DNA of 64,000 nt from Actinomycetota bacterium. Lineage in GTDB: Bacteria > Actinomycetota > Thermoleophilia > Solirubrobacterales > Solirubrobacteraceae. Positions 1 through 64,000 of this stretch are shown piece by piece. The stretch's first letter is position 1; each line of letters starts with the position of its first letter. The stretch spans positions 62,001 to 126,000 of the forward strand of contig WLOQ01000003.1 in the NCBI GenBank assembly GCA_009699245.1, written 5' to 3'. The notes beneath the pieces were generated by a model. It was not told the origin of the DNA, searched no databases, and was given only the letters and a program-made list of their open reading frames with translations. Both the position numbers and the translations under genes were made by a program.

Positions 1-2
1 CC

Positions 3-1127
3 TACATCGGGCACGCAGGCGAGCTCAAGACCAAGCCGACGCAGCACTCGGTCAATGAGCTGCGGCGCATCGGCATTCAGCCCGACATGCTCCTCTGCCG
101 CAGCGAGGGCGAGCTCTCGGCCGACATCCGCAAGAAGATCGCGCTGTTCGCGTCGCTCCCCGTCGACGCCGTCGTGTCCGCGAAGGATGTTCGCGACATC
201 TACGAGGTTCCGCTCTGGTACCACGAGCAGGGCGTCGACAACTTCATCTGCGACGAGCTGGGCCTCGAGGCTCCGGCGGCCGACCTGAGCGAATGGGCAG
301 CGGTCGTCGACCGCGCCGCGGCCGCATCCGAGCCGGTGCGCATCGCCCTCGTCGGGAAGTACATCCAGCTCGAGGACGCCTACAAGTCGGTGTCGGAGTC
401 GCTGCGCCACAGCGGCGCGCATGCCGGCGCGCGCGTCGAGATCGACTGGGTCGACTCGGAGGAGCTGACCGATGAGGCGACAGCGCTCGCGCGCCTCGCC
501 CAGGCCGACGGCATTCTCGTCCCCGGAGGCTTCGGCGGTCGCGGCGTCGAAGGGAAGATCCGCGCGGTGCAGGTCGCGCGTGAGCAGGGTGTCCCGTACC
601 TCGGCATCTGCCTCGGCATGCAGATGGCCGTGTGCGAGTACGCGCGCAACTGCGGCGACATGCCGGGGGCGAACTCGACCGAGTTCGACCCGGAGACCGA
701 GTGGCCCGTGATCGATCTGCTCCCCGAGCAGAAGGAGGTCTCGGACCTGGGCGGGACGATGCGCCTCGGCGCTGACCCGATCAAGCTCCATGCCGGGACC
801 CGCGCCGCGGAGCTCTACGGCGAGGCCGTCGTCTACGAGCGTCATCGCCACCGCTATGAGGTGTCGATCACGCTGCGCAAGCAGATCGAGGCCGCGGGCC
901 TCGTGGTCTCCGGCACGTCACCGGACGAGCGACTCGTCGAGGTCGTCGAGCTTCCGCGCGAGCGCCATCCGTTCTTCGTCGCCTCGCAGTACCACCCGGA
1001 GTTCAAGTCTCGCCCGGAGCGGCCCGCGCCGCTCTTCCGCGAGTTCGTCGAGGCCGCGCTCGCGCTGGCGCGCGGTCGTTCCGGCGACCACGACGGCGGC
1101 GAGGTCAGCGCGGCGCGGGGGTTGTGA
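3..1127 (+). CDS. pyrG: CTP synthase, 3' part (5' end outside window)
   Basis: CTP synthase makes CTP from UTP, ATP and glutamine in the cytoplasm, the last step of pyrimidine nucleotide synthesis. The open frame runs in from the window edge and the first readable residues (GELKTKPTQHSV) belong to the synthase domain, so the N-terminal part is missing. A linker leads into a class I glutamine amidotransferase domain: oxyanion loop PGGFGGRG, nucleophile Cys in GICLGMQ (codon 609-611), and catalytic His and Glu in YHPEF near 990-1004. The stop shares GTGA with the GTG start of the next gene, so the two are probably co-transcribed and translationally coupled. Identification is secure; only the 5' end is unknown. 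Confidence 0.97.
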   Translation, partial: YIGHAGELKTKPTQHSVNELRRIGIQPDMLLCRSEGELSADIRKKIALFASLPVDAVVSAKDVRDIYEVPLWYHEQGVDNFICDELGLEAPAADLSEWAAVVDRAAAASEPVRIALVGKYIQLEDAYKSVSESLRHSGAHAGARVEIDWVDSEELTDEATALARLAQADGILVPGGFGGRGVEGKIRAVQVAREQGVPYLGICLGMQMAVCEYARNCGDMPGANSTEFDPETEWPVIDLLPEQKEVSDLGGTMRLGADPIKLHAGTRAAELYGEAVVYERHRHRYEVSITLRKQIEAAGLVVSGTSPDERLVEVVELPRERHPFFVASQYHPEFKSRPERPAPLFREFVEAALALARGRSGDHDGGEVSAARGL

Positions 1128-2257
1128 GGCCCGCCTCCGATCTTGAGCGGCGGCGCCTGGGGGAGACGTTCGCGTCGCTCTGCGCCATCGCGAGCCCGTC
1201 GGGGAGCGAACGGGCGATGGCGGACGCCGTCACGCGGGAGCTCGCGGCTCTGGGCCTCGAGGTGACGGAGGACGCGGCCGGCTCCGTCGTCGGCTCCGAC
1301 GCCGGCAACCTGCTCGTCCGGATTCCCGGGCGCGGGGAGGCGTCGGTGCTGCTCTGCGCCCACCTCGACACGGTGCCGCACAGGGCACCCATCGAGCCGA
1401 TCGTCGTCGACGGCGGCTGGGAGAGCGCGGGGGACACGATTCTCGGCGCCGACAACAAGGCCGCTGTGGCGGTGCTCATCGAGGTCGCACGGCGGACCGC
1501 GATCGAAGGCGCACCGGTCGGCATCGAGTTGCTCTTCACCGTCGCGGAGGAGCGCGCGCTCGCGGGCGCCAAGGCGTTCGACGTGGGTCAGCTGCAGAGC
1601 GGCTTCGGCTACGTCTTCGATCATGCGACGCCGATCGGCGACGTCATCGTCGGCTCGCCGACCTACGTGCGCTGGGAGGCCGAGCTGCATGGGTCCGCGG
1701 CGCACGCCGGGATTCGGCCCGAGGACGGGCGCAGCGCCGTGCTGGCGGCCGCGCGCGCGATCGGGCAGATGCCGCTCGGTCGCCTTGACGAGCAGACGAC
1801 CGCCAACGTCGCCTCGATCCATGGCGGCGTGGACGGCACGAACGTCGTCCCCGCCCACTGCCGGCTCGTCGGCGAGGTGCGCTCGCTCGCTCAGGACGGC
1901 GTGGACCCCGTGCTCGACAGCATCGTCGAATCGCTCCACGACGCAGCCGCCGATCCGCAGTGCGAGTGCGACGTCGACGTGACCTTGGAGCGTCTCTTCA
2001 CCGGATACGCGCAGGACACGGGCGCCGCGCCGGTCGTCGCCGCCGCGGCGGCCCTGCGCGCCTGCGGGTACGACCCCCGGTACGTCGTCAGCGGCGGCGG
2101 GTCGGACGCGAACGCCTTCATCGCCGCGGGGTTCCCCTGCGTCAATCTCGCCAACGGCACCGAGCGCAACCACGAGCCCCACGAGCGCGTCAGTCACGCG
2201 GCGCTCGACGGGATGCTCGACGTGACGTTCGCGCTGCTCGCGGAGGTCGCCGCCTGA
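1124..2257 (+). CDS. M20-family metallopeptidase (peptidase T-like)
   Basis: Predicted cytoplasmic zinc aminopeptidase or deacylase of the M20 family, 377 residues, usual length for peptidase T-like members. Metal-site motifs appear in order: CAHLDTVPH (His and catalytic Asp), a central ADNKAAV (bridging Asp), TVAEERALAG (catalytic Glu pair), a dimerisation-domain segment with GSAAHAG, and a C-terminal GGGSDANAF followed by LANG. GTG start overlaps the pyrG stop; its own stop overlaps the next ATG. Substrate cannot be read from sequence: tripeptidase activity is the family default, but M20 enzymes also cleave N-acyl amino acids. Confidence 0.88.
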   Translation: MRPASDLERRRLGETFASLCAIASPSGSERAMADAVTRELAALGLEVTEDAAGSVVGSDAGNLLVRIPGRGEASVLLCAHLDTVPHRAPIEPIVVDGGWESAGDTILGADNKAAVAVLIEVARRTAIEGAPVGIELLFTVAEERALAGAKAFDVGQLQSGFGYVFDHATPIGDVIVGSPTYVRWEAELHGSAAHAGIRPEDGRSAVLAAARAIGQMPLGRLDEQTTANVASIHGGVDGTNVVPAHCRLVGEVRSLAQDGVDPVLDSIVESLHDAAADPQCECDVDVTLERLFTGYAQDTGAAPVVAAAAALRACGYDPRYVVSGGGSDANAFIAAGFPCVNLANGTERNHEPHERVSHAALDGMLDVTFALLAEVAA

Positions 2258-3279
2258 TGCTCGTGCTGCGCCGAGGGATCGTGACGCAGGCGGATGCCCC
2301 TGGGGCGGGCGAGCAGCGCCTCGTCGTCGACGTCCCCGGCCGCGGTCCGCGCGCGGCGATCGCCGATATCGCGCTCGTCGGCGCGGCGGACACCGGCGAC
2401 GACGTCGTGGTCAACACGCAGGCGGCGGACCTCGAGCTCGGCTCGGGCGGGTTCGACATCGTCCATGTGAATCTCACCCGCGGGCTCGACGCGCAGGGCG
2501 TGCCCGGAGCGCATGTCATGAAGCTCAACTACTCATCGCTCCAGCACGCCGTGCTGCCGGTCGAGGGCCCCGTGCTCGCGCGGCTCGATGGCGCCGCCGC
2601 GGTGATCTTCCTCCACGGTCAGCTCGCCCCGCTCGCCTGGGCGTTCGGGCAGGTCCGTCCGGGCGGCCGCCTGGGCTACGTCCAGACGGCGGGCGGCGCG
2701 CTCCCGGGAGGGCATTCGCGCGTGGTGCGTGAGCTGCGCGATCGCGGACTGCTGTCCGGCTTCCTCACGGCGGCGCCGGCGTACGGGGGTGAGGGCGAGG
2801 CGATCTCGACGGCCGGGGCGCTCGTCCACGGCTTCGCGGACCTCGGCTGGGACGCAGCGGTCTGCGGGCCGGGCCCGGGCATCCTCGGATCGAGCTCGGC
2901 CCTCGGCCATGGCGGTATGGCCGCACTCGACAGTGCGCACACGGCGCTGGCGCTCGGTGGCGAGGTCGTCATCGCGCCGCGGCTCTCGAGCGGCGACCCG
3001 CGCGAGCGCCACCAGGGCCTGTCGCACCACGCCGCGACCGTTATCGAGTTGCTGCTCGCACCGGTCACGGTCGCGATGCCCGAGGACTTCGCCTTCGAGC
3101 TGCCCGAGGGAGGCCCGGCCCACCACGCCTTCGCGGTGGCGGTCGATCTGGCCGGCTACGGGCAGAGCGGGCTGCCGACGACGACGATGGGGCGCAGCAT
3201 CGACGAGGACCAGGCGTTCTTCGCCGGTGCGCTCGCCGGCGGGACAGCGCTCGCCGTCCGAACCCCGGAGCGCCCATGA
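2257..3279 (+). CDS. DUF3866 family protein
   Basis: 340-residue protein of the DUF3866 family, found mainly in Actinomycetota and some Firmicutes near pyrG/NUDIX/xerD clusters; biochemical function unknown. The family signature MKLNYSSLQ lies near residue 88, followed by a Gly-rich central segment and the stretch GPGILGSSSALGHGG. No signal peptide or membrane segment is evident, so it is probably cytoplasmic. The start is the ATG in TGATG overlapping the upstream stop; the frame is open far upstream, but that region belongs to the peptidase gene. Tight packing with NUDIX suggests one transcript; no function is inferred. Confidence 0.85.
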   Translation: MLVLRRGIVTQADAPGAGEQRLVVDVPGRGPRAAIADIALVGAADTGDDVVVNTQAADLELGSGGFDIVHVNLTRGLDAQGVPGAHVMKLNYSSLQHAVLPVEGPVLARLDGAAAVIFLHGQLAPLAWAFGQVRPGGRLGYVQTAGGALPGGHSRVVRELRDRGLLSGFLTAAPAYGGEGEAISTAGALVHGFADLGWDAAVCGPGPGILGSSSALGHGGMAALDSAHTALALGGEVVIAPRLSSGDPRERHQGLSHHAATVIELLLAPVTVAMPEDFAFELPEGGPAHHAFAVAVDLAGYGQSGLPTTTMGRSIDEDQAFFAGALAGGTALAVRTPERP

Positions 3280-3827
3280 CCGACCCGCCTGCGCGCAGCT
3301 TCGAGCTGCTCTCGCGCGAGACCGTCTGGAGCGGGCGGATCGTCCACGCGACGCGCAACGTCTATCGCTACCCGGACGGCCGCGAACAGGTCCGCGAGAT
3401 CGTTCACCACCCGGGTGCGGCGGCCGTCGTCGCCCACGACGATCTCCACGTCTGGCTCGTCGTCCAGCCGCGCGAGGCGATCGGCGAGCCGGATGTCCTT
3501 GAGATCCCCGCCGGCAAGCTCGACGTTCCGGGTGAGCCGCCGCTCGAATGCGCCCGGCGCGAACTCGTCGAGGAGGTCGGCAAGACCGCGCGCGAGTGGG
3601 AGCCGATCGTCTCGTTCGCGCCGAGCGTCGGCGTGATGGACGAGATCATCCACATCTTCCACGCCACGGGCCTCGGGGAGGCGCCGGGTGGTGCTGCGGC
3701 ACAGCCGGACGAGCGCATCGAGATCGTCGCGTGGCCGCTCGACGACCTCGACGGCGCGATCGCGGTCGCCCGCGATTCGAAGACGCTCATCGGTCTGATG
3801 TGGCTGCGCGAGCGCCTGCGGCGCTGA
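3276..3827 (+). CDS. NUDIX hydrolase, ADP-ribose pyrophosphatase-like
   Basis: 183-residue NUDIX hydrolase that probably cleaves ADP-ribose or a related nucleoside diphosphate sugar. The Nudix box is clear: IPAGKLD, then GE, then RRELVEEVGK supplying the metal-binding Glu residues. The box has one extra residue between the first Gly and the first Glu (six instead of five), as in several ADP-ribose pyrophosphatases. An N-terminal beta region (WSGRIVHATRNVY) matches the ADPRase subfamily. Start ATG overlaps the DUF3866 stop as ATGA. It ends the pyrG-led run; a hairpin follows immediately. Confidence 0.88.
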   Translation: MTDPPARSFELLSRETVWSGRIVHATRNVYRYPDGREQVREIVHHPGAAAVVAHDDLHVWLVVQPREAIGEPDVLEIPAGKLDVPGEPPLECARRELVEEVGKTAREWEPIVSFAPSVGVMDEIIHIFHATGLGEAPGGAAAQPDERIEIVAWPLDDLDGAIAVARDSKTLIGLMWLRERLRR

Positions 3828-3828
3828 A

Positions 3829-3852
3829 CTTCCCCTTGCAGACGAGGGGAAG
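3829..3852 (+). terminator. Hairpin after the pyrG-NUDIX run, possible terminator
   Basis: Perfect 8-bp inverted repeat CTTCCCCT/AGGGGAAG with an 8-base loop starting one base after the NUDIX stop. No T-run follows, so if it terminates it is of the U-less kind often proposed in actinobacteria. Its position between two gene blocks supports the call; the hairpin is seen, termination is inferred. Confidence 0.5.
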
Positions 3853-3879
3853 GTCGCTGTCCGGGCCGAAACCCCCTTC

Positions 3880-4821
3880 ATGGCGACCGTCCCCCGTCTG
3901 GCACCCTCCCGCGCCTTCCAGGGGCACGTCCTCGACTTCCTCGCGTACCTCGAGCTGGAGCGCGGGCTCTCGCGCAACACCCTCGACGCGTACCGCTCGG
4001 ACCTGGCGCAGTACGGCGCCTTCCTCGAGGAGCGTGGGATCGAGGCGCCGGACGCCGAGCACGCAGACATCGCCGGGTTCCTCGCACAGCTCGCCGCCGG
4101 CAGCCCCGACCGGCCGCCCGTCGCTCCCGCGACACTGCAGCGCAAGACGGCATGTCTGCGCTCGTTCTACCGGCACCTGCGCCGGGAAGAGGTGCTCATC
4201 GCCGACCCGACCGCGGACCTGCGGGCGCCACGACGCACGCGCAGGCTGCCCCAAGTGCTCAGTCGCGATGAGATGGCCCGTCTGCTCGCGGCGCCGGCCG
4301 GCGACCTCCCCGCGGCGCTGCGCGACCGTGCGCTGCTGGAACTGATGTACGCGTGCGGGCTGCGCGCATCCGAGGCGACGGGGCTGCTGCTGCAGGACAT
4401 CGACCTTGAGGAGGGTGTCCTGCGCGCGCGCGGCAAGGGGTCGAAGGAGCGGCTCGTCCCGATCGGGCGGGAGGCGATCGCGGCGACGCAGCGCTGGCTC
4501 GCGCTCGGCCGTCCGCGGATCGTGACGCTCACGGAGGAGCCGCACCTCTTCGTCAACCAGCGCGGTGGCGGGCTCACGCGCCAGGGCCTCTACAAGATCG
4601 TCCGTCGGCATGCGACCGCCGCCGGCCTCGCCGACCAGATGAGCCCCCACACGCTCCGGCATACGTTCGCGACGCATCTGCTGGCGGGTGGCTGCGACCT
4701 GCGCGCGCTCCAGGAGATGCTCGGCCACGCCGACATCGCCACGACGCAGATCTACACGCACCTCAGCGCGGATCGGCTCAAGGATCAGTACTTCGCAGCG
4801 CATCCGCGTGCCGGCGCCTGA
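3880..4821 (+). CDS. xerD: Site-specific tyrosine recombinase XerD
   Basis: 313-residue tyrosine recombinase that with XerC resolves chromosome dimers at dif before division. An N-terminal SAM-like core-binding domain (LEFLAYLELERGLSRNTL-type segment, residues ~10-100) is followed by the catalytic domain with the full R-K-H-R-H-Y set: Arg in CGLRASE, Lys in GKGSKERLVPIG, HTLRHTFATHLL (His and Arg), LGHADIATTQIYTHL (His and nucleophile Tyr). Length is typical. Location beside pyrG/NUDIX is the conserved actinobacterial xerD position. XerC is the only serious alternative name; context favours XerD. Confidence 0.92.
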   Translation: MATVPRLAPSRAFQGHVLDFLAYLELERGLSRNTLDAYRSDLAQYGAFLEERGIEAPDAEHADIAGFLAQLAAGSPDRPPVAPATLQRKTACLRSFYRHLRREEVLIADPTADLRAPRRTRRLPQVLSRDEMARLLAAPAGDLPAALRDRALLELMYACGLRASEATGLLLQDIDLEEGVLRARGKGSKERLVPIGREAIAATQRWLALGRPRIVTLTEEPHLFVNQRGGGLTRQGLYKIVRRHATAAGLADQMSPHTLRHTFATHLLAGGCDLRALQEMLGHADIATTQIYTHLSADRLKDQYFAAHPRAGA

Positions 4822-4833
4822 CGGCGACCGGCC

Positions 4834-4839
4834 TATGCT
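4834..4839 (+). promoter_or_regulatory. -10-like element of mutM (TATGCT)
   Basis: TATGCT ends nine bases before the mutM ATG, placing the expected start of transcription within about three bases of the start codon. No -35 box or Shine-Dalgarno is evident, so the mRNA is probably leaderless or nearly so. Confidence 0.55.
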
Positions 4840-4848
4840 CGCTCGGCG

Positions 4849-5727
4849 ATGCCCGAGCTCCCCGAGGTCGAGACGATCCGCCGCGGCCTTGAGCCGCTCG
4901 TCGTCGGCAGGCGGATCGACCAGCTCTCGATCCTCGACGCCCGCTGGTGTGCACCCGTGGCGCCGGAGGCGATCCGCGACGCGGTCGAAGGGCGCCGGGT
5001 CGAGCAGCTCGGTCGGCGCGGGAAGTGGTTGATCTTCGCGCTCGAGGATGACCTCGCGCTGATCTGCCATCTGCGGATGACGGGGACGCTCCTCTACGAC
5101 GCCGATCCCGGCGAAGGGCATCAGCGCGTCCATTTCGCCCTCGATGACGGGCACGACCTGCGGTTCTGCGACCCGCGCCGCTTCGGCACCGGCGAGGTCG
5201 CCGTCGGGCCGGGGGAGCTCGACGCCTTCTTCGTCGCCCGGGTCGGTGTCGAGCCACTCGACGGCGGTCTCGACGGCCCGGTGCTGCGCGACCTCGCCCG
5301 TGGGCGCAGAACACCCGTCAAGGCCTTCCTCCTCGACCAGCGGCGCATCGCCGGGGTCGGGAACATCTACGCGGACGAGGCGCTCTTTCGTGCCGGCATC
5401 CATCCGCTACGACCTGCCGGGTCGCTCACCGCGGCGCAGTGCGAGGCGCTCGCCGCGACGGTGCAGGAGGCGCTGCGCGCGGGGCTCAAGGCGGGTGGCG
5501 CGACGATCGACGACTTCCGTCGCCCTGACGGCGTCTACGGCGCGTTCCAGCACGAGTTCCTCGTGCATCGTCGCGAAGGTGAGCCGTGCCCGCGCTGTGG
5601 GACGGAGATCGTGAAGTTCACGATCTCCGGCCGGGGGACCTACACCTGCGAGCGCTGCCAGACGCGCCCGCGCGGGGTCAGTCGCGCTCGAGCAGCTCGG
5701 CCAGCCGGCCGCTCTGATCGGCCCTGA
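4849..5727 (+). CDS. mutM: Formamidopyrimidine-DNA glycosylase
   Basis: Fpg/MutM removes 8-oxoguanine and formamidopyrimidines and cleaves the abasic site. Translation starts MPELPEVETIRRGL, giving the catalytic N-terminal Pro2 and Glu3. The helix-two-turn-helix segment has GVGNIYADEAL, and the C-terminal zinc finger has Cys pairs CPRCG and CERCQ with GRGTYTC between. At 292 residues it carries about 17 extra residues after the finger, in the part that overlaps the convergent glutaredoxin gene by 50 bp. The N-terminal Pro requirement fixes the start. Confidence 0.95.
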   Translation: MPELPEVETIRRGLEPLVVGRRIDQLSILDARWCAPVAPEAIRDAVEGRRVEQLGRRGKWLIFALEDDLALICHLRMTGTLLYDADPGEGHQRVHFALDDGHDLRFCDPRRFGTGEVAVGPGELDAFFVARVGVEPLDGGLDGPVLRDLARGRRTPVKAFLLDQRRIAGVGNIYADEALFRAGIHPLRPAGSLTAAQCEALAATVQEALRAGLKAGGATIDDFRRPDGVYGAFQHEFLVHRREGEPCPRCGTEIVKFTISGRGTYTCERCQTRPRGVSRARAARPAGRSDRP

Positions 5728-5935
5728 GCAGCTCCTGGAACCCGCCGACGAGCTCCTCGCCGATGATCACCTGGGGGAAGGTCATCATCCCGGTGCGGTC
5801 GAGGAGTGCGGCGCGTCCCTCCGGATCACGTGCCAGATTGATCTCTTCGAACGGCACGCCGCGCGTCGAGAGCAGGGCCTTGGCCCGCTCACAGAACGGG
5901 CAGGCGTCGGTCGAGTAGACGATGACATCAGGCAT
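5678..5935 (-). CDS. grxC: Glutaredoxin 3-type protein
   Basis: 85-residue cytoplasmic dithiol glutaredoxin. Active site CPFC follows VIVYSTDA at residues 12-15; the glutathione-binding cis-Pro lies in MTFPQVIIG and the GG of VGGFQEL ends the fold. A longer in-frame reading exists upstream but would run through recO; the fold begins at MPDVIVYS, so this ATG is used. It converges with mutM (50-bp overlap) and diverges from recO. Confidence 0.9.
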   Translation of the reverse strand: MPDVIVYSTDACPFCERAKALLSTRGVPFEEINLARDPEGRAALLDRTGMMTFPQVIIGEELVGGFQELLRADQSGRLAELLERD

Positions 5936-5980
5936 GGGACACCAATCTCTAGCAGGAACGCCTGTCGTTCGGAGGGCCTG

Positions 5981-6712
5981 ATGGCCGGTCCGCTCACGAC
6001 GGAGGCCGTCGTGCTGCGCTCGATGCGATTCGGCGAGGCCGATCGCATCCTCCACGTCTACACACCGATGCGCGGGCGGGTGAGCGCGATCGCGAAGGGC
6101 GTGCGGCGGTCGAAGAGCCGCTTCGGCGGGCGCCTTGAGCCGTTCTTCCACCTGCGTCTCGGTCTCCATGAGGGCCGCAGTGACCTGATGACGGTGACGA
6201 GCGCCGACACGCTCTCCGCCTATCCGCGGCTGCGCGAACACGGCGACGCCCTCGACGCCGCGGCCCGGGCCTGCGACGCCGTCGGCAGGCTCTTCGAGAC
6301 GAGCGATCCGCACCCGGAGGTCTTCAACCTCCTCTGCGCCATGCTCGGGCAGCTCGACGCCGACCCGGACGCAGCGGCCGCCCCGGAGCGACGCCTCTCC
6401 TTCCGGCTCAAGCTCCTGCTCGTCGCAGGCATCGTCCCCCAGCTCTCCTCGTGTGCCACCTGCGGTGAGTCGGATGTGGTCTCAGGCTTTTCCGCGGCCG
6501 CCGGCGGAGTCGTGTGCGCCGCCTGCGAGGCCGGGTCGTTCGGCCTGGATGCCGGCACGCACGAGTTCCTTGTGGCCGCCCTCGCCAGCCCGCTCGTCGA
6601 CGCGCCGCAGATCGGCCCACGGGAGGCCACACTCGCGGACCGCATCGTCGTCGCGATGGCCGAGCACCACGCGCACGTGCGGCTGCGGAGCTTCGCGGGC
6701 GGCGCTCGCTGA
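5981..6712 (+). CDS. recO: DNA repair protein RecO
   Basis: 243-residue RecO, which anneals single strands and helps load RecA in the RecFOR pathway. The N-terminal OB fold begins AGPLTTEAVVLRSMRFGE with KGVRRSKSRFGG; the C-terminal domain has a four-Cys zinc site (CATCGES, then CAACE). A GGAGG-like Shine-Dalgarno lies just before the ATG, in contrast to many genes here. recO next to dgt and dnaG is a common actinobacterial order. Confidence 0.93.
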   Translation: MAGPLTTEAVVLRSMRFGEADRILHVYTPMRGRVSAIAKGVRRSKSRFGGRLEPFFHLRLGLHEGRSDLMTVTSADTLSAYPRLREHGDALDAAARACDAVGRLFETSDPHPEVFNLLCAMLGQLDADPDAAAAPERRLSFRLKLLLVAGIVPQLSSCATCGESDVVSGFSAAAGGVVCAACEAGSFGLDAGTHEFLVAALASPLVDAPQIGPREATLADRIVVAMAEHHAHVRLRSFAGGAR

Positions 6713-6742
6713 CGGGCAGCGCGTGCGCGCGGGCCACGGCGG

Positions 6743-6751
6743 TGCGAGAAT
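6743..6751 (+). promoter_or_regulatory. Extended -10-like element of dgt (TGC-GAGAAT)
   Basis: TG-C-GAGAAT ends seven bases before GTG 6759. The same GAGAAT core sits eight bases before ruvC. This spacing supports GTG 6759 as the dgt start and a leaderless mRNA. Confidence 0.45.
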
Positions 6752-6758
6752 CCCCGGC

Positions 6759-7799
6759 GTGGACCCGCACGCCGCCCCAGGCCCCGCAACGCAGGCGTAC
6801 CGTGACCGCCGGATGGCACTCGAGGAGGCGAGCCTCTCGCCGCTCGCAGCGCGCTCGTGGCCCGCGCAGCGTCAGCACCCCGAGCAGGACTGCGGCCTGC
6901 GCTCGCCGCTCCAGCGCGACCGCGACCGCATCGTCCATTCCAAGGCGTTCCGGCGCCTGAAGCACAAGACGCAGGTCTTCGTCGCGCCTGAAGGCGACCA
7001 CTACCGCACGCGCCTCACGCACACCATTGAGGTCACGCAGATCGGTCGCACCGTCGCCCGCGCCCTGCGGCTCAACGAGGACCTCACCGAGGCCATCGGG
7101 CTGGGGCACGACCTCGGGCACCCGCCGTTCGGTCACATCGGCGAGGGCGTCCTCGATGCGTGCATGAGTGAGCACTACGGCGGGGGGTTTCGGCACTACG
7201 ACCATTCGCTGCGCGTGGTCGACGTGCTGGAGCGCGACGGCGCGGGTCTCAATCTCACCGATGACGTGCGCGACGGCATCGCCCACCACTCTGGCCGTGC
7301 CGCGCTCCCGCTCACGCTGGAGGGGCGGATCGTGCGCATCGTGGACCGCGTCGCGTACATCAACCACGACATCGACGATGCGCTGCGCGCCGGAGTGATC
7401 GCGGAGTCCGACCTGCCGCGCGGTCCGCTGAACGTCCTCGGCAACACAGGGTCTGCGCGGATCGACGCGCTCGTCCACGATCTCGTCGAGGCGTCCGACG
7501 ACGCCGGCGACATCGTCCAGGGTGCCGAGGCGGGCGCGGCGATGGACGAGCTGCGCACCTGGATGTTCGACAACGTCTATCTCGGGCCGGCGGCGCGGGC
7601 CGAGCACGCGCGCATCGAGCGCGTGATCCGCACGCTCTTCGACCATTACGCGGCCGATCTCGAGCGCCTTCCCGACGGCGGCGGGGCCGCCGTCGCGAGC
7701 CCGGGGGAGCGGGTGACCGACTACCTCGCCGGGATGACCGATCGCTACTGCATCCGCGCGTTCGAGCAGTTGACCGTCCCCGAGTCGTTCGCGGCCTAG
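6759..7799 (+). CDS. dgt: Deoxyguanosinetriphosphate triphosphohydrolase-like protein
   Basis: HD-superfamily phosphohydrolase that splits dNTPs, classically dGTP, to deoxynucleoside and tripolyphosphate; 346 residues. Seen: QRDRDRIVHSKAFRRLKHK, the HD metal site in RLTHTIEV and GLGHDLGHPPFGHIGE, and a later HHSGR. GTG 6759 is chosen because a -10-like element lies seven bases upstream and homologues have similar pre-sequence; ATG 6813 is the alternative and would shorten the protein by 18 residues. Confidence 0.9.
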   Translation: MDPHAAPGPATQAYRDRRMALEEASLSPLAARSWPAQRQHPEQDCGLRSPLQRDRDRIVHSKAFRRLKHKTQVFVAPEGDHYRTRLTHTIEVTQIGRTVARALRLNEDLTEAIGLGHDLGHPPFGHIGEGVLDACMSEHYGGGFRHYDHSLRVVDVLERDGAGLNLTDDVRDGIAHHSGRAALPLTLEGRIVRIVDRVAYINHDIDDALRAGVIAESDLPRGPLNVLGNTGSARIDALVHDLVEASDDAGDIVQGAEAGAAMDELRTWMFDNVYLGPAARAEHARIERVIRTLFDHYAADLERLPDGGGAAVASPGERVTDYLAGMTDRYCIRAFEQLTVPESFAA

Positions 7800-7805
7800 C
7801 GGGGC

Positions 7806-7811
7806 TACGTT
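7806..7811 (+). promoter_or_regulatory. -10-like element of dnaG (TACGTT)
   Basis: TACGTT ends six bases before the dnaG ATG, so the A of ATG falls exactly where +1 is expected. It lies in the 18-base gap after dgt. No Shine-Dalgarno is visible. Confidence 0.55.
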
Positions 7812-7817
7812 CTCACC

Positions 7818-9632
7818 ATGGCCCGTTACACCGACGACTCCATCGAGCGGGTCCGCCAGGCGGTGGACATGCTCGACCTCGTCGGGGCCAAGACGGAGCT
7901 CAAGCGCTCCGGGCACCAGTGGATGGGCTGCTGCCCCTTCCACGACGAGCGCACGCCGTCGTTCAGCGTCAACGTGTCGGAGAAGGTCTTCCATTGCTTC
8001 GGCTGCGGTGAGGGCGGGGACCTGTTCCGCTTCGTCGAGCTCACCGAGGGGCTGCCGTTCCGTGAGGCGCTGGAGTACCTCGCGGACCGGTACAACATCA
8101 CGATCGAGCTGTCCGACGAGGACCCGCGCGCGGCTGAGCGCCGGCAGCAGCGCGATCGCCTGCTCGAACTGCTCGAGCGCACGGCGAGCTGGTACGTACG
8201 GCAGCTCTGGGAGAGCGACGAGGCGGCCGGCCCGCGCGCCTACCTCGCGCAGCGCGGGCTCGACGAGCAGATGCTGCGCCAGTTCCGCGTCGGCTACGCC
8301 CCGAGTGCGTGGGACGCGGTGCTGCTCGCCTCGCGTCGCGCGGGGTACAGCGAGCGCGAGCTCTGGGATGCCGGCCTCGTACGGCGCGGGCAGAAGGGCA
8401 ATCTGTACGACTTCTTCAGGCGCCGCATCCAGTTTCCCCTCTGCGACGCGCGCGGCCGGGTCCTCGGGTTTGGCGGTCGCGCCGCGGGCCCCGATCAGCA
8501 GCCGAAGTACGTCAACTCCAGCGACGGAGCGGTCTACCACAAGGGGCGCCACCTCTTCGCGGCGGACCTTGCGCGCGCCGCAGCGGCGAAGGCAGGACAA
8601 GTGGTGCTCTGTGAGGGCTACACCGACGTCATCGCACTGCACCAGGCAGGTCTCACGAACACGGTCGGCCTGATGGGGACCGCCTTGACCGAAGAGCAGG
8701 TCGGCGAGCTGGCTCGTCTCGCCCCGGTCGTCCTGCTGGCGCTCGATGCCGACAGCGCCGGTCAGGAGGCGATGCTGCGTGCCGCCCGCGTCGCGGCGGG
8801 CCGCCGCCTTGAGCTGCGCGTGGTCACGCTCCCGTCCGGACTGGATCCCGCCGATCTCCTGCTCAGCGAGGGCGCCGACGGGATGCGCGAGCGCGTCGCG
8901 GCGAGCATCCCGTTCGTACGCTTCCGGGTCGAGCGCGCGCTCGCCACCGAGGATCTGGTGACGGGGGAGGGCAAGGACCGCGCCGTCGAGGCGCTGCGCC
9001 CCATCTTCGGCGACATGCCCGCGAGCGCCCTGCGCGACGAGCTGCTTGACCTCGCGGCGGAGCGCGTCGGCGTTGCGCCGGGCAAGCTCGGGGAGTGGCT
9101 CGCGCAGCCGCCGCGTGCGCCGCAGGCCCCGACCCAGCGCGCCGCGGCACCGGTCGACGCAGCGGGGCAAGCGGCGCCATCACGGCCGTCGGATCGCCCC
9201 GAATCAGACGCGATCTCCCGCGTTGAACGGGCGTTCCTCGTGCAGTGCCTCGCCCAACCGACGGAGGGACGCGCCGCCCTCGCCGCTGCCGACCTCGAGC
9301 GCGCTATCACGACCCCGGGCTACCGTCGCGCCGCGCTGCTGCTCGCCGAGCAGCTCGGTGAGGCCATCCGCGTCCCCGAGGGTGACGACGAGCTCACGCG
9401 GATCATCGCGGAGCTCCAGGTGCGTGCACCGCAGGCCGCTGTCGGGGGCCGCGCATCGCTCCAGGCGGAGGTCCTGCGCCTCGAGCTCGCGGCCGTCAAT
9501 CGGGAGATCGCGGCCGCGCGCGGCGCCGGTGGCGCCGACATCGTCGGCCTCGCGCGGCGCCGGACGGAGCTCGAGGCTGCCGTCGAGCGCCAGGTCGAGG
9601 AGTCGCTCGCGCAGACGCGCGCGACCGACTGA
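7818..9632 (+). CDS. dnaG: DNA primase
   Basis: 604-residue DnaG makes RNA primers for replication and contacts the DnaB helicase. N-terminal zinc-binding domain with CCPFHDERTPSFSV and FHCFGCGEGGD; catalytic TOPRIM core with LCEGYTDVIAL (Glu) and ALDADSAGQEA (Asp-x-Asp). Conserved FGGRA and KYVNSS segments are present. Residues ~430-470 are an Ala/Pro-rich linker; the remainder is the helicase-interaction domain, which is divergent as usual. Translation likely begins at the first base of the mRNA. Confidence 0.96.
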   Translation: MARYTDDSIERVRQAVDMLDLVGAKTELKRSGHQWMGCCPFHDERTPSFSVNVSEKVFHCFGCGEGGDLFRFVELTEGLPFREALEYLADRYNITIELSDEDPRAAERRQQRDRLLELLERTASWYVRQLWESDEAAGPRAYLAQRGLDEQMLRQFRVGYAPSAWDAVLLASRRAGYSERELWDAGLVRRGQKGNLYDFFRRRIQFPLCDARGRVLGFGGRAAGPDQQPKYVNSSDGAVYHKGRHLFAADLARAAAAKAGQVVLCEGYTDVIALHQAGLTNTVGLMGTALTEEQVGELARLAPVVLLALDADSAGQEAMLRAARVAAGRRLELRVVTLPSGLDPADLLLSEGADGMRERVAASIPFVRFRVERALATEDLVTGEGKDRAVEALRPIFGDMPASALRDELLDLAAERVGVAPGKLGEWLAQPPRAPQAPTQRAAAPVDAAGQAAPSRPSDRPESDAISRVERAFLVQCLAQPTEGRAALAAADLERAITTPGYRRAALLLAEQLGEAIRVPEGDDELTRIIAELQVRAPQAAVGGRASLQAEVLRLELAAVNREIAAARGAGGADIVGLARRRTELEAAVERQVEESLAQTRATD

Positions 9633-9662
9633 CCCGGCCGCTGCGATCCGTCCTCATCCGGC

Positions 9663-9668
9663 TACGAT
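9663..9668 (+). promoter_or_regulatory. -10-like element for tRNA-Asn (TACGAT)
   Basis: TACGAT lies 30 bases before the tRNA 5' end. The short 5' leader can fold around GTCGCC/GGCGAC and would be removed by RNase P. Confidence 0.4.
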
Positions 9669-9698
9669 GTCGCCGTCGCCCTGCGGGGCGACAGCCAT

Positions 9699-9770
9699 TC
9701 CGGGGTAGCTCAATGGCAGAGCATTCGACTGTTAATCGAAGGGTTGTGGGTTCGAGTCCCACCCCCGGAG
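9699..9770 (+). tRNA. tRNA-Asn (GTT)
   Basis: Complete 72-base cloverleaf: acceptor TCCGGGG pairs with CCCCGGA, anticodon arm TTCGA/TCGAA closes a CTGTTAA loop with anticodon GTT at 9731-9733, and the T arm GTGGG/CCCAC holds TTCGAGT. Discriminator base is G. CCA is not encoded. Confidence 0.95.
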
Positions 9771-9783
9771 CTGGACCGGCCGC

Positions 9784-10971
9784 TCAGGTCGAGGCCCAGC
9801 GCTCGACGAGCGCGGAGGCTGTCGAGCCCGGATCATGCTCCAGCGCCCAGTGCCTGAGCTCCCGGGCGCGCTGCGCGTAGCCGGGCGACCCGAGTGCGCG
9901 CAGGACGCCCAGGCGCACCGCGCGGGGCCCCGTGAGCCTGCGCGGGATCCGTACACCCGCCCCGGCCCAGGCAACACGCGCGGCGTTCTCGGCCATGTCG
10001 CCACCGGCAGGGGCGCACACCGGCACTGCGCCACTGGCGAGGGCCCGTACGAGCGTGCCGTGGCCGCCGTGGCAGACGACCGCGGCGCACAGCGGCATCA
10101 CGGCTGCATAGCTCAGCCACGGGACGAGCCGCATGGTCGCCGGCGTCTCGACCGGTGCGGGCAGCGGCCGGTCGTTCCACGTCGCAAGGACGCGTAGGTC
10201 GTCGCGATCAGCGAGCCCTTCGACTGCGGCGCGCAGCAGTCGATGCTGTGCATCCTGCGCCGTCGAGGGGGCGACGAGGACGAGTGGGACGTCCCCCGGT
10301 GGGAGTTCGACGGGTGTGGTGGGCGGCTCCCAGAGCAGGGGGCCGATGACATGGGTGCCGGCGTCGCGCTGCGCACGCGGATACTCGAGCTGGGGGAAGG
10401 TCCCGACGAGCGCGAGCGTCCGCGAGATCCCCCCGTGCACCCGCCCACTCGGCCCGAGTCCGAGCCGCGTGCGCGTCTCGTCGAGCTCGCGGCGCCCCTG
10501 CTCGACGCCCCGCAGGACGAGCGGGTCGAGCGTGCGCCAGAGCGCGCGGCCGATGGCTGTGCGCGGCAGCCGCGCGCCCAGCGAGTAGGGCGGAAAGCCC
10601 GGGGATGGGCGCGGGTCGACGTGGGGGATGAGCGTCGCGACCCGGACACCCGCAACCTCGGCCGCGAGCGCCGGCGCGAGGGTGAGGATGTCCGCGACGA
10701 CGGCGTCCGGTCGCAGCTCCTCGATCAGGGGCGCGGTGTCGCGCGCAGCGCGCAGCGCGGCCTCATACGGGCGCAGGTGTCGCCCCTGCGTGGGGAACAC
10801 GTCGTACTCGGGGGCGGCGGCGAACCCGAGCCCTTCGCGCTCGGCATCTGCGCGCCAGCGCTCCCACGTTTGGATCGTGACGTCGTGCCCACGGCCCCGG
10901 AGCGCGCGCCCGAGCGCGAGCATCGGAAACGCGTGGCCTGGATCCCCGAAGGCGCCGAGAAGGATCCGCAC
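9784..10971 (-). CDS. GT1-family (UGT/MGT-like) glycosyltransferase
   Basis: 395-residue GT-B glycosyltransferase of family 1, which moves a sugar from a nucleotide sugar to a lipid or small molecule; probably cytoplasmic or loosely membrane-associated. The N-terminal acceptor domain starts RILLGAFGDPGHAFPMLAL; the C-terminal donor site has CHGGHGTLVRALASGAV and an AGGDMAENAARV segment typical of macrolide or sterol glycosyltransferases. GTG start. It follows the F420-type oxidoreductase by 13 bases on the same strand, so they are likely one operon; acceptor unknown. Confidence 0.85.
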   Translation of the reverse strand: MRILLGAFGDPGHAFPMLALGRALRGRGHDVTIQTWERWRADAEREGLGFAAAPEYDVFPTQGRHLRPYEAALRAARDTAPLIEELRPDAVVADILTLAPALAAEVAGVRVATLIPHVDPRPSPGFPPYSLGARLPRTAIGRALWRTLDPLVLRGVEQGRRELDETRTRLGLGPSGRVHGGISRTLALVGTFPQLEYPRAQRDAGTHVIGPLLWEPPTTPVELPPGDVPLVLVAPSTAQDAQHRLLRAAVEGLADRDDLRVLATWNDRPLPAPVETPATMRLVPWLSYAAVMPLCAAVVCHGGHGTLVRALASGAVPVCAPAGGDMAENAARVAWAGAGVRIPRRLTGPRAVRLGVLRALGSPGYAQRARELRHWALEHDPGSTASALVERWAST

Positions 10972-10984
10972 GGCCTGGCGGCCC

Positions 10985-12025
10985 TCAGGCCGCGAGCTCA
11001 GCGATGCGCCGCAACTGGTCGATGCGATCCTCGCGCGTCCAGGCGACCGGTGAGATCGTCAGCGTCCCGACGCCGGCGTCGCGGTAGGCGGCCAGACGCT
11101 CGCGGATCTGCTCCGGCGGGCCGCAGAGCGACACGGTGTCGATCAGCTCGTTCGGGAGCGCTGCCATCGCCTCCTCGCGGCGTCCGGCGAGGAAGTGGTC
11201 CTGGACCTCCTCGGCGGCCTGCTCGAAGCCGTACTCGCGCACGAGGCGGTTGTAGAAGTTCTGCTCCTTGGAGCCCATCCCGCCGATGTAGAGCGCGAGG
11301 AACGGCCGCGTCAGGTCCCGCGCCGCCTCCCAATCCTCGCCGACATACGTCTGCACGGTCGGGACGATCTCGACATCCTCGAGCCGCTTGCCGTCGCCGG
11401 CGCGCGCGACGCCGACCTCGAGCTCGCGGCGCACGAGCGCGACGTGCTCCGGCGAGAACAGCGTGGGGAGGATGCCGTCCGCGATCTCACCCGCGAGCTG
11501 GAGGTTCTTCGGACCGAGCGCGGCGATGAGAATGGGGATGCGCTCCTGGACCGCCGGAATGCTGAGCTTGAGCGGCTTGCCCGGACCGTCGGGGAGCGGG
11601 AGCTCGAGCGTCTCGCCGTGGTAGACGACGCGCTCCCGGGCGAGCGCCATCCGCAGGACGGCGACGTAGTCGCGGGTCCGCGCGAGCTGGCGCGCGAACC
11701 GCACACCGTGCCATCCCTCGCTGACCTGCGGTCCGGACACGCCGAGCCCGAGGATCATCCGCCCGCCGGAGATCTGGTCGATCGTGGCCGCGGTCATCGC
11801 GGTCATCGCCGCGGAGCGGCCGGGAATCTGGAAGATGCCGGCCCCGAGCCGGATGCGCGAGGTGCTGCCCGCCAGCCACGCGAGGACGGTCGCGGCGTCG
11901 GAGCCGTACGCCTCCGCGGTCCAGACGGAGTGGTAGCCGAGCCGCTCGGCCTCCTGGACGATCTCGAGCTGCTCGGGCGCGGTCAGCCCGAGGTTCCAGT
12001 GGCCCACATGCACGCCGAGCTTCAT
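10985..12025 (-). CDS. LLM-class F420-dependent oxidoreductase
   Basis: 346-residue luciferase-like TIM-barrel protein. Strand 1 is KLGVHVGHWNLGL; VWTAEAYGSDA and the RIRLGAGIFQIPGRS segment match F420-dependent members. Activity would be hydride transfer using reduced F420, substrate unknown. ATG 12025 is preferred because the barrel begins MKLGVH; in-frame starts at 12040 and 12070 would add 5 or 15 residues. It is divergent from the lipoprotein gene and upstream of a GT1 glycosyltransferase, which suggests oxidoreduction plus glycosylation of one metabolite. Confidence 0.87.
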   Translation of the reverse strand: MKLGVHVGHWNLGLTAPEQLEIVQEAERLGYHSVWTAEAYGSDAATVLAWLAGSTSRIRLGAGIFQIPGRSAAMTAMTAATIDQISGGRMILGLGVSGPQVSEGWHGVRFARQLARTRDYVAVLRMALARERVVYHGETLELPLPDGPGKPLKLSIPAVQERIPILIAALGPKNLQLAGEIADGILPTLFSPEHVALVRRELEVGVARAGDGKRLEDVEIVPTVQTYVGEDWEAARDLTRPFLALYIGGMGSKEQNFYNRLVREYGFEQAAEEVQDHFLAGRREEAMAALPNELIDTVSLCGPPEQIRERLAAYRDAGVGTLTISPVAWTREDRIDQLRRIAELAA

Positions 12026-12077
12026 CGTCACGGGCGGCATTCCAGCACAAACCGGCGTGCGCGCGCCCACCTGCGCC

Positions 12078-12083
12078 TAGACT
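12078..12083 (+). promoter_or_regulatory. -10-like element of the lipoprotein gene (TAGACT)
   Basis: TAGACT ends seven bases before GTG 12091, predicting a leaderless transcript in the gap between divergent genes. Confidence 0.55.
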
Positions 12084-12090
12084 GCCGCCG

Positions 12091-13110
12091 GTGGCTCGTC
12101 TCGTCCTTGCGACCTTCGCAGTCCTCGCGATCACCGTGGCACTCAGCGCCTGCGGCGGACCGTCGGCGGCCCCCGAGGCGTCGTCTGCGGCTGCCGGCGC
12201 GCGGGCCGGTCGGCCGCCGTCCGCCGCTCCCGCCGTGAGCTTCCCCAGCGCCTCCGGGCGCACGCTCGCGGACCTGCGCGCGGATGCGCCCGTCGGCCTC
12301 GTGCTCGCTCCGAGCGTCTCGGTGCTCCAGCAGGGAGGCAACCGCTTCGGTTTCGCGCTGTTCGACGCAGCGCGCAGACAAGTCGCGGAGGCCCCGGTCG
12401 CGCTCTACGTCTCGCGCGGCGACGGCAGCGGCCTGCGCGGCCCATACACGGCGCACAGCGAGTCGCTCGCGGTGCGCCCGCAGTTCCGCAGCGCGACCAC
12501 CGCGAACGACGCTGCGGCCGCCAAGAGCGTCTACGTGGCCGATCTGTCCTTCCCGAAGCCGGGGCGCTACCGGGTGACCGCCCTCATCCGCCTTGACGGG
12601 CGCGACGTGAGCACCGAGGCACTGACGGTGGTCGTCACGCAGCCGGAGGACCCGCGGCTTCCGCCCTCCGTCGGGCAGCTGGCACCCAAGGTCAGCACGC
12701 CGACGCTCACGGACGTCGCCGGCGACGCTGCGCGCATCTCGACGCGCGTCCCCGTTGCGCCCGAGCTGCTGAAGACCGACCTGGCGGACGTCTACGGGCG
12801 CAAGCCGGTCGCCCTGCTCTTCGCCACGCCCGCGCTCTGTCAAAGCCGTGTCTGTGGCCCGGTGGTGGACATCCTCGAGCAGGTTCGCGCCGAGCAGACG
12901 AGCGGCGACGTCGCGTTCATCACGACCGAGATCTACCGGCAGAACCGCGTCGACATGGGGCTGCGCTCCCAGCCCGCCGCCTACCGGATCCCGACGGAGC
13001 CCTGGCTCTTCCTGCTGGATCGGGACGGGCGCGTCGCCGAGCGGCTTGAGGGCGCGTTCTCGGCCCATGAGCTCCGCAGCGCCCTCGCGCGGCTGCGTGC
13101 GCAGGGCTGA
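12091..13110 (+). CDS. Probable thioredoxin-like lipoprotein
   Basis: 339 residues. The start RLVLATFAVLAITVALSAC is a lipoprotein signal with lipobox LSAC (Cys near 21), so the protein is probably anchored outside the membrane. A low-complexity Ala/Ser/Pro linker follows. Residues ~60-185 look like a beta-rich domain ending in VVVTQPED; the C-terminal half resembles a thioredoxin fold of the SCO1/TlpA kind, with CQSRVCGP (a CxxxC pair), then PTEPWLFLLDRDGRVAERL (cis-Pro region). A redox or metal-binding role is plausible but not shown. GTG start, with -10 element seven bases upstream. Confidence 0.75.
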   Translation: MARLVLATFAVLAITVALSACGGPSAAPEASSAAAGARAGRPPSAAPAVSFPSASGRTLADLRADAPVGLVLAPSVSVLQQGGNRFGFALFDAARRQVAEAPVALYVSRGDGSGLRGPYTAHSESLAVRPQFRSATTANDAAAAKSVYVADLSFPKPGRYRVTALIRLDGRDVSTEALTVVVTQPEDPRLPPSVGQLAPKVSTPTLTDVAGDAARISTRVPVAPELLKTDLADVYGRKPVALLFATPALCQSRVCGPVVDILEQVRAEQTSGDVAFITTEIYRQNRVDMGLRSQPAAYRIPTEPWLFLLDRDGRVAERLEGAFSAHELRSALARLRAQG

Positions 13111-13131
13111 GTCGCTTCCCGGGGCCGGTCC

Positions 13132-13140
13132 TGCGACGAT
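13132..13140 (+). promoter_or_regulatory. Possible extended -10 for tRNA-Met (TGC-GACGAT)
   Basis: TG-C-GACGAT ends 16 bases before the tRNA. The TGC extension recurs at other promoters in the window, but the hexamer is degenerate. Confidence 0.3.
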
Positions 13141-13156
13141 CCGCCCCGCGACCCGT

Positions 13157-13229
13157 GGGCCGGTAGCTCAACCGGTAGAGCAGCGGGCTCATAACCCGTC
13201 CGATCCAGGTTCGAACCCTGGCCGGCCCA
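13157..13229 (+). tRNA. tRNA-Met (CAT)
   Basis: 73-base cloverleaf: acceptor GGGCCGG/CCGGCCC, D arm GCTC/GAGC, anticodon arm CGGG/CCCG closing CTCATAA (anticodon 13190-13192), T arm with GGTTCGAACC, discriminator A, no encoded CCA. G1-C72 is paired, which argues for an elongator rather than an initiator. The run of G:C pairs beside the anticodon loop is initiator-like. A tRNA-Ile with lysidine-modified CAT cannot be excluded from sequence alone. Confidence 0.85.
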
Positions 13230-13239
13230 TCATCCGCCG

Positions 13240-14418
13240 CTACGCCCGCGGGCGCAGCGCCATCAGGCAGACGTCGTCCGAGAGCTCTCCGCCGGTGAAG
13301 GCATCCAGCGCGTCGGCCACCGCCCGCACGACGGCGGCTCCCGGTGCCCCGCGATGAGCACGCACGGCGTCAAGGAGCCGCTCCTCACCGAACTGCGTCT
13401 CACCCGAGCGCGCCTCCGTGACGCCGTCGGTGTAGAGGAGCAGGCCGTCACCGACGGCGAGCGAGGTGACCTGCGTGGCGAATGTGGCGTCCGCGAGGAC
13501 ACCCAGCGGCAGCCCGCGATGATCACCATCGAGGCTGCGGGGCTCGGCGAGAGCGATCGGGGAGGGATGCCCCGCCAGCGCCCACGTGATGGTCCGGGCC
13601 TGCGGGTCGTGGACGAGGCATGCCGCGGAGAGGAAGCGGTCGTCCTCGGCCCACGCCTCGCACAGCAGGCGGTTGGCGAGCTCGAGGATGGCGCCCGGCC
13701 CGGAAGCGTTGGCCAGCACGCTCGAGATCACGGCGCGCGCGAACGTGGCGTCGCGCGCGGCCGCGATGCCGTGACCCTGCATGTCGCCGAGGACGATCAC
13801 GCTGCGCTCCGCGCTGCCTGCGACGAGATAGAAGTCCCCGGCAACCGCATGCTCAGCCGGGCGATACTCGATGGCGACGTCGAGTCCATCAAGCTGTGGA
13901 ACGTCCGACGGAATGAGCGCTTCGCGGAGCTGCTTGAGCTCGGTCCTCGCGGCGCTCAGCTCGGCTGAGCGCGCGCGGAGCAAGCGGGTGAGGTTCCGGT
14001 TGGCCTGCGCCACGTCGCGGCGCGCGCGTTCGAGGAGCTCCTCAGAGCGGCGGCGCCCGTCGGCATCGTGCGCGATACCGACGACGCCGACGAGGCTGCC
14101 GTCCCGGTCGTGAAACGGGGCGAGCTCGACGGAGCAGCGGACGGCCACGCCGTCAGCGCGACGGACCTCAAGGTCAGCGGTCAGCCCCTCGTGCTGCCGA
14201 TCGCCGGCGGCAGCGTCGACACGCAGCTCCGCGAGGTAGGCGCGCACAAGATCTGCGGATGACGGGGTCCACATCTCTTCGATCGTCTGGCCGACTGCCT
14301 GCGCGCTGCTGAATCCGCGTAGCGCCTGAACCTCTGGGTCGATGAACGTCACGGCACCGTCAAGCGACATGGTCCACATCATCGGCTGCAACTTTATGGA
14401 ACAAAGCCCGCCAACCAC
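13240..14418 (-). CDS. PAS domain plus SpoIIE/PP2C-type Ser phosphatase
   Basis: 392-residue signalling protein: N-terminal PAS domain (WTMSLDGAVTFIDPEV to ~VGVVGIAHD, residues ~15-125), a coiled-coil linker rich in Arg/Glu (~125-170), and a PP2C phosphatase domain with VAGDFYLV, GDMQGHGIAAA (usually GDVxGHG), AGHPSP, LLYTDGVTEAR and SDDVCL. Such RsbU/SpoIIE proteins dephosphorylate anti-anti-sigma factors. No membrane segment. The start is taken at GTG 14418; ATGs at 14382 or 14379 are possible. Likely co-transcribed with the small gene 30 bases upstream. Confidence 0.85.
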   Translation of the reverse strand: MVGGLCSIKLQPMMWTMSLDGAVTFIDPEVQALRGFSSAQAVGQTIEEMWTPSSADLVRAYLAELRVDAAAGDRQHEGLTADLEVRRADGVAVRCSVELAPFHDRDGSLVGVVGIAHDADGRRRSEELLERARRDVAQANRNLTRLLRARSAELSAARTELKQLREALIPSDVPQLDGLDVAIEYRPAEHAVAGDFYLVAGSAERSVIVLGDMQGHGIAAARDATFARAVISSVLANASGPGAILELANRLLCEAWAEDDRFLSAACLVHDPQARTITWALAGHPSPIALAEPRSLDGDHRGLPLGVLADATFATQVTSLAVGDGLLLYTDGVTEARSGETQFGEERLLDAVRAHRGAPGAAVVRAVADALDAFTGGELSDDVCLMALRPRA

Positions 14419-14448
14419 AGCACTATTCAGGAAAGTGGGTAGGTCGCC

Positions 14449-14724
14449 TTAGCCGCCCGGCGCGTAGTCCGTCTGCGCCAGTTCCCCGACCGCGAACGTC
14501 GCGAACGTCAGGAGCTGGCGTCGGTCGAGTGTGGCGAGGACATCCCAGACGCCGTCAGACCCCACGTAGTCGCTGAGCCCGCACAGGGCGTTGAGCGCCG
14601 TCTCGGCCTGTCCGATCGAACGCTCGCGCACATCCGGTGTCGTCTCATGCCGCAGATCCTCAAGCGCAGCACTGCGGATCAGTCGCTCAATCGCGGCGGG
14701 GTCGAGCGTGATGCGATCAGTCAT
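14449..14724 (-). CDS. Small uncharacterised protein upstream of the PP2C phosphatase
   Basis: 91 residues, mostly helical in appearance, beginning TDRITLDPAAIERLIRSAAL; no family recognised, no Cys motif apart from a lone Cys, no signal or membrane segment. The ATG at 14724 is preferred over longer readings because a -10-like TACGGT sits seven bases upstream. It precedes the PP2C phosphatase gene on the same strand by 30 bases, which may mean a functional pairing; this is inference from position. Confidence 0.6.
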   Translation of the reverse strand: MTDRITLDPAAIERLIRSAALEDLRHETTPDVRERSIGQAETALNALCGLSDYVGSDGVWDVLATLDRRQLLTFATFAVGELAQTDYAPGG

Positions 14725-14731
14725 GGGATGG

Positions 14732-14737
14732 ACCGTA
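14732..14737 (-). promoter_or_regulatory. -10-like element of the 91-residue gene (TACGGT)
   Basis: Read on the reverse strand, TACGGT ends seven bases before ATG 14724. It gives a leaderless start in the divergent gap facing the RpiR gene. Confidence 0.5.
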
Positions 14738-14787
14738 CCGAGCGCAGGGAGGAAGGCCGACCCCCTGTGTCGAATCCACATCTGCCC

Positions 14788-15669
14788 ATGAAGAGGACTG
14801 CAGCCACCATCACCCCCGCGCCCCACGAGGTCAGCGGCCACCAGACGCTCTCGGAGTACATCCAGGCGCGCTTCGACGAGTTCTCGCGCTCGCAGAAGGA
14901 CGTGGCCCAGTACATCGTCGACCATCTCGACGAGGTGGCCTTCCAGACCGCCGAGGAACTCGCTCGCCGCGCGAACACGTCGAGCAGCACGGTCGTGCGC
15001 TTCTCGCAGGCGCTCGGCTTCGAGGGCTTCCCCGAGCTTCAGGCCTCGGCGCGCGAGGAGTACCGCCGGCGCATCGCTGCCGGTGAGGTCGGTGGCGGGA
15101 CGGCCTCACAGCCGCTCTTCTCGCTCGACCAGAACGAGTTTGAGACCGCCATCGCGGCCGATCACGCGAACGTTGAGGAGACCGCGCGGAAGATCTCCCG
15201 CAGCGACGTCCAGGCGGCGATCGACGCGATCGGCGATGCCCCGCGGGTCCTCGTCGTCGGGACCGATCAGATGGCGTTCTTCGCCAGCTATCTGCGCCAC
15301 CTCCTGAACCTCCTCGACGTTCAGGCCGAGATCGCCGCCAGCCCGTCACAGGAGGCCCTCAGCCGCCTCGGCCGGATCGATGAGCACACCGTCGTCGTCG
15401 GTCTCAGCGCGGGGCGCCCGCATCCGCTCGTCGTGCGTGCGATGAAGATCGCGCGCCACCGCAAGGCGAAGACGATCGCGCTCACCGATGCCACTCTCTC
15501 GGATGTCGCGAAGCTCGCGAACGTCCAGCTCTACTACTCGTCGAACTCGCCGGCCTACGTGCGCTCGCATACGGCGCTGCTGAGCCTCATCCAGGCGCTC
15601 GCCTACGGGGTGTACAGCCGTGACACGGAGCGCTACGCCGACCGCATCAAAGCCTTCCGCCTGAAGTAG
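14788..15669 (+). CDS. MurR/RpiR-family transcriptional regulator
   Basis: 293 residues: N-terminal helix-turn-helix of the RpiR type (SQKDVAQYIVDHLDEVAF, then TSSSTVVRFSQALGFEGFPEL) and a C-terminal SIS sugar-phosphate-binding domain (RVLVVGTDQMAFFASYLR; VVGLSAGRPHPLVVRAM; KTIALTDA). The usual role is control of sugar-phosphate genes by a phosphosugar ligand. ATG 14788 is chosen because upstream sequence is promoter region of the divergent gene. Target is unknown; neighbouring pdxST uses ribose 5-phosphate, which would be a fitting signal but is only a guess. Confidence 0.88.
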   Translation: MKRTAATITPAPHEVSGHQTLSEYIQARFDEFSRSQKDVAQYIVDHLDEVAFQTAEELARRANTSSSTVVRFSQALGFEGFPELQASAREEYRRRIAAGEVGGGTASQPLFSLDQNEFETAIAADHANVEETARKISRSDVQAAIDAIGDAPRVLVVGTDQMAFFASYLRHLLNLLDVQAEIAASPSQEALSRLGRIDEHTVVVGLSAGRPHPLVVRAMKIARHRKAKTIALTDATLSDVAKLANVQLYYSSNSPAYVRSHTALLSLIQALAYGVYSRDTERYADRIKAFRLK

Positions 15670-15670
15670 G

Positions 15671-15713
15671 CGCGAGACCGCCCCTGACGGGCCCATCCCT
15701 CCGCGCGGTCGCG
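15671..15713 (+). terminator. Possible hairpin between the RpiR gene and pdxS
   Basis: GACCGC 15676-15681 pairs with GCGGTC 15705-15710, extended by CGC/GCG across a two-base bulge. It fills the gap after the RpiR stop and abuts the pdxS -10. There is no T-run; it could also be an operator. Confidence 0.3.
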
Positions 15714-15716
15714 TCG

Positions 15717-15722
15717 TACACT
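15717..15722 (+). promoter_or_regulatory. -10-like element of pdxS (TACACT)
   Basis: TACACT ends seven bases before the pdxS ATG; the mRNA is predicted to be leaderless. Confidence 0.55.
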
Positions 15723-15729
15723 TGGCGAG

Positions 15730-16614
15730 ATGCGCGACGAAGCCACATTCCGGGTCAAGGCTGGCCTTGCAGAGATGCTCAAGGGCGGCGTCATCATGGA
15801 CGTCGTCGACGCTGAGCAGGCGCGGATCGCCGAGGCCGCTGGTGCCTGCGCCGTCATGGCCCTCGAGCGCGTCCCGTCCGACATCCGTCGCGATGGCGGT
15901 GTCGCCCGCATGAGCGACCCGGAGATGATCCGGGGCATCCAGGCCGCCGTGACCATACCCGTGATGGCCAAGGCACGCATCGGGCACTTCGCCGAGGCGC
16001 GCATTCTCGAGGCGCTCGAGGTCGACTACATCGACGAGTCCGAGGTCCTCACGCCTGCGGACGAGGCCAACCACATCGACAAGTGGCCGTTCAAGGTGCC
16101 CTTCGTCTGCGGTGCGACAAACGTCGGCGAGGCTCTGCGGCGCGTCGGTGAAGGCGCCGCCATGATCCGCTCCAAGGGCGAGGCCGGAACCGGCGACATC
16201 GTCGAAGCCGTGCGTCACCTGCGCACGATCACCGGTGAGATCCGCCGCCTCTCGGGCCTCGACGAGGCCGAGCTCGCGACCGCTGCGAAGGAGCATGGGG
16301 CACCGCTCGATCTCGTCCGCCAGACGGCGCGTGAGGGCCGGCTGCCCGTCGTCATGTTCTGTGCCGGCGGCATCGCCACCCCCGCCGACGCGGCGCTCGT
16401 GATGCACCTCGGCGCCGAGGGTGTCTTCGTCGGCTCGGGCATTTTCAAGAGCGAGGATCCCGAGACCCGGGCTGCCGCGGTGGTCGAGGCGACCACCCAC
16501 TTCCAGGACTGGGACCGCGTGCTGAAGGCCAGCGAGGGTCTCGGCCAGGCGATGACGTCGATCGAGGCGCGCAAGCTCGATCCGTCGCAGGTCCTGTCAG
16601 ACCGCGGCTGGTAG
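15730..16614 (+). CDS. pdxS: Pyridoxal 5'-phosphate synthase, PdxS (Pdx1) subunit
   Basis: 294-residue TIM barrel that condenses ribose 5-phosphate, glyceraldehyde 3-phosphate and ammonia to PLP in the DXP-independent route. Seen: [18 protein letters not shown] (Asp), [30 protein letters not shown] with an active-site Lys, and [14 protein letters not shown] followed by RSKGEAGTG. Length and order match the family closely. It is followed after three bases by pdxT, which supplies ammonia. Confidence 0.97.
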
Positions 16615-16617
16615 GGC

Positions 16618-17217
16618 GTGGAGGTCGCGGGGGCCGAGCGCGTCGCAGCGTCCGCGCTGATCGGCGTGCTCGCGCTGCAGGGCGACTTCGCCGCACACCG
16701 GCAGGTGCTCGAGACGCTCGGTGCCGCGGTGCGCGAGGTCCGCACACCGGATGATCTCGACGGCCTCGACGGTCTGGTCCTCCCCGGAGGCGAATCGACG
16801 ACCATGACCCTGGGGATCGAGCGCGAGGGCCTCGCGGAGCCGCTGCGCGCCGTGCACGTTGCGGGAACGCCGATTCTCGGCACCTGCGCGGGCCTGATCA
16901 TGGCCGACCGCGAGCACCTCGGGCTGATGGACATGGTGGCGCGGCGCAACGCGTTCGGACGCCAGGTCCACAGTTTCGAGGCCGATCTCGAGCTCGGGCT
17001 CGACGGGGGCCCGGTGCGCGCCGCCTTCATCCGCGCCCCATGGATCGCCGAGCACGGTCCCGGCGTGGAGATTCTCGCCGCCGTCGACGGGCATGCGATC
17101 GCCGCTCGCGAAGGTCGCGTCACGGTGCTGAGTTTCCACCCCGAGATCACCGGCGAGCATCGGCTCCACGCGCGCTTCCTGCGTGAGGTGCTCGATGTGC
17201 AGGCGGCGCGGCGGTAG
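16618..17217 (+). CDS. pdxT: Pyridoxal 5'-phosphate synthase, glutaminase PdxT
   Basis: 199-residue class I glutamine amidotransferase that feeds ammonia to PdxS. Motifs: IGVLALQGDFAAH, LVLPGGESTTM, nucleophile Cys in LGTCAGLI, and the His-x-Glu pair in SFHPEITG. The GTG start gives about 14 residues before the core fold; a start inside the core would break the first strand. The stop TAG doubles as the first bases of the next gene's -10-like element. Confidence 0.95.
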   Translation: MEVAGAERVAASALIGVLALQGDFAAHRQVLETLGAAVREVRTPDDLDGLDGLVLPGGESTTMTLGIEREGLAEPLRAVHVAGTPILGTCAGLIMADREHLGLMDMVARRNAFGRQVHSFEADLELGLDGGPVRAAFIRAPWIAEHGPGVEILAAVDGHAIAAREGRVTVLSFHPEITGEHRLHARFLREVLDVQAARR

Positions 17218-17220
17218 CGT
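17215..17220 (+). promoter_or_regulatory. -10-like element overlapping the pdxT stop (TAGCGT)
   Basis: TAGCGT begins with the pdxT stop codon and ends seven bases before ATG 17228, so the glycosyltransferase can be transcribed alone without a leader. Confidence 0.4.
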
Positions 17221-17227
17221 CGCACCG

Positions 17228-18277
17228 ATGCCGCAGGTCCTCTTCAACGCGCGGGCGGCGGCCCGTCCGGAGCTCGGCGGGGTCGAGCGCTGGGCCCGCG
17301 AGCTCGAGCAGCGCCTCCCGCTCCTCGACGCGGACCGCTACGCCGTGTCGCGCCCGCCGCGCGCACTCGCGCATCGCGCCGGTCACCTCTGGGAGCAGGC
17401 GGTGCTGCCGCTCGACGCCGCGAGGCGGCGCACCCCGCTCATCCTCAGCCCGGCGAACCTCGCGCCGGTCGCGTGGCGCGCCAACGTCGTCGTCATTCAC
17501 GACGCTGCGGCGCTGCGCGATCCCTCCTGGTACTCGCAGGCCTACGCCCGCTGGCAGCGGCGCGTGCTGCCGCGGATCGCGCAGGGCGCGCTGGCCGTGA
17601 TCGTCCCGAGTGCGTTCTCCAGGGATGAGGTCGTCGAGCTTCTCGGCGCGCAGCCGGGGCGGGTGCACGTCGTGCCCGGCGGCGTGGACCCGCGGTTCAC
17701 GCCGCAGGCGGATGCCGCCCGCGCTGCGCACGCCCTCGGCCTCGCGCGGCCCTACATCCTGACCGTGGCCAGCCGCACGGCGCGCAAGAATCTCGCAGCC
17801 CTCGACGGGCTCGCCTCGCGCCTCGCGCCCGACGGCATCGATGTCGTCCTCGCCGGTGGCGGCCGCCCGCAATTCCGTGAAGATGGGGGAGCGGCCGCGA
17901 GGGTGCGCGCGCTGGGCCACGTCGACGACGCGCTGCTGCCGGGGCTCTACGCCGGCGCTCGCGCATTCGTCCTGCCGAGCCGCCATGAGGGCTTCGGGCT
18001 CACCGCGGTCGAGGCGATGGCCAGCGGCGTGCCAACGCTCGTCTCAGCGGCGGGCGCGCTGCCCGAGACCTGCGGCGACGGAGCCCACTACGTTCATGCC
18101 ACCGACGCGGAGAGCCTCGAACGCGGCGTGTCCGCGGCGCTCGCGGTCGCGGGCCTCGCGGCGCGCGGGGTGGCACGGGCCGCCACGTTCACGTGGGACC
18201 GCACCGCGCGGGAGGTCGACGCGGTCGTCTCGGCCGCGCTGGCTGCTAGGCGCCGGCGCGGGCCGGCGGCGGGCTGA
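17228..18277 (+). CDS. GT4-family glycosyltransferase
   Basis: 349-residue GT-B retaining glycosyltransferase. The N-terminal half has a Gly loop (ELGGVERWARELE) and VVVIHDAAAL; the C-terminal half has TVASRTARKNL and the E-x7-E motif in RHEGFGLTAVEAMASGVP. Donor is probably GDP-mannose or another nucleotide sugar; the nearby phosphohexomutase could supply hexose 1-phosphate. The ATG is set by the start of the fold (PQVLFNARA) and by a -10-like element. Its 3' end overlaps the convergent metallo-hydrolase gene by 32 bp. Confidence 0.87.
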   Translation: MPQVLFNARAAARPELGGVERWARELEQRLPLLDADRYAVSRPPRALAHRAGHLWEQAVLPLDAARRRTPLILSPANLAPVAWRANVVVIHDAAALRDPSWYSQAYARWQRRVLPRIAQGALAVIVPSAFSRDEVVELLGAQPGRVHVVPGGVDPRFTPQADAARAAHALGLARPYILTVASRTARKNLAALDGLASRLAPDGIDVVLAGGGRPQFREDGGAAARVRALGHVDDALLPGLYAGARAFVLPSRHEGFGLTAVEAMASGVPTLVSAAGALPETCGDGAHYVHATDAESLERGVSAALAVAGLAARGVARAATFTWDRTAREVDAVVSAALAARRRRGPAAG

Positions 18278-19331
18278 GACTCTCGAAGCGTACGACGCCA
18301 TCGCCGTCGGGCTCCTCGCGCACGAGCCCGTCGTTGAGCAGGAGGTCGACATGCCCGAGCACTTCGCTGAGCGTGAGATACGCCTGCGTGATCGCGACCT
18401 TGCCCCAGATCTCCTGGGCGATCTCGAAGGCGGTGCGCGGGCGGTCGGCAATGAGCCGATGGATACGGCGTGCGCGACGCTCGTGATGCTCGGTGCGCTC
18501 GTCGATCAGCGGGACGTAGTCGGTGATTGCGGGCCCATGCCCCGGCAGGATGAGATCGACGCCGGTCATCGCCCGCGTCGCCGCGAGCGAGTCGAGGTAG
18601 ATCCGCAGCGATTGCGGCCGCACCATGTCCCGCGCGGTGGCGGCATCCTGGACGGGATCGGCGAGCGGGCGCGCGATCAGCGGGTTCGAGGAGATGTGCG
18701 CGAGCAGGTGATCGCCGCCGATGAGCATGCCGCGCTCGCGGTCGTGGAACACGGTGTCCGACGGCGAGTGCCCCGGACGCAGGTGCACGTCGAAGGAGCG
18801 GTCGCGCAGCTCAAGACGCTCACCGTCCCGCAGCGGGCGCGTCACGGTCGCAGGAGCGCCCCAGCCGCGATAGGCGGCCGACACGGCGAGCAGCGCGAGG
18901 CGCGTGTGCTCGGGGATGCCGTTGCGCGCCATGATCGCCTCCGAGAAGGCGTCATCGGCCTCCTGGAGACGGCTGAACCGCGCGAGCCACGGTGCCAGGA
19001 CGTCGATCGCCGCGACGTCGGCGCCGGAGCGCTCGGCGAGGATGCGGATCAGGCCCAGATGGTCGATGTGCTGGTGCGTGATGACCAGCAGCTCGAGGTC
19101 CTCGATGCGATGGCCGCGGGCAGCGAGCGCGCGCTCGATCGTGTCGAGGGCGGGGCCTGAGTTCGGCCCCGAGTCGACGAGCGTCAGCGGGTCGTCCTCG
19201 AGCAGGTAGCAGTTGATCGGCCCGACGGCGAAGGGCGTCGGGACCGGGATCGCGATGACCCCCTCGCGCTCGGCCTGCTGCGCCTCGGCCGAGGTGGGGT
19301 CCCAGAGCGTCGGTGTCGGGGCGCCGGCCAT
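18246..19331 (-). CDS. Metallo-beta-lactamase-fold hydrolase
   Basis: 361 residues. Zinc-site motifs: TLVDSGPN (Asp), ITHQHIDHLG (HxHxDH), LRPGHSPSD (His), IGGDHLL (Asp) and LPGHGPAI (His). A C-terminal winged-helix-like segment (RTAFEIAQEIWGK to LLNDGLVREE) is typical of LACTB2-like hydrolases. Substrate unknown: thioester, phosphoester and RNA hydrolysis all occur in the family. One base separates it from the upstream phosphohexomutase stop, so both come from one transcript. Confidence 0.85.
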   Translation of the reverse strand: MAGAPTPTLWDPTSAEAQQAEREGVIAIPVPTPFAVGPINCYLLEDDPLTLVDSGPNSGPALDTIERALAARGHRIEDLELLVITHQHIDHLGLIRILAERSGADVAAIDVLAPWLARFSRLQEADDAFSEAIMARNGIPEHTRLALLAVSAAYRGWGAPATVTRPLRDGERLELRDRSFDVHLRPGHSPSDTVFHDRERGMLIGGDHLLAHISSNPLIARPLADPVQDAATARDMVRPQSLRIYLDSLAATRAMTGVDLILPGHGPAITDYVPLIDERTEHHERRARRIHRLIADRPRTAFEIAQEIWGKVAITQAYLTLSEVLGHVDLLLNDGLVREEPDGDGVVRFESLSPPPARAGA

Positions 19332-19332
19332 G

Positions 19333-20712
19333 TCAGTCGCGGATCAGCGCGAGGACCTCGTCACGGCGCGCCTCCATGTCAGCTTCGGACACGAGCGACT
19401 CGAGGCAGAGCCGCAGCAGGGGCTCCGTGTTGGATGGGCGCACGTTGAAGTGCCAGTCGCCGAAGTCGATACTCACGCCGTCGAGGTGATCGATCCGCGG
19501 CGCTGGGTCCTGCGCTGCGTAGTGCGCCTCGATCGCCGCCATGCGGGCGGCCGCGTCATCGACCTTGGAGTTCAGTTCGCCGGAGATGAAGTACTGCTCG
19601 CGCAGGGCGCCGATCAGCTCGCTCAGCGGCCGCCCGACCTTCGAGAGGAGTTCGAGCACGAGGAGTGCGGGAATCGTGCCGGAGTCCGCGCAGTAGAAGT
19701 CGCGGAAGTAGTAGTGACCGCTGACCTCTCCGCCGAAGATCGCCGACTCATCGCGCATGCGGGTCTTGAAGAAGGCGTGGCCGACGCGGTTCGGGAGGGC
19801 CCGACCGCCGAGGCGCTCGACGGTCCGCGGCACCGCCCACGAGGCCCGCACGTCGTAGAGGATCGTCGAACCGGGGGCCTTCTCGAGCAGCGATGCGGCG
19901 AGCAGCGCGGTGAGGAAGTCGCCGTCCACGAACGCACCGGTGTCGTCGATGAAGAAGCAGCGGTCCGCGTCGCCGTCCCATGCGATCCCGAGGTCGGCGC
20001 CGTGCTCGACGACCGCGCGCATGATCAGCTCGCGGTTCTCCGGCAGCAGGGGGTTGGGCTCATGGTCGGGGAAGTTCCCGTCTGGCGTGAAATAGAGCTC
20101 GACGAGGTCGAGATCGAGCGCCCGCAGGAGCGGGCCGACCATCGGTCCGGCCATGCCGTTGCCACCGTCGACGACGACCTTCAGCGGCTTGATGGCGGAG
20201 GGGTCGATGAAGCCGCGGGCGGCCTCCTGGAAACGTCCGTAAATGTCGACGGTCTCGCTCGTGCCCCCGCCCGGAGCGGGCCCGAGACCGGCCTCGATCT
20301 CGCGGCGGATGTCCTGGATGCCTGCGTCGCCCGAGAGTGCGATCGCGCCCCGTCGGACGAGCTTCGCGCCGGTGTAGGCCTTGGGATTGTGAGAGGCGGT
20401 GCACATCAGTCCGCCGTCGAGCTCCCGGGAGCCCACGAGCCAATAGAGCATCTCGGTGCCGACTTCGCCTGCGTCGACGACGTGGACGCCCTCAGCCATG
20501 AGTCCGGCGCGGTAACGGTCGGCCAGTCCGGGCGCCTGGAGGCGCATGTCACGTCCGACGCCGACGCCCAGCTCATTCGTCGGCCTGCCCGCGAGGCGTC
20601 CGATGACGCGCGCGAAGGCGCGTCCGATCTGTTCCGCTGCATCGCCGTCGATCTCGCTGCCGTAGAGCCCGCGGATGTCGTACGCCTTGAAGATCTCAGG
20701 GGAGAGCGCCAT
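19333..20712 (-). CDS. Phosphomannomutase/phosphoglucomutase
   Basis: 459-residue alpha-D-phosphohexomutase interconverting hexose 6-phosphate and 1-phosphate. Four domains: phosphoserine loop in CTASHNPKAYTG (residue ~100), metal loop in WDGDADRCFF, sugar loop GEVSGHYYF, phosphate loop near NVRPSNTEP. Start KAYDIRGLYG is canonical (ALSPEIFKAYDIRG). The longer open frame upstream overlaps the divergent nucleotidyltransferase and is rejected. It probably supplies mannose 1-phosphate or glucose 1-phosphate for nucleotide sugars, including the CDP-glucose made by the divergent gene. Confidence 0.93.
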   Translation of the reverse strand: MALSPEIFKAYDIRGLYGSEIDGDAAEQIGRAFARVIGRLAGRPTNELGVGVGRDMRLQAPGLADRYRAGLMAEGVHVVDAGEVGTEMLYWLVGSRELDGGLMCTASHNPKAYTGAKLVRRGAIALSGDAGIQDIRREIEAGLGPAPGGGTSETVDIYGRFQEAARGFIDPSAIKPLKVVVDGGNGMAGPMVGPLLRALDLDLVELYFTPDGNFPDHEPNPLLPENRELIMRAVVEHGADLGIAWDGDADRCFFIDDTGAFVDGDFLTALLAASLLEKAPGSTILYDVRASWAVPRTVERLGGRALPNRVGHAFFKTRMRDESAIFGGEVSGHYYFRDFYCADSGTIPALLVLELLSKVGRPLSELIGALREQYFISGELNSKVDDAAARMAAIEAHYAAQDPAPRIDHLDGVSIDFGDWHFNVRPSNTEPLLRLCLESLVSEADMEARRDEVLALIRD

Positions 20713-20719
20713 CGCGCCG

Positions 20720-20725
20720 ATCCTA
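20720..20725 (-). promoter_or_regulatory. -10-like element of the phosphohexomutase gene (TAGGAT)
   Basis: Reverse-strand TAGGAT ends seven bases before ATG 20712, giving a leaderless mRNA for the mutase/metallo-hydrolase pair. Confidence 0.6.
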
Positions 20726-20766
20726 GCCAGCAGGGTCGTGGCGGGCATGCGAGCATGTGCACCGCG

Positions 20767-21489
20767 ATGACGCCCCCCCAGGACATTCCCGTCGCGATTC
20801 TCTGCGGCGGTCGCGGCACGCGCCTGCAGGAGCACGCGGGCAGCATCCCCAAGCCGCTCGTCGAGGTCGGCGGTCGGCCGATCGTCTGGCATGTCGTTCA
20901 GCTCTTCGCCGTGCAGGGATTCCGCGAGATCCTCCTCCTCACCGGCCATCTCGGCGAGCAGGTCGACGCGTTCGCCGCCGCGGCACAGTGGCCCGCGGGC
21001 ATCCGCGTCACGTGCGTCGACACCGGCCCGGGCACGCCGACCGGCGGCCGGATCGCACGCGTCGCCGAGCGCCTGTCGGGCGGGACCTGCTGCGTCACCT
21101 ATGGCGACGGTGTCGCCGACATCGACCTGCGAGCGCTCGTCGACGGGCACGTCGCAGCCGGCCTGGAGGCGACGATGACGCTCGTGCGTCCCCAGGAGCG
21201 CTTCGGCGTCGCCGAGCTCGCGCAGGACGGCCGCATCAGCGGCTTCCGCGAGAAGCCGCGCTCCGACCACTGGGTCAACGGCGGATTCCTCTGCCTTGAG
21301 CCCACCGCGCTCGCCCGGATCGGCCGCGATGACGTCCTCGAAGAGGGTCCGCTCCAACAGCTCGCACACGCCGGACAGCTGCGAGGCCACCGACACGAAG
21401 GGTTCTGGGCCTGCATGGACACCTACAAGGACGCGATCGAACTCAACGATCTCTACGCAAAGGGCGGAGCGCCGTGGCGCACGTGGTGA
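20767..21489 (+). CDS. Sugar nucleotidyltransferase, glucose-1-phosphate cytidylyltransferase-like
   Basis: 240-residue nucleotidyltransferase: VAILCGGRGTRLQEH (nucleotide loop), PKPLVEVGGRPIVWH, CVTYGDGVADID (metal Asp), NGGFLCLEP and WACMDTYKD. This set resembles RfbF/DdhA, which makes CDP-glucose from CTP and glucose 1-phosphate. It is followed, with 16-bp overlap, by an SDR dehydratase like RfbG, which supports the CDP-glucose reading. ATG 20767 is chosen; ATG 20755 would add four residues. UDP- or dTDP-glucose specificity cannot be strictly excluded. Confidence 0.82.
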   Translation: MTPPQDIPVAILCGGRGTRLQEHAGSIPKPLVEVGGRPIVWHVVQLFAVQGFREILLLTGHLGEQVDAFAAAAQWPAGIRVTCVDTGPGTPTGGRIARVAERLSGGTCCVTYGDGVADIDLRALVDGHVAAGLEATMTLVRPQERFGVAELAQDGRISGFREKPRSDHWVNGGFLCLEPTALARIGRDDVLEEGPLQQLAHAGQLRGHRHEGFWACMDTYKDAIELNDLYAKGGAPWRTW

Positions 21490-22493
21490 GCCCGCCGTTC
21501 GGGACCACGGTGAGCGGGTCGACGGTGCTCGTGACCGGCGCCTATGGACTGCTCGGCTCATGGATGGTCAAGGCGCTGCTCGTGCGGGGCGCGCGCGTCG
21601 TCGTGCTGCGCCGTGACGAGCGCCCCGGCAGCGCGCTGGTGCTTGAGGGCACGGAGTCGCAGTGCGTGGTTGTGCATGGCGACCTCGCCGACGCCGACCT
21701 GCTCGAGCGCGTCATCGGTGAACACGAGGTCGACACGGTGCTGCACCTGGCGGCACAGACGATCGTCGGGACCGCCAATCGCAGCCCGCGCTCGACGTTC
21801 GAGACGAACATCCGCGGGACGTGGAATCTGCTCGAGGCCTGCCGCCTCCACGGCGTCGGCCGCACGCTCGTCGCCGCCTCGGACAAGGCGTACGGGCCCA
21901 GCGAGACGCTGCCGTACACGGAGGACCAGGCGCTCAGTCCACGGCATCCGTATGACGTCTCGAAGGCCGCGACGGACCTCATCGCTCGGTCGTACTGGCA
22001 CACCTACGAGCTGCCGGTCGCCGTCACGCGCCTCGCCAACATCTACGGCGGGGGCGACCAGAACCGCTCCCGCCTCGTTCCCGAGGCCGTCGCCGCGGTG
22101 CTCGCCGGGCTTGCGCCCGTGATCCGCTCGGACGGCTCGCCTGAGCGCGACCTGCTCTACGTCGACGACGCGGTCGACGCGTACCTCGCGCTGCTCGATC
22201 TCCTGGCCGGCGGCGGCGGAGCGGGGGAGGCCTTCAACGCCGGTGGCGGGCGTCCCCACCGCGTCCTCGACGTCGTGCGCGAGGTCTGTCGGCTCGGTGG
22301 CCTTGCCGGGGAGCCGGATGTGCGCGGCAGCGGAACACCCGCCGGGGAGATCGACCGTCAGTGGGTCGATCCGCAGAAGCTCACGGACCACACCGGTTGG
22401 CGGGCGCAAGTCCCACTGAGCGATGGGCTCGAGCGCACGATCGCCTGGTATCGAGATCACCCGGACTGTCTCGGGCTCGCGGGGTCCTCCTAA
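21474..22493 (+). CDS. NAD-dependent epimerase/dehydratase, CDP-glucose 4,6-dehydratase-like
   Basis: 339-residue extended SDR: VLVTGAYGLLGSWMVKALL (NAD-binding GxxGxxG), HLAAQTIVGTANRSP, ASDKAYGPSE, and catalytic YDVSK. The GSWMVKAL segment and the SDKAYG motif resemble CDP-glucose 4,6-dehydratase, which opens the pathway to dideoxyhexoses. GTG 21474 lies inside the previous gene's last codons. No gene for later steps (CDP-hexulose 3-dehydrase, reductase) is in the window, so the end product is unknown. Confidence 0.82.
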   Translation: MAHVVSPPFGTTVSGSTVLVTGAYGLLGSWMVKALLVRGARVVVLRRDERPGSALVLEGTESQCVVVHGDLADADLLERVIGEHEVDTVLHLAAQTIVGTANRSPRSTFETNIRGTWNLLEACRLHGVGRTLVAASDKAYGPSETLPYTEDQALSPRHPYDVSKAATDLIARSYWHTYELPVAVTRLANIYGGGDQNRSRLVPEAVAAVLAGLAPVIRSDGSPERDLLYVDDAVDAYLALLDLLAGGGGAGEAFNAGGGRPHRVLDVVREVCRLGGLAGEPDVRGSGTPAGEIDRQWVDPQKLTDHTGWRAQVPLSDGLERTIAWYRDHPDCLGLAGSS

Positions 22494-22496
22494 GAT
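22491..22496 (+). promoter_or_regulatory. -10-like element of yebC overlapping the upstream stop (TAAGAT)
   Basis: TAAGAT starts with the stop codon TAA of the dehydratase gene and ends seven bases before the yebC ATG, so yebC can start a leaderless mRNA. Confidence 0.55.
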
Positions 22497-22503
22497 CCAC
22501 CCC

Positions 22504-23256
22504 ATGGCAGGGCATTCGAAGTGGGCGGGCATCAAGCACAAGAAGGCGATCGTCGACGCGCGTCGCGGCAAGCTCTTCACGAAGCTCGCGCGGGCGATCA
22601 CGGTTGCCGCGAAGGAGGGCGGTGGCGACCCCGAGGGGAACCCCTCGCTGAGCCTCGCCATCCAGAAGGCGAAGGACGCCTCGATGCCCAAGGACAACAT
22701 CGAGCGGGCGATCCTCCGCGGCACTGGTGCCGGTGCCGACGCGGAGTCCTATGAGGCGGTGCTCTACGAGGGCTACGGACCCGGTGGCGTCGCACTCCTC
22801 GTCGAGGCGCTGACCGACAACCGCAATCGCACAGGCTCAGACGTGCGCCACGCCTTCAGCAAGCACGGCGGCAATCTCGGCGAGCCGGGCTCCGTCGCCT
22901 ACCTGTTCGAGAAGACGGGCGTCATCGTCGTCGACGCGGCCGATCATGACGAAGAGGCGCTGATGGTCGCGATCGACGCGGGTGCGCTCGACCTCGTCCA
23001 GGAGGATGAGGTGTTCGCGATCCTCACCGAGCCGTCGGCCCTCGGCACCGTACGCGCGGCACTCGAAGCCGCGGGCATCACGTTCGCGTCGGCCGAGGTC
23101 ACGCAGCGCCCGAAGACGCGCGTCGAGGTCGACGAGGCGACGCTCGGAAAGCTCCTGCGCCTCATCGACACGCTCGAGGACAGCGACGACGTCGGCGACG
23201 TACACACGAACTTCGACGCCGACGCGGACGTGCTCGAGCGCGTCGCGGGAGCGTAG
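22504..23256 (+). CDS. yebC: YebC/PmpR-family protein (TACO1-like)
   Basis: 250-residue YebC, recognised by MAGHSKWAGIKHKKA, DNIERAI with GTG, YEGYGPGGVA, DNRNRT and GGNLGEPGSVAYLF. Family members act as translation factors at polyproline stalls and were earlier described as regulators. Position next to ruvCAB is conserved across bacteria. Length matches the family. Confidence 0.95.
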   Translation: MAGHSKWAGIKHKKAIVDARRGKLFTKLARAITVAAKEGGGDPEGNPSLSLAIQKAKDASMPKDNIERAILRGTGAGADAESYEAVLYEGYGPGGVALLVEALTDNRNRTGSDVRHAFSKHGGNLGEPGSVAYLFEKTGVIVVDAADHDEEALMVAIDAGALDLVQEDEVFAILTEPSALGTVRAALEAAGITFASAEVTQRPKTRVEVDEATLGKLLRLIDTLEDSDDVGDVHTNFDADADVLERVAGA

Positions 23257-23263
23257 GCGCCCC

Positions 23264-23896
23264 ATGAAGGCTGCAGCCACCCGTCGCGGCCTGCTCGATG
23301 CCGCCGGAGTCGTCTTCGCGACGTCGGGGTACCGCGGGTGCTCGCTTGAGGAGATCGCCCAGATGGCGGGCGTCTCCAAGGCCGTGCTCTACGAGCACTT
23401 CGACACCAAGCGCGAGCTGCACGGCGAACTCGTCGAGGCGCGCGCCACAGAGCTGTTCGAGCGGCTTCAACGTGCCGCGGAGCGCGGCGAGACAGGCGAG
23501 GCGCGCCTGCGCGATGGGATCGGGGCGTTCCTCGACTTCGTCGACGAGCACCGCGTCGAGTGGCGTGGCCTCTTCAGCGATTCCGGCGACCCGGAGATCT
23601 CCGCGACGCTTGCGGCGCTCGATCAGCAGGTCGTCGCGGTCGTCGCGGGGCTGCTCGCGGCAGAGCCCGACATCCTCGGCGACCCGGACGCCGACCCCGC
23701 TGCGCGAGCGCTGATGCTCGAAGCCCACGCGCAGCTGCTCGTCGGCGCGATCCGCACGCTCACGGCGTGGTGGTACGACCACGACGGCGTCTCCGCGGAG
23801 TTCGTGCTCGACCGGGCGATGGAGTTCTGCTGGCTGGGGATGGCGCGCATCGGCGCCGGCGAGCGCGTGGGCGGCGGTCCGGGCGACGCGTCCTGA
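23264..23896 (+). CDS. TetR-family transcriptional regulator
   Basis: 210 residues. N-terminal helix-turn-helix is typical: RRGLLDAAGVVFATSGY, SLEEIAQMAGVSKAVLYEHF and DTKRELHGELVE. The C-terminal ligand domain is divergent. It lies between yebC and ruvC, where no regulator is normally present, eight bases after yebC. Target and ligand unknown; no palindromic operator was identified nearby. Confidence 0.9.
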   Translation: MKAAATRRGLLDAAGVVFATSGYRGCSLEEIAQMAGVSKAVLYEHFDTKRELHGELVEARATELFERLQRAAERGETGEARLRDGIGAFLDFVDEHRVEWRGLFSDSGDPEISATLAALDQQVVAVVAGLLAAEPDILGDPDADPAARALMLEAHAQLLVGAIRTLTAWWYDHDGVSAEFVLDRAMEFCWLGMARIGAGERVGGGPGDAS

Positions 23897-23919
23897 AGGG
23901 AGGCATCCGGCCCACGGCG

Positions 23920-23925
23920 GAGAAT
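23920..23925 (+). promoter_or_regulatory. -10-like element of ruvC (GAGAAT)
   Basis: GAGAAT ends eight bases before the ruvC ATG; the same core precedes dgt. It is a weaker match to TANNNT. Confidence 0.35.
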
Positions 23926-23933
23926 CCGCCCTC

Positions 23934-24446
23934 ATGGTCGTCCTCGGCATCGATCCGGGCCTTGCGAATTGCGGTTTCGGTGTCGTGCGCCGCGCAGGCG
24001 GCCGACTCGTGGCACTCGATGGGGGCGTCGTGACCACGAGCCCCCGAACCGCACCCGAGCTGCGGCTGGCGGAGCTCTTCCGCGCCGTCGACGAGCTCCT
24101 CGAGCGCCATCGGCCCCAGGCGGTCGCCCTCGAATCGCTCTATTTCGGCCAGAACGCGAGCAGCGCGTTCGCCGTCGGTCAGGCACGCGGCGTGGTGCTC
24201 GTTGCGGCCGGCCTGCGCGGGATCAGCTGCCACGACTACACGCCGCAGCAGGTCAAGGGGGCGGTCTGCGGCACCGGCCGCGCGCCCAAGGAGCAGGTGA
24301 CGCGCATGGTGCAAGCGCTGCTCGCCCTCCCGCAGCCGCCGACACCCGATCACGCCGCCGATGCCCTGGCCGTGGCGATCTGCCACGCCAACCATGCGCC
24401 GCTGCACGACGCCGCGAGCGCCGCCGACCTGGTGGCCGCGCCGTGA
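23934..24446 (+). CDS. ruvC: Holliday junction endonuclease RuvC
   Basis: 170-residue resolvase. Four acidic active-site positions: Asp in VLGIDPGLANCGFGVV, Glu in VALESLYFGQNA, and the late DHAADALAVA pair. QVKGAVCGTGRAPKEQV is the conserved DNA-contact loop. Its stop overlaps the ruvA GTG start as GTGA. Confidence 0.96.
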   Translation: MVVLGIDPGLANCGFGVVRRAGGRLVALDGGVVTTSPRTAPELRLAELFRAVDELLERHRPQAVALESLYFGQNASSAFAVGQARGVVLVAAGLRGISCHDYTPQQVKGAVCGTGRAPKEQVTRMVQALLALPQPPTPDHAADALAVAICHANHAPLHDAASAADLVAAP

Positions 24447-25033
24447 TCGCGCTCGTCGCCGGCGAGGTCGCGGTCCGCCGCGCCGACCACGTCGTCCTGG
24501 AGACCGCGGGCGGCGTCGGATACCGCCTCGCCGTCTCGGCGGAGACGCTGCGCACCATTCCGGCCGTCGGGCACCCCGTCTCCCTGCACGCCCATCTGGT
24601 CGCCCGCGACGAGAGTCTCCAGCTCTACGGCTTCGCGACCGAGGAGGAGCGCGAGCTCTTCCTGCTGCTCCTCGGCGTCCAGGGCGTCGGCCCGAAGGTG
24701 GCGCTCGCGGTCCTCAGCGGGGGCACGCCGCGCGAGCTCGTGGGCGCCCTCGCCGCCGGCGACGCTGCGCGGTTCCAGGCCGTCCCCGGCATCGGCAAGC
24801 GCACGGCCGAGCGGATCATCGTCGAGCTGCGCGAGAAGGCCCTCGCTGGCGCGCCCGCGCAGGAGGGTGAGGACTTCGTCATCACCCGGGGCGACGATCC
24901 CCGCCGGATCGCCCGGGACGGACTGATCGAGCTGGGCTTCCCGCCCGCCCAGGCCGAGGCGCTGCTCGCCGTCGCCGATGGTGAGAGCCCCGAAGATCTC
25001 CTGCAGAGCGCGCTGCGCGCGGCGCGCCCATGA
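24443..25033 (+). CDS. ruvA: Holliday junction DNA helicase subunit RuvA
   Basis: 196-residue RuvA: N-terminal OB fold ([30 protein letters not shown]), two helix-hairpin-helix motifs ([33 protein letters not shown]) and a C-terminal RuvB-binding domain ([16 protein letters not shown]). GTG start within GTGA is coupled to ruvC; its stop overlaps the ruvB ATG. Confidence 0.96.
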
Positions 25034-26046
25034 GCGAGCAGCGGATCCAGACGCCCGGGGTCCTCGACGGCGACGACGATCTCGACCGCTCGTTGCGCCC
25101 GCGGCGCCTTGAGGACTTCGTCGGACAGGAGGTCGTGCGGGAGCAGCTGCGCGTGTCGCTCGAGGCGGCCCAGCAGCGCGGCGAAGCGCTCGACCATGTC
25201 CTGCTCGCGGGACCGCCCGGGCTCGGCAAGACCTCGCTCGCCCAGATCATCGCGACCGAGCTCGGCGTGCCATTCATCCAGACGGCGGGGCCGGCACTCG
25301 AGCGCAAGGGCGACATCGCCGCGCTGCTGACCGCGCTCGAGCCGGGGGCCGTCTTCTTCATCGACGAGATCCACCGCCTCAACCGGGCGCTCGAGGAGAC
25401 CCTCTATCCGGCGATGGAGGATGCCCGTCTGCCGATCACGATCGGGCAGGGCGCTGGCGCGCGCGTCGTGACCCTCGATCTCCCGGCGTTCACGCTCGTG
25501 GGCGCCACTACGCGAGCGGGACTGCTCTCGACGCCGCTACGCGACCGGTTCGGCATCCAGCATCGCCTCGAGACGTACGGGCCGCCCGAGCTCGCCACGA
25601 TCGTGCGTCGCTCCGCCGACATCCTCGGCGTGCGGCTCGATGACGAGGGCGCACACGCGATCGCCTCGCGCAGTCGCGGCACCCCGCGCGTCGCCAACCG
25701 GCTGCTGCGCCGGGTACGCGACTGGGCCGAGGTCCGCGGCACCGGCGTGGTGACCGCGCAGGCCGCCGACAGCGCGCTCACCCTCCTCGAAGTCGACGAG
25801 GTCGGACTCGACCGCCTCGACCGCGAGATCCTCGGCGCGCTGTGCCGGACCTACGCGGGCGCGCCGGTCGGGCTCTCGACGCTCGCGATCGCCGTGGGAG
25901 AGGAGGCCGACACGATCGAGGACGTCTACGAGCCGTATCTCCTCCAGCAGGGACTGATCCGCCGAACCCCGCGTGGACGGGTCGCGACGCTGCGCGCCTA
26001 CGAGCATCTCGGCCTGACGCCGCCCTCCGATCCGGCGCTCTTCTGA
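25030..26046 (+). CDS. ruvB: Holliday junction DNA helicase ATPase RuvB
   Basis: 338-residue AAA+ motor. Walker [10 protein letters not shown], Walker [10 protein letters not shown], sensor 1 [10 protein letters not shown], Arg finger region PLRDRFG, C-terminal winged helix ([18 protein letters not shown], then RTPRGR). Start ATG overlaps the ruvA stop. It ends the ruvCAB unit. Confidence 0.97.
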
Positions 26047-26079
26047 GTGCGCTGCTGCGCATCGCCCCGCCTCGACCCC

Positions 26080-26085
26080 TAACCT
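26080..26085 (+). promoter_or_regulatory. Possible -10-like element (TAACCT)
   Basis: TAACCT ends 14 bases before ATG 26100, which would give a leader of about eight bases. Weaker than the 6-8 base cases. Confidence 0.3.
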
Positions 26086-26099
26086 TGCGGCGGGAACCA

Positions 26100-26549
26100 A
26101 TGGCTCACCACTTCATCTGCCCAAGCTGTGGCACCCGTTCTGCCGCACCAGACCGCTCGTCCGGATTCCGTTCGGAGCCCAAGGGCTGCTCGAAGTGCGG
26201 CTTCGGTTTCCTCTTCGAACTGCTCGACGACTACTACCCGGCGCCGGACTCGGCCTTCTTCGTCTGCGACCACGAGGCGCGCGTGATCGCCTGCGGACGC
26301 GGCGCGTTCGAGCTCACCGGACTCGATGACGAGCGCGTCATCGGGCGTCCGGTCGGCGAGGTTCTCGGACTCGTGTTCGAGGGCGACGAGGATCCTGTCG
26401 GGACCGTGCTCGAGTGGGGCGTGCGCGCCCTCGCCAAGCCCGTCGAAGTGCATGCCGAGGGCGACCTCCCCGCGGGTGCTACCGCCGACCTCTTCCCCGC
26501 ATACGACGACGACGGCGGTCTGCTGCTCGTCCTGACGCCGCGAAAGTGA
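26100..26549 (+). CDS. Zinc-ribbon plus PAS-like protein in the yajC position
   Basis: 149 residues. N-terminal zinc-ribbon-like pair CPSCGT and CSKCGF (about 20 residues apart), then a PAS-like domain (DSAFFVCDHEARVIACGRGAFELTGLD through VIGRPVGEVLGL). No signal peptide. Probably a cytoplasmic sensor or regulator. It stands directly upstream of fused secDF, where many bacteria carry yajC, but has no resemblance to YajC. Function unknown. Confidence 0.75.
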   Translation: MAHHFICPSCGTRSAAPDRSSGFRSEPKGCSKCGFGFLFELLDDYYPAPDSAFFVCDHEARVIACGRGAFELTGLDDERVIGRPVGEVLGLVFEGDEDPVGTVLEWGVRALAKPVEVHAEGDLPAGATADLFPAYDDDGGLLLVLTPRK

Positions 26550-26562
26550 ACCCCGGCCGCTG

Positions 26563-29424
26563 ATGACCGACCGTCGCCGCAATCTCCTCATCCTGCTCTT
26601 CATCGCCGGCCTGATCGCGGCGTCGCTCGCGGTCGTCGCGACGAAGACCACGAAGCTGGGCCTCGACCTGAAGGGCGGCACGTCGCTGATCTTCCAGGCG
26701 AAGCCGACGAAGCAGTCGCAGGTCACCGGCGATTCGATCCAGCGCACGATCGACATCATGCGCGAGCGGATCGACCGCTTCGGCGTGGCCGAGCCGGAGA
26801 TCCAGCGCGCCGGGTCCGACCAGATCGACGTCTCGCTTCCGGGCGTCAGCAACGCCGATCAGGCCCGCCAGCAGGTCGGCAAGACGGCGCAGATGTACTT
26901 CTACGACTGGGAGACGAACGTCCTCGGTCCCGGCTGCAAGCCCGACCCGACGAACGTGTCGGTCACCGGTGGCCCCGCAGCCGGCGGCGGCGTCGGATCG
27001 CTCCCGGAGTACGAGGCGGTGAAGCGGGCGGCCGAGTGCAAGCCGACGAACACCGGCAAGGAGACCACCACCGGCGCGTACTACCTCCTCAACAACAAGA
27101 CGAAGAAGGTCCTCGCCGGTCCGCAGGAGTCCCAGGCCGATCTCCAGGCTGAGATCAAGGACCGCAAGATCGTCGAGTCGGCCGACACCGAGGTCGCCAA
27201 GACGCCGCAGGGGACGACGATCGTCCACGCCGAGGTGGCGCAGGGACAGAAGCCGCAAGACCAGTGGTACGTCCTCGCCGATCAGCCCGCGCTCAGCGGC
27301 CTGGACATCAAGAACCCGGAGCAGAACTTCGACAACGGTCCGGGCGGTTCCGGGCAGCCGACGGTCACATTCGACTTCACCGGGAAGGGCCGCAAGACCT
27401 GGCAGGACGTCACGCGCGCGATCGCGCAGCGCGGTCAGAACAACTTCTTCGGCGGGACCCCGCAGGACGCGTACCAGCACTTCGCGATCGTGCTCGACAA
27501 CGAGCTGATCTCGACGCCGTACATCGACTTCCAGCGCAACCCGGACGGCATCGACGCGGCCAACGGCTCGGAGATCTCCGGCGGGTTCACGATCAAGTCG
27601 GCGCAGAACCTCGCGAATCTCCTCAAGACCGGCGCGCTGCCGATCAAGCTCGAGCTCATCTCCGCGAGTCAGGTCTCCGCGAGCCTCGGCAAGCAGGCGC
27701 TCAATCAGGGCCTGCTCGCCGGCCTCATCGGCCTCGCGCTTGTCTCGCTCTTCCTGCTGATCCTCTACCGCCTCCTCGGCGTCGTCGCCGTCGGAGCGCT
27801 CGCCGTCTACGGGCTCTTCCTGTTCACGCTGATCAAGCTCATCCCGATCACGCTCACGCTGCCGGGCATCGCGGGCATGATCCTCACGATCGGCGTCGCG
27901 GCCGACGCGAACATCGTGATCTTCGAACGTGTGAAGGAGGAGATCCGTGCGGGCCGCGCCGTTCCCGTGGCGATCGCCCAGGGGTACCGCAAGGGCCTCA
28001 CCGCGATCATCGACGCGAACGTCGTGACCTTCATGGTCGCGTTCATCCTCTTCATCCTCGCCACCGCGGGCGTGAAGGGCTTCGCGTTCACGCTCGGCGT
28101 CGGCACGCTCGTCTCGTTCCTCACCGCGGTCCTGCTCACGCAGGCGGTCCTCGGGGTCCTCGGACGCACCTCGATCGCGACGCACCCGGCCGCCCTCGGA
28201 GCCCAGTCCACGCGCCAGCGATTCCGCTGGGACTTCATGGGGCGCTCGAAGTACTTCTTCGCCCTCTCCGGCATGATCCTGCTGATCGGCGCGCTCGCCG
28301 TCGGCGGCAAGGGCCTGAACCTCGGCATTGACTTCACGTCGGGGTCGCGCGTCACCGCCGAGCTGACGCAGAAGACGTCCGAGTCGGCAGTGCGCAGCAC
28401 GCTCTCGCCGCTCGGGCTCGGCAAGGCGAAGATCCAGCGGATCTCCGGGAACGCCTTCAAGAACGGCGAGGCCTTCCAGATCTCCACGGAGACGCTGAGC
28501 TCGGCCAAGCGCGCGAAGGTCGAGCAGGCGCTCGACCAGGCCTACGGGCGTGGGACGTACAGCTTCGAGACGATCGGCCCGACGTTCGGCAACACGGTCG
28601 CGAAGGGCGCGATCATTGCGATCATCGCGTCGCTGATCGTCATCAGCGCGTACATCGCGCTGCGCTTCGAGTGGAAATACGCCGTTCCGGTGCTCATCGC
28701 GTTGATGCACGACCTGCTGATCACGGCGGGCGTGTACGCGCTCTTCGGATTCGAGGTGACGACCGCCACGGTCGCCGCCTTGCTCACCATCCTCGGCTAC
28801 TCGTTGTACGACACGATCATCGTGTTCGACCGCATCCGCGAGAACGTTCCGCGGATGCCGCGGGCCGCGTTCTCGCAGATCATCAACCGGTCGATGAGCG
28901 AGGTGCTCATGCGGTCGCTCGCGACGTCGTTCTCGACGCTGCTGCCAATCGTCGCGCTGCTGCTTTTCGGTGGAGAGACGCTGAAGGACTTCGCGTTCGC
29001 CCTCGCCGTCGGCGTGATCTCCGGCACGTACTCGTCGATCTTCATCGCAACCCCGGTGCTCATGCACTGGAAGGAGGGCGAGGGCACGTGGCGCAAGCGC
29101 CGCAGCCGCGTCGCCACGGCGAACGACGGACTCGTCCCGGCCTACGCCACCGCGACCGGTGGGGCGGCAATCGAGGTCGAGCCCACCGCGCCTCGGGCTC
29201 CGCGCCGGCGCCTCACCAGTCCTGAGGACCCGGAGCGCAGCGTCAGCCGCGAGGAGTTCGCGGGCCTCGTCGCAGACCTCGGCATCGACGATGACGCGGA
29301 ATCGACGGCGCCCGATGAGGCCGATGAGGCCGCAGACCTCCGTCCTGAGGACCTCGTCCTCAAGGACGATGGGTCCCGCAAGTCCACGAAGCCGCGTCGG
29401 CGCAACCGACGCCACGGGAGGTAA
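26563..29424 (+). CDS. secDF: Fused protein translocase SecDF
   Basis: 953-residue fusion of SecD and SecF, the RND-type accessory that uses proton flow to pull secreted proteins across the membrane. SecD half: first membrane helix at residues ~7-27, GLDLKGGTSLIFQA, large exported P1 region, then ADANIVIFERVKEE in the helix bundle. SecF half from ~560: WDFMGRSKYFFALSG, LNLGIDFTSGSRV, and YDTIIVFDRIREN. The last ~90 residues are charged and low-complexity, ending Arg-rich, probably cytoplasmic. Separate secD and secF genes are usual in actinobacteria, so the fusion is notable. It starts 13 bases after the PAS-like gene. Confidence 0.95.
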   Translation: MTDRRRNLLILLFIAGLIAASLAVVATKTTKLGLDLKGGTSLIFQAKPTKQSQVTGDSIQRTIDIMRERIDRFGVAEPEIQRAGSDQIDVSLPGVSNADQARQQVGKTAQMYFYDWETNVLGPGCKPDPTNVSVTGGPAAGGGVGSLPEYEAVKRAAECKPTNTGKETTTGAYYLLNNKTKKVLAGPQESQADLQAEIKDRKIVESADTEVAKTPQGTTIVHAEVAQGQKPQDQWYVLADQPALSGLDIKNPEQNFDNGPGGSGQPTVTFDFTGKGRKTWQDVTRAIAQRGQNNFFGGTPQDAYQHFAIVLDNELISTPYIDFQRNPDGIDAANGSEISGGFTIKSAQNLANLLKTGALPIKLELISASQVSASLGKQALNQGLLAGLIGLALVSLFLLILYRLLGVVAVGALAVYGLFLFTLIKLIPITLTLPGIAGMILTIGVAADANIVIFERVKEEIRAGRAVPVAIAQGYRKGLTAIIDANVVTFMVAFILFILATAGVKGFAFTLGVGTLVSFLTAVLLTQAVLGVLGRTSIATHPAALGAQSTRQRFRWDFMGRSKYFFALSGMILLIGALAVGGKGLNLGIDFTSGSRVTAELTQKTSESAVRSTLSPLGLGKAKIQRISGNAFKNGEAFQISTETLSSAKRAKVEQALDQAYGRGTYSFETIGPTFGNTVAKGAIIAIIASLIVISAYIALRFEWKYAVPVLIALMHDLLITAGVYALFGFEVTTATVAALLTILGYSLYDTIIVFDRIRENVPRMPRAAFSQIINRSMSEVLMRSLATSFSTLLPIVALLLFGGETLKDFAFALAVGVISGTYSSIFIATPVLMHWKEGEGTWRKRRSRVATANDGLVPAYATATGGAAIEVEPTAPRAPRRRLTSPEDPERSVSREEFAGLVADLGIDDDAESTAPDEADEAADLRPEDLVLKDDGSRKSTKPRRRNRRHGR

Positions 29425-29429
29425 GCAGC

Positions 29430-29702
29430 ATGGGACTCCTCGCTTGGGCGATGATGGGCATCGCGATCTGGCATTTCGCGATCTTCATCCCCGATCGCTT
29501 CTGGGGTGGGATCGTCGGCAGCTTCGTGCTCGCCACGATCGGCGCCATCCTCTCCGGCCTCATCGTCGCCGGCTTCAGCATTCCGGGGAGCGGCGACATC
29601 GAGATCACGACGGCGCTCGCCGCGATCCCGGGGACGCTGATCGGCCTCGGTGCCGCCTATCTCGTCGGTGTGCGCCGCGGGAATCCCGCGCTGCACCTCT
29701 GA
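29430..29702 (+). CDS. Small three-helix membrane protein
   Basis: 90 residues with three hydrophobic segments (LLAWAMMGIAIWHFAIFI; WGGIVGSFVLATIGAILSGL; TALAAIPGTLIGLGAAYLV). The GG-rich pattern resembles GlsB/YeaQ/YmgE-type small membrane proteins, but the match is loose. A GGAGG Shine-Dalgarno lies about eight bases before ATG at the end of secDF, so it is translated from the secDF mRNA. Role unknown. Confidence 0.75.
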   Translation: MGLLAWAMMGIAIWHFAIFIPDRFWGGIVGSFVLATIGAILSGLIVAGFSIPGSGDIEITTALAAIPGTLIGLGAAYLVGVRRGNPALHL

Positions 29703-29741
29703 TTCGCAGGGGTCCGGGCCGCGTCCGTCGGCCCTGACGCC

Positions 29742-29747
29742 TACGGT
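29742..29747 (+). promoter_or_regulatory. -10-like element of recJ (TACGGT)
   Basis: TACGGT ends six bases before GTG 29754, so transcription and translation would begin at the same base. Confidence 0.55.
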
Positions 29748-29753
29748 TGACTG

Positions 29754-32171
29754 GTGGACGACGTGCGGTTCGACATCTCTGCGGCGCCGTTCGCCGATGT
29801 CGCTCGACTCACGCAGGAGCTCGGCGTTTCGCACGTCACCGCTCAGGTGCTGGCCCGGCGTGGCCTCGGCGACCCCGATGCGGCGCGCGCCTTCCTCGCC
29901 GGTGACGCGGTCCACGAGCTCGCGGACTTCGGCGGACTGCGTGAAGCCGCCGCGCTGATCGTCGAGCATCTCGGGCGCGGCACGACGATCGTCGTGCACG
30001 GGGACTACGACTGCGACGGCGTGACCTCGACGGCGATCCTCGTGCGCGTCCTGCGCGACCTGGGCGGCGAGCCGGGATGGTTCCTGCCGAGCCGTCGCGA
30101 AGACGGGTATGGGCTGGCGATGCACACCGTCGAGCGCCTCGCGCAGGAGGGCACCGGCCTCCTGATCACGGTGGACTGCGGCATCACCGCCGTCGACGAG
30201 GTCGCACGCGCGCAGGAGCTCGGAATGGAGGTCATCGTCACCGACCATCATCAGCCCCGGGCCGACGGCGTTCTGCCGGGTGCGCCGATCGTGCACCCGA
30301 TCGTCGGGTCGTACCCCTGCGTCGACCTGTGCGCCGCGGGCGTCGCCTATCGCCTCGCCGGCGCCCTGTACGCGGCTTCCGGGCGAGATGCCGCGCTCGC
30401 CGACGCGGACCTCGAGCTCGTCGCGCTCGCGACCGTGGCCGACTGTGTCCCGCTCGTCGGCGAGAACCGCCGCCTCGTGCGTGAGGGGCTGCACGACCTC
30501 GCCATGACACAGCGACCGGGTCTGCGCGCGCTCCTGCGCGCCGGGAACGCTGACCCGGGCCTCCTCGACGAGCAGACGATCGGATTTCGCCTCGCGCCGC
30601 GGATCAACGCCGCGGGCCGGATGGGGCGCGCCGATGCAGGCGTCGAGCTCCTCCTCACGGACGACGCTGACCGCGCGCAGACGATCGCCTCCGAGCTCGA
30701 CGCTGCGAATGCGGAGCGGCGCCACGTCGAGCAGCGCATCACCTTCGCCGCTGAAGCCCAGCTCGCGGAGTTCGGGGAAGCGCCTGCGTACGTCCTCGCC
30801 GGTGACGACTGGCATCCCGGTGTGATCGGCATCGTCGCGTCGCGACTGGCCGAGCGGCACCACCGCCCGGTCGTGCTGATCGCCTTCAGCGGCGACCAGG
30901 GCACCGGTTCGGGGCGCTCGATTGAGAGCTTCGACCTGCTCGCCGGCCTTGAGGCGGCGAGCGCCCACCTGCTCCGGCACGGCGGCCACCGCGCGGCGGC
31001 GGGATGCACGATCCACCGGGACGGGCTCGGGGCGTTCCGGGACGCGTTCGTCGCGCACGCGGCGCAGGTGCTGCGCCCCGAGGACCTCGTGCCCAGTCAG
31101 CGCATCGACGCCGTGATCTCCGGTGAAGAGGCGCACCTCGGGCTCGCCGAGGAGCTCGCGATGCTCGCGCCCTTCGGGACGGCCAACGAGCGCCCGACGC
31201 TGCTGATCCCGGCCGCGCGTCTCGCCGACCCACGCAAGATGGGGGAGGGGCGCCACGTGCGGTTCAACGTCGTCTCCGGCGCCGGCCGCGCCGCGGCCGT
31301 CGCGTTCGGGCGCAGCGCCCTGCCGGATGGTGCAGACGTGGGCGTCGACGCAGCATTCTCGCTCGAGATCAACCGCTGGAACGGCGCCGAGGAGGCACGA
31401 CTCGTCCTGCGGGGGTGTGGCGCCCCCGGTGCCGCGCCGATCACCCTCGCCGGCGCCCCGGAGGACGTTCTCGACGGGGTCTGGGCGGAGTTCAGCGCAT
31501 CGGAGCAGCCGCCGCCGATCGCGAGCGCCGGCGCCCCGCCGGCGTCGGAGGATCGTCGTGGATCGAGCCTGATCGGAACAATCGGGGCGCTCGTCGCGTC
31601 GGGGGATCCCGTCCTCGTCGTCGCCGCCTGTGCCGAGCGACGCCTGCGCGGTCTGCGCGGCCTGATCGGCGGCTTCACCCTCTGCTCATGGGACGCGCTG
31701 GAGCGGGACTCGAGCATCGCTGAGGGTCGCGTCCACTTCGTCGCGCTCGATCCTCCGCTCTGCGAGGGCCACGAAGCCGCGCTCAGAGCGCTCGGCGATG
31801 GGCAGGTGATCCATCGTGCGTGGGGGGACCCTGAGCTACGCTTCTCCTTGTATGTCCTTGAGCACGATCACGATCTGCGCCCAGGGCTCACGGCCCTGTA
31901 TCGGCTCCTGCGCGACCGTCCGGACGCACCGCTCGACGAGCTGCTGCGCGGCCCTGATGATGCGCGCTGGACGGCCGTCTACGCCGGTCGACTTGTGCGC
32001 GTCCTGCACGAGCTGGCACTCGTCTCCGTCGACCTGCAGGACCGCACGATCGTGCTGGCGCCGGAAGGCGAACGGCGCGATCTCGCCGATGCCCCGACCT
32101 ATGCGCGCCTGCAGGCGCGGCTGGAGGACGGCCGACGGTGGCTGATCCGGGAGACACGACAGGCGGCCTGA
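29754..32171 (+). CDS. recJ: Single-stranded-DNA exonuclease RecJ with long C-terminal extension
   Basis: 805 residues; RecJ degrades single strands 5' to 3' in repair and recombination. DHH motifs: VHGDYDCDGVTSTAIL, ITVDCGITAVDE, VTDHHQPRADG, LCAAGVAYRLAG; DHHA1 motif HGGHRAAAGCTI; then the OB-fold ending VLRGCG near residue 565. A further ~240 residues follow (from ~570), with no motif I recognise beyond a possible Rossmann-like stretch (DPVLVVAACAERRL) and a winged-helix-like end. Usual RecJ is about 550-600 residues. GTG start is leaderless by position. Confidence 0.93.
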   Translation: MDDVRFDISAAPFADVARLTQELGVSHVTAQVLARRGLGDPDAARAFLAGDAVHELADFGGLREAAALIVEHLGRGTTIVVHGDYDCDGVTSTAILVRVLRDLGGEPGWFLPSRREDGYGLAMHTVERLAQEGTGLLITVDCGITAVDEVARAQELGMEVIVTDHHQPRADGVLPGAPIVHPIVGSYPCVDLCAAGVAYRLAGALYAASGRDAALADADLELVALATVADCVPLVGENRRLVREGLHDLAMTQRPGLRALLRAGNADPGLLDEQTIGFRLAPRINAAGRMGRADAGVELLLTDDADRAQTIASELDAANAERRHVEQRITFAAEAQLAEFGEAPAYVLAGDDWHPGVIGIVASRLAERHHRPVVLIAFSGDQGTGSGRSIESFDLLAGLEAASAHLLRHGGHRAAAGCTIHRDGLGAFRDAFVAHAAQVLRPEDLVPSQRIDAVISGEEAHLGLAEELAMLAPFGTANERPTLLIPAARLADPRKMGEGRHVRFNVVSGAGRAAAVAFGRSALPDGADVGVDAAFSLEINRWNGAEEARLVLRGCGAPGAAPITLAGAPEDVLDGVWAEFSASEQPPPIASAGAPPASEDRRGSSLIGTIGALVASGDPVLVVAACAERRLRGLRGLIGGFTLCSWDALERDSSIAEGRVHFVALDPPLCEGHEAALRALGDGQVIHRAWGDPELRFSLYVLEHDHDLRPGLTALYRLLRDRPDAPLDELLRGPDDARWTAVYAGRLVRVLHELALVSVDLQDRTIVLAPEGERRDLADAPTYARLQARLEDGRRWLIRETRQAA

Positions 32172-34498
32172 CCGTCTCCCCGGACGCTGAGGGCCTGATC
32201 GGCCTGGCGTTCGGCGAGCGCGAGCATGTCGGCGAGCCACTGCATGGAGCTCATCCACGGCCTGAGGCGGCGGCGGACCTGACCGACGCCGAGCGGCGCC
32301 TGCTCGGGGACCTCTTCGCGATCGTCGAGGAGCATGAGAGCGAGACGGCATCGCCGATCGATCGCGAGCCCGTGCGCGATGCCTTCGTCTTCGCGAACGC
32401 CCATCACGCGGACCAGCGCCGCAGGTCCGGGGAGATGTTCATCGTTCACCCGGTTGGTGTGGCGCGGATCTGCGCGGGCCTGCGGCTCGACACCGAGACC
32501 CTCTGCGCGGCGCTGCTCCACGACACGGTCGAGGACACCGCGGCCGAGCTCGACGAGATCCGCGCGCGCTTCGGCGACGAGGTCGCCGGCCTCGTCGACG
32601 GCGTGACGAAGCTCGAGGGGATCACCTTCACCTCGCGCGACGATGCGCAGGCCGAGAACTACCGCAAGATGATCGTCGCGATGGCCACGGATATTCGGGT
32701 CATCCTCATCAAGCTCGCCGATCGCCTGCACAACATGCGCACGATCGGCGCGATGTCGAAGCAGAAGCAGATCGAGAAGGCGAAGGAGACCCTCGAGATC
32801 TACGCGCCGATCGCGCATCGCCTCGGCATCCACGCGATCAAGTGGGAGCTCGAGGATCTGGCGTTCGCGGCGCTGCATCCGCGCAAGTACCAGGAGATCA
32901 AGGGCCTGGTGAACCAGCAGCGCGACGAACGGGAGGACTACGTCGCCCGCGCCGGGGCCGCCGTCGCGACGGAGCTCGAGGCGCTCGGCATCCACGCCGA
33001 GATCGCCGGCCGCGCCAAGCACTTCTACTCCATCTATTCGAAGATGACGCGCAAGGGGCGCGAGTTCAACGAGATCTACGACCTCACCGCGATGCGCGTG
33101 ATCGTCGAGTCGGTGAAGGACTGCTACGGCGCCGTGGGCGTCATCCACTCGCTGTGGAAGCCACTGCCGGGCCGGTTCAAGGACTTCATCGCGATGCCGA
33201 AGTTCAACGCCTACCAGTCGCTGCACACGACGGTGATCGGGCCTGAGGGGCTCCCGCTCGAGATCCAGATCCGCACGCGCGAGATGCACGACCTCGCCGA
33301 GTACGGGGTCGCCGCACACTGGATGTACAAGACCGATCCGTCCGGCACGAAGGTCCGGCCGCACGAGGGCGAGTCCAAGTCTTACTGGCTGCAGTCGGTG
33401 CTCGCGCTGCAGCAGGAGGTCTCCGACCCGCAGGAGTTCGTCGAGGGCCTGAAGGTCGACCTCTTCGACGAGGAGGTGTTCGTCTTCACGCCGCAGGGGG
33501 AGGTGCGATCGCTCGCCTCCGGCGCGACGCCCCTCGACTTCGCCTACGAGATCCACACCGAGCTAGGCCACCGCTGCGTGGGCGCCAAGGTCAACGGGAA
33601 GCTCGTGCCGCTGAACTACCAGCTGCGGTCAGGGGACCGCGTCGAGGTGCTGACAGGGCGCCGCGATCGCGGCCCGTCCCGCGATTGGCTCGCCGTCGTG
33701 CGCACCACGCGCGCGCGCAACAAGATCAAGCAGTTCTTCAAGGCTGAGGGTCGCGAGGACGCGGAGCACGCCGGACGCGAGCTCTTGCAGGAGCATCTGC
33801 GCAAGGCCGGCCTGCCGGCGCAGAAGCTGACCGGCTCGTCGCTGCTCGCCGACGTCATCCTCGAGATGGGGTTCCGCAAGGCGGACGATTTCTACATCGC
33901 GCTGGGCGGCGCGAAGATCTCCCCGCGGGTCGTCGTCAACAAGCTCCTCCAGCGTCTCAAGCAGGGCGAGGCCGCCGAGGAGGAGACCGGTGTCCAGGCG
34001 CTCGTCTCTGACCGGCGCGGCCGCCGCACGCCGACCGGCACGTCCGGCTCCTACGGCATCCGGGTCGAGGGCGTCGATGACGTGATGCTCCGCCTCGCCA
34101 AGTGCTGCCATCCGGTCCCGGGCGACCCGATCGCCGGATACGTCTCCCTCGGGCGGGGCATCACGATCCATCGTGATGACTGTCCGAACGTCGCAGCGCT
34201 CAGACGCGATCCGGAGCGCTTCGTCCTCGTCCACTGGGAGGGCGGGCACGAGAGCGCATTCAAGGCCGAGATCCAGGTCGAGGGCTACGACCGGCACCGA
34301 CTGCTCGAGGACCTCTCGCGCGCATTCGCCGAGCAGGGGATCAACATCGTCGAGGCGCACTGCACCGTCAACGAGCCGATGATCTCCAACCGCTTCGTCG
34401 TCGAGGTCGGTGACACCCAGGCGCTGCGCACCGCGGTCAGCCGCCTGCGCAATGTCGAAGGCGTGTTCGACGCCTACCGCGTCACGCCGTCCGCCTGA
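32138..34498 (+). CDS. relA: Bifunctional (p)ppGpp synthetase/hydrolase
   Basis: 786-residue RelA/SpoT (Rel) enzyme controlling the stringent response. Hydrolase HD domain: RRSGEMFIVHPVGVA, LLHDTVEDT (HD and ED retained, so hydrolysis should work). Synthetase domain: KHFYSIYSKMTRKG, EIYDLTAMRVIV, YQSLHTTV. TGS domain (VFVFTPQGEVRSLASGATPLDF), a conserved CCHPVPGDPI segment and a C-terminal ACT domain follow. GTG 32138 overlaps the end of recJ by 34 bases; it is the only good start before the HD domain. The usual apt gene between recJ and relA is missing. Confidence 0.95.
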   Translation: MADPGDTTGGLTVSPDAEGLIGLAFGEREHVGEPLHGAHPRPEAAADLTDAERRLLGDLFAIVEEHESETASPIDREPVRDAFVFANAHHADQRRRSGEMFIVHPVGVARICAGLRLDTETLCAALLHDTVEDTAAELDEIRARFGDEVAGLVDGVTKLEGITFTSRDDAQAENYRKMIVAMATDIRVILIKLADRLHNMRTIGAMSKQKQIEKAKETLEIYAPIAHRLGIHAIKWELEDLAFAALHPRKYQEIKGLVNQQRDEREDYVARAGAAVATELEALGIHAEIAGRAKHFYSIYSKMTRKGREFNEIYDLTAMRVIVESVKDCYGAVGVIHSLWKPLPGRFKDFIAMPKFNAYQSLHTTVIGPEGLPLEIQIRTREMHDLAEYGVAAHWMYKTDPSGTKVRPHEGESKSYWLQSVLALQQEVSDPQEFVEGLKVDLFDEEVFVFTPQGEVRSLASGATPLDFAYEIHTELGHRCVGAKVNGKLVPLNYQLRSGDRVEVLTGRRDRGPSRDWLAVVRTTRARNKIKQFFKAEGREDAEHAGRELLQEHLRKAGLPAQKLTGSSLLADVILEMGFRKADDFYIALGGAKISPRVVVNKLLQRLKQGEAAEEETGVQALVSDRRGRRTPTGTSGSYGIRVEGVDDVMLRLAKCCHPVPGDPIAGYVSLGRGITIHRDDCPNVAALRRDPERFVLVHWEGGHESAFKAEIQVEGYDRHRLLEDLSRAFAEQGINIVEAHCTVNEPMISNRFVVEVGDTQALRTAVSRLRNVEGVFDAYRVTPSA

Positions 34499-35440
34499 TC
34501 AGGCGAGCACGGGCAGCGCGCCCGGCAGCACGTCGAACTGCGCTCTGTCCATCGGCGCAAGCGCGTCCCCGTCGACCTGCACGACGAACGGCGCGTCGTC
34601 GGCGCGGCGCACGGTCAGTGCGCTGACCGCGGGCAGCGACGTGATCTTGCGAGCGTTGGTGGTTTCGAGATGGGGGCTCAGGAGCCGCGCCGCGAGGGCG
34701 GGTGCGGTGAGGGTCGGCGTGCGGCGGAGCACCGCCGCGGAGAGCGTCCCGCTCTCAAGGCTCACGTCGGTGCAGACCCGGATCGGACGCGTGCCGGAGT
34801 AGGTATACGGGTCGCTGTTTTGCACGAGGACGGTGATGCCGCGCACCGGGTCACGACCCTCGGCCTCGGCGATGAAGCGCGGCGGGCGCACGACGTAGTC
34901 CCGCGCCAGCACGACCGCTGCACTCTCCATGTAATACAGCTGGCGCCAGCGCGCCTTGCGCGCCGGGTGCGCGTCGACGCGCTCGACGACCGAGGCGTCG
35001 AGACCGACGCCCGCCGAGAAGGTGAAGGCCCGGCCGTTCACCCGTCCCACGTCGACGTGGCGCACGGGCCAGTCATCGTCGAGCGCGAGCAACCGCTGGG
35101 CCGCGTCGACGAGGTCGTGCGGGATGCCGAGCATTTTCGCGAACACGTTCTGGGAACCGCCGGGGAGCGGAAAGAGCGGGACGTGATGCTCGACGAGAGC
35201 GTTCGCCGCCTCGTTGACGGTGCCATCGCCGCCGATCGTGACCACGGCATCGGCCCCCGATCGTGCTGCGGCGCCGGCGAGCCCCGTCGCGTGCCCGGGC
35301 GTCTCGGTGGCCACGGCGTCGACGTCGTACCGGCTCTGCAGCGCACCGACGACGATCCGCGCAAGCCGCGCGTCGATGCTCGCCGCATGCGGGTTGACGA
35401 TGACGACGATGCGGCGACGCGGGGCGGCTGCGGCGGACAC
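34499..35440 (-). CDS. Diacylglycerol kinase-like lipid kinase
   Basis: 313-residue DAGK-catalytic-domain protein (YegS/DgkB family): RIVVIVNPHAAS, TIGGDGTVNEAANAL (nucleotide-binding GGDGT) and LPGGSQNVFAKMLGI. Family members phosphorylate diacylglycerol, ceramide-like or other lipids. GTG start. Its stop codon abuts the relA stop directly, the two forming a TGATCA palindrome. Twelve bases after corA, so co-transcribed with it. Substrate unknown. Confidence 0.87.
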   Translation of the reverse strand: MSAAAAPRRRIVVIVNPHAASIDARLARIVVGALQSRYDVDAVATETPGHATGLAGAAARSGADAVVTIGGDGTVNEAANALVEHHVPLFPLPGGSQNVFAKMLGIPHDLVDAAQRLLALDDDWPVRHVDVGRVNGRAFTFSAGVGLDASVVERVDAHPARKARWRQLYYMESAAVVLARDYVVRPPRFIAEAEGRDPVRGITVLVQNSDPYTYSGTRPIRVCTDVSLESGTLSAAVLRRTPTLTAPALAARLLSPHLETTNARKITSLPAVSALTVRRADDAPFVVQVDGDALAPMDRAQFDVLPGALPVLA

Positions 35441-35452
35441 GGGTCGCGCAGG

Positions 35453-36463
35453 CTAGAGGAAGCCGCGCCGCCGGAACGTCCAGACCATGCCGATGAGGAG
35501 GACCGCCATCACCCCGACGACGGCGTAGAAGCCGTCGATGTGGTCCTGGCCGGGCACGCGGACGTTCATGCCGAAGATGCTCGCGATGAGCGTCAGCGGG
35601 AGCATCACGACGCTGAACGACGTGAGGATCCGCAGCACGCGGTTGAGCTGGTGCGAGAGCACCGACTCGTTCGTGCTCTCCAGTGCCTCGACGACTTCCT
35701 TGAAGTTCTCGAGCATGTCCCAGACGCGCTCGGACGCGTCGTTGATGTCGTCGAAGTAGATCTCGAGGTCCTCGGCGATGTAGCGCTTCGTCGAGCGCTC
35801 GAGGTCGGCGAGTGCGGTGCGCATCGGTCGCACGACGCGCCGGAAGTTGATGATCTCCTGCTTGACGCTGAAGATGTCGCGGACGACCTCGTTCGAACGG
35901 CCTTCGAAGACGTCATCCTCGAGGCGCTCGAGCTTGTTGCCCATCTTGCGCAGCATCGGGAACGACGCGTCGACGGCGTCATCGACGATCCGGTAGAGCA
36001 GATATCCCGGGCCCTTGGCGAAGAGCTGCTCGCGAAGCTCGTCGGAGGCCTGGCAGCGCTCGAAGAGGTAATCGAGTGACTGGATGGGCTGGTTGGGAAC
36101 GGTGACGACGTAGTCCGGGCCGAGGAAGACGTCGACCTCAGCCGCGCTCAGGCGGCCGATCCGCTTGTCATACCGCGGGAACTGCAGGACGACGAAAAGG
36201 TAATCGTCGTACTCGTCGACCTTCGGGCGCTGATTGCGTGACGCGAGGTCCTCGTAGTCGAGGGGATGGAAGGCGAAGTGCTCCTCGAGCCACGCGCGCT
36301 CGACAGGCCGAACGCCCTGGAGGTTGACCCAGCGCAGTGGGCGCCCTTCGGGGCCACCCTCGAGGATCTCGACCTGAGGGGTCCTCGGCTCAGCCGAGGA
36401 GGTGACGACCGCGCCGCGGGAACGCGCAGCCCGCCGCAGGCGTGGCTTGGGCAGGCTTGGCAT
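35453..36463 (-). CDS. corA: CorA-family magnesium/cobalt transporter
   Basis: 336-residue pentameric cation channel. Long cytoplasmic N-terminal domain, stalk helix (VEALESTNESVLSHQLNRVL), then two membrane helices with the pore signature GMN in SIFGMNVRVPG between them (a CorA hallmark) and a second helix FYAVVGVMAVLLIGMVWTF. A basic C-terminus ends RRRGFL. ATG 36463 is the first start and gives usual length. Confidence 0.93.
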   Translation of the reverse strand: MPSLPKPRLRRAARSRGAVVTSSAEPRTPQVEILEGGPEGRPLRWVNLQGVRPVERAWLEEHFAFHPLDYEDLASRNQRPKVDEYDDYLFVVLQFPRYDKRIGRLSAAEVDVFLGPDYVVTVPNQPIQSLDYLFERCQASDELREQLFAKGPGYLLYRIVDDAVDASFPMLRKMGNKLERLEDDVFEGRSNEVVRDIFSVKQEIINFRRVVRPMRTALADLERSTKRYIAEDLEIYFDDINDASERVWDMLENFKEVVEALESTNESVLSHQLNRVLRILTSFSVVMLPLTLIASIFGMNVRVPGQDHIDGFYAVVGVMAVLLIGMVWTFRRRGFL

Positions 36464-36527
36464 GACTTCGCGGCTCGTCGGAATGCATCGTGGTCACCGT
36501 GCGCCGCACTCAAGGCGGCACCGCGCC

Positions 36528-36533
36528 AGTGTA
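36528..36533 (-). promoter_or_regulatory. Possible -10-like element of corA (TACACT)
   Basis: Reverse-strand TACACT lies 64 bases before the corA ATG, implying a leader of roughly 57 bases. It is identical to the pdxS hexamer but at a different spacing, so support is weak. Confidence 0.3.
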
Positions 36534-36591
36534 CCCCTCAGTTCCTGCCGGTCGGAGCGCTGCAGGAGATCTTCCCGGCGTGCCCACCGTC

Positions 36592-36600
36592 TGCTACCGT
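36592..36600 (+). promoter_or_regulatory. Extended -10 of the SAM riboswitch transcript (TGC-TACCGT)
   Basis: TG-C-TACCGT ends 18 bases before the first aptamer base, which puts the transcript start near 36607. The same TGC-TANNNT form precedes pyrR, rimP and rpsO. Confidence 0.5.
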
Positions 36601-36618
36601 TCCAGACACATAGCTGAA

Positions 36619-36701
36619 CACATCCAGAGGGGTGGAGGGACTGGCCCTTTGAAACCCCGGCAACCGGCCTCTTGGTCACGGTGCCAAATCCTGTAGATGT
36701 G
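36619..36701 (+). promoter_or_regulatory. SAM-I riboswitch aptamer
   Basis: The block matches the SAM-I consensus: GAGGGGTGGAGGGACTGGCC, then TTTGAAACCCCGGCAACC, then GGTGCCAAATCCTG. P1 is CACATC 36619-36624 with GATGTG 36696-36701. The conserved internal bulges and kink-turn strand are recognisable. SAM-I aptamers bind S-adenosylmethionine and usually repress methionine-related genes. Here it sits before a threonine synthase. Confidence 0.93.
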
Positions 36702-36750
36702 GTCGGAGCTACCAGAAGCCTCCGCCACGTGTCACAGCACAAAGCGGAGG
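36699..36750 (+). promoter_or_regulatory. SAM riboswitch expression platform hiding the Shine-Dalgarno
   Basis: Two exclusive hairpins are visible. The sequestor pairs CCTCCGC 36719-36725 with GCGGAGG 36744-36750, the latter being the Shine-Dalgarno nine bases before ATG 36760. The antisequestor pairs GTGG and CGGAG (36699-36708, one bulged U) with CTCCGCCAC 36720-36728. The antisequestor uses the 3' strand of P1, so SAM-stabilised P1 frees the anti-Shine-Dalgarno and turns translation off. No T-run is present: control looks translational. Structures are read from sequence; the switching is inferred. Confidence 0.8.
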
Positions 36751-36759
36751 TTTCAATTC

Positions 36760-38022
36760 ATGAGTGCCAGCCATCTCGGTTGTCGGGAGTGTGGAGCGGA
36801 GTACGAGCTCGCTGCGAGCTACGTCTGCACGCGCTGCTTCGGTCCGGTGGAAGTCGTCTACGACTACACCGACCTCACGACGGACATCGCGTCCTTGCGC
36901 CGTCGGATCCAGGCGGGTCCGCAGAACATCTGGCGCTACGCCGACTTCCTCCCGATCGTCGACGGGCCTCCCGGGCCGTCGAACCGCAACTCGTCGCGTG
37001 CCGGCCTGCCCTCGGGCTGCACCCCGCTGATCCGCGCGGACCGGCTCGCCGAGCGCCTCGGCCTCGGTGAGGTCTGGGTCAAGAACGACGCGGCCAACCC
37101 GACCCACAGCTTCAAGGACCGCGTCGTGAGCGTCGCCGCCGCGCGCGCCCGTGAGCTCGGCTTCGAGACGCTCGCCTGCGCATCGACCGGCAACCTCGCG
37201 AACGCCGTCGCCGCCCACGGTGCGGCACTGGGCATGGAGACGTACGTCTTCATTCCGAGCGACCTTGAGGAGCAGAAGGTCATCGCGACCGGCGTCTACG
37301 GGACGAACCTCGTGAAGGTCCGCGGAACCTATGACGACGTCAACCGGCTCTGCACGGAGCTCAGCGGGGAGCGTGACTGGGCGTTCGTCAACGTCAACAT
37401 CCGCCCGTATTACGCCGAGGGCAGCAAGACGATCGCGTACGAACTCGCCGAGCAGCTCGGCTGGGAGACACCGGATCGGATCGTCGCCCCGATCGCCTCG
37501 GGGTCCCTCTACACGAAGCTCGCCAAGGGCTTCGAGGAGTGGCTCGAGCTCGGCCTCATCACCGGCGAGGTCCCGATCATGAACGGGGCCCAGGCCGCAG
37601 GCTGCGCGCCGGTCGCCCAGGCCTACGCCGAGGGCCGTGACACCTGCCTGCCCGTCAAGCCGGACACGATCGCGAAGTCACTCGCCATCGGTACACCGGC
37701 AGACGGCCCGCATGCGCTCGACCTCGCGCGGCGCAGCGGTGGGTCGATCGACTCGGTCACCGACGACGAGATTCGCGCCGGCATCCTCCTGCTCGCCGAG
37801 ACGACAGGCATCTTCACCGAGACCGCCGGTGGCGTCACCACGGCGACACTCGCCAAGCTCGCCGCCCGCGGCGAGATCGGCAAGGATGAGCGCGTCGTCC
37901 TCGTCATCACCGGTGAGGGCCTCAAGACCCTCGACGCGGTGGCAGGGAGCTTCGAGACGCACGAGATCGCACCGTCGTTCGACGAGTTCGAGCGCGTGGT
38001 CGAGGGCGCAGCGAGCCGCTAG
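36760..38022 (+). CDS. thrC: Threonine synthase (zinc-ribbon type)
   Basis: 420-residue fold-type II PLP enzyme. N-terminal zinc ribbon (CRECGAEYEL, CTRCFG), substrate loop SGCTPLI, PLP-Lys in THSFKDRVV, STGNLANAVAA, and a C-terminal GIFTETAGGVTTA. The usual reaction turns O-phosphohomoserine into threonine. It is not beside hom or thrB here but alone behind a SAM-I riboswitch. A second threonine synthase elsewhere and a sulfur-related role for this copy are possible. ATG 36760 has a good Shine-Dalgarno; a longer reading through the riboswitch is rejected. Confidence 0.88.
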   Translation: MSASHLGCRECGAEYELAASYVCTRCFGPVEVVYDYTDLTTDIASLRRRIQAGPQNIWRYADFLPIVDGPPGPSNRNSSRAGLPSGCTPLIRADRLAERLGLGEVWVKNDAANPTHSFKDRVVSVAAARARELGFETLACASTGNLANAVAAHGAALGMETYVFIPSDLEEQKVIATGVYGTNLVKVRGTYDDVNRLCTELSGERDWAFVNVNIRPYYAEGSKTIAYELAEQLGWETPDRIVAPIASGSLYTKLAKGFEEWLELGLITGEVPIMNGAQAAGCAPVAQAYAEGRDTCLPVKPDTIAKSLAIGTPADGPHALDLARRSGGSIDSVTDDEIRAGILLLAETTGIFTETAGGVTTATLAKLAARGEIGKDERVVLVITGEGLKTLDAVAGSFETHEIAPSFDEFERVVEGAASR

Positions 38023-38040
38023 GCGCGCCGCGGCAGCCGC

Positions 38041-39423
38041 TCAGGAATCGAGCGGGCAGCCGGCGGCGGGTGTCGTCGAGGTCGTGGCCGCCAGTGGATT
38101 GCACTGGCGCCACGACCCGCGGTAGTAGATGAGCGTCGTCGCAAGGGTGAACCCCTCGAGCCGGCTGTCCCAGGAAGCGTTGTTCTTGAGCGTCACGTTC
38201 TTCGCCGTGATGCCGCCGCTGAAGCTGCCGTTGTTCTTGAACGTGATGCCGGCGCCGGGCGAATAGATCGCTGCCGCAAGGCTGATGTTGTTCGGGAACT
38301 GGATCGTCGTGAAGCCGCTCTTGGTCGGTGAAGCCGTCGCCCCGTAGATGACGACGACGAGCCCGCGCGGGTCACCGCTGGGGTTCGAGAAGAACGCGCC
38401 GTTGCCGCTCGTGATCCCGCCTTGGCCGGCGATGCAGCCCGAGCCTGCGCGGTCCGGGGAGTCGATGAAGATCGTCGTGCGGGCGCCGGAGGCGATGTTG
38501 ACGGCCGCGTTGTTGCCGAGGCTCAGCTGGCAGAAGTTGTAGACCGCCCCGCCGAGCGTGACGGCCCCGTAGTTACCGACCGAGAGGGTGCGCGGCGTGA
38601 AGGACGTGTTGACGTAGCACGTGCCACCCGTGCCGGTGCCGAGCGTGCAGCTGTCCGCCGGCGAGGCGCCGGTCACGAGCTGGCCGTTGCTGTTGCTCGT
38701 GGAGGAGTCGACGAGCGTGAGCGGGTTGAGCATGTCGGGCGGGCTCAGGACAAAGGCGGTCGACTGGCGCGTCACGGTCCCGGAATACCCCGTCGGGTTG
38801 GGCGCACCGGTCCAGAGCGTCACCGTGCCGGTCATCGGGCTGTTGAGGCCGAAAGAGAGCAGGCCGTTCGAGGCGAGGCCCGCATTGATCGTCGTGTTGT
38901 TGTCGACGGTCAGCGAGTCCCTCCCGAGGATGCCGTCAGTGGGGAAGGGATCCGCGCCCGACGACGAGACGATCCGCTGGATCACCTTCTTCGTCACGCC
39001 ACCGACGGTGCCGGTGGCCACGACGCAGCGCTCAGAGGTGCCGATGCCGAAGGTCTTCCCGGTGCAACCGCTCGTCGAGGGCACCGAGGTCTGGTACGTG
39101 AAGGACTGCCCGTTCCCGATGCTCTCGGCGGCCGTCGCTGCGCACCAGATGCTCTGCGTCTGCGGCGCCGAGGACACGGTCGTGATGCAGTTCGACGAGC
39201 TGGGCTGCAGCATGTTCAGGCGGTGCACGGCGGTCTGCGCTCCAGCCTCCGCCGCCTGGAGCGCGCGCACACCGAGCTCGTCGCCATTGACCGTCGTGCT
39301 CGACTGCAAGCTGCTGGTGGCGAGCGCGGCGCCGAGGACCAACAGCACGGCCATCACCATCACGACCGTGAACATCGCGATGCCGTCGTCCTGTGCGGCG
39401 CGTCGCCTCAGGCTGCGGGCCAT
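38041..39423 (-). CDS. PilX-like secreted/pilus-associated protein
   Basis: 460 residues. Basic N-terminus and one hydrophobic helix (GIAMFTVVMVMAVLLVLGAALA) followed by GDELGVRALQAAEAGAQTAVHRL, the pattern of PilX N-terminal/type IV pilus minor proteins. The remainder is Asn/Ser/Thr/Gly-rich and looks like stacked beta repeats (SVGNYGAVTLGGAVYNFCQL, SLGNNAAVNIASG). ATG 39423 is chosen over the adjacent GTG because GGAG lies at the right distance. No other pilus gene is near. Probably membrane-anchored and external. Confidence 0.8.
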   Translation of the reverse strand: MARSLRRRAAQDDGIAMFTVVMVMAVLLVLGAALATSSLQSSTTVNGDELGVRALQAAEAGAQTAVHRLNMLQPSSSNCITTVSSAPQTQSIWCAATAAESIGNGQSFTYQTSVPSTSGCTGKTFGIGTSERCVVATGTVGGVTKKVIQRIVSSSGADPFPTDGILGRDSLTVDNNTTINAGLASNGLLSFGLNSPMTGTVTLWTGAPNPTGYSGTVTRQSTAFVLSPPDMLNPLTLVDSSTSNSNGQLVTGASPADSCTLGTGTGGTCYVNTSFTPRTLSVGNYGAVTLGGAVYNFCQLSLGNNAAVNIASGARTTIFIDSPDRAGSGCIAGQGGITSGNGAFFSNPSGDPRGLVVVIYGATASPTKSGFTTIQFPNNISLAAAIYSPGAGITFKNNGSFSGGITAKNVTLKNNASWDSRLEGFTLATTLIYYRGSWRQCNPLAATTSTTPAAGCPLDS

Positions 39424-39458
39424 CACTGCGTCTCCAACTGTATCGAGGCCGGGTAGTT

Positions 39459-39626
39459 CGGGTGATCGGACGGCTGTCCCTGGTGACGGTCAACCGCACG
39501 AACAAGACCATCAGCGCCACGGTGACGCTCACCGCCGACGTCGTGACGGCACTCAACGGGGCGTTCGGCCTCACCCTGACGGGCACGCCGGTGCTCGGGA
39601 CGATCGTGTCGACGCCGACGTCGTAG
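39459..39626 (+). pseudogene. Orphan C-terminal fragment of a secreted beta-repeat protein
   Basis: A plus-strand reading of 55 codons, RLSLVTVNRTNKTISATVTL to a TAG stop, looks like real protein (alternating polar/hydrophobic strands, TADVVTALNGAFGL, GTPVLGT) such as the end of an extracellular repeat domain. It has no start or signal sequence because it runs back into the reverse PilX-like gene. It is followed by a strong hairpin. Read as a deletion remnant; the parent family is not certain. Confidence 0.4.
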
Positions 39627-39650
39627 CGCCCGCCCAGCGCAACGACGGTC

Positions 39651-39676
39651 GAGGGCCCCGGTTCGCCGGGGCCCTC
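39651..39676. terminator. Strong GC hairpin with TTCG tetraloop
   Basis: Perfect 11-bp stem GAGGGCCCCGG/CCGGGGCCCTC closing a TTCG loop. It lies between the orphan fragment stop and the stop of the reverse arylsulfotransferase-like gene, so it could stop transcription from both sides. No T-run on either strand. Confidence 0.75.
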
Positions 39677-39703
39677 GCTCGTTCCGGGGTCAGACGCGCG
39701 CGG

Positions 39704-41116
39704 TCAGCGCGGGGAGCGGCGGTCCATCCCGGCGATCAGCGCTGCGCGCGACATCTGTCCCGACGCGGCCGGGACCGCGCGGTAGGAGATCGCGGGCTGT
39801 GCGTAGTCGAGCTTGAAGATCGTCCGGTGGCGTCGGTCGTAGGCTCGGATCCGCGCGCCCGTCGACCACGCGACGAGCCAGTTACCCGCGCTGTCGCGCC
39901 GCGTGCCACCGCCCGGGAGATTCGACCGGGCATGAGGCTCGACGATCGCTTCGACGAGCCGTGCTGTGCGTCGCCGCGCGTCGATCCGCCAGCGTGTGAC
40001 GCGGGAGGGACGATCGAGGCTCGTGCCGTTGTCGAACACGGTGATCGTGCCGTCGGCCTGGAAGCGCGCATCGTGCTGTCCTCCGAGCGTCGGCGTGAGC
40101 CGATCGCCGACGATGCGCAGGCTGCGGGCCGTCGGGGTACCGCCGAGCTTCCAGAGGATCGCGCCGTCGCGCCGGCGTACGCCGTAGACCGCGTCCTGAT
40201 GGCAGGCGGAGACGAGGACGGTGCCATGACCGTCCGTGTCGATCGAGTTGAGGTGCTGAAGGTCGAGTCGTCGATCACGCGCCTGCAGCGCGATGATCGG
40301 CGCGAGCCATCGCCCGCTGTCGAGAATGTCGGTGTGCTCCGCGGCATTCCACGCCCAGAGGACGCGCCCGCTCGGACTGCGCTGCTCGACCACACCATCG
40401 AAGGTCGACGCGGACGCGGGTCCTGCGTAGCTCCTGAGATCGACGCCACGTCGCTCCGCGGCGGTGATCACCCACAGCGACCCATCGGCTGCGAGGTGCG
40501 CCTCGTGTGCGTCGACATCGCTCCAGCTGCGTACGCGGGAGCCATCGGGACGTTCGATCTGGAGCGTCCCGCGGCCGACGTCGGCGTCGGCGAGCGCCCC
40601 ATCCCAGACGCCGATGCGGTTGTGGCCGACGAATTCCGCGGCTGCGACGAGGGGGGAGCCCTTGCGCCACCAGATCGGGACGCCACGACGGTCGATGATC
40701 ACCGCCCAGCCCGGCGTTCCCGGCGCGAGTAGCCGATTGACGCTCAGCAGCACGAGCGGCATCGACCGCGGGAGAAGACCGCGCACATGGAGGTCGACGA
40801 GCTCCTCCGGGAGACACCGCACGTCGTACGAGCGCCGGCCGACCGTGAATGAGAAGCGCTGCCCCGCCCTCAGCGGGACGCTGACGGTCTGTGCCCCGCT
40901 GCGCGGCGGGCGACCGTCGATCGAGATGGGCAGGTCGGCGGTGCCCGTCGCCGTCACCTGCACCGACCCGGCGGCGCAACGCGTGACGTAGTCACGCTGG
41001 CCCGCGGAGAAGGCCGGTCGCAGCGCCGGATCGAGCGTCACCGACGGCGCTGCCACAGCGACTGAGGGAGCGCCGAGGGCGAGAACCAGGCCCACGACGA
41101 CGGGGAGCGTGCGCAT
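39704..41116 (-). CDS. Secreted arylsulfotransferase-like protein
   Basis: 470 residues with a cleavable signal peptide (RTLPVVVGLVLALGAPSVAVAA). An N-terminal beta domain (~25-110) precedes a propeller-like part with repeats: GTPGWAVIIDRRGVPIWWR, VDAHEAHLAADGSLWVI, LQHLNSIDTDGHGTVLVSA, DGAILWKLGGT, GGQHDARFQADGTITVFDNG. These match the Arylsulfotran_2/ASST group, which in some members moves sulfate between phenols. The catalytic His cannot be assigned confidently, so transferase activity is unproven. Leaderless by promoter position. Confidence 0.8.
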   Translation of the reverse strand: MRTLPVVVGLVLALGAPSVAVAAPSVTLDPALRPAFSAGQRDYVTRCAAGSVQVTATGTADLPISIDGRPPRSGAQTVSVPLRAGQRFSFTVGRRSYDVRCLPEELVDLHVRGLLPRSMPLVLLSVNRLLAPGTPGWAVIIDRRGVPIWWRKGSPLVAAAEFVGHNRIGVWDGALADADVGRGTLQIERPDGSRVRSWSDVDAHEAHLAADGSLWVITAAERRGVDLRSYAGPASASTFDGVVEQRSPSGRVLWAWNAAEHTDILDSGRWLAPIIALQARDRRLDLQHLNSIDTDGHGTVLVSACHQDAVYGVRRRDGAILWKLGGTPTARSLRIVGDRLTPTLGGQHDARFQADGTITVFDNGTSLDRPSRVTRWRIDARRRTARLVEAIVEPHARSNLPGGGTRRDSAGNWLVAWSTGARIRAYDRRHRTIFKLDYAQPAISYRAVPAASGQMSRAALIAGMDRRSPR

Positions 41117-41122
41117 CGGCCG

Positions 41123-41128
41123 ATCCTA
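41123..41128 (-). promoter_or_regulatory. -10-like element of the arylsulfotransferase-like gene (TAGGAT)
   Basis: Reverse-strand TAGGAT ends six bases before ATG 41116. It lies in the eight-base reach past the tRNA-Arg 3' end, so the tRNA transcript probably continues into it or the gene restarts here. Confidence 0.5.
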
Positions 41129-41135
41129 CGTGGAG

Positions 41136-41208
<73 letters not shown>

Positions 41209-41235
41209 GGGCGGCCGGCTCTCTGCCGACCGCCG

Positions 41236-41269
41236 GAGCGTACCGCCCCCACGTGGCGACGGTACGCTC
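41236..41269. promoter_or_regulatory. Mirror-image divergent promoter for tRNA-Arg and rnz
   Basis: Perfect inverted repeat GAGCGTACC 41236-41244 and GGTACGCTC 41261-41269 with a 16-base spacer. Each arm holds a TACGCT -10-like hexamer in outward orientation: plus-strand 41263-41268 ends eight bases before the rnz ATG, reverse-strand 41242-41237 lies 28 bases before tRNA-Arg. It could be two back-to-back promoters or one palindrome bound by a regulator. Confidence 0.5.
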
Positions 41270-41276
41270 GGTGGCG

Positions 41277-42242
41277 ATGGACGAGCTTGAGGTCTTCTTC
41301 GCCGGGACTGGTGGCTCGGTTCCCTCCGCACGTCGCGGTCTCCCCGCGACGCTCCTGCGCATCGACGGCGACCGACTCCTGGTCGATTGCGGGGAGGGAA
41401 CCCAGCGGCAGCTCCTGCGCAGCGTGGGGCTGCCGGACCTCGATGCCGTCTTCCTCACGCACCTTCACGCCGACCACTGGCTCGGGCTTCCCGGCATGCT
41501 CAAAACCTTCGATCTGCGTGGCCGGGAGAAGGACCTCGAGGTCTTCGGGCCCCCGGGCACGGCACGGCTCCTCGGCTCGATGTCGGCGATCTGGGGACGC
41601 GTCAGTTACGGCCTCCACGTCGCCGAGATGGAGCCCGGGGACGCGATCGAGTTCGCCGGCTATGAGGTCGAGGCGTTCAACGTGCGCCATCGGGGCGTCG
41701 CCTTCGGCTACGCCGTCGTCGAGGCTGACCGGCCAGGGCGTTTCGCCGCGCAGCTCGCCGAGCGCCTCGGCGTCACACCCGGACCGGACTTCGGGCGGCT
41801 CGAGGCGGGCGAGACCGTCGGCGGCGTGCGCCCCGACCAGGTCATCGGCGATGCCCGCCGAGGGCGCCGGATCGTGCTGTCCGGTGACACGGCGCCGTGT
41901 GAGATGGTGCGCATTGCCGCCGCGGGCGCCGACCTGTTGGTCCATGAGGCGACCTTCCTCGACGTGGACGCCGCCCGCGCGGCCCAGACCGAGCACTCGA
42001 CCGCAGCGCAGGCCGCCCAGCTCGCTGCCGACGCGGGTGTGCAGCTCGTCGCACTGACGCACCTGTCGAGCCGGTACCGGCCCTCCGATGTGCGGCGCGA
42101 GGCGCAGGCCGTTTTTCCGCAGGCCGTGGTGCCCCGCGACTTCGACGCCATCGAGGTTCCGGCGCCGGAGAAGGGTCCCCCGCGGCTGAAGCCGTGGGAG
42201 GCCGATGCTACTGTTGCCCCGCAGCCCAGCCAGCTCCTTTAA
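41277..42242 (+). CDS. rnz: Ribonuclease Z
   Basis: 321-residue zinc endonuclease that trims tRNA 3' ends; every tRNA in this window lacks encoded CCA, so the enzyme is needed before CCA addition. Motifs: FAGTGGSVPSARRGLPATLL, TQRQLL, FLTHLHADHWLGLPG (HxHxDH), HRGVAFGYAV, LSGDTAPCE and LVHEATFLD, LTHLSSRY. ATG 41277 is preferred over longer readings through the tRNA. Its 3' end contains the pyr promoter. Confidence 0.92.
   Translation: MDELEVFFAGTGGSVPSARRGLPATLLRIDGDRLLVDCGEGTQRQLLRSVGLPDLDAVFLTHLHADHWLGLPGMLKTFDLRGREKDLEVFGPPGTARLLGSMSAIWGRVSYGLHVAEMEPGDAIEFAGYEVEAFNVRHRGVAFGYAVVEADRPGRFAAQLAERLGVTPGPDFGRLEAGETVGGVRPDQVIGDARRGRRIVLSGDTAPCEMVRIAAAGADLLVHEATFLDVDAARAAQTEHSTAAQAAQLAADAGVQLVALTHLSSRYRPSDVRREAQAVFPQAVVPRDFDAIEVPAPEKGPPRLKPWEADATVAPQPSQLL
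42206..42214 (+). promoter_or_regulatory. Extended -10 of the pyr operon (TGC-TACTGT)
   Basis: TG-C-TACTGT lies inside the last codons of rnz and would start an mRNA near 42221, giving a 50-odd base leader that carries the PyrR hairpin. Confidence 0.5.
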
Positions 42243-42267
42243 CCCGGTCCCGCGAGGCCAGGAAGGA
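42235..42267 (+). promoter_or_regulatory. PyrR-binding RNA hairpin over the pyrR Shine-Dalgarno
   Basis: GGTCCCGCGAGGCC (42246-42259) fits the PyrR loop consensus ARUCCNGNGAGGYU at all but the first and last positions. It folds as GGUC/GGCC (one G-U) around a CCGCGA hexaloop. A lower stem pairs TCCTT 42235-42239 with AAGGA 42263-42267, the Shine-Dalgarno seven bases before GTG 42275. With UMP, PyrR would stabilise it and block translation of the operon, as described for mycobacterial pyr. There is no terminator. Confidence 0.8.
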
Positions 42268-42274
42268 TCCAGAA

Positions 42275-42826
42275 GTGACCAACGGCAAGGTCGTCCTCGA
42301 CGGCGACGACATGCGGCGGACGCTCGTGCGCATCTCACATGAGATCGTCGAACGCCATGACGGCAGCGGCCCCTTGGCCCTCGTCGGCATCCAACGTCGC
42401 GGCGCCGTTCTCGCGCAGCGCCTGCACCTGCTGCTGAGCGAGCTCGTGCGCGACCCGGTCCTCCTCGGGCAGGTCGACATCAGCTTCTACCGCGACGATC
42501 TGGCCACGCGGCTCGAGACACCCGAGGTCCACGCGACCGAGATCGATTTCCCGATCGACGGAGCCACCGTCGTCATCGTCGACGACGTGCTCTTCACCGG
42601 GCGCACGGTACGCGCGGCGATCGAGGCGCTCTTCGCCTACGGCCGACCGGCACGCGTGCAGCTCGCCGTGCTCGCCGATCGCGGGCATCGGGAACTCCCG
42701 ATTCGCCCGGACTTCATCGGGAAGAACCTGCCCACATCGCGCGACGAGCGCGTCAACGTTCACGTGGTCGAGATCGACGGCCACGACGGCGTCACGATCG
42801 GCGACGCGGAAAGCGCTGCGGCATGA
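42275..42826 (+). CDS. pyrR: Bifunctional pyr operon regulator/uracil phosphoribosyltransferase
   Basis: 183-residue PyrR: RNA-binding regulator that senses UMP, with uracil phosphoribosyltransferase activity. DMRRTLVRISHEIVER, LVGIQRRGAVLAQRL, PRPP loop VVIVDDVLFTGRTVRAA, then LAVLADRGHRELPI and GKNLPTS. The GTG start follows a Shine-Dalgarno that lies in the PyrR hairpin, so it probably represses itself and the downstream genes. ATGA overlap with pyrB. Confidence 0.95.
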   Translation: MTNGKVVLDGDDMRRTLVRISHEIVERHDGSGPLALVGIQRRGAVLAQRLHLLLSELVRDPVLLGQVDISFYRDDLATRLETPEVHATEIDFPIDGATVVIVDDVLFTGRTVRAAIEALFAYGRPARVQLAVLADRGHRELPIRPDFIGKNLPTSRDERVNVHVVEIDGHDGVTIGDAESAAA

Positions 42827-43755
42827 ATCACCTGCTGAGCATCGAGGACCTCGACCGCGCGGCCATCGAGCGGATCTGTGACCGCGCAGCGGCGTTCGAG
42901 GAGATCGGCGAGCGCGACATCAAGAAGGTTCCCGCCCTGCGCGGGCGCACCGTGCTGAACCTCTTCTACGAGGCGAGCACGAGGACCCGGTCGAGCTTCG
43001 AGCTCGCCGCCAAGCGGCTCAGTGCCGATGTCGTCAACTTCGTCGCCAGCGGGTCATCGGTCGACAAGGGCGAGTCGCTCAAGGACACGGTGCTGACGCT
43101 CAGCGCGCACCGGCCCGATGCGATCGTCATCCGCTGCCCCTGGGCCGGCGGCCCCGCCCTGTTGCCTCAGTGGACCGATGCCGCGATCGTCAACGCCGGC
43201 GACGGCAAGCACGAGCACCCGACGCAGGCTCTCCTCGACGTCTACACCCTGCGTCGCAGGCTCGGCAGCCTCGACGGGGCGAAGGTGTGGATCATCGGGG
43301 ACATCCTCCATTCGCGCGTCGCGCGCTCCGGGATCCAGGCGTTCCGCAAGATGGGCGCCGAGGTCACGCTGGCCGGCCCGCCGACCCTGCTGCCGCGCGA
43401 GGCCGAGTCGCTCGGCGTGGAGGTGCGCACGACCCTCGACGACCTGCGCGAAGCAGATGTCGTCTACGCGCTGCGGATGCAGCACGAGCGCATGGAGCAG
43501 GCCTTCGTCCCATCGCTGCGCGAGTACGCAGCGGTCTACCAGGTGAACGCTCGGCGTCTCGGGCCGCGGCAGCTCCTCATGCACCCGGGGCCTGTCAACC
43601 GCGGTGTCGAGCTGTCCGGCGACGTCGTGGACTCGCCGCAGTCGCTCATCCTCGAACAGGTCGCAGCGGGCGTCGTCGTCCGCATGGCCGTCCTCTACGA
43701 AGTCCTCGCCGCATCACGCAGCGAGGACCCGATCACGGAGCCCCAGCCCGCATGA
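42823..43755 (+). CDS. pyrB: Aspartate carbamoyltransferase catalytic subunit
   Basis: 310-residue transcarbamoylase making N-carbamoyl-aspartate from carbamoyl phosphate and aspartate. Motifs: carbamoyl-phosphate loop FYEASTRTRSSFE, SSVDKGESLKD, KHEHPTQALLD, DILHSRVARS, and HPGPVNRGVEL. No regulatory pyrI is present. Coupled to pyrR and pyrC by ATGA overlaps. Confidence 0.97.
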   Translation: MNHLLSIEDLDRAAIERICDRAAAFEEIGERDIKKVPALRGRTVLNLFYEASTRTRSSFELAAKRLSADVVNFVASGSSVDKGESLKDTVLTLSAHRPDAIVIRCPWAGGPALLPQWTDAAIVNAGDGKHEHPTQALLDVYTLRRRLGSLDGAKVWIIGDILHSRVARSGIQAFRKMGAEVTLAGPPTLLPREAESLGVEVRTTLDDLREADVVYALRMQHERMEQAFVPSLREYAAVYQVNARRLGPRQLLMHPGPVNRGVELSGDVVDSPQSLILEQVAAGVVVRMAVLYEVLAASRSEDPITEPQPA

Positions 43756-45128
43756 CCACAGCCTCCTCAGCCGGCCTCGTCCGCGCGCCGGCACCGGCCG
43801 CGTCGCTGCTCATCCGCAGTGCCCGCGTGCTCGACCCGCGCGGGGGCCCCGATGGCACCTTCGACGTGCTCGTGCGTGACGGCGTGATCGCCGAGCTCGG
43901 TGCGCCGTCGAGCCTGCCGCTGGTCGACGGCGTCGAGCTGATCGAAGCCGAGGGCCGGCTGCTCGCTCCGGCGTTCACCGATCCGCACATCCACCTGCGC
44001 ACACCAGGGCAGGAGTACAAAGAGGACCTGGAGACCGGCACGCGCTCAGCGGCCGCCGGTGGCTACTGCCAGGTGATCGGGATGCCGAACACCGATCCCG
44101 TCGTCGACTCAGCCCCGATCCTGCGCTCGCTCTATGAGACGGCTGCCCGCGACGCGCGGATCCCCGTCGGCTTCGTCGGCTCGATCACCGTCGGTCTGCA
44201 GGGCCGCGAGCTCACCGAGATGGAGGCGCTGCGTGACGCCGGTGCGCTCGGATTCTCGGACGACGGGCGGCCCGTCGCCCATGCCGGCATCCTGCGCCGC
44301 GCCCTGCAGTACCAGCAGCTCACGGGCGCCGTCCTCGCACTCCACGAGGAGGACTTCGACCTCTCCGCGCGCGGCTCGATGCACGAAGGCGCGGTGAGCG
44401 CGCGTCTCGGCATCGCCGGGATTCCGAGCATCAGCGAATCGGCGATCATCGCCCGCGACATCCTCATCGCCGGCCACGAAGGCGGCGCGATCCACCTGCA
44501 GCACCTGAGCAGCGCCGAATCGGTCCTGGCGGTCGAGCGCGGCAAGGCGGATGGGGTGCGCGTCACGTGCGAAGCGAGCCCGCATCACCTGTGCCTCACC
44601 GATGAGGCGGTGGTCGGCTTCGACACGAGCATGAAGATGAACCCGCCGCTGCGGACCGAGCGCGATCGGCAGGCCCTGATCGAGGGGCTGCGCAGCGGCG
44701 TCATCGACTGCGTCGCGACGGACCACGCGCCGCACGCGCGCGACGAGAAGGAGAAGCCCTTCGAGCAGGCCCCGATGGGCACCACCGGACTGGAGACCGC
44801 CTTCGCGGCGATCCACACCGAGCTCGTGCTGCCCGGGATCCTCGCGCTCGATCTGTTGCTCGAGCGGATGACGTCCGGCTGCGCGATCTTCGGCCTGCCG
44901 ATCCCGCGGATCGCCGTCGGCGAGACGGCGAATCTCGCGCTGATCGATCTCGATGCCGAATGGCTCGTGGGGGAGAATGGCTACGAGAGCCGGTCGGCCA
45001 ACTGCTGCTTCGCCGGCCGACGGCTGCGCGGCCGCGTGGTGCTCACGCTCGCCGACGGGGCCGTCGCGTTCCGCGAGCGCGGGTTCACGCTCAGCGCCGC
45101 GCCCGATCCGGCTGGAGACGTGGCATGA
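43752..45128 (+). CDS. pyrC: Dihydroorotase
   Basis: 458-residue amidohydrolase closing carbamoyl-aspartate to dihydroorotate. Type I features: DPHIHLRTPGQEYKED (HxH metal site), GMPNTDPV, HEEDFDL, HLQHLSSAESV, CEASPHHLCL, and ATDHAPHARDEKEKPF with the catalytic Asp. A start upstream is rejected; ATG 43752 overlaps the pyrB stop and precedes the fold by about 20 residues. Confidence 0.95.
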   Translation: MTTASSAGLVRAPAPAASLLIRSARVLDPRGGPDGTFDVLVRDGVIAELGAPSSLPLVDGVELIEAEGRLLAPAFTDPHIHLRTPGQEYKEDLETGTRSAAAGGYCQVIGMPNTDPVVDSAPILRSLYETAARDARIPVGFVGSITVGLQGRELTEMEALRDAGALGFSDDGRPVAHAGILRRALQYQQLTGAVLALHEEDFDLSARGSMHEGAVSARLGIAGIPSISESAIIARDILIAGHEGGAIHLQHLSSAESVLAVERGKADGVRVTCEASPHHLCLTDEAVVGFDTSMKMNPPLRTERDRQALIEGLRSGVIDCVATDHAPHARDEKEKPFEQAPMGTTGLETAFAAIHTELVLPGILALDLLLERMTSGCAIFGLPIPRIAVGETANLALIDLDAEWLVGENGYESRSANCCFAGRRLRGRVVLTLADGAVAFRERGFTLSAAPDPAGDVA

Positions 45129-45664
45129 GAGGCGCCCTGCTGGAGACCCGTCGGGCCGTGCTCGTCGTCGTCGACATCCAGGAGGCGTTTCGCAGTGCGA
45201 TCCCGGGCTTCGACGACGTCGCGCGACGCAGCGCCATCCTCATCCAGGCCGCGCGGCTGCTCGACGTGCCGGTGATCGTCACCGAGCAGTATCCGCGGGG
45301 CCTCGGCCACACCGTCGACGAACTCGCGGCGCACCTTGAGGGCGTCCCGCGGCTTGAGAAGGTCGCCTTCTCCGCTGCCCGGGCGGACGGATTCGACCTG
45401 CACGGACGCGATCAGGTGCTGCTCTGCGGCGTGGAGACGCATGTGTGCGTCCATCAGACGGCACAGGACCTGCTCAGCGACGGCATCGAGGTCCAACTCG
45501 CCTGCGACGCCATGGATTCCCGCGCTGCGTCCGACAAGACGATCGCCATCGCCCGCATGAGCGCTGGCGGGGCGCTCGCCTCGTCCACTGAGATGGCGCT
45601 CTTCGAGCTGCTCGGACACGCCGGCGGGCCCGCCTTCAAGACGATTCAGGGGTTGATCAAATGA
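45125..45664 (+). CDS. Isochorismatase-fold hydrolase inside the pyr operon
   Basis: 179-residue cysteine hydrolase. Catalytic triad: Asp in VVVDIQEAF, Lys in LEKVAFS, Cys in ETHVCVHQTAQ; PVIVTEQYPRGLG is the conserved cis-peptide region. The family includes nicotinamidases, N-carbamoylsarcosine amidase and ureidoacrylate amidohydrolase (RutB). ATG overlaps pyrC and its stop overlaps carA, so it is expressed with UMP synthesis enzymes. A role in removing a damaged carbamoyl compound is possible; the substrate is unknown. Confidence 0.85.
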   Translation: MRGALLETRRAVLVVVDIQEAFRSAIPGFDDVARRSAILIQAARLLDVPVIVTEQYPRGLGHTVDELAAHLEGVPRLEKVAFSAARADGFDLHGRDQVLLCGVETHVCVHQTAQDLLSDGIEVQLACDAMDSRAASDKTIAIARMSAGGALASSTEMALFELLGHAGGPAFKTIQGLIK

Positions 45665-46793
45665 GTCTCGCCACGCCCGGTTACATCCTGCTCGAGGACG
45701 GGCGCCGGTTCGATGGCGTTCTCTGCGGCGCCGTCGGCGCCGCGACCGGCGAGGTCGTGTTCACGACCGGCATGAGCGGCTACCAGGAGTCCGTCACGGA
45801 CCCGTCCTTCGCCGGTCAGATCATCGTCTTCACGTACCCGCACATCGGGAACTACGGCGTGAGCGCCGGTGCGATGGAGAGCGATCGCGTTCACGCGCGG
45901 GCCGTCGTGATGCGCGAGGCGGTCAACACCGAGGACGCGGCGAGCGCTGAGCGCGGCTGGCTCGACTGGCTCGTCGACTGCGGCATCCCGGCGATCACCG
46001 GGGTTGACACGCGTGCGCTCGTACGGCACATCCGCAGCGCAGGCTCGCTGCGCGGCGGCCTCTTCGCAGCGGACATCAGCGAGACGCAGGCCCGCGAGCA
46101 GGTCGCAGCGGAGCCGCCGATGCGCGGGCGCGATCTCGCCCGTGAGGTCACGCCGTCCGCGATGACGCTCCACGGCGCCGGGAACCCCGGCCCGCTGATC
46201 GCCGCCATCGACACGGGCATCAAGGGCTCCATCGTGCGGGAGCTCGTGCAGCGCGGGGCGCGGCTCGAGCTCCACCCCTGCACGGTCACGCCCCAGGAGC
46301 TGCTTGCGAGCGGTCCCGATGCGCTGTTCCTCGCGAACGGACCGGGCGACCCGGCCGCGCTCGACTACGTCGCCGCCACGGTCCGCGAGGTGCTCGGGAA
46401 GGCGCCGATCTTCGGCATCTGCCTCGGACATCAGCTGCTCTGCCGGGCCGTGGGTCTTGACACCTTCAAGATGCCCTTCGGTCACCGCGGCGGCAACCAC
46501 CCGGTGAAGGACCTGCGCACCGGGCGGATCGAGATCACGTCGCAGAACCACGGCTTCGCCGTCGCCGCGCCGGATGGCGGCCTACGGGTCGAGCGCGACG
46601 AGCCCGTGCGTTGGGAGACCGACTTCGGCGCCGCCGAGCTCTCGCACGTGAACCTCTACGACCGCACGGTCGAGGGCCTCACGCTGCTCGACGTGGACGG
46701 GGCGACCGTCCAGTACCACCCGGAGGCGGGCCCCGGCCCGAACGACTCGCTCTACCTCTTTGACCGATTCCTCGAGCGGATCGGAGCCGCCTG

Positions 46794-46794
<1 letters not shown>
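45661..46794 (+). CDS. carA: Carbamoyl-phosphate synthase small (glutaminase) subunit
   Basis: 377-residue amidotransferase subunit. N-terminal CarA-specific domain ([33 protein letters not shown]), then class I GATase: FLANGPGDP, nucleophile Cys in [18 protein letters not shown], and His/Glu in YHPEAGPGP. Coupled to the isochorismatase-like gene and to carB. Confidence 0.97.
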
Positions 46795-49885
<3,091 letters not shown>

Positions 49886-49889
<4 letters not shown>

Positions 49890-50704
49890 CCTGGACCGCA
49901 GCATCGGCTCCCCTCGGCAGGCGCCGCATCACGGTGAGCGATCGCCGCACGTACGGCGCATACGGGGTCCTCGTCCTCGCCGACACGAACGGGCCTGATC
50001 CGCAGCCGGGCCAGTTCTACATGCTCGCGGCCGTCGAGCGGTGGGGGGGAGGCGCCGACGAGCGCCCGTTCCTCCCGCGCGCACTCAGCGTCCTGCGCGC
50101 CGAGCCCGGGCGTGCGCACTTCATGCTCGAGGACGTCGGCCCCGGGACCGATCGCCTGCTCGAGCTCGCCGTGGGTGACGACGTCTGGCTCCTCGGTCCG
50201 CTCGGTCAGGGCTTCCAGCCGCCGGAGGAGGGTCGCCGCGCGATCCTCTGCGGCGGCGGGGTGGGGACGGCGCCGCTGGCGATCCTCGAGGACGCCCTGC
50301 GCGCCGCAGGGACCGCGTCGGTGGCGCTGCTCGGATTTCGCGACGCGCCGCACGCGCAGGGAGCCGCACTCCTCGGCGATCCCCGGGTCGCCACCGACGA
50401 CGGGTCGGTGGGCCACCACGGTCGCGTCACCGAGCTCCTCAGCGCAGAGCTCGACGCGGATCCCCATGCGGTCGTGTATTCCTGCGGCCCGCCGCCCATG
50501 CTCGAGGCGGTGCGCGCAATCTGTGAGGCGCGTGGGGTCCCGGCACAGCTGGCGCTCGAGTCCGGCATGGCCTGTGGCTTCGGCGCGTGTTACGGGTGTG
50601 TCGTGCCCACGCGCGACGGGAGCTACATCCGTGTCTGCGTCGACGGGCCCGTGGTCGACGCGGACCGGCTCGATACGGCGCTCGTCGCTGGAGCGGGGCA
50701 TTGA
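49886..50704 (+). CDS. pyrK: Dihydroorotate dehydrogenase electron-transfer subunit
   Basis: 272-residue flavin and [2Fe-2S] protein of the PyrK type that passes electrons from PyrD to NAD+. FAD-binding region [17 protein letters not shown] region [18 protein letters not shown] and [15 protein letters not shown], and a Cys cluster in [14 protein letters not shown] with a later [12 protein letters not shown] start overlaps carB; stop overlaps pyrD. Confidence 0.94.
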
Positions 50705-51573
50705 GCGGCGCGGTCGACTTCTGCGGCCTGGCGCTCGAGCATCCGGTGATCAACGCGTCCGGGACATTCGACGCGATCGCCGCCCAGCGCGTCTTCGGGG
50801 ATGCGCTGCTCGCCGATTTCCCGTTCTCCGCATTTGTCTCGAAGACCATCACGCTTGAGCCCCGGGCGGGCAATCCGCCGCCGCGCATCTACGAGGTTGC
50901 CGGCGGCATGATCAACTCGATCGGGCTTCCCAATCGCGGCCTCGCCGGCTATCTGGAGCACGATCTTCCGTCGCTGGCAGCGCTCCCAGTACCCCTGATC
51001 GTGAACGTCATGGGCTCCGTCGCCGACGAGGTCGTGCAGCTCGTCGAGGCCGTGGATGCGCGCGCGGAGATCGCCGCGATCGAACTCAACGTCTCGTGCC
51101 CGAACGTCAAGACCGGCCTGGACATCGGGGCCGACCCGGATGAGCTCGCGCGCCTGCTCGCGGCAGTGCGTCCGCGCACCCGCAAGCCGCTGATCGTGAA
51201 GCTCACGCCGAACACGGCCGACGTGGCGCGCGTCGCCGTCGCCGCCGAGGCCTCAGGTGCAGACGCCGTGTCGCTGATCAACACCTTGCGCGCCTTCGCG
51301 GCGCATTCCACTCGCCCGGGTGCGCCGTGGCTCGGCGGCGGCACCGGCGGCCAGTCCGGCCCGGCCGTCCGCCACGTGGCGCTCGCCCAGATCGCGGCGG
51401 TCGCTCGCCGCGTCACGATCCCGATCGTCGGGATGGGGGGCATCCAGAACGGCCGTCACGCCCGCGAGGCGCTCGACGCCGGCGCATGCATCGTCGCAGT
51501 CGGCACGGAGAGCTTCCGCGACCCGCTCGCGGGGCAGCGGATCGCCCGCGAGCTCGCGGCACCCCGCGTCTAG
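50701..51573 (+). CDS. pyrD: Dihydroorotate dehydrogenase, class 1B catalytic subunit
   Basis: 290-residue FMN TIM barrel oxidising dihydroorotate to orotate. VDFCGLALEHPVINASGTFD, KTITLEPRAGNPPPRIYE, NSIGLPNRG, catalytic Cys in ELNVSCPNVKTG, VKLTPN, GGTGGQSGPAVR and VGMGGIQNG. TTG 50701, overlapping the pyrK stop as TTGA, is the only start before the first strand. Class 1B assignment follows from the adjacent PyrK. pyrF and pyrE are not in the window. Confidence 0.94.
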   Translation: MSGAVDFCGLALEHPVINASGTFDAIAAQRVFGDALLADFPFSAFVSKTITLEPRAGNPPPRIYEVAGGMINSIGLPNRGLAGYLEHDLPSLAALPVPLIVNVMGSVADEVVQLVEAVDARAEIAAIELNVSCPNVKTGLDIGADPDELARLLAAVRPRTRKPLIVKLTPNTADVARVAVAAEASGADAVSLINTLRAFAAHSTRPGAPWLGGGTGGQSGPAVRHVALAQIAAVARRVTIPIVGMGGIQNGRHAREALDAGACIVAVGTESFRDPLAGQRIARELAAPRV

Positions 51574-51722
51574 AAGCGCTTTTGGGGCAGTCGAGCAGGC
51601 GTTTCAGCGGCGCCCCTAGCACAAAAGGGCAAAAAGTGTCCGATTTTGCTGGGGAAAGTGTCGATCAGACTGAAGATGGGTCAAGCTCAGGTCGAGGTCG
51701 AGGTGAATTCCGTCCGATTCGG

Positions 51723-51750
51723 TTGTCTGCCGCGTCCGAGCGTGTATTGT
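51723..51750 (+). promoter_or_regulatory. Possible full promoter of mihF (TTGTCT - 16 - TATTGT)
   Basis: TTGTCT 51723-51728 and TATTGT 51745-51750 with a 16-base spacer; the -10 ends ten bases before GTG 51761. It is the only place in the window where a -35-like box is at the right distance. The rest of the 187-base gap after pyrD holds GGGGC/GCCCC inverted segments but no clear terminator. Confidence 0.4.
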
Positions 51751-51760
51751 CGCCCGCCTA

Positions 51761-52114
51761 GTGACGTTCGTCGCCGACAGTGACCACTCGAACGCCGCGG
51801 CCCCGGAGCGGTCGCGGGTTCAGCGGATGGAAGCGCTCCAGCGCGCCAACCAGATCCGCACCGAGCGGGCCCAGCTCAAGCGCGATCTGCGCGCGGGGCG
51901 CACCTCGATCGACCGCCTGCTCGTCGATCCGCCCGAGTTCCTTGAGACGGCCAAGGTCTTCGACATGCTGCTCGCCACGCCGAAGTACGGGCGTGTCAAG
52001 GCGAACAAGGTTCTCCAGCAGTGCCGGATCTCACCGAGCAAGACGGTCGGCGGTCTCTCGGAGCGGCAGCGCACCGAGCTCGTGACCCTGCTGCGCTCGC
52101 GCGCCTCGCGCTAG
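51761..52114 (+). CDS. mihF: Actinobacterial integration host factor
   Basis: 117-residue nucleoid-associated protein of the mIHF family, unrelated to IHF-alpha/beta despite its name. RANQIRTERAQLKRDLRAG is the long N-terminal helix; a helix-two-turn-helix follows (LATPKYGRVKANKVLQQCR), then VGGLSERQRTELVTLL. Its place just upstream of gmk is the actinobacterial signature. Binds DNA without strict sequence demand in relatives. GTG start with -10 ten bases upstream. Confidence 0.92.
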   Translation: MTFVADSDHSNAAAPERSRVQRMEALQRANQIRTERAQLKRDLRAGRTSIDRLLVDPPEFLETAKVFDMLLATPKYGRVKANKVLQQCRISPSKTVGGLSERQRTELVTLLRSRASR

Positions 52115-52146
52115 ACCTGCGCGACGTCGTCGTCGGCGGCGGGCCC

Positions 52147-52152
52147 TAAGGT
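52147..52152 (+). promoter_or_regulatory. -10-like element of gmk (TAAGGT)
   Basis: TAAGGT ends ten bases before the gmk ATG, leaving room for at most a few leader bases. Confidence 0.45.
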
Positions 52153-52162
52153 TCGCTCGCCC

Positions 52163-52729
52163 ATGTCCCGCGTCATCGTCATCACCGGCCCTTCGGGAGT
52201 CGGCAAGGGCACGCTCATCCGCCTGCTGCGTGAGCAGGTTCCCGAGCTCGGCCTGAGCGTTTCCGCCACCACACGCGCACCGCGGCCCGGGGAGGCGGAC
52301 GGCGTCGAGTACCACTTCCTCAGCGAGGACGAGTTCGTCGAGCACATCGCCCACGGGGATTTCGTCGAGCACGCGCAGTACGCGGGTCGGCGGTACGGCA
52401 CGCTGCGCGCGGAGCTCGAGCGGCGGGCGTCATCCGGCGAGCCGGTGGCACTGGAGATCGAGGTCCAGGGGGCGCGCCAGATCCGCGATGCGATCCCAGG
52501 AGCGCTGCTCATCTTCATCGCGCCGCCGTCGCGTGAGGCGCTCCGTGAGCGCCTCGTCGGGCGCGGCACCGATGACGCCGAGGTCGTCGAGCGCCGGCTT
52601 GCCGTGGCCGAGGAGGAGCTCGCCGCCGCGGGCGAGTTCGCCAAGGTCATTGTCAACGATCGCCTCGAGGACGCCGTCCGCGACCTGGTGAGCGTCGTTC
52701 GGCGGGGCCTCGCGCACCCGATAGACTGA
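52163..52729 (+). CDS. gmk: Guanylate kinase
   Basis: 188-residue kinase phosphorylating GMP and dGMP. P-loop TGPSGVGKGTLI; GMP site STTTRAPRPGE-type segment (VSATTRAPRPGEADGVEYHF); lid region VGRGTDDAEVVERRL. Stop TGA shares its T with the rpoZ -10-like element. Confidence 0.96.
   Translation: MSRVIVITGPSGVGKGTLIRLLREQVPELGLSVSATTRAPRPGEADGVEYHFLSEDEFVEHIAHGDFVEHAQYAGRRYGTLRAELERRASSGEPVALEIEVQGARQIRDAIPGALLIFIAPPSREALRERLVGRGTDDAEVVERRLAVAEEELAAAGEFAKVIVNDRLEDAVRDLVSVVRRGLAHPID
52722..52727 (+). promoter_or_regulatory. -10-like element of rpoZ overlapping the gmk stop (TAGACT)
   Basis: TAGACT ends six bases before the rpoZ ATG and overlaps the gmk stop by one base; rpoZ can start a leaderless mRNA. 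Confidence 0.55.
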
Positions 52730-52733
52730 CCGC

Positions 52734-52961
52734 ATGATCCAGCCCCGCATCGACACGCTGCTCGAGCAGGTCGACTCGAACTACGCCGCCGTCCTCGTCT
52801 CCGCCAAGCGGGCGCGACAGATCAACAGCTACTTCCACAACCTCGGTGAGGGAACGTTCGACGAGTTCCCGCCCCCGATGGTCAAGTCAGCCTCGAAGAA
52901 CTATCTGACGATCGCCCTCGAGGAGATCGCTCAGGGCAAGATCACCTACCACACCCGGTAG
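52734..52961 (+). CDS. rpoZ: RNA polymerase omega subunit
   Basis: 75-residue omega subunit that helps assemble RNA polymerase. IDTLLEQVDSNYAAVLVSAKRARQIN contains the conserved AKRARQIN signature, and KNYLTIALEEIAQGKI is the second conserved block. Length and gmk-rpoZ-coaBC order are standard. Confidence 0.95.
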   Translation: MIQPRIDTLLEQVDSNYAAVLVSAKRARQINSYFHNLGEGTFDEFPPPMVKSASKNYLTIALEEIAQGKITYHTR

Positions 52962-52992
52962 GGGTCTCCCGGCCGACGGCCGCCTCCACGAC

Positions 52993-54243
52993 ATGGCTCG
53001 GATCCTTCTCGGCGTCAGCGGCGGGATCGCCGCATACAAAGCGCTCGAGTTCGCGCGGCTCGCGACACGTGGCGGCCACGCCGTACGCGTCATCCAGACC
53101 GCGGATGCACAGCGCTTCGTCGGCGCAGCGTCGTTCGAAGGTCTGACAGGCGCCCCGGTGCTCGTCACCGAGTGGGAGCGCGATCCCGCACGAGGCGCGT
53201 TCCCCGATCAGGAGCAGCCGACGCACGAGCCGATCAGCCATCTTGAGCTCGTTCGCAACGCGGACATCCTCCTCATCGCCCCGGCGACGGCGAACACGAT
53301 CGCGAAGCTCGCCGGAGGGCTCGCCGACAACCTGCTGACCAGCGCCGCGCTCGCGGCGACATGCCCGCTGGTTGTCGCGCCCGCGATGAACCACCACATG
53401 TGGGAGCACGCCGCGACGCGTGCGAACGTCGCGACGCTGCGCGAGCGCGGGACCGTGATCGTCGACCCGGGCGTCGGCGCCCTGGGCAGCCGCGGCGAAT
53501 GGGGGAGCGGCAGGCTCGCCGAGCCGGCCGACCTCCTCGCCGCCGTCGAGGCGCTCGTCCCGGTCGGGCCGCGTCCGTGGGACGGCCTGCGGGTCCTCGT
53601 GACCGCCGGCGGCACCCGCGAGCCGATAGATGCGGTGCGGTTCGTCGGCAACCGCTCGAGCGGCCGGATGGGCGTTGCGCTGGCTGAGGAGGCCGCCGCG
53701 CTCGGCGCCCGTGTGACCGTCGTCGCCGCGAACGTCGCCCTGCCCCGCAGCCCGGTGATCACCTGGCGCGATGTGGAGTCGGCCGCAGAGCTCGAAGCGA
53801 TCTGCCGCGAGGAGTTCCCGGCGTGCGATGTGCTGCTCATGGCCGCCGCGGTGGCCGACTTCACCCCGGTCGATCCGCAGTTCGGAAAGCTCAAGAAATC
53901 TGGGCGTGACGCGCTGCGCGTCGAACTCCAGCCGACCACCGACGTCCTGAGCGCGCTCTCGGCCATGCGCAGCGCGCACCAGACGATCGTCGGGTTCGCG
54001 GCGGAGCACGGGGCCGGAGCACTCGATTACGGCCGCGAGAAACTCGCCCGCAAGCGGCTCGATGCGATCGTCGTGAATGACGTCAGCGCGCCCGGCGTCG
54101 GATTCGACGCCGTCGAGAATGAGGTCACCGTGGTCACCGCGCACGCGGAACATCACGTTCCGCGCACGACGAAGGCCGCGGTCGCATGCGCGATTCTCGA
54201 CGTCGTCTCAGAGCTCCGGGTGACCCAGGGCACCCGCGCCTAG
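52993..54243 (+). CDS. coaBC: Phosphopantothenoylcysteine decarboxylase/synthetase
   Basis: 416-residue bifunctional CoA enzyme. N-terminal flavin decarboxylase: GVSGGIAAYKALEFARL, catalytic His in ISHLELVRNAD, and PAMNHHMWEH. The usual Cys of the ACGDxGxG flap is not seen; the corresponding stretch is LGSRGEWGSGRLAEP. C-terminal synthetase: VLVTAGGTREPIDAVRFVGN, SSGRMGVALAEEA, MAAAVADF and NDVSAPGVGF. Makes 4'-phosphopantetheine precursor. Confidence 0.94.
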   Translation: MARILLGVSGGIAAYKALEFARLATRGGHAVRVIQTADAQRFVGAASFEGLTGAPVLVTEWERDPARGAFPDQEQPTHEPISHLELVRNADILLIAPATANTIAKLAGGLADNLLTSAALAATCPLVVAPAMNHHMWEHAATRANVATLRERGTVIVDPGVGALGSRGEWGSGRLAEPADLLAAVEALVPVGPRPWDGLRVLVTAGGTREPIDAVRFVGNRSSGRMGVALAEEAAALGARVTVVAANVALPRSPVITWRDVESAAELEAICREEFPACDVLLMAAAVADFTPVDPQFGKLKKSGRDALRVELQPTTDVLSALSAMRSAHQTIVGFAAEHGAGALDYGREKLARKRLDAIVVNDVSAPGVGFDAVENEVTVVTAHAEHHVPRTTKAAVACAILDVVSELRVTQGTRA

Positions 54244-54259
54244 CGCAAGCCGGCCGGGG

Positions 54260-54265
54260 TACGAT
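54260..54265 (+). promoter_or_regulatory. -10-like element of the TPR gene (TACGAT)
   Basis: TACGAT ends six bases before ATG 54272, matching the tRNA-Asn hexamer exactly; leaderless spacing. Confidence 0.55.
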
Positions 54266-54271
54266 CGATCG

Positions 54272-54640
54272 ATGGCGTCGGACTCCGCCTACGAGCTGTT
54301 CCAGATCGGGACGGCGCTCCTCGAAGCACGCGACCACCATGCAGCGACGGTCGCCCTGGCCCGCGCGCGCGACCTTGAGCCGGAGAAGGCGTCGATCCGT
54401 GAGGCGCTCGGGCGCGCCCTGTTCGGGGCTCAGCGCTACCGCGAGGCGGCGGCGGAGTTCGCCGCCGTCGTCGAGGGCGCCCCGACCAACGACTACGCGC
54501 TCTTCTGCCTGGGACGCGCGCTCCAGCTCCAGGGCCGTCACGACGAGGCGCGCCGACCGCTCACCCTGGCGAGTTGCCTGCGTCCGGAGCGTGCGGACTA
54601 CCGCCGATATCGCGATCAGGTGCGCCGTCGCGCAGCGTGA
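54272..54640 (+). CDS. Small TPR-repeat protein
   Basis: 122 residues composed of about three tetratricopeptide repeats (AYELFQIGTALLEARDHHAA, REALGRALFGAQRYREAAAEF, ALFCLGRALQLQGRHDEARR), ending in basic residues. No signal peptide. TPR arrays are protein-binding scaffolds; partner unknown. It precedes the rimP leader. Confidence 0.85.
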   Translation: MASDSAYELFQIGTALLEARDHHAATVALARARDLEPEKASIREALGRALFGAQRYREAAAEFAAVVEGAPTNDYALFCLGRALQLQGRHDEARRPLTLASCLRPERADYRRYRDQVRRRAA

Positions 54641-54678
54641 CGCCGTCGACCGAGGCCTACCCAGGAGAGGGTGCACGG

Positions 54679-54687
54679 TGCTAAGGT
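54679..54687 (+). promoter_or_regulatory. Extended -10 of the rimP-nusA leader (TGC-TAAGGT)
   Basis: TG-C-TAAGGT would start transcription near 54694, giving a leader of about 70 bases that ends in a terminator hairpin before the rimP ATG. Confidence 0.5.
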
Positions 54688-54693
54688 GACATC

Positions 54694-54758
54694 ATTGAGC
54701 TTTCGTCGTCGGCATTCGTCGGCAGCAGGACTGAAAGCGGGCGCTGGCCCGCTTTTTT
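54694..54758 (+). promoter_or_regulatory. rimP leader: intrinsic terminator with competing antiterminator
   Basis: Terminator: AAAGCGGGC 54734-54742 pairs perfectly with GCCCGCTTT 54747-54755 around a GCTG loop, and six T run 54753-54758. It ends seven bases before the rimP ATG. GCTTTC 54699-54704 can instead pair with GAAAGC 54733-54738, the 5' arm of the terminator, so readthrough and termination are exclusive folds. This is the only hairpin in the window with a true T-run. It could attenuate the rimP-nusA-infB operon. Confidence 0.75.
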
Positions 54759-54765
54759 CATTTCC

Positions 54766-55188
54766 ATGGACACTGTCACGTTGCAGCACGAAATCGAGCA
54801 GACCCTGGCCCCCCTGGAGCCCGGTGTCGAAGTCCTGCTCGTTGAGGCGATCGCCGGAGACGGTCTGCGCCTCACGGTCGACCACCCGGACGGGGTGACC
54901 CTGGAAGTCTGCGAGCGCGTGACCCGCGCGCTCGAGGATCTGCGCGAGCGCTACACGCTCGAAGTCTCGTCGCCCGGTCGCGAGCGGCCGCTGACGAAGC
55001 CCGCTCATTTCACGCGGTATCTCGGGCGGCGGGCGCGGGTACGCACCCGCGCCCTGCGTGACGGGCACCGCACTTTCACCGGCGAACTCGTCGGTGCCAC
55101 GGAGCGCGAGGTGACGATCGCCGCCGAGACCGGTGTGATCGCCATCCCGTACGACGACATCCATCGTTCGAACCTCGTCGAGGAGTGA
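54766..55188 (+). CDS. rimP: Ribosome maturation factor RimP
   Basis: 140-residue RimP needed for 30S subunit maturation. EVLLVEAIAGDGLRLTVDHP, CERVTRALED, LEVSSPGRERPLTKPAHF (family signature SPGxxRPL) and a C-terminal SH3-like domain (IPYDDIHRSNLV). The ATG closely follows the leader terminator. rimP-nusA-ylxR-infB-rbfA-truB-ribF-rpsO is the classical order. Confidence 0.94.
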   Translation: MDTVTLQHEIEQTLAPLEPGVEVLLVEAIAGDGLRLTVDHPDGVTLEVCERVTRALEDLRERYTLEVSSPGRERPLTKPAHFTRYLGRRARVRTRALRDGHRTFTGELVGATEREVTIAAETGVIAIPYDDIHRSNLVEE

Positions 55189-55194
55189 GCACCC

Positions 55195-56796
55195 ATGTCG
55201 CGCGAAATCGTTGAGGCCATGAAGGCCCTTGCGGACGAAAAGGGCATCGACCCGGAGCGGTTGATCGCTGCCCTCGAGGACGCCCTCCTCTCGGCCTACA
55301 AGAAGCAGCCTGATTCAGCGCGCTACGCGCGTGTCGAGCTCAATCCGGAGAGCGGTGACTACCGCGTCATCGAGCTCCTCGTGCCGGAGCGTCTCGAAGC
55401 GCAGCTGATCGTCGAGACGATCGACGAAGAGACATATCTCGATGAGGAGACCGGCGAGTACGTCGAGCCGCAGGAGCCGGAGATCGATCCGCGCAAGTTC
55501 GACGACTATCGCGACCAGATCACCGAGCAGGACGTGACGCCGGACGACTTCGGGCGCATCGCGGCGCAGACTGCAAAGCAGGTGATTCTCCAGCGCGTCC
55601 GCGAGGCCGAGCGGGACATGATGTTCGACGAGTTCCAGGATCGCGTCGGTGAGCTCGTCAACGGCATCGTCCAGCAGTCCGACTCGCGCTACACCCTCGT
55701 CCAGCTGCGTGTCGGCGTCGAGGCGCTCCTTCCGCGCTCCGAGCAGGTCGACGGTGAGCGGTATGACCACGGCCAGCGGGTCAAGGCGGTCATTAAGGAG
55801 GTCTCGAACTCCACGAAGGGCCCGTCGATCATTCTCAGCCGCCGCGACCCGGAGCTCATCAAGGCACTGTTCGAGCTCGAGGTCCCCGAGATCGCCGACG
55901 GCCTCGTCGAGATCGCGAACGTCGCCCGCGAGCCCGGCTATCGCTCCAAGATCGCGGTCGTCTCCTACGCGGACGGTGTCGACCCGGTCGGCGCATGCGT
56001 CGGACCTCGTGGGTCGCGCGTGCGCATGGTGGTCTCAGAGCTCCGCGGCGAGAAGATCGACATCATCCCTTACAACGACGAGCCCGCTCGGTTCGTCGCG
56101 AAGGCGCTGTCGCCCGCCCGTGTGCGCGAGGTGCTCGTCGACGACGAGCAGCGCCAGGCGACGGTGATCGTCCCTGATGACCAGCTGTCGCTTGCGATCG
56201 GTCGGGAGGGGCAGAACGCCCGTCTCGCCGCGCGGCTGACCGGCTGGCGCATCGACATCCGGTCCGAGACGGAGTTCGCCACCGATGGTGACGACGCCGG
56301 CTTCGGCGACGAGGAGGAGACCGGCGGTCGCTGCGCCGCCATCCAGTCGAGCGGCCGCCGCTGCCCGAACGCGTCCCTGCCCGGCTCCGCGTACTGCGGA
56401 CTGCCTGCGCATCAGGCGCTTTCACGCTTCTCCGGCAGCTCGATCGTCTTCCTCGCAAGCTTCTCTGACGAGGAGATGGAGCGGCTGTCCGACCCGGACC
56501 TGAGCCAGGAGGACGTCGCCGATCTCGTCGCCCGCGGTGAAGAGGGCTATGCGGAGGCTGCAGAGGCCGCCGCTATCGCCCAGGCCGCAGCCGAGGCGGA
56601 GGAGCTCGCAGCTATCGCCCAGGCCGCCGCCGAGGCGGAGGAGCTCGCAGCAGAGGCAGCGGGCCTTGAGGAGACGGACGTTGATGCGGAGGACGCGGGC
56701 GAGGTGCCTGCGGAGGATGCTGAGCCGATCGACGATGCGGAGGCTCCCGTGGAGCAGCCGGTCGCCGAGGGCGAGGCCCAGGAGCCGACGGCATAG
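55195..56796 (+). CDS. nusA: Transcription factor NusA with zinc-knuckle-like C-terminal tail
   Basis: 533 residues. N-terminal RNAP-binding domain, S1 domain (~125-200), and two KH domains with [39 protein letters not shown]. NusA controls pausing, termination and antitermination. After residue ~365 comes an unusual tail: Cys380, Cys390, Cys401 and His406 spaced C-x9-C-x10-C-x4-H ([18 protein letters not shown]), then an Asp/Glu/Ala-rich region with a 13-residue tandem repeat and an acidic end. The knuckle resembles small zinc motifs found in unrelated proteins. Confidence 0.94.
56572..56649 (+). repeat. 39-bp tandem repeat in the nusA tail
   Basis: Two direct copies (56572-56610, 56611-56649) differing at one base, each coding a 13-residue Ala/Glu-rich unit ([13 protein letters not shown]). 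Probably slippage or recombination; copy number may vary between strains. Confidence 0.9.
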
Positions 56797-57032
56797 CCGC
56801 TCGCGGACACGTTCCGCGCCGACGCTGCGTCGGCTGCGGGCGGGTCGCTCCAAAGGCAGAGTTGCTGCGGATCGTGGTTCGATCCGCAGCGCCTGTGCTC
56901 GATCCCGAGCAGCGGGAGCCGGGCCGGGGCCGGTACTTGTGTGGGGGCGCTTGCGCCCAAGAGGCGGTGCGTAGGCGTGCCTTCGGGCGCGCCGTCGCGG
57001 ACACCGCGGACTTCGTAGAATCGATGAGCTAG
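56793..57032 (+). CDS. ylxR: YlxR-family RNA-binding protein without a standard start codon
   Basis: The frame between nusA and infB encodes a clear YlxR (DUF448): RRCVGCGRVAPKAELLRIV, LDPEQREPGRGRYLC, CAQEAVRRRAFGRAV. From the upstream in-frame stop at 56721 to the CVGC motif there is no ATG, GTG or TTG. The only near-start codon is ATA 56793, which overlaps the nusA stop as ATAG and gives 79 residues beginning IAARGHVP. A -1 frameshift from nusA is the alternative. Stop overlaps the infB GTG by one base. Confidence 0.8.
   Translation: MAARGHVPRRRCVGCGRVAPKAELLRIVVRSAAPVLDPEQREPGRGRYLCGGACAQEAVRRRAFGRAVADTADFVESMS
57016..57021 (+). promoter_or_regulatory. -10-like element of infB inside ylxR (TAGAAT)
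   Basis: TAGAAT ends ten bases before the infB GTG. It gives infB its own start besides the operon transcript. Confidence 0.45.
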
Positions 57033-59875
57033 TGGCCAAGAAGCGCGTACATGAAATCGCCAAGGAGCAGAACCTCTCGAGCCGCGAGGTGCTCGAGGCT
57101 CTGCGTGCCGCCGGCCTTGAGGTGACGGCCGCGGCGTCGACTGTCGAAGAGAGCGACGCCCTGCGCGCACTCGCCGGTGAGGGCGTTGCGCCCGCTGCGC
57201 CTGTCGCAGCAGCCGCTCCTGTCGCGCCCGCGCCGCCCGCTCCCCGGCCCGCCCCCCCTGCGGGCGATCGCCGCGTCTTCGAGCCCGACACGGCGGCGCC
57301 GGACCCCGGGTCGGCCCGTGTGTTTGAGCCCGACGCACCGCCGCCGCCGCGCCCGCGCGGCCCGCGCGAAGAGGCTCCCGCCGCACCGATGCCCCGTCCG
57401 ACACCGCGTGCCGGACGCTCGGCGGTCCCGACAGACCCGCGCAGCGCGCCCAGCGGCTCAGCTCCGGCGGCGCCCGCGCGTCCTGCCGGACCAGTGATCA
57501 TCGAGCAGCCGCAGATCACGCCGGCCGCAGGCGCTCCGCCGCCGCTCCCGCCGACCGCGCGCCCCGCGCGGGCCGCTGCGGCTCCCAAGCGTCGCCCGAC
57601 CGCCGCGCCTGCGCCGCGCTCCGGCTCGGCGCTGTCGCCCGACGCCCCGATGCCGCAGGTGCGCAAGGTCGTGCCCGCGGCACCGCAGCCCGTCGTCGAG
57701 GAGGCGGTCGTCGAGCCCGAGACGCCCGCAGTGGTCGCCCCCGAGGGGACGGCTGAGGCTCCGGCAGACGCCGCCGCCCAGACTCCAGACGCCGCGGCCA
57801 AGCCGTCCGGCCCGGTCCCGCACAAGGAGCCCCCGGCTCCCGGCATGGGCCCGAAGATCATCTCCGTCCCCGAGCCGCCCAAGCGGCCCAAGCGCGACGA
57901 GACGCGCAGCGGTCCGGTCCGGCCCGGCCCGGGCGGCGGCCCTGGACGGCGCCGCGTCGTCATCGACTCGCAGGCATCGCGCCGACCCCCCGGCGTCGGT
58001 GGTCCCGGCGGCCCTGGCGGCCCCGGCGGTCCGCAGCAGCGTCGGCCCCGTCGTCGTCGGCGCGGGCGCTTCGTCGAGACCGAGCTCAGCGCCATCGACA
58101 CGTCGGCGCACACCTCCACCGACACCGTCCGGATCAACTCCGGCTCCACCGTCAAGGACGTCGCCGAGTACCTCGGTGTCGGCGTCCCCGAGGTCATCAA
58201 GCAGCTCATGCTCATGGGCGAATTGGCGACGCTCACTCAGACCCTCACCGACGAGGCCATCCTCGTGCTGTGCGAGGCGCTCGGCAAGGAGGTCGAGATC
58301 GTCAGCGCCGCTGACGAGGACGAGCTCGAGGAGTTCTGGGACGACGACGAGGACGACCTCATCGAACGGCCCCCGGTCGTCACGATCATGGGTCACGTCG
58401 ACCACGGCAAGACCTCGCTCCTCGACGCGATCCGCGAGGCCGACGTCGTCGCCGGCGAGGCCGGCGGGATCACGCAGCACATCGGCGCCTACCAGGTGCA
58501 TCACGGCGATCGCCTGATCACCTTCCTCGATACCCCGGGCCATGAGGCCTTCACGGCGATGCGCGCGCGCGGCGCCCGCGTGACCGATGTCGCGGTCGTC
58601 GTCGTCGCCGCTGATGACGGCCCCAAGCCGCAGACCGATGAGGCCGTCGACCACGCGAAGGCGGCCCAGGTGCCGATCATCGTCGCGGTCAACAAGATCG
58701 ACAAGGAAGGCGCGGATCCGATGCGGGTGCGCACCGAGATGACGCAGCGTCAGCTCCAGCCTTCCGAGTGGGGCGGGGACACCGAGTACGTCGATGTGTC
58801 GGCGAAGACCCGCGAGGGCCTCGACGATCTCCTCGACACGATCCTCGTCGTCACCGAGCTCGCCGAGCTGCGGGCCGTCCGTGATGCGCCCGCCAGTGGC
58901 GTGGTCATCGAGTCCAAGCTCGATCCGGGCCGCGGCTCGGTCGTGACCGTGCTGATCCAGCGCGGCACCCTGCGCATCGGCGACGCCGTCGTCGCCGGCC
59001 AGAGCTGGGGCAAGGTCAAGGCGATGACCGACTACACCGGCGCCCGCATCGACGAGGCGCTCCCGGGCGACCCGGTCGAGGTGCTTGGATTCGATGGCGT
59101 CCCGGATGCCGGTGAGTCCGTGCGCTCAGCCGAGAACGAGCGCGCAGCGCGCACCGCCGCAGCCGAGCGCGGGACGCGCCTCAAGAACGAGGCGCAGGCT
59201 CGCCGCGCCGGTCGCAAGGTCTCCTTCGACGAGCTGTTCGAAGGCATCCAGAAGGGTGTCCTCAAGGACCTCAATCTGGTCCTCAAGGCCGACGTGTCGG
59301 GCTCGCTCGAGGCGTTCGAGGACGAGATCGCCAAGCTGCCGCAGGACGAGGTTGTCGTGAACATCATTCACAGCGGCGTCGGTGGCATCAACGAGTCCGA
59401 CGTCATGCTCGCCGCGGCGTCCGATGCGGTCATCCTCGGCTTCAACGTGCGTCCGGTCGGCGACGCCCGCGCCATGTCGGACCGTGAGGGTGTTGAGATC
59501 CGCACGTACGCGGTCATCTACAAGGCGCTCGACGAGCTGCGTGACGCCATGTCGGGCATGCTCGAGCCCGAGGAGGTCGAGGACGCACTCGGCCAGGTCG
59601 AGATCCGCCAGACGTTCCGCGCATCGAAGCTCGGCGTCATCGCCGGGTCCTACGTCACCGAGGGCAAGATCATGCGTGGCTCGCGGGTGCGCATCGTGCG
59701 CGACGGCACGGTCATCTACGAGACCACCGTCGACAGCCTCAAGCGCCATCAGGACGACGTCCGCGAGGTCGCTCAGGGCTTCGAGTGCGGCATCGTGCTC
59801 ACCAACTTCCAGGACGTGAAGGAGGGCGACGTCCTGGAGGCCTTCGAGACACGGAAGGTCGAGCGGACGCTCTGA
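57032..59875 (+). CDS. infB: Translation initiation factor IF-2
   Basis: 947-residue GTPase that brings fMet-tRNA to the 30S subunit. Starts [23 protein letters not shown]; residues ~55-350 are a Pro/Ala/Arg-rich low-complexity linker with a Gly-Pro repeat near 330; then IF2_N, and the G domain with [12 protein letters not shown] (residue ~454), DTPGHEAF and NKID, followed by domains II-IV. GTG start. The long N-terminal linker is common in actinobacteria. Confidence 0.96.
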
Positions 59876-59920
59876 GCCGGCGCCAGTCCGGGCCTGCGAT
59901 GACCTCCGCGAGGGATTAGG

Positions 59921-60295
59921 ATGCCCCCCGCACCGCGAATGCGCCGAGTCGACGAGGCTGTGCGCGCAGTGCTCGCAGACGCGATCCCCCGCAACGTCAA
60001 GGACCCCCGAGTCGGCTTTGTGACGATCACCGATGTGACGACGAGCCCCGACCTGCGCTACGCGCAGGTGTACGTCAGCGTCCTCGGGGATGAGACCGAG
60101 CAGGCGGGGGCGCTCGACGGCCTCACCTCGGCGCACGGCATTCTCCAGCGCGAGGTCGGGCGTCAGCTCCACATGAAGCGCACACCCACACTCCACTTCC
60201 ACCTCGATGACACCGTCGCCCGCGCAGCACGGCTCGAGGCGCTGATCGAGGTGATCGGGCCGCTCGAAGACCTGCCCGAGGACGAGCTCTCATGA
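59921..60295 (+). CDS. rbfA: 30S ribosome-binding factor RbfA
   Basis: 124-residue KH-like factor for 30S maturation. MRRVDEAVRAVLADAI, KDPRVGFVTITDVTTSPDLRYAQVYVSVLG, and LHMKRTPTLHFHLDDT. ATG 59921 is used; ATG 59939 would remove six residues. Its ATGA overlap ties it to the next gene. Confidence 0.93.
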   Translation: MPPAPRMRRVDEAVRAVLADAIPRNVKDPRVGFVTITDVTTSPDLRYAQVYVSVLGDETEQAGALDGLTSAHGILQREVGRQLHMKRTPTLHFHLDDTVARAARLEALIEVIGPLEDLPEDELS

Positions 60296-61278
60296 GCGAC
60301 ACCGTGGCATTCGACGCGATGCGCGACGCCCTGCGTGGCGCGGAGCGGCTCCTCCTCGTGACGCACGAGCACCCCGACGGCGACGCACTGGGCTCGCTCA
60401 TCGGCATGCACGGCGTGCTCACGGCGCTCGGGAAGGACGCCGTGATGTTCGTCGCGCCCGAGGAGTTCCCGCTCCCGTACGAATACGACTGGCTTGAGCA
60501 CCACGACATCGTCACGACGGTCCCGGCAGACGCCGCCGAGCGCACCATCGTCTTTCTCGACTGCGGGAGCATCGACCGCAATCCCGCCGACGGGGTCCGC
60601 TGCCCGGGCGCGACACTCCTGAACATCGACCACCATCATGACAACACGAGGTTCGGCACGCTCAACCTCGTGGTCGAGGATGCCTCGTGTACCGCGGAGA
60701 TCGTCTGGACGCTCGCGCACGCCCTCGACGTCGGTCTCACGCGGCGCGTCGCCGAGGCGCTCTACGTCGGGCTCATCACCGACACGGGCCGCTTCATGTA
60801 CGAGAACACCGGTGCGCCCGCGCATGAGATGGCTGCGGAGCTCATCGAGGCCGGTGTGGACGTCGCCTTCGTCTACCGGCGGGTCTACGAAGGCTGGCCT
60901 GAGCCCAAGCTCCATCTCGTCGCTCGCGCGCTCTCGCGCACCGAACGCTTCGGCGACGGGCGCCTGACGTTCGCTCACCTCTTCGCCGACGACTTCGCGC
61001 AGACGGCGGCGCTCGACAGCCACACCGAGGGGATCGTCGACATGCTGCGCTCCGTGGACGGCACCAAGGTCGCCGGGCTGGCCCGCCAGCACAGCGGGAC
61101 GGCCGCCGGGCAGTGGAAGGTGTCGCTGCGCGCCAGCGACGATGACATCGATGTCTCCGCCATCGCGCGCGCCGGAGGTGGGGGAGGCCACCGCGCCGCC
61201 GCCGGATTCACCACCGCGCTCGGACCGGCAGAGCTCGCCGCGTTCCTCGACGAGCAGATCGCCGCCCAGCAGTCCTGA
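60292..61278 (+). CDS. nrnA: DHH/DHHA1 phosphoesterase (NrnA-like oligoribonuclease/pAp phosphatase)
   Basis: 328 residues. DHH motifs: LLLVTHEHPDGDALGS, VFLDCGSID, LLNIDHHHDNTRFG, GLITDTGRF; C-terminal GGGGHRAAAGF. NrnA enzymes degrade nanoRNA and hydrolyse pAp. Position between rbfA and truB is usual. Confidence 0.92.
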   Translation: MSDTVAFDAMRDALRGAERLLLVTHEHPDGDALGSLIGMHGVLTALGKDAVMFVAPEEFPLPYEYDWLEHHDIVTTVPADAAERTIVFLDCGSIDRNPADGVRCPGATLLNIDHHHDNTRFGTLNLVVEDASCTAEIVWTLAHALDVGLTRRVAEALYVGLITDTGRFMYENTGAPAHEMAAELIEAGVDVAFVYRRVYEGWPEPKLHLVARALSRTERFGDGRLTFAHLFADDFAQTAALDSHTEGIVDMLRSVDGTKVAGLARQHSGTAAGQWKVSLRASDDDIDVSAIARAGGGGGHRAAAGFTTALGPAELAAFLDEQIAAQQS

Positions 61279-61281
61279 GCC

Positions 61282-62112
61282 GTGGACGGCATCGTCCTCG
61301 TCGACAAGCCCGCGGGCAAGACGTCACGCGACATCACCACCGTGGTGGGGCGGACGGTCGGGGATCGCCGCACGGGCCACTCGGGCACGCTCGATCCGTT
61401 CGCCACGGGGCTCCTCATCGTGCTCGTCGGCCGGGGCCGTCGGGCACAGCGGTTCTTCATGGACCTCCCGAAGGAGTACGAGGCGGTCGCACGCTTCGGA
61501 TACGTCTCGACGACCGGGGACCCGGAGGGCGAGATCACGCAGACCGGGGTTCTGCCGGCCGCTGAACTGCCGCTGCCGATCGGTCGCATCCGGCAGCGTC
61601 CGCCGGCTTACAGCGCCGTCCACGTCGACGGCGTGCGGGCATACGAGCGCGCCAGGCGCGGCGAGGAGGTCGAGATCCCGGAGCGGGAGGTGACCATCTA
61701 CGCCTTCGACGAGCTCTGGCGCACCGAGGATCGCGCGGGGTATCGCATTGTCTGTTCATCGGGGACCTACATCCGCAGCCTGATCGCGGACCTCGGGGAT
61801 GCCTACACCGAGGAGCTGCGGCGCACCGCTGTCGGCGCCTTCCGCGTCGAGGACGCCGATCCCGAGCGGATCGTGCCGCTCGGCGACGCGCTGGGGTTCT
61901 TCATGCGGGTGGAGCTCACCGAGGAGGAGGGCCGCCGCGCGACACACGGCATGCCGGTGGCCCCGGCTGCGCCGCTGGTGGCGCCGGGTGCTGCATGGCT
62001 CCACTCCACGCCTCCGGCGGAAGTACTCCTCGTCGATGGACAGGGTCCAGTTGCGCTCGCGGAGCGGCGGCCCGACGGATCGCTCAAGCCCCGCGTAGGC
62101 TTCCGCGGGTGA
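61282..62112 (+). CDS. truB: tRNA pseudouridine(55) synthase
   Basis: 276-residue TruB modifying U55 in tRNA T loops. GIVLVDKPAGKTSRDI, catalytic Asp in GHSGTLDPFATGLLI, EYEAVARFGYVSTTGD, and RQRPPAYSAVHVDGVRAYE, SGTYIRSLIADLG. C-terminal PUA-like part. GTG start three bases after nrnA. Confidence 0.95.
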   Translation: MDGIVLVDKPAGKTSRDITTVVGRTVGDRRTGHSGTLDPFATGLLIVLVGRGRRAQRFFMDLPKEYEAVARFGYVSTTGDPEGEITQTGVLPAAELPLPIGRIRQRPPAYSAVHVDGVRAYERARRGEEVEIPEREVTIYAFDELWRTEDRAGYRIVCSSGTYIRSLIADLGDAYTEELRRTAVGAFRVEDADPERIVPLGDALGFFMRVELTEEEGRRATHGMPVAPAAPLVAPGAAWLHSTPPAEVLLVDGQGPVALAERRPDGSLKPRVGFRG

Positions 62113-62999
62113 AGATCGTTTCGCTCTCCGAGGCCGAGCCCCGCACACGCCGCGTCGCCGTGGGGACCTTCGACGGCCTGCACCTCGGCCACCGCGAGGT
62201 GATCCGGGGCTGCGATACGGTGCTCACGTTCAATCCGCACCCGGTGAGCGTGCTGAGCTCGTCGCACGTTCCGCCGCTGCTCACGACGATGGAGCGCAAG
62301 TCGGAGCTCATCGCCAGCGTCGGCGTCGAGGAGCTCGTCGTCATCGAGTTCGACGCACAGTTCGCCGCGCGCTCCCCGCAGGACTTCATCGACAACGTCC
62401 TCGTCGGCACACTCGGTGCGGAGCACGTCAACGTCGGCGAGAACTTCCGCTTCGGCGCGCGCGCCCAAGGCGACACAGCGCTGCTCGAAGCCGACGAGCG
62501 CTTCACGACGACCGTCGTCCCGATGCTCGAGGTCGATGGCGAGGTCGTCAGTTCGAGCCACATCCGTGGTCTCATCCTCGGGGGTGCGGTCGAATATGCG
62601 GATGCCCTGCTCGGCGCGCCGTTCGTGATCGACGGCCCGGTCCTGCACGGCGAGAAGCGCGGGCGCACGCTCGGGTTTCCCACCGCAAACCTCGAGCCGA
62701 CCAACGGCTACTGCACCCCCGGGCACGGTGTGTACGCGTGTCGCGTGCGCGTCGAGAGCGGCTCCTGGTACGCAGCGGCCGCGAACATCGGCGTGCGTCC
62801 GATGTTCGAGACGGGCCTCGGTGAGCTCATCGAGCCGTACCTCATCGACTTCGAAGGCGACCTCTACGGGCAGCAGATCCGCGTGGAGTTTCTCAAGCGG
62901 CTGCGCGGCGAACAGCGCTTCGATGGCGTCGATTCGCTGATCGAGCAGATGAATCGCGACGTCGAGGACGCCCGCGCGATCGTCGCCGCCCGCGGCTGA
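62109..62999 (+). CDS. ribF: Bifunctional riboflavin kinase/FAD synthetase
   Basis: 296-residue RibF. N-terminal adenylyltransferase: [50 protein letters not shown]-terminal flavokinase: [24 protein letters not shown]. It makes FMN and FAD. GTG start overlaps the truB stop. Confidence 0.95.
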
Positions 63000-63011
63000 G
63001 CGGCCGACTGG

Positions 63012-63020
63012 TGCTACCCT
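63012..63020 (+). promoter_or_regulatory. Extended -10 of rpsO (TGC-TACCCT)
   Basis: TG-C-TACCCT ends ten bases before the rpsO ATG. Confidence 0.45.
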
Positions 63021-63030
63021 CGGCGGCCGC

Positions 63031-63303
63031 ATGAGTACGTTGAGCCCAGAAAAGACCGCAGAGATCGTCGAGAAGTTCGGTGAGAACGCCCAGGACACCG
63101 GCAGCACCAGGGTCCAGATCGCGCTGCTCACGCAGCGGATCAACGATCTGACCGAGCACCTGCGCTCGCACAAGAAGGACCATGCCTCGCGGCGTGGCCT
63201 CCTGATGCTCGTCGGCCAGCGCCGTCGACTGCTCAACTACCTGCAGAAGCGCGACCTGGAGGGCTACCGCGCCCTCGTCGCCGAGCTCGGGCTGCGCAAG
63301 TAG
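63031..63303 (+). CDS. rpsO: 30S ribosomal protein S15
   Basis: 90-residue S15. Conserved [37 protein letters not shown], and [15 protein letters not shown]. Binds 16S rRNA early in 30S assembly. Usual length and position after ribF. Confidence 0.97.
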
Positions 63304-63305
63304 TC

Positions 63306-63773
63306 ATGGCCGTCATCGCGCCGGGCACCGCTGTCCCCGACTTCGCGCTCAAGACCGCCGAGAACGAGGAGTTCACGCAGGCCGACGTCGCCAGCGGAAC
63401 CACCGTCCTCGTCTTCTATCCGTTCGCCTTCAGCGGCGTCTGCACCGATCAGTTCCAGATCTACCAGGAGGCCCTGGAGGAGATCACCGCGGACGGCGCC
63501 CGCATCTACGGCGTCTCGACCGATCCGCGCATCTCGCAGACCGCGTTCTGCAACAGCCTTTCCGTGACCATCCCGCAGCTCTCCGACTTCGAGCCGAAGG
63601 GCGCGACGGCGAAGGCCTTCGGCGCCTTCTTCGAGCCCGGCGGGATGACCCACCGTGCGCTCGTCGTCGTCAAGGACGGCACGGTCGTGTGGTCCTGGGA
63701 GGGCGAGACCCCCGGCGAGCTGCCGGGCGTCAATCTCGTCTTCGACGGCCTCAAGGCCGCCGCCGCGGCTTAG
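63306..63773 (+). CDS. Peroxiredoxin (AhpE/Bcp-like)
   Basis: 155-residue thioredoxin-fold peroxidase. The peroxidatic Cys is in YPFAFSGVCTDQF (FxxxxxCT, residue ~45); APGTAVPDFAL begins the fold. A second Cys near residue 80 (FCNSL) could be resolving, so 1-Cys versus 2-Cys mechanism is open. It follows rpsO by two bases. Confidence 0.9.
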   Translation: MAVIAPGTAVPDFALKTAENEEFTQADVASGTTVLVFYPFAFSGVCTDQFQIYQEALEEITADGARIYGVSTDPRISQTAFCNSLSVTIPQLSDFEPKGATAKAFGAFFEPGGMTHRALVVVKDGTVVWSWEGETPGELPGVNLVFDGLKAAAAA

Positions 63774-64000
63774 GCCGCGACCGCCAGCCGCTGCGCGAGC
63801 AGCGGCACCAGCGCCTTACGGCGGAAGTCGAAGATCGCCGCCACGTCGCGGTCGACGAAGAGTCGGTGCGCGAGCTCTCCGAACGGCCCGTAGCCGACGG
63901 CGTAGTGCACGGTGTCCGTCATCAGCGTCCTGCCGCCATCGAGCGGCTCGAAGTCGTGCGTGTGGTGCCAGAGCGCGTAGGGGCCCGAGATCTGGGTGTC
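63770..64000 (-). CDS. SRPBCC-family protein, C-terminal part (runs off the window)
   Basis: The reverse strand codes 76 residues to a TAA stop: ISGPYALWHHTHDFEPLDGG, then DTVHYAVGYGPFGELAHRLF, RDVAAIFDFRRKAL. This matches the C-terminal half of an SRPBCC/START-like (polyketide cyclase or ligand-binding) protein. N-terminus lies past the window edge. It converges on the peroxiredoxin gene with a four-base overlap. Confidence 0.8.
   Translation of the reverse strand, partial: DTQISGPYALWHHTHDFEPLDGGRTLMTDTVHYAVGYGPFGELAHRLFVDRDVAAIFDFRRKALVPLLAQRLAVAA

What the first reader, a model, noticed from the sequence alone, without database searches (positions are those of the whole stretch)
36592..38022. 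SAM-I riboswitch controls a threonine synthase by hiding its Shine-Dalgarno
A full SAM-I aptamer is followed by two exclusive hairpins: a sequestor over GCGGAGG and an antisequestor that borrows the P1 3' strand. SAM should switch translation off. SAM-I usually governs methionine or sulfur genes; threonine synthase competes with them for phosphohomoserine or homoserine, so repression by high SAM is not the expected logic. The gene may be a paralogue used in methionine-related synthesis, or SAM may report excess aspartate-family flux.
Basis: partly seen in the sequence, partly recalled or inferred. Interest (0 to 1): 0.7.

Follow-up and report, generated by a model that had tools for sequence, protein, structure and literature searches.

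The report
SAM riboswitch on orphan homocysteine synthase
A soil-type actinobacterium turns down a methionine-making enzyme, mislabelled as threonine synthase, when the methionine product SAM is plentiful; the regulation is ordinary, but this lineage has lost the small sulfur-carrier gene that almost always sits beside that enzyme.

Summary
The SAM-I aptamer is real (36617-36703, 80.6 bits; the only one in the genome), and the two exclusive hairpins over the Shine-Dalgarno are there. The gene behind it (36760-38022) is not the cell's threonine synthase: a canonical ThrC lies elsewhere in hom-thrC-thrB. By tree and signature residues it belongs to the clade of Streptomyces MetM, an enzyme published in 2024 as a homocysteine synthase that takes O-phosphohomoserine, with a SAM riboswitch upstream. 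Family-wide the association is conserved (50 of 50 loci inspected). Folding favours the antisequestor before the SD arm is transcribed and the sequestor once P1 is locked, so SAM should be an OFF signal, probably decided during transcription. What is unusual is what is missing. The MetO sulfur-carrier gene follows metM in 75 of 80 named genomes and 19 of 20 family loci, but not here nor in the closest sister species; a whole-genome search finds only CysO, next to moeZ and cysM. metM is still under strong purifying selection (dN/dS about 0.04). I infer that another sulfur donor, possibly CysO, has taken over; this is untested.

The parts
36617..36703 (+). SAM-I (S-box) riboswitch aptamer
   Evidence: cmscan RF00162 80.6 bits; only one in the genome
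36697..36708 (+). 5' strand of the antisequestor (3' strand of P1 plus following bases, AUGUGGUCGGAG)
   Evidence: constrained folding, fold; pairing kept by co-varying sequences in relatives
36720..36730 (+). 3' strand of the antisequestor (CUCCGCCACGU)
36715..36725 (+). 5' arm of the sequestor hairpin (GAAGCCUCCGC)
36744..36754 (+). 3' arm of the sequestor hairpin (GCGGAGGUUUC)
36746..36750 (+). Shine-Dalgarno GGAGG, inside the sequestor
   Evidence: sequence
36760..38022 (+). metM-like gene, 420 aa: zinc-ribbon N-terminus plus PLP fold type II; predicted O-phosphohomoserine-dependent homocysteine synthase
   Evidence: Pfam PALP 241.6 bits; tree with Streptomyces MetM-like proteins 100/100; dN/dS 0.04
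38023..38040 (.). place where metO stands in relatives; here 18 bases, then an opposite-strand gene (38041-39426)

Best explanation
The leader is an ordinary SAM-I OFF switch on metM, a homocysteine synthase that uses O-phosphohomoserine and is mis-annotated as threonine synthase. When SAM is scarce, the 3' strand of P1 is taken into the antisequestor, the SD stays open and MetM is made. When SAM binds, P1 is locked, the sequestor arm is free, the SD is paired and translation stops. MetM draws O-phosphohomoserine away from ThrC towards homocysteine, methionine and SAM, so SAM closes its own supply line. Shown here: aptamer, both hairpins, orthology, conserved association, separate ThrC/Hom/ThrB, MetX and MetY, absence of MetO. 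Taken from the literature: MetM activity and its SAM riboswitch in Streptomyces. Inferred: SAM binding, the kinetic character of the switch, the reaction in this organism, and that another sulfur donor (CysO is the only amino-acid-type carrier found) replaces MetO.
For: Aptamer, single copy, 127 of 146 family genomes have SAM-I; metM directly behind it in 30 of 30 family loci, in 20 more family loci and in 30 of 39 loci scanned across the phylum. Canonical hom-thrC-thrB elsewhere. Tree: window protein inside a 34-member clade with Streptomyces, 100/100, with shared signatures NPTHSFKDR, RPYYAEGSKT, PIASGS, ETAGG where own ThrC has NPTGSFKDR, NPFRLEGQKT, PVGNAGN, EPAS. 101 of 138 MetM genomes lack MetX, and MetM and MetX are negatively associated. 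MetO-like carrier behind metM in 30/40, 19/20 and 75/80 loci. Antisequestor 2-6.6 kcal/mol better than P1 for transcripts of 115-131 nt, before the SD arm is complete; afterwards P1 plus sequestor is equal or better up to about 155 nt. Literature: Hasebe et al. 2024 as cited in PMC12172450; SAM-I before the two-gene 'threonine biosynthesis' unit in S. lividans (PMC8079986).
Against: No binding or expression data. Static folding of the whole leader leaves the SD paired with or without P1, so switching must be kinetic or the energies are off. This genome also has MetX and MetY, so MetM is not its only route to homocysteine, and MetO is missing, so the known MetM/MetO pair is incomplete. The cyanobacterial homologue was reported to make threonine and to deaminate it in vitro (PMC12172450).
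Confidence: 0.85

Rival explanations
1. A real second threonine synthase that SAM represses, as an overflow valve of the aspartate family.
For: Matches TIGR00260 thrC above cut-off; the M. aeruginosa homologue has threonine synthase activity in vitro (PMC12172450).
Against: Own canonical ThrC in hom-thrC-thrB; the protein lies in the MetM clade (100/100); Streptomyces MetM matches the same model equally well; neighbour carrier gene in nearly all relatives; a methionine-signal riboswitch.
Confidence: 0.06
2. It moonlights as, or mainly is, a threonine deaminase: none of the five PALP proteins found in the genome is an IlvA.
For: Only five PALP proteins: CysM, CysK-like, ThrC, MetM, TrpB; deaminase activity of the cyanobacterial homologue (PMC12172450).
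Against: SAM would be an odd signal for isoleucine supply; citramalate-route genes were not searched for; the clade is coupled to a sulfur carrier.
Confidence: 0.05
3. metM is a relic: after losing MetO and with MetX and MetY present, the locus is decaying.
For: MetO absent; MetX and MetY present.
Against: dN 0.029 against dS 0.71 between the two MetO-less species; only one conservative change at positions nearly invariant among 142 relatives (L30V); riboswitch intact in both.
Confidence: 0.06
4. The platform acts mainly by transcription termination, not by hiding the SD.
For: In most family members the same hairpin is followed by U4-U7; in order- and class-level relatives hairpin plus U-run lies far upstream of the start and looks like a pure terminator (L069, L070, L073, L074).
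Against: In the window the run is broken (UUUCAAUUC), no terminator-like site is found by the scan, and the SD lies inside the stem.
Confidence: 0.12

Closest known systems
MetM/MetO route of Streptomyces (Hasebe et al. 2024, Appl Environ Microbiol 90:e01247-24; known here through PMC12172450 and my own knowledge)
   Same: Threonine-synthase-like PLP enzyme of the same clade, SAM riboswitch in front of metM, substrate branch at O-phosphohomoserine.
   Different: No metO behind metM and none found in the genome; the genome also has metX-metY; SD hidden by a separate hairpin rather than next to P1 as in the two Streptomyces-type loci read (L088, L108).
SAM-I (S-box) riboswitches with dual or translational platforms (Barrick and Breaker 2007, PMC2258182)
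   Same: Aptamer, P1 exchange with an antisequestor, RBS in the 3' arm of the hairpin; dual terminator/RBS hairpins are described there.
   Different: Nothing in kind; only the controlled gene is not one of the classical met genes.
CysO/CysM cysteine synthesis with MoeZ (Mycobacterium; own knowledge)
   Same: The genome has moeZ-cysO-cysM in a row; sulfur carrier plus PLP fold type II enzyme acting on a phosphorylated hydroxyamino acid.
   Different: Makes cysteine from phosphoserine; a share in MetM's reaction is only a proposal.

Membership tests
SAM-I riboswitch (RF00162) | Covariance-model match above gathering score, full length | tested here: met
   80.6 against 44.4 bits, model 1-108
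SAM-I riboswitch (RF00162) | Expression platform exclusive with P1 | tested here: met
   Antisequestor uses the 3' strand of P1; own P1/platform pairing beats 500 label shuffles, mean 15.2 against 14.2 (shuffles ignore relatedness)
SAM-I riboswitch (RF00162) | Binds SAM and changes expression | not testable with these tools
   needs experiment
MetM family | Clade with Streptomyces MetM, apart from ThrC | tested here: met
   100/100 split, 100% of 200 bootstrap trees; the published S. albulus sequence itself was not at hand, Streptomyces-type loci L088 and L108 with SAM-I and a MetO-like neighbour stand for it
MetM family | Homocysteine from O-phosphohomoserine | not testable with these tools
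   needs enzyme assay
MetM/MetO system | MetO sulfur-carrier gene beside metM | tested here: not met
   Absent at 38023 onward; genome search with a congener's MetO finds only CysO, 38% identity; same gap in sister species G036
Canonical threonine synthase (ThrC) | Orthologous to ThrC of hom-thrC-thrB | tested here: not met
   Own ThrC is L039 8614-9708 and falls on the other side of the tree
Canonical threonine synthase (ThrC) | Makes threonine | not testable with these tools
   needs enzyme assay

The most novel reading that the evidence does not exclude
In this lineage of Solirubrobacteraceae one sulfur carrier, CysO, charged by the single MoeZ-type E1, feeds both CysM and an orphan MetM, so that cysteine and methionine synthesis share one thiocarboxylate pool and the SAM riboswitch on metM sets the split.
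Probability: 0.35. Interest if true: 0.55.

Novelty: new variant of a known kind. Interest (0 to 1): 0.4.

Why it matters
It shows that databases call a whole clade of SAM-controlled methionine enzymes 'threonine synthase' (the S. lividans annotation reads the same way), and resolves an apparent regulatory paradox. The loss of MetO with metM kept under selection gives a natural test of how specific sulfur-carrier proteins are for their enzymes. The leaders of metM across the phylum also give a graded series of platforms, from terminator to terminator-with-SD to pure SD hairpin to SD next to P1, on one gene.

Tried and rejected
SAM-ON logic: no arrangement found in which P1 frees the SD. Archaeal-type homocysteine enzyme PF01837: absent. 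A remnant of metO in the window: tblastn gives only chance-level hits. Equilibrium folding of the leader halves as proof of switching: shows the SD paired in both states, hence the stepwise calculation. A first regular-expression search for start codons missed many leaders and was replaced by tblastn. The original MetM paper is not in the held library; its claims are cited second-hand from PMC12172450 or marked as my own knowledge. Structure prediction was not run, since fold and close solved relatives are clear by sequence.

Full report
What was checked. The window lies on contig C13 of a 1.95-Mb, 99.4% complete genome. Its nearest named relative in the public set is a Solirubrobacteraceae MAG (L176, 82% identity), whose locus matches genome G039 of the same genus. 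The SAM-I aptamer is at 36617-36703 with 80.6 bits and is the only one in the genome. In the taxonomic family, 127 of 146 genomes carry a SAM-I, nearly always exactly one.

Platform. The sequestor (36715-36725 with 36744-36754) is an 11-pair hairpin that contains the SD GGAGG (36746-36750); it folds at -24.4 kcal/mol, z -7.0. The antisequestor (36697-36708 with 36720-36730) uses the 3' strand of P1. With P1 or the antisequestor imposed at growing transcript length, the antisequestor is better by 2 to 6.6 kcal/mol at 115-131 nt, before the SD arm is out. P1 plus sequestor is better by 2 to 5 kcal/mol at 135-155 nt, and the two are about level at 159 nt. SAM binding should add several kcal/mol to P1 (general knowledge). 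The expected logic is therefore OFF, and probably decided during transcription. Folding only the 3' parts to equilibrium leaves the SD paired in both cases, which is the main weakness of the model.

Platform in relatives. The P1 3' strand and its partner change together: GUGG:CCAC here, GUGAG:CUCAC in L069/L070/L011, GUGUGGCG:CGCCACAC in L065/L066, GAUGUGG:CCACAUC in L073/L074. Own pairings exceed all 500 label shuffles, although the shuffles do not correct for relatedness. Most family members have U4-U7 directly after the SD-bearing arm, making a terminator-like and SD-hiding hairpin at once; the window and its sister G036 (L050) have a broken run. Order- and class-level relatives (L069, L070, L073, L074) have hairpin plus U-run well upstream and a separate SD. 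In L097, L098 and L106 the SD overlaps or touches the P1 3' strand, and in L100 and the Streptomyces-type loci L088 and L108 it lies close behind it. All these forms are described in principle by Barrick and Breaker (PMC2258182).

The gene. The protein at 36760-38022 has a CxxC...CxxC N-terminus and a PLP fold type II domain. NCBIfam calls it thrC, but it calls Streptomyces MetM the same with almost the same score. The genome has a canonical hom-thrC-thrB run on contig C17 (L039 7449-10562) and metY-metX on C8 (L038). In a tree of 45 proteins the window protein sits in a clade of 34 with Streptomyces-type loci, split from own ThrC and other thrC-like proteins with 100/100 support. The sites that in ThrC read NPTGSFKDR, NPFRLEGQKT, PVGNAGN, EPAS read NPTHSFKDR, RPYYAEGSKT, PIASGS, ETAGG here.

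Association. All 30 family loci first fetched have this gene directly behind the riboswitch, as do the 20 fetched later. In 396 genomes sampled across the phylum, 138 have an orthologue (at least 51% identity; other thrC-like proteins score 40% or less). Of those 138, 109 also have SAM-I, against 89 of 258 without it, and 101 lack MetX. Of 39 phylum loci scanned, 30 have SAM-I directly upstream. In 20 cyanobacterial and Chloroflexi loci, SAM-I is present in two Chloroflexi (L229, L244) and in no cyanobacterium.

Comparison with the literature. PMC12172450 reports that Hasebe et al. (2024) identified MetM as a homocysteine synthase in Streptomyces, that metM of S. albulus has an upstream SAM riboswitch, and mentions metO of S. 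albulus when describing a putative sulfur-carrier gene next to the cyanobacterial homologue. That MetO is thiocarboxylated and acts as the sulfur donor to O-phosphohomoserine is my own recollection of the original abstract, which could not be opened. PMC8079986 lists the same riboswitch in S. lividans before a two-gene unit labelled threonine biosynthesis.

What is odd. A MetO-like carrier gene follows metM in 30 of 40 phylum loci, 19 of 20 family loci and 75 of 80 named genomes. In the window the next gene starts 19 bases behind metM on the other strand. A search of the genome with a congener's MetO finds only CysO at 38% identity, and the ThiS-family search finds only CysO, a MoaD-MoaE fusion and ThiS. 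Relatives keep both CysO and MetO. Sister species G036, 95% identical in MetM, shows the same gap and the same downstream gene in an independent assembly, so this is a loss in the lineage and not an assembly fault. metM stays under purifying selection between these two species (dN 0.029, dS 0.71) and keeps all but one of the nearly invariant positions of the family. The only ThiF-type E1 found stands in front of cysO-cysM with a rhodanese domain. CysO as stand-in donor is the simplest proposal; free sulfide or an idle enzyme are not excluded.

Verdict. The remaining interest lies in the orphan state of metM and in the series of platforms.

Noticed in passing
genome G000 (PALP search): Only five PALP-fold enzymes (CysM, CysK-like, ThrC, MetM, TrpB): no IlvA-type threonine ammonia-lyase was found in a 99.4% complete genome, so isoleucine must come another way or from a moonlighting enzyme.
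   Followed up: partly
L050, L069, L070, L073, L074, L088, L097, L098, L100, L106, L108 (leaders of metM): The same aptamer and gene carry several kinds of expression platform: terminator far upstream, terminator with SD in its arm, pure SD hairpin, SD next to or in the P1 3' strand.
   Followed up: partly
L101 3593-3891: In G375 a T-box leader stands upstream of metM instead of a SAM-I riboswitch.
   Followed up: no
L114 / L172 (G078): A second family member without metO behind metM; a diverged carrier (about 39% identity, 89 aa) lies elsewhere in its genome (L256).
   Followed up: partly
L039 2061-2203: c-di-AMP riboswitch (70.1 bits) in front of a gene for a secreted protein that looks like an NlpC/P60 peptidase (by eye, not searched), near hom-thrC-thrB.
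   Followed up: no
L175 (G000 C15, about 176273-178295, minus strand): moeZ (rhodanese plus ThiF)-cysO-cysM in a row: cysteine synthesis by thiocarboxylated carrier.
   Followed up: yes
window 38041-39426 (-): Gene with weak PilX_N/DUF7305 similarity that stands where metO is in relatives; shared with sister species G036 only among those checked.
   Followed up: partly
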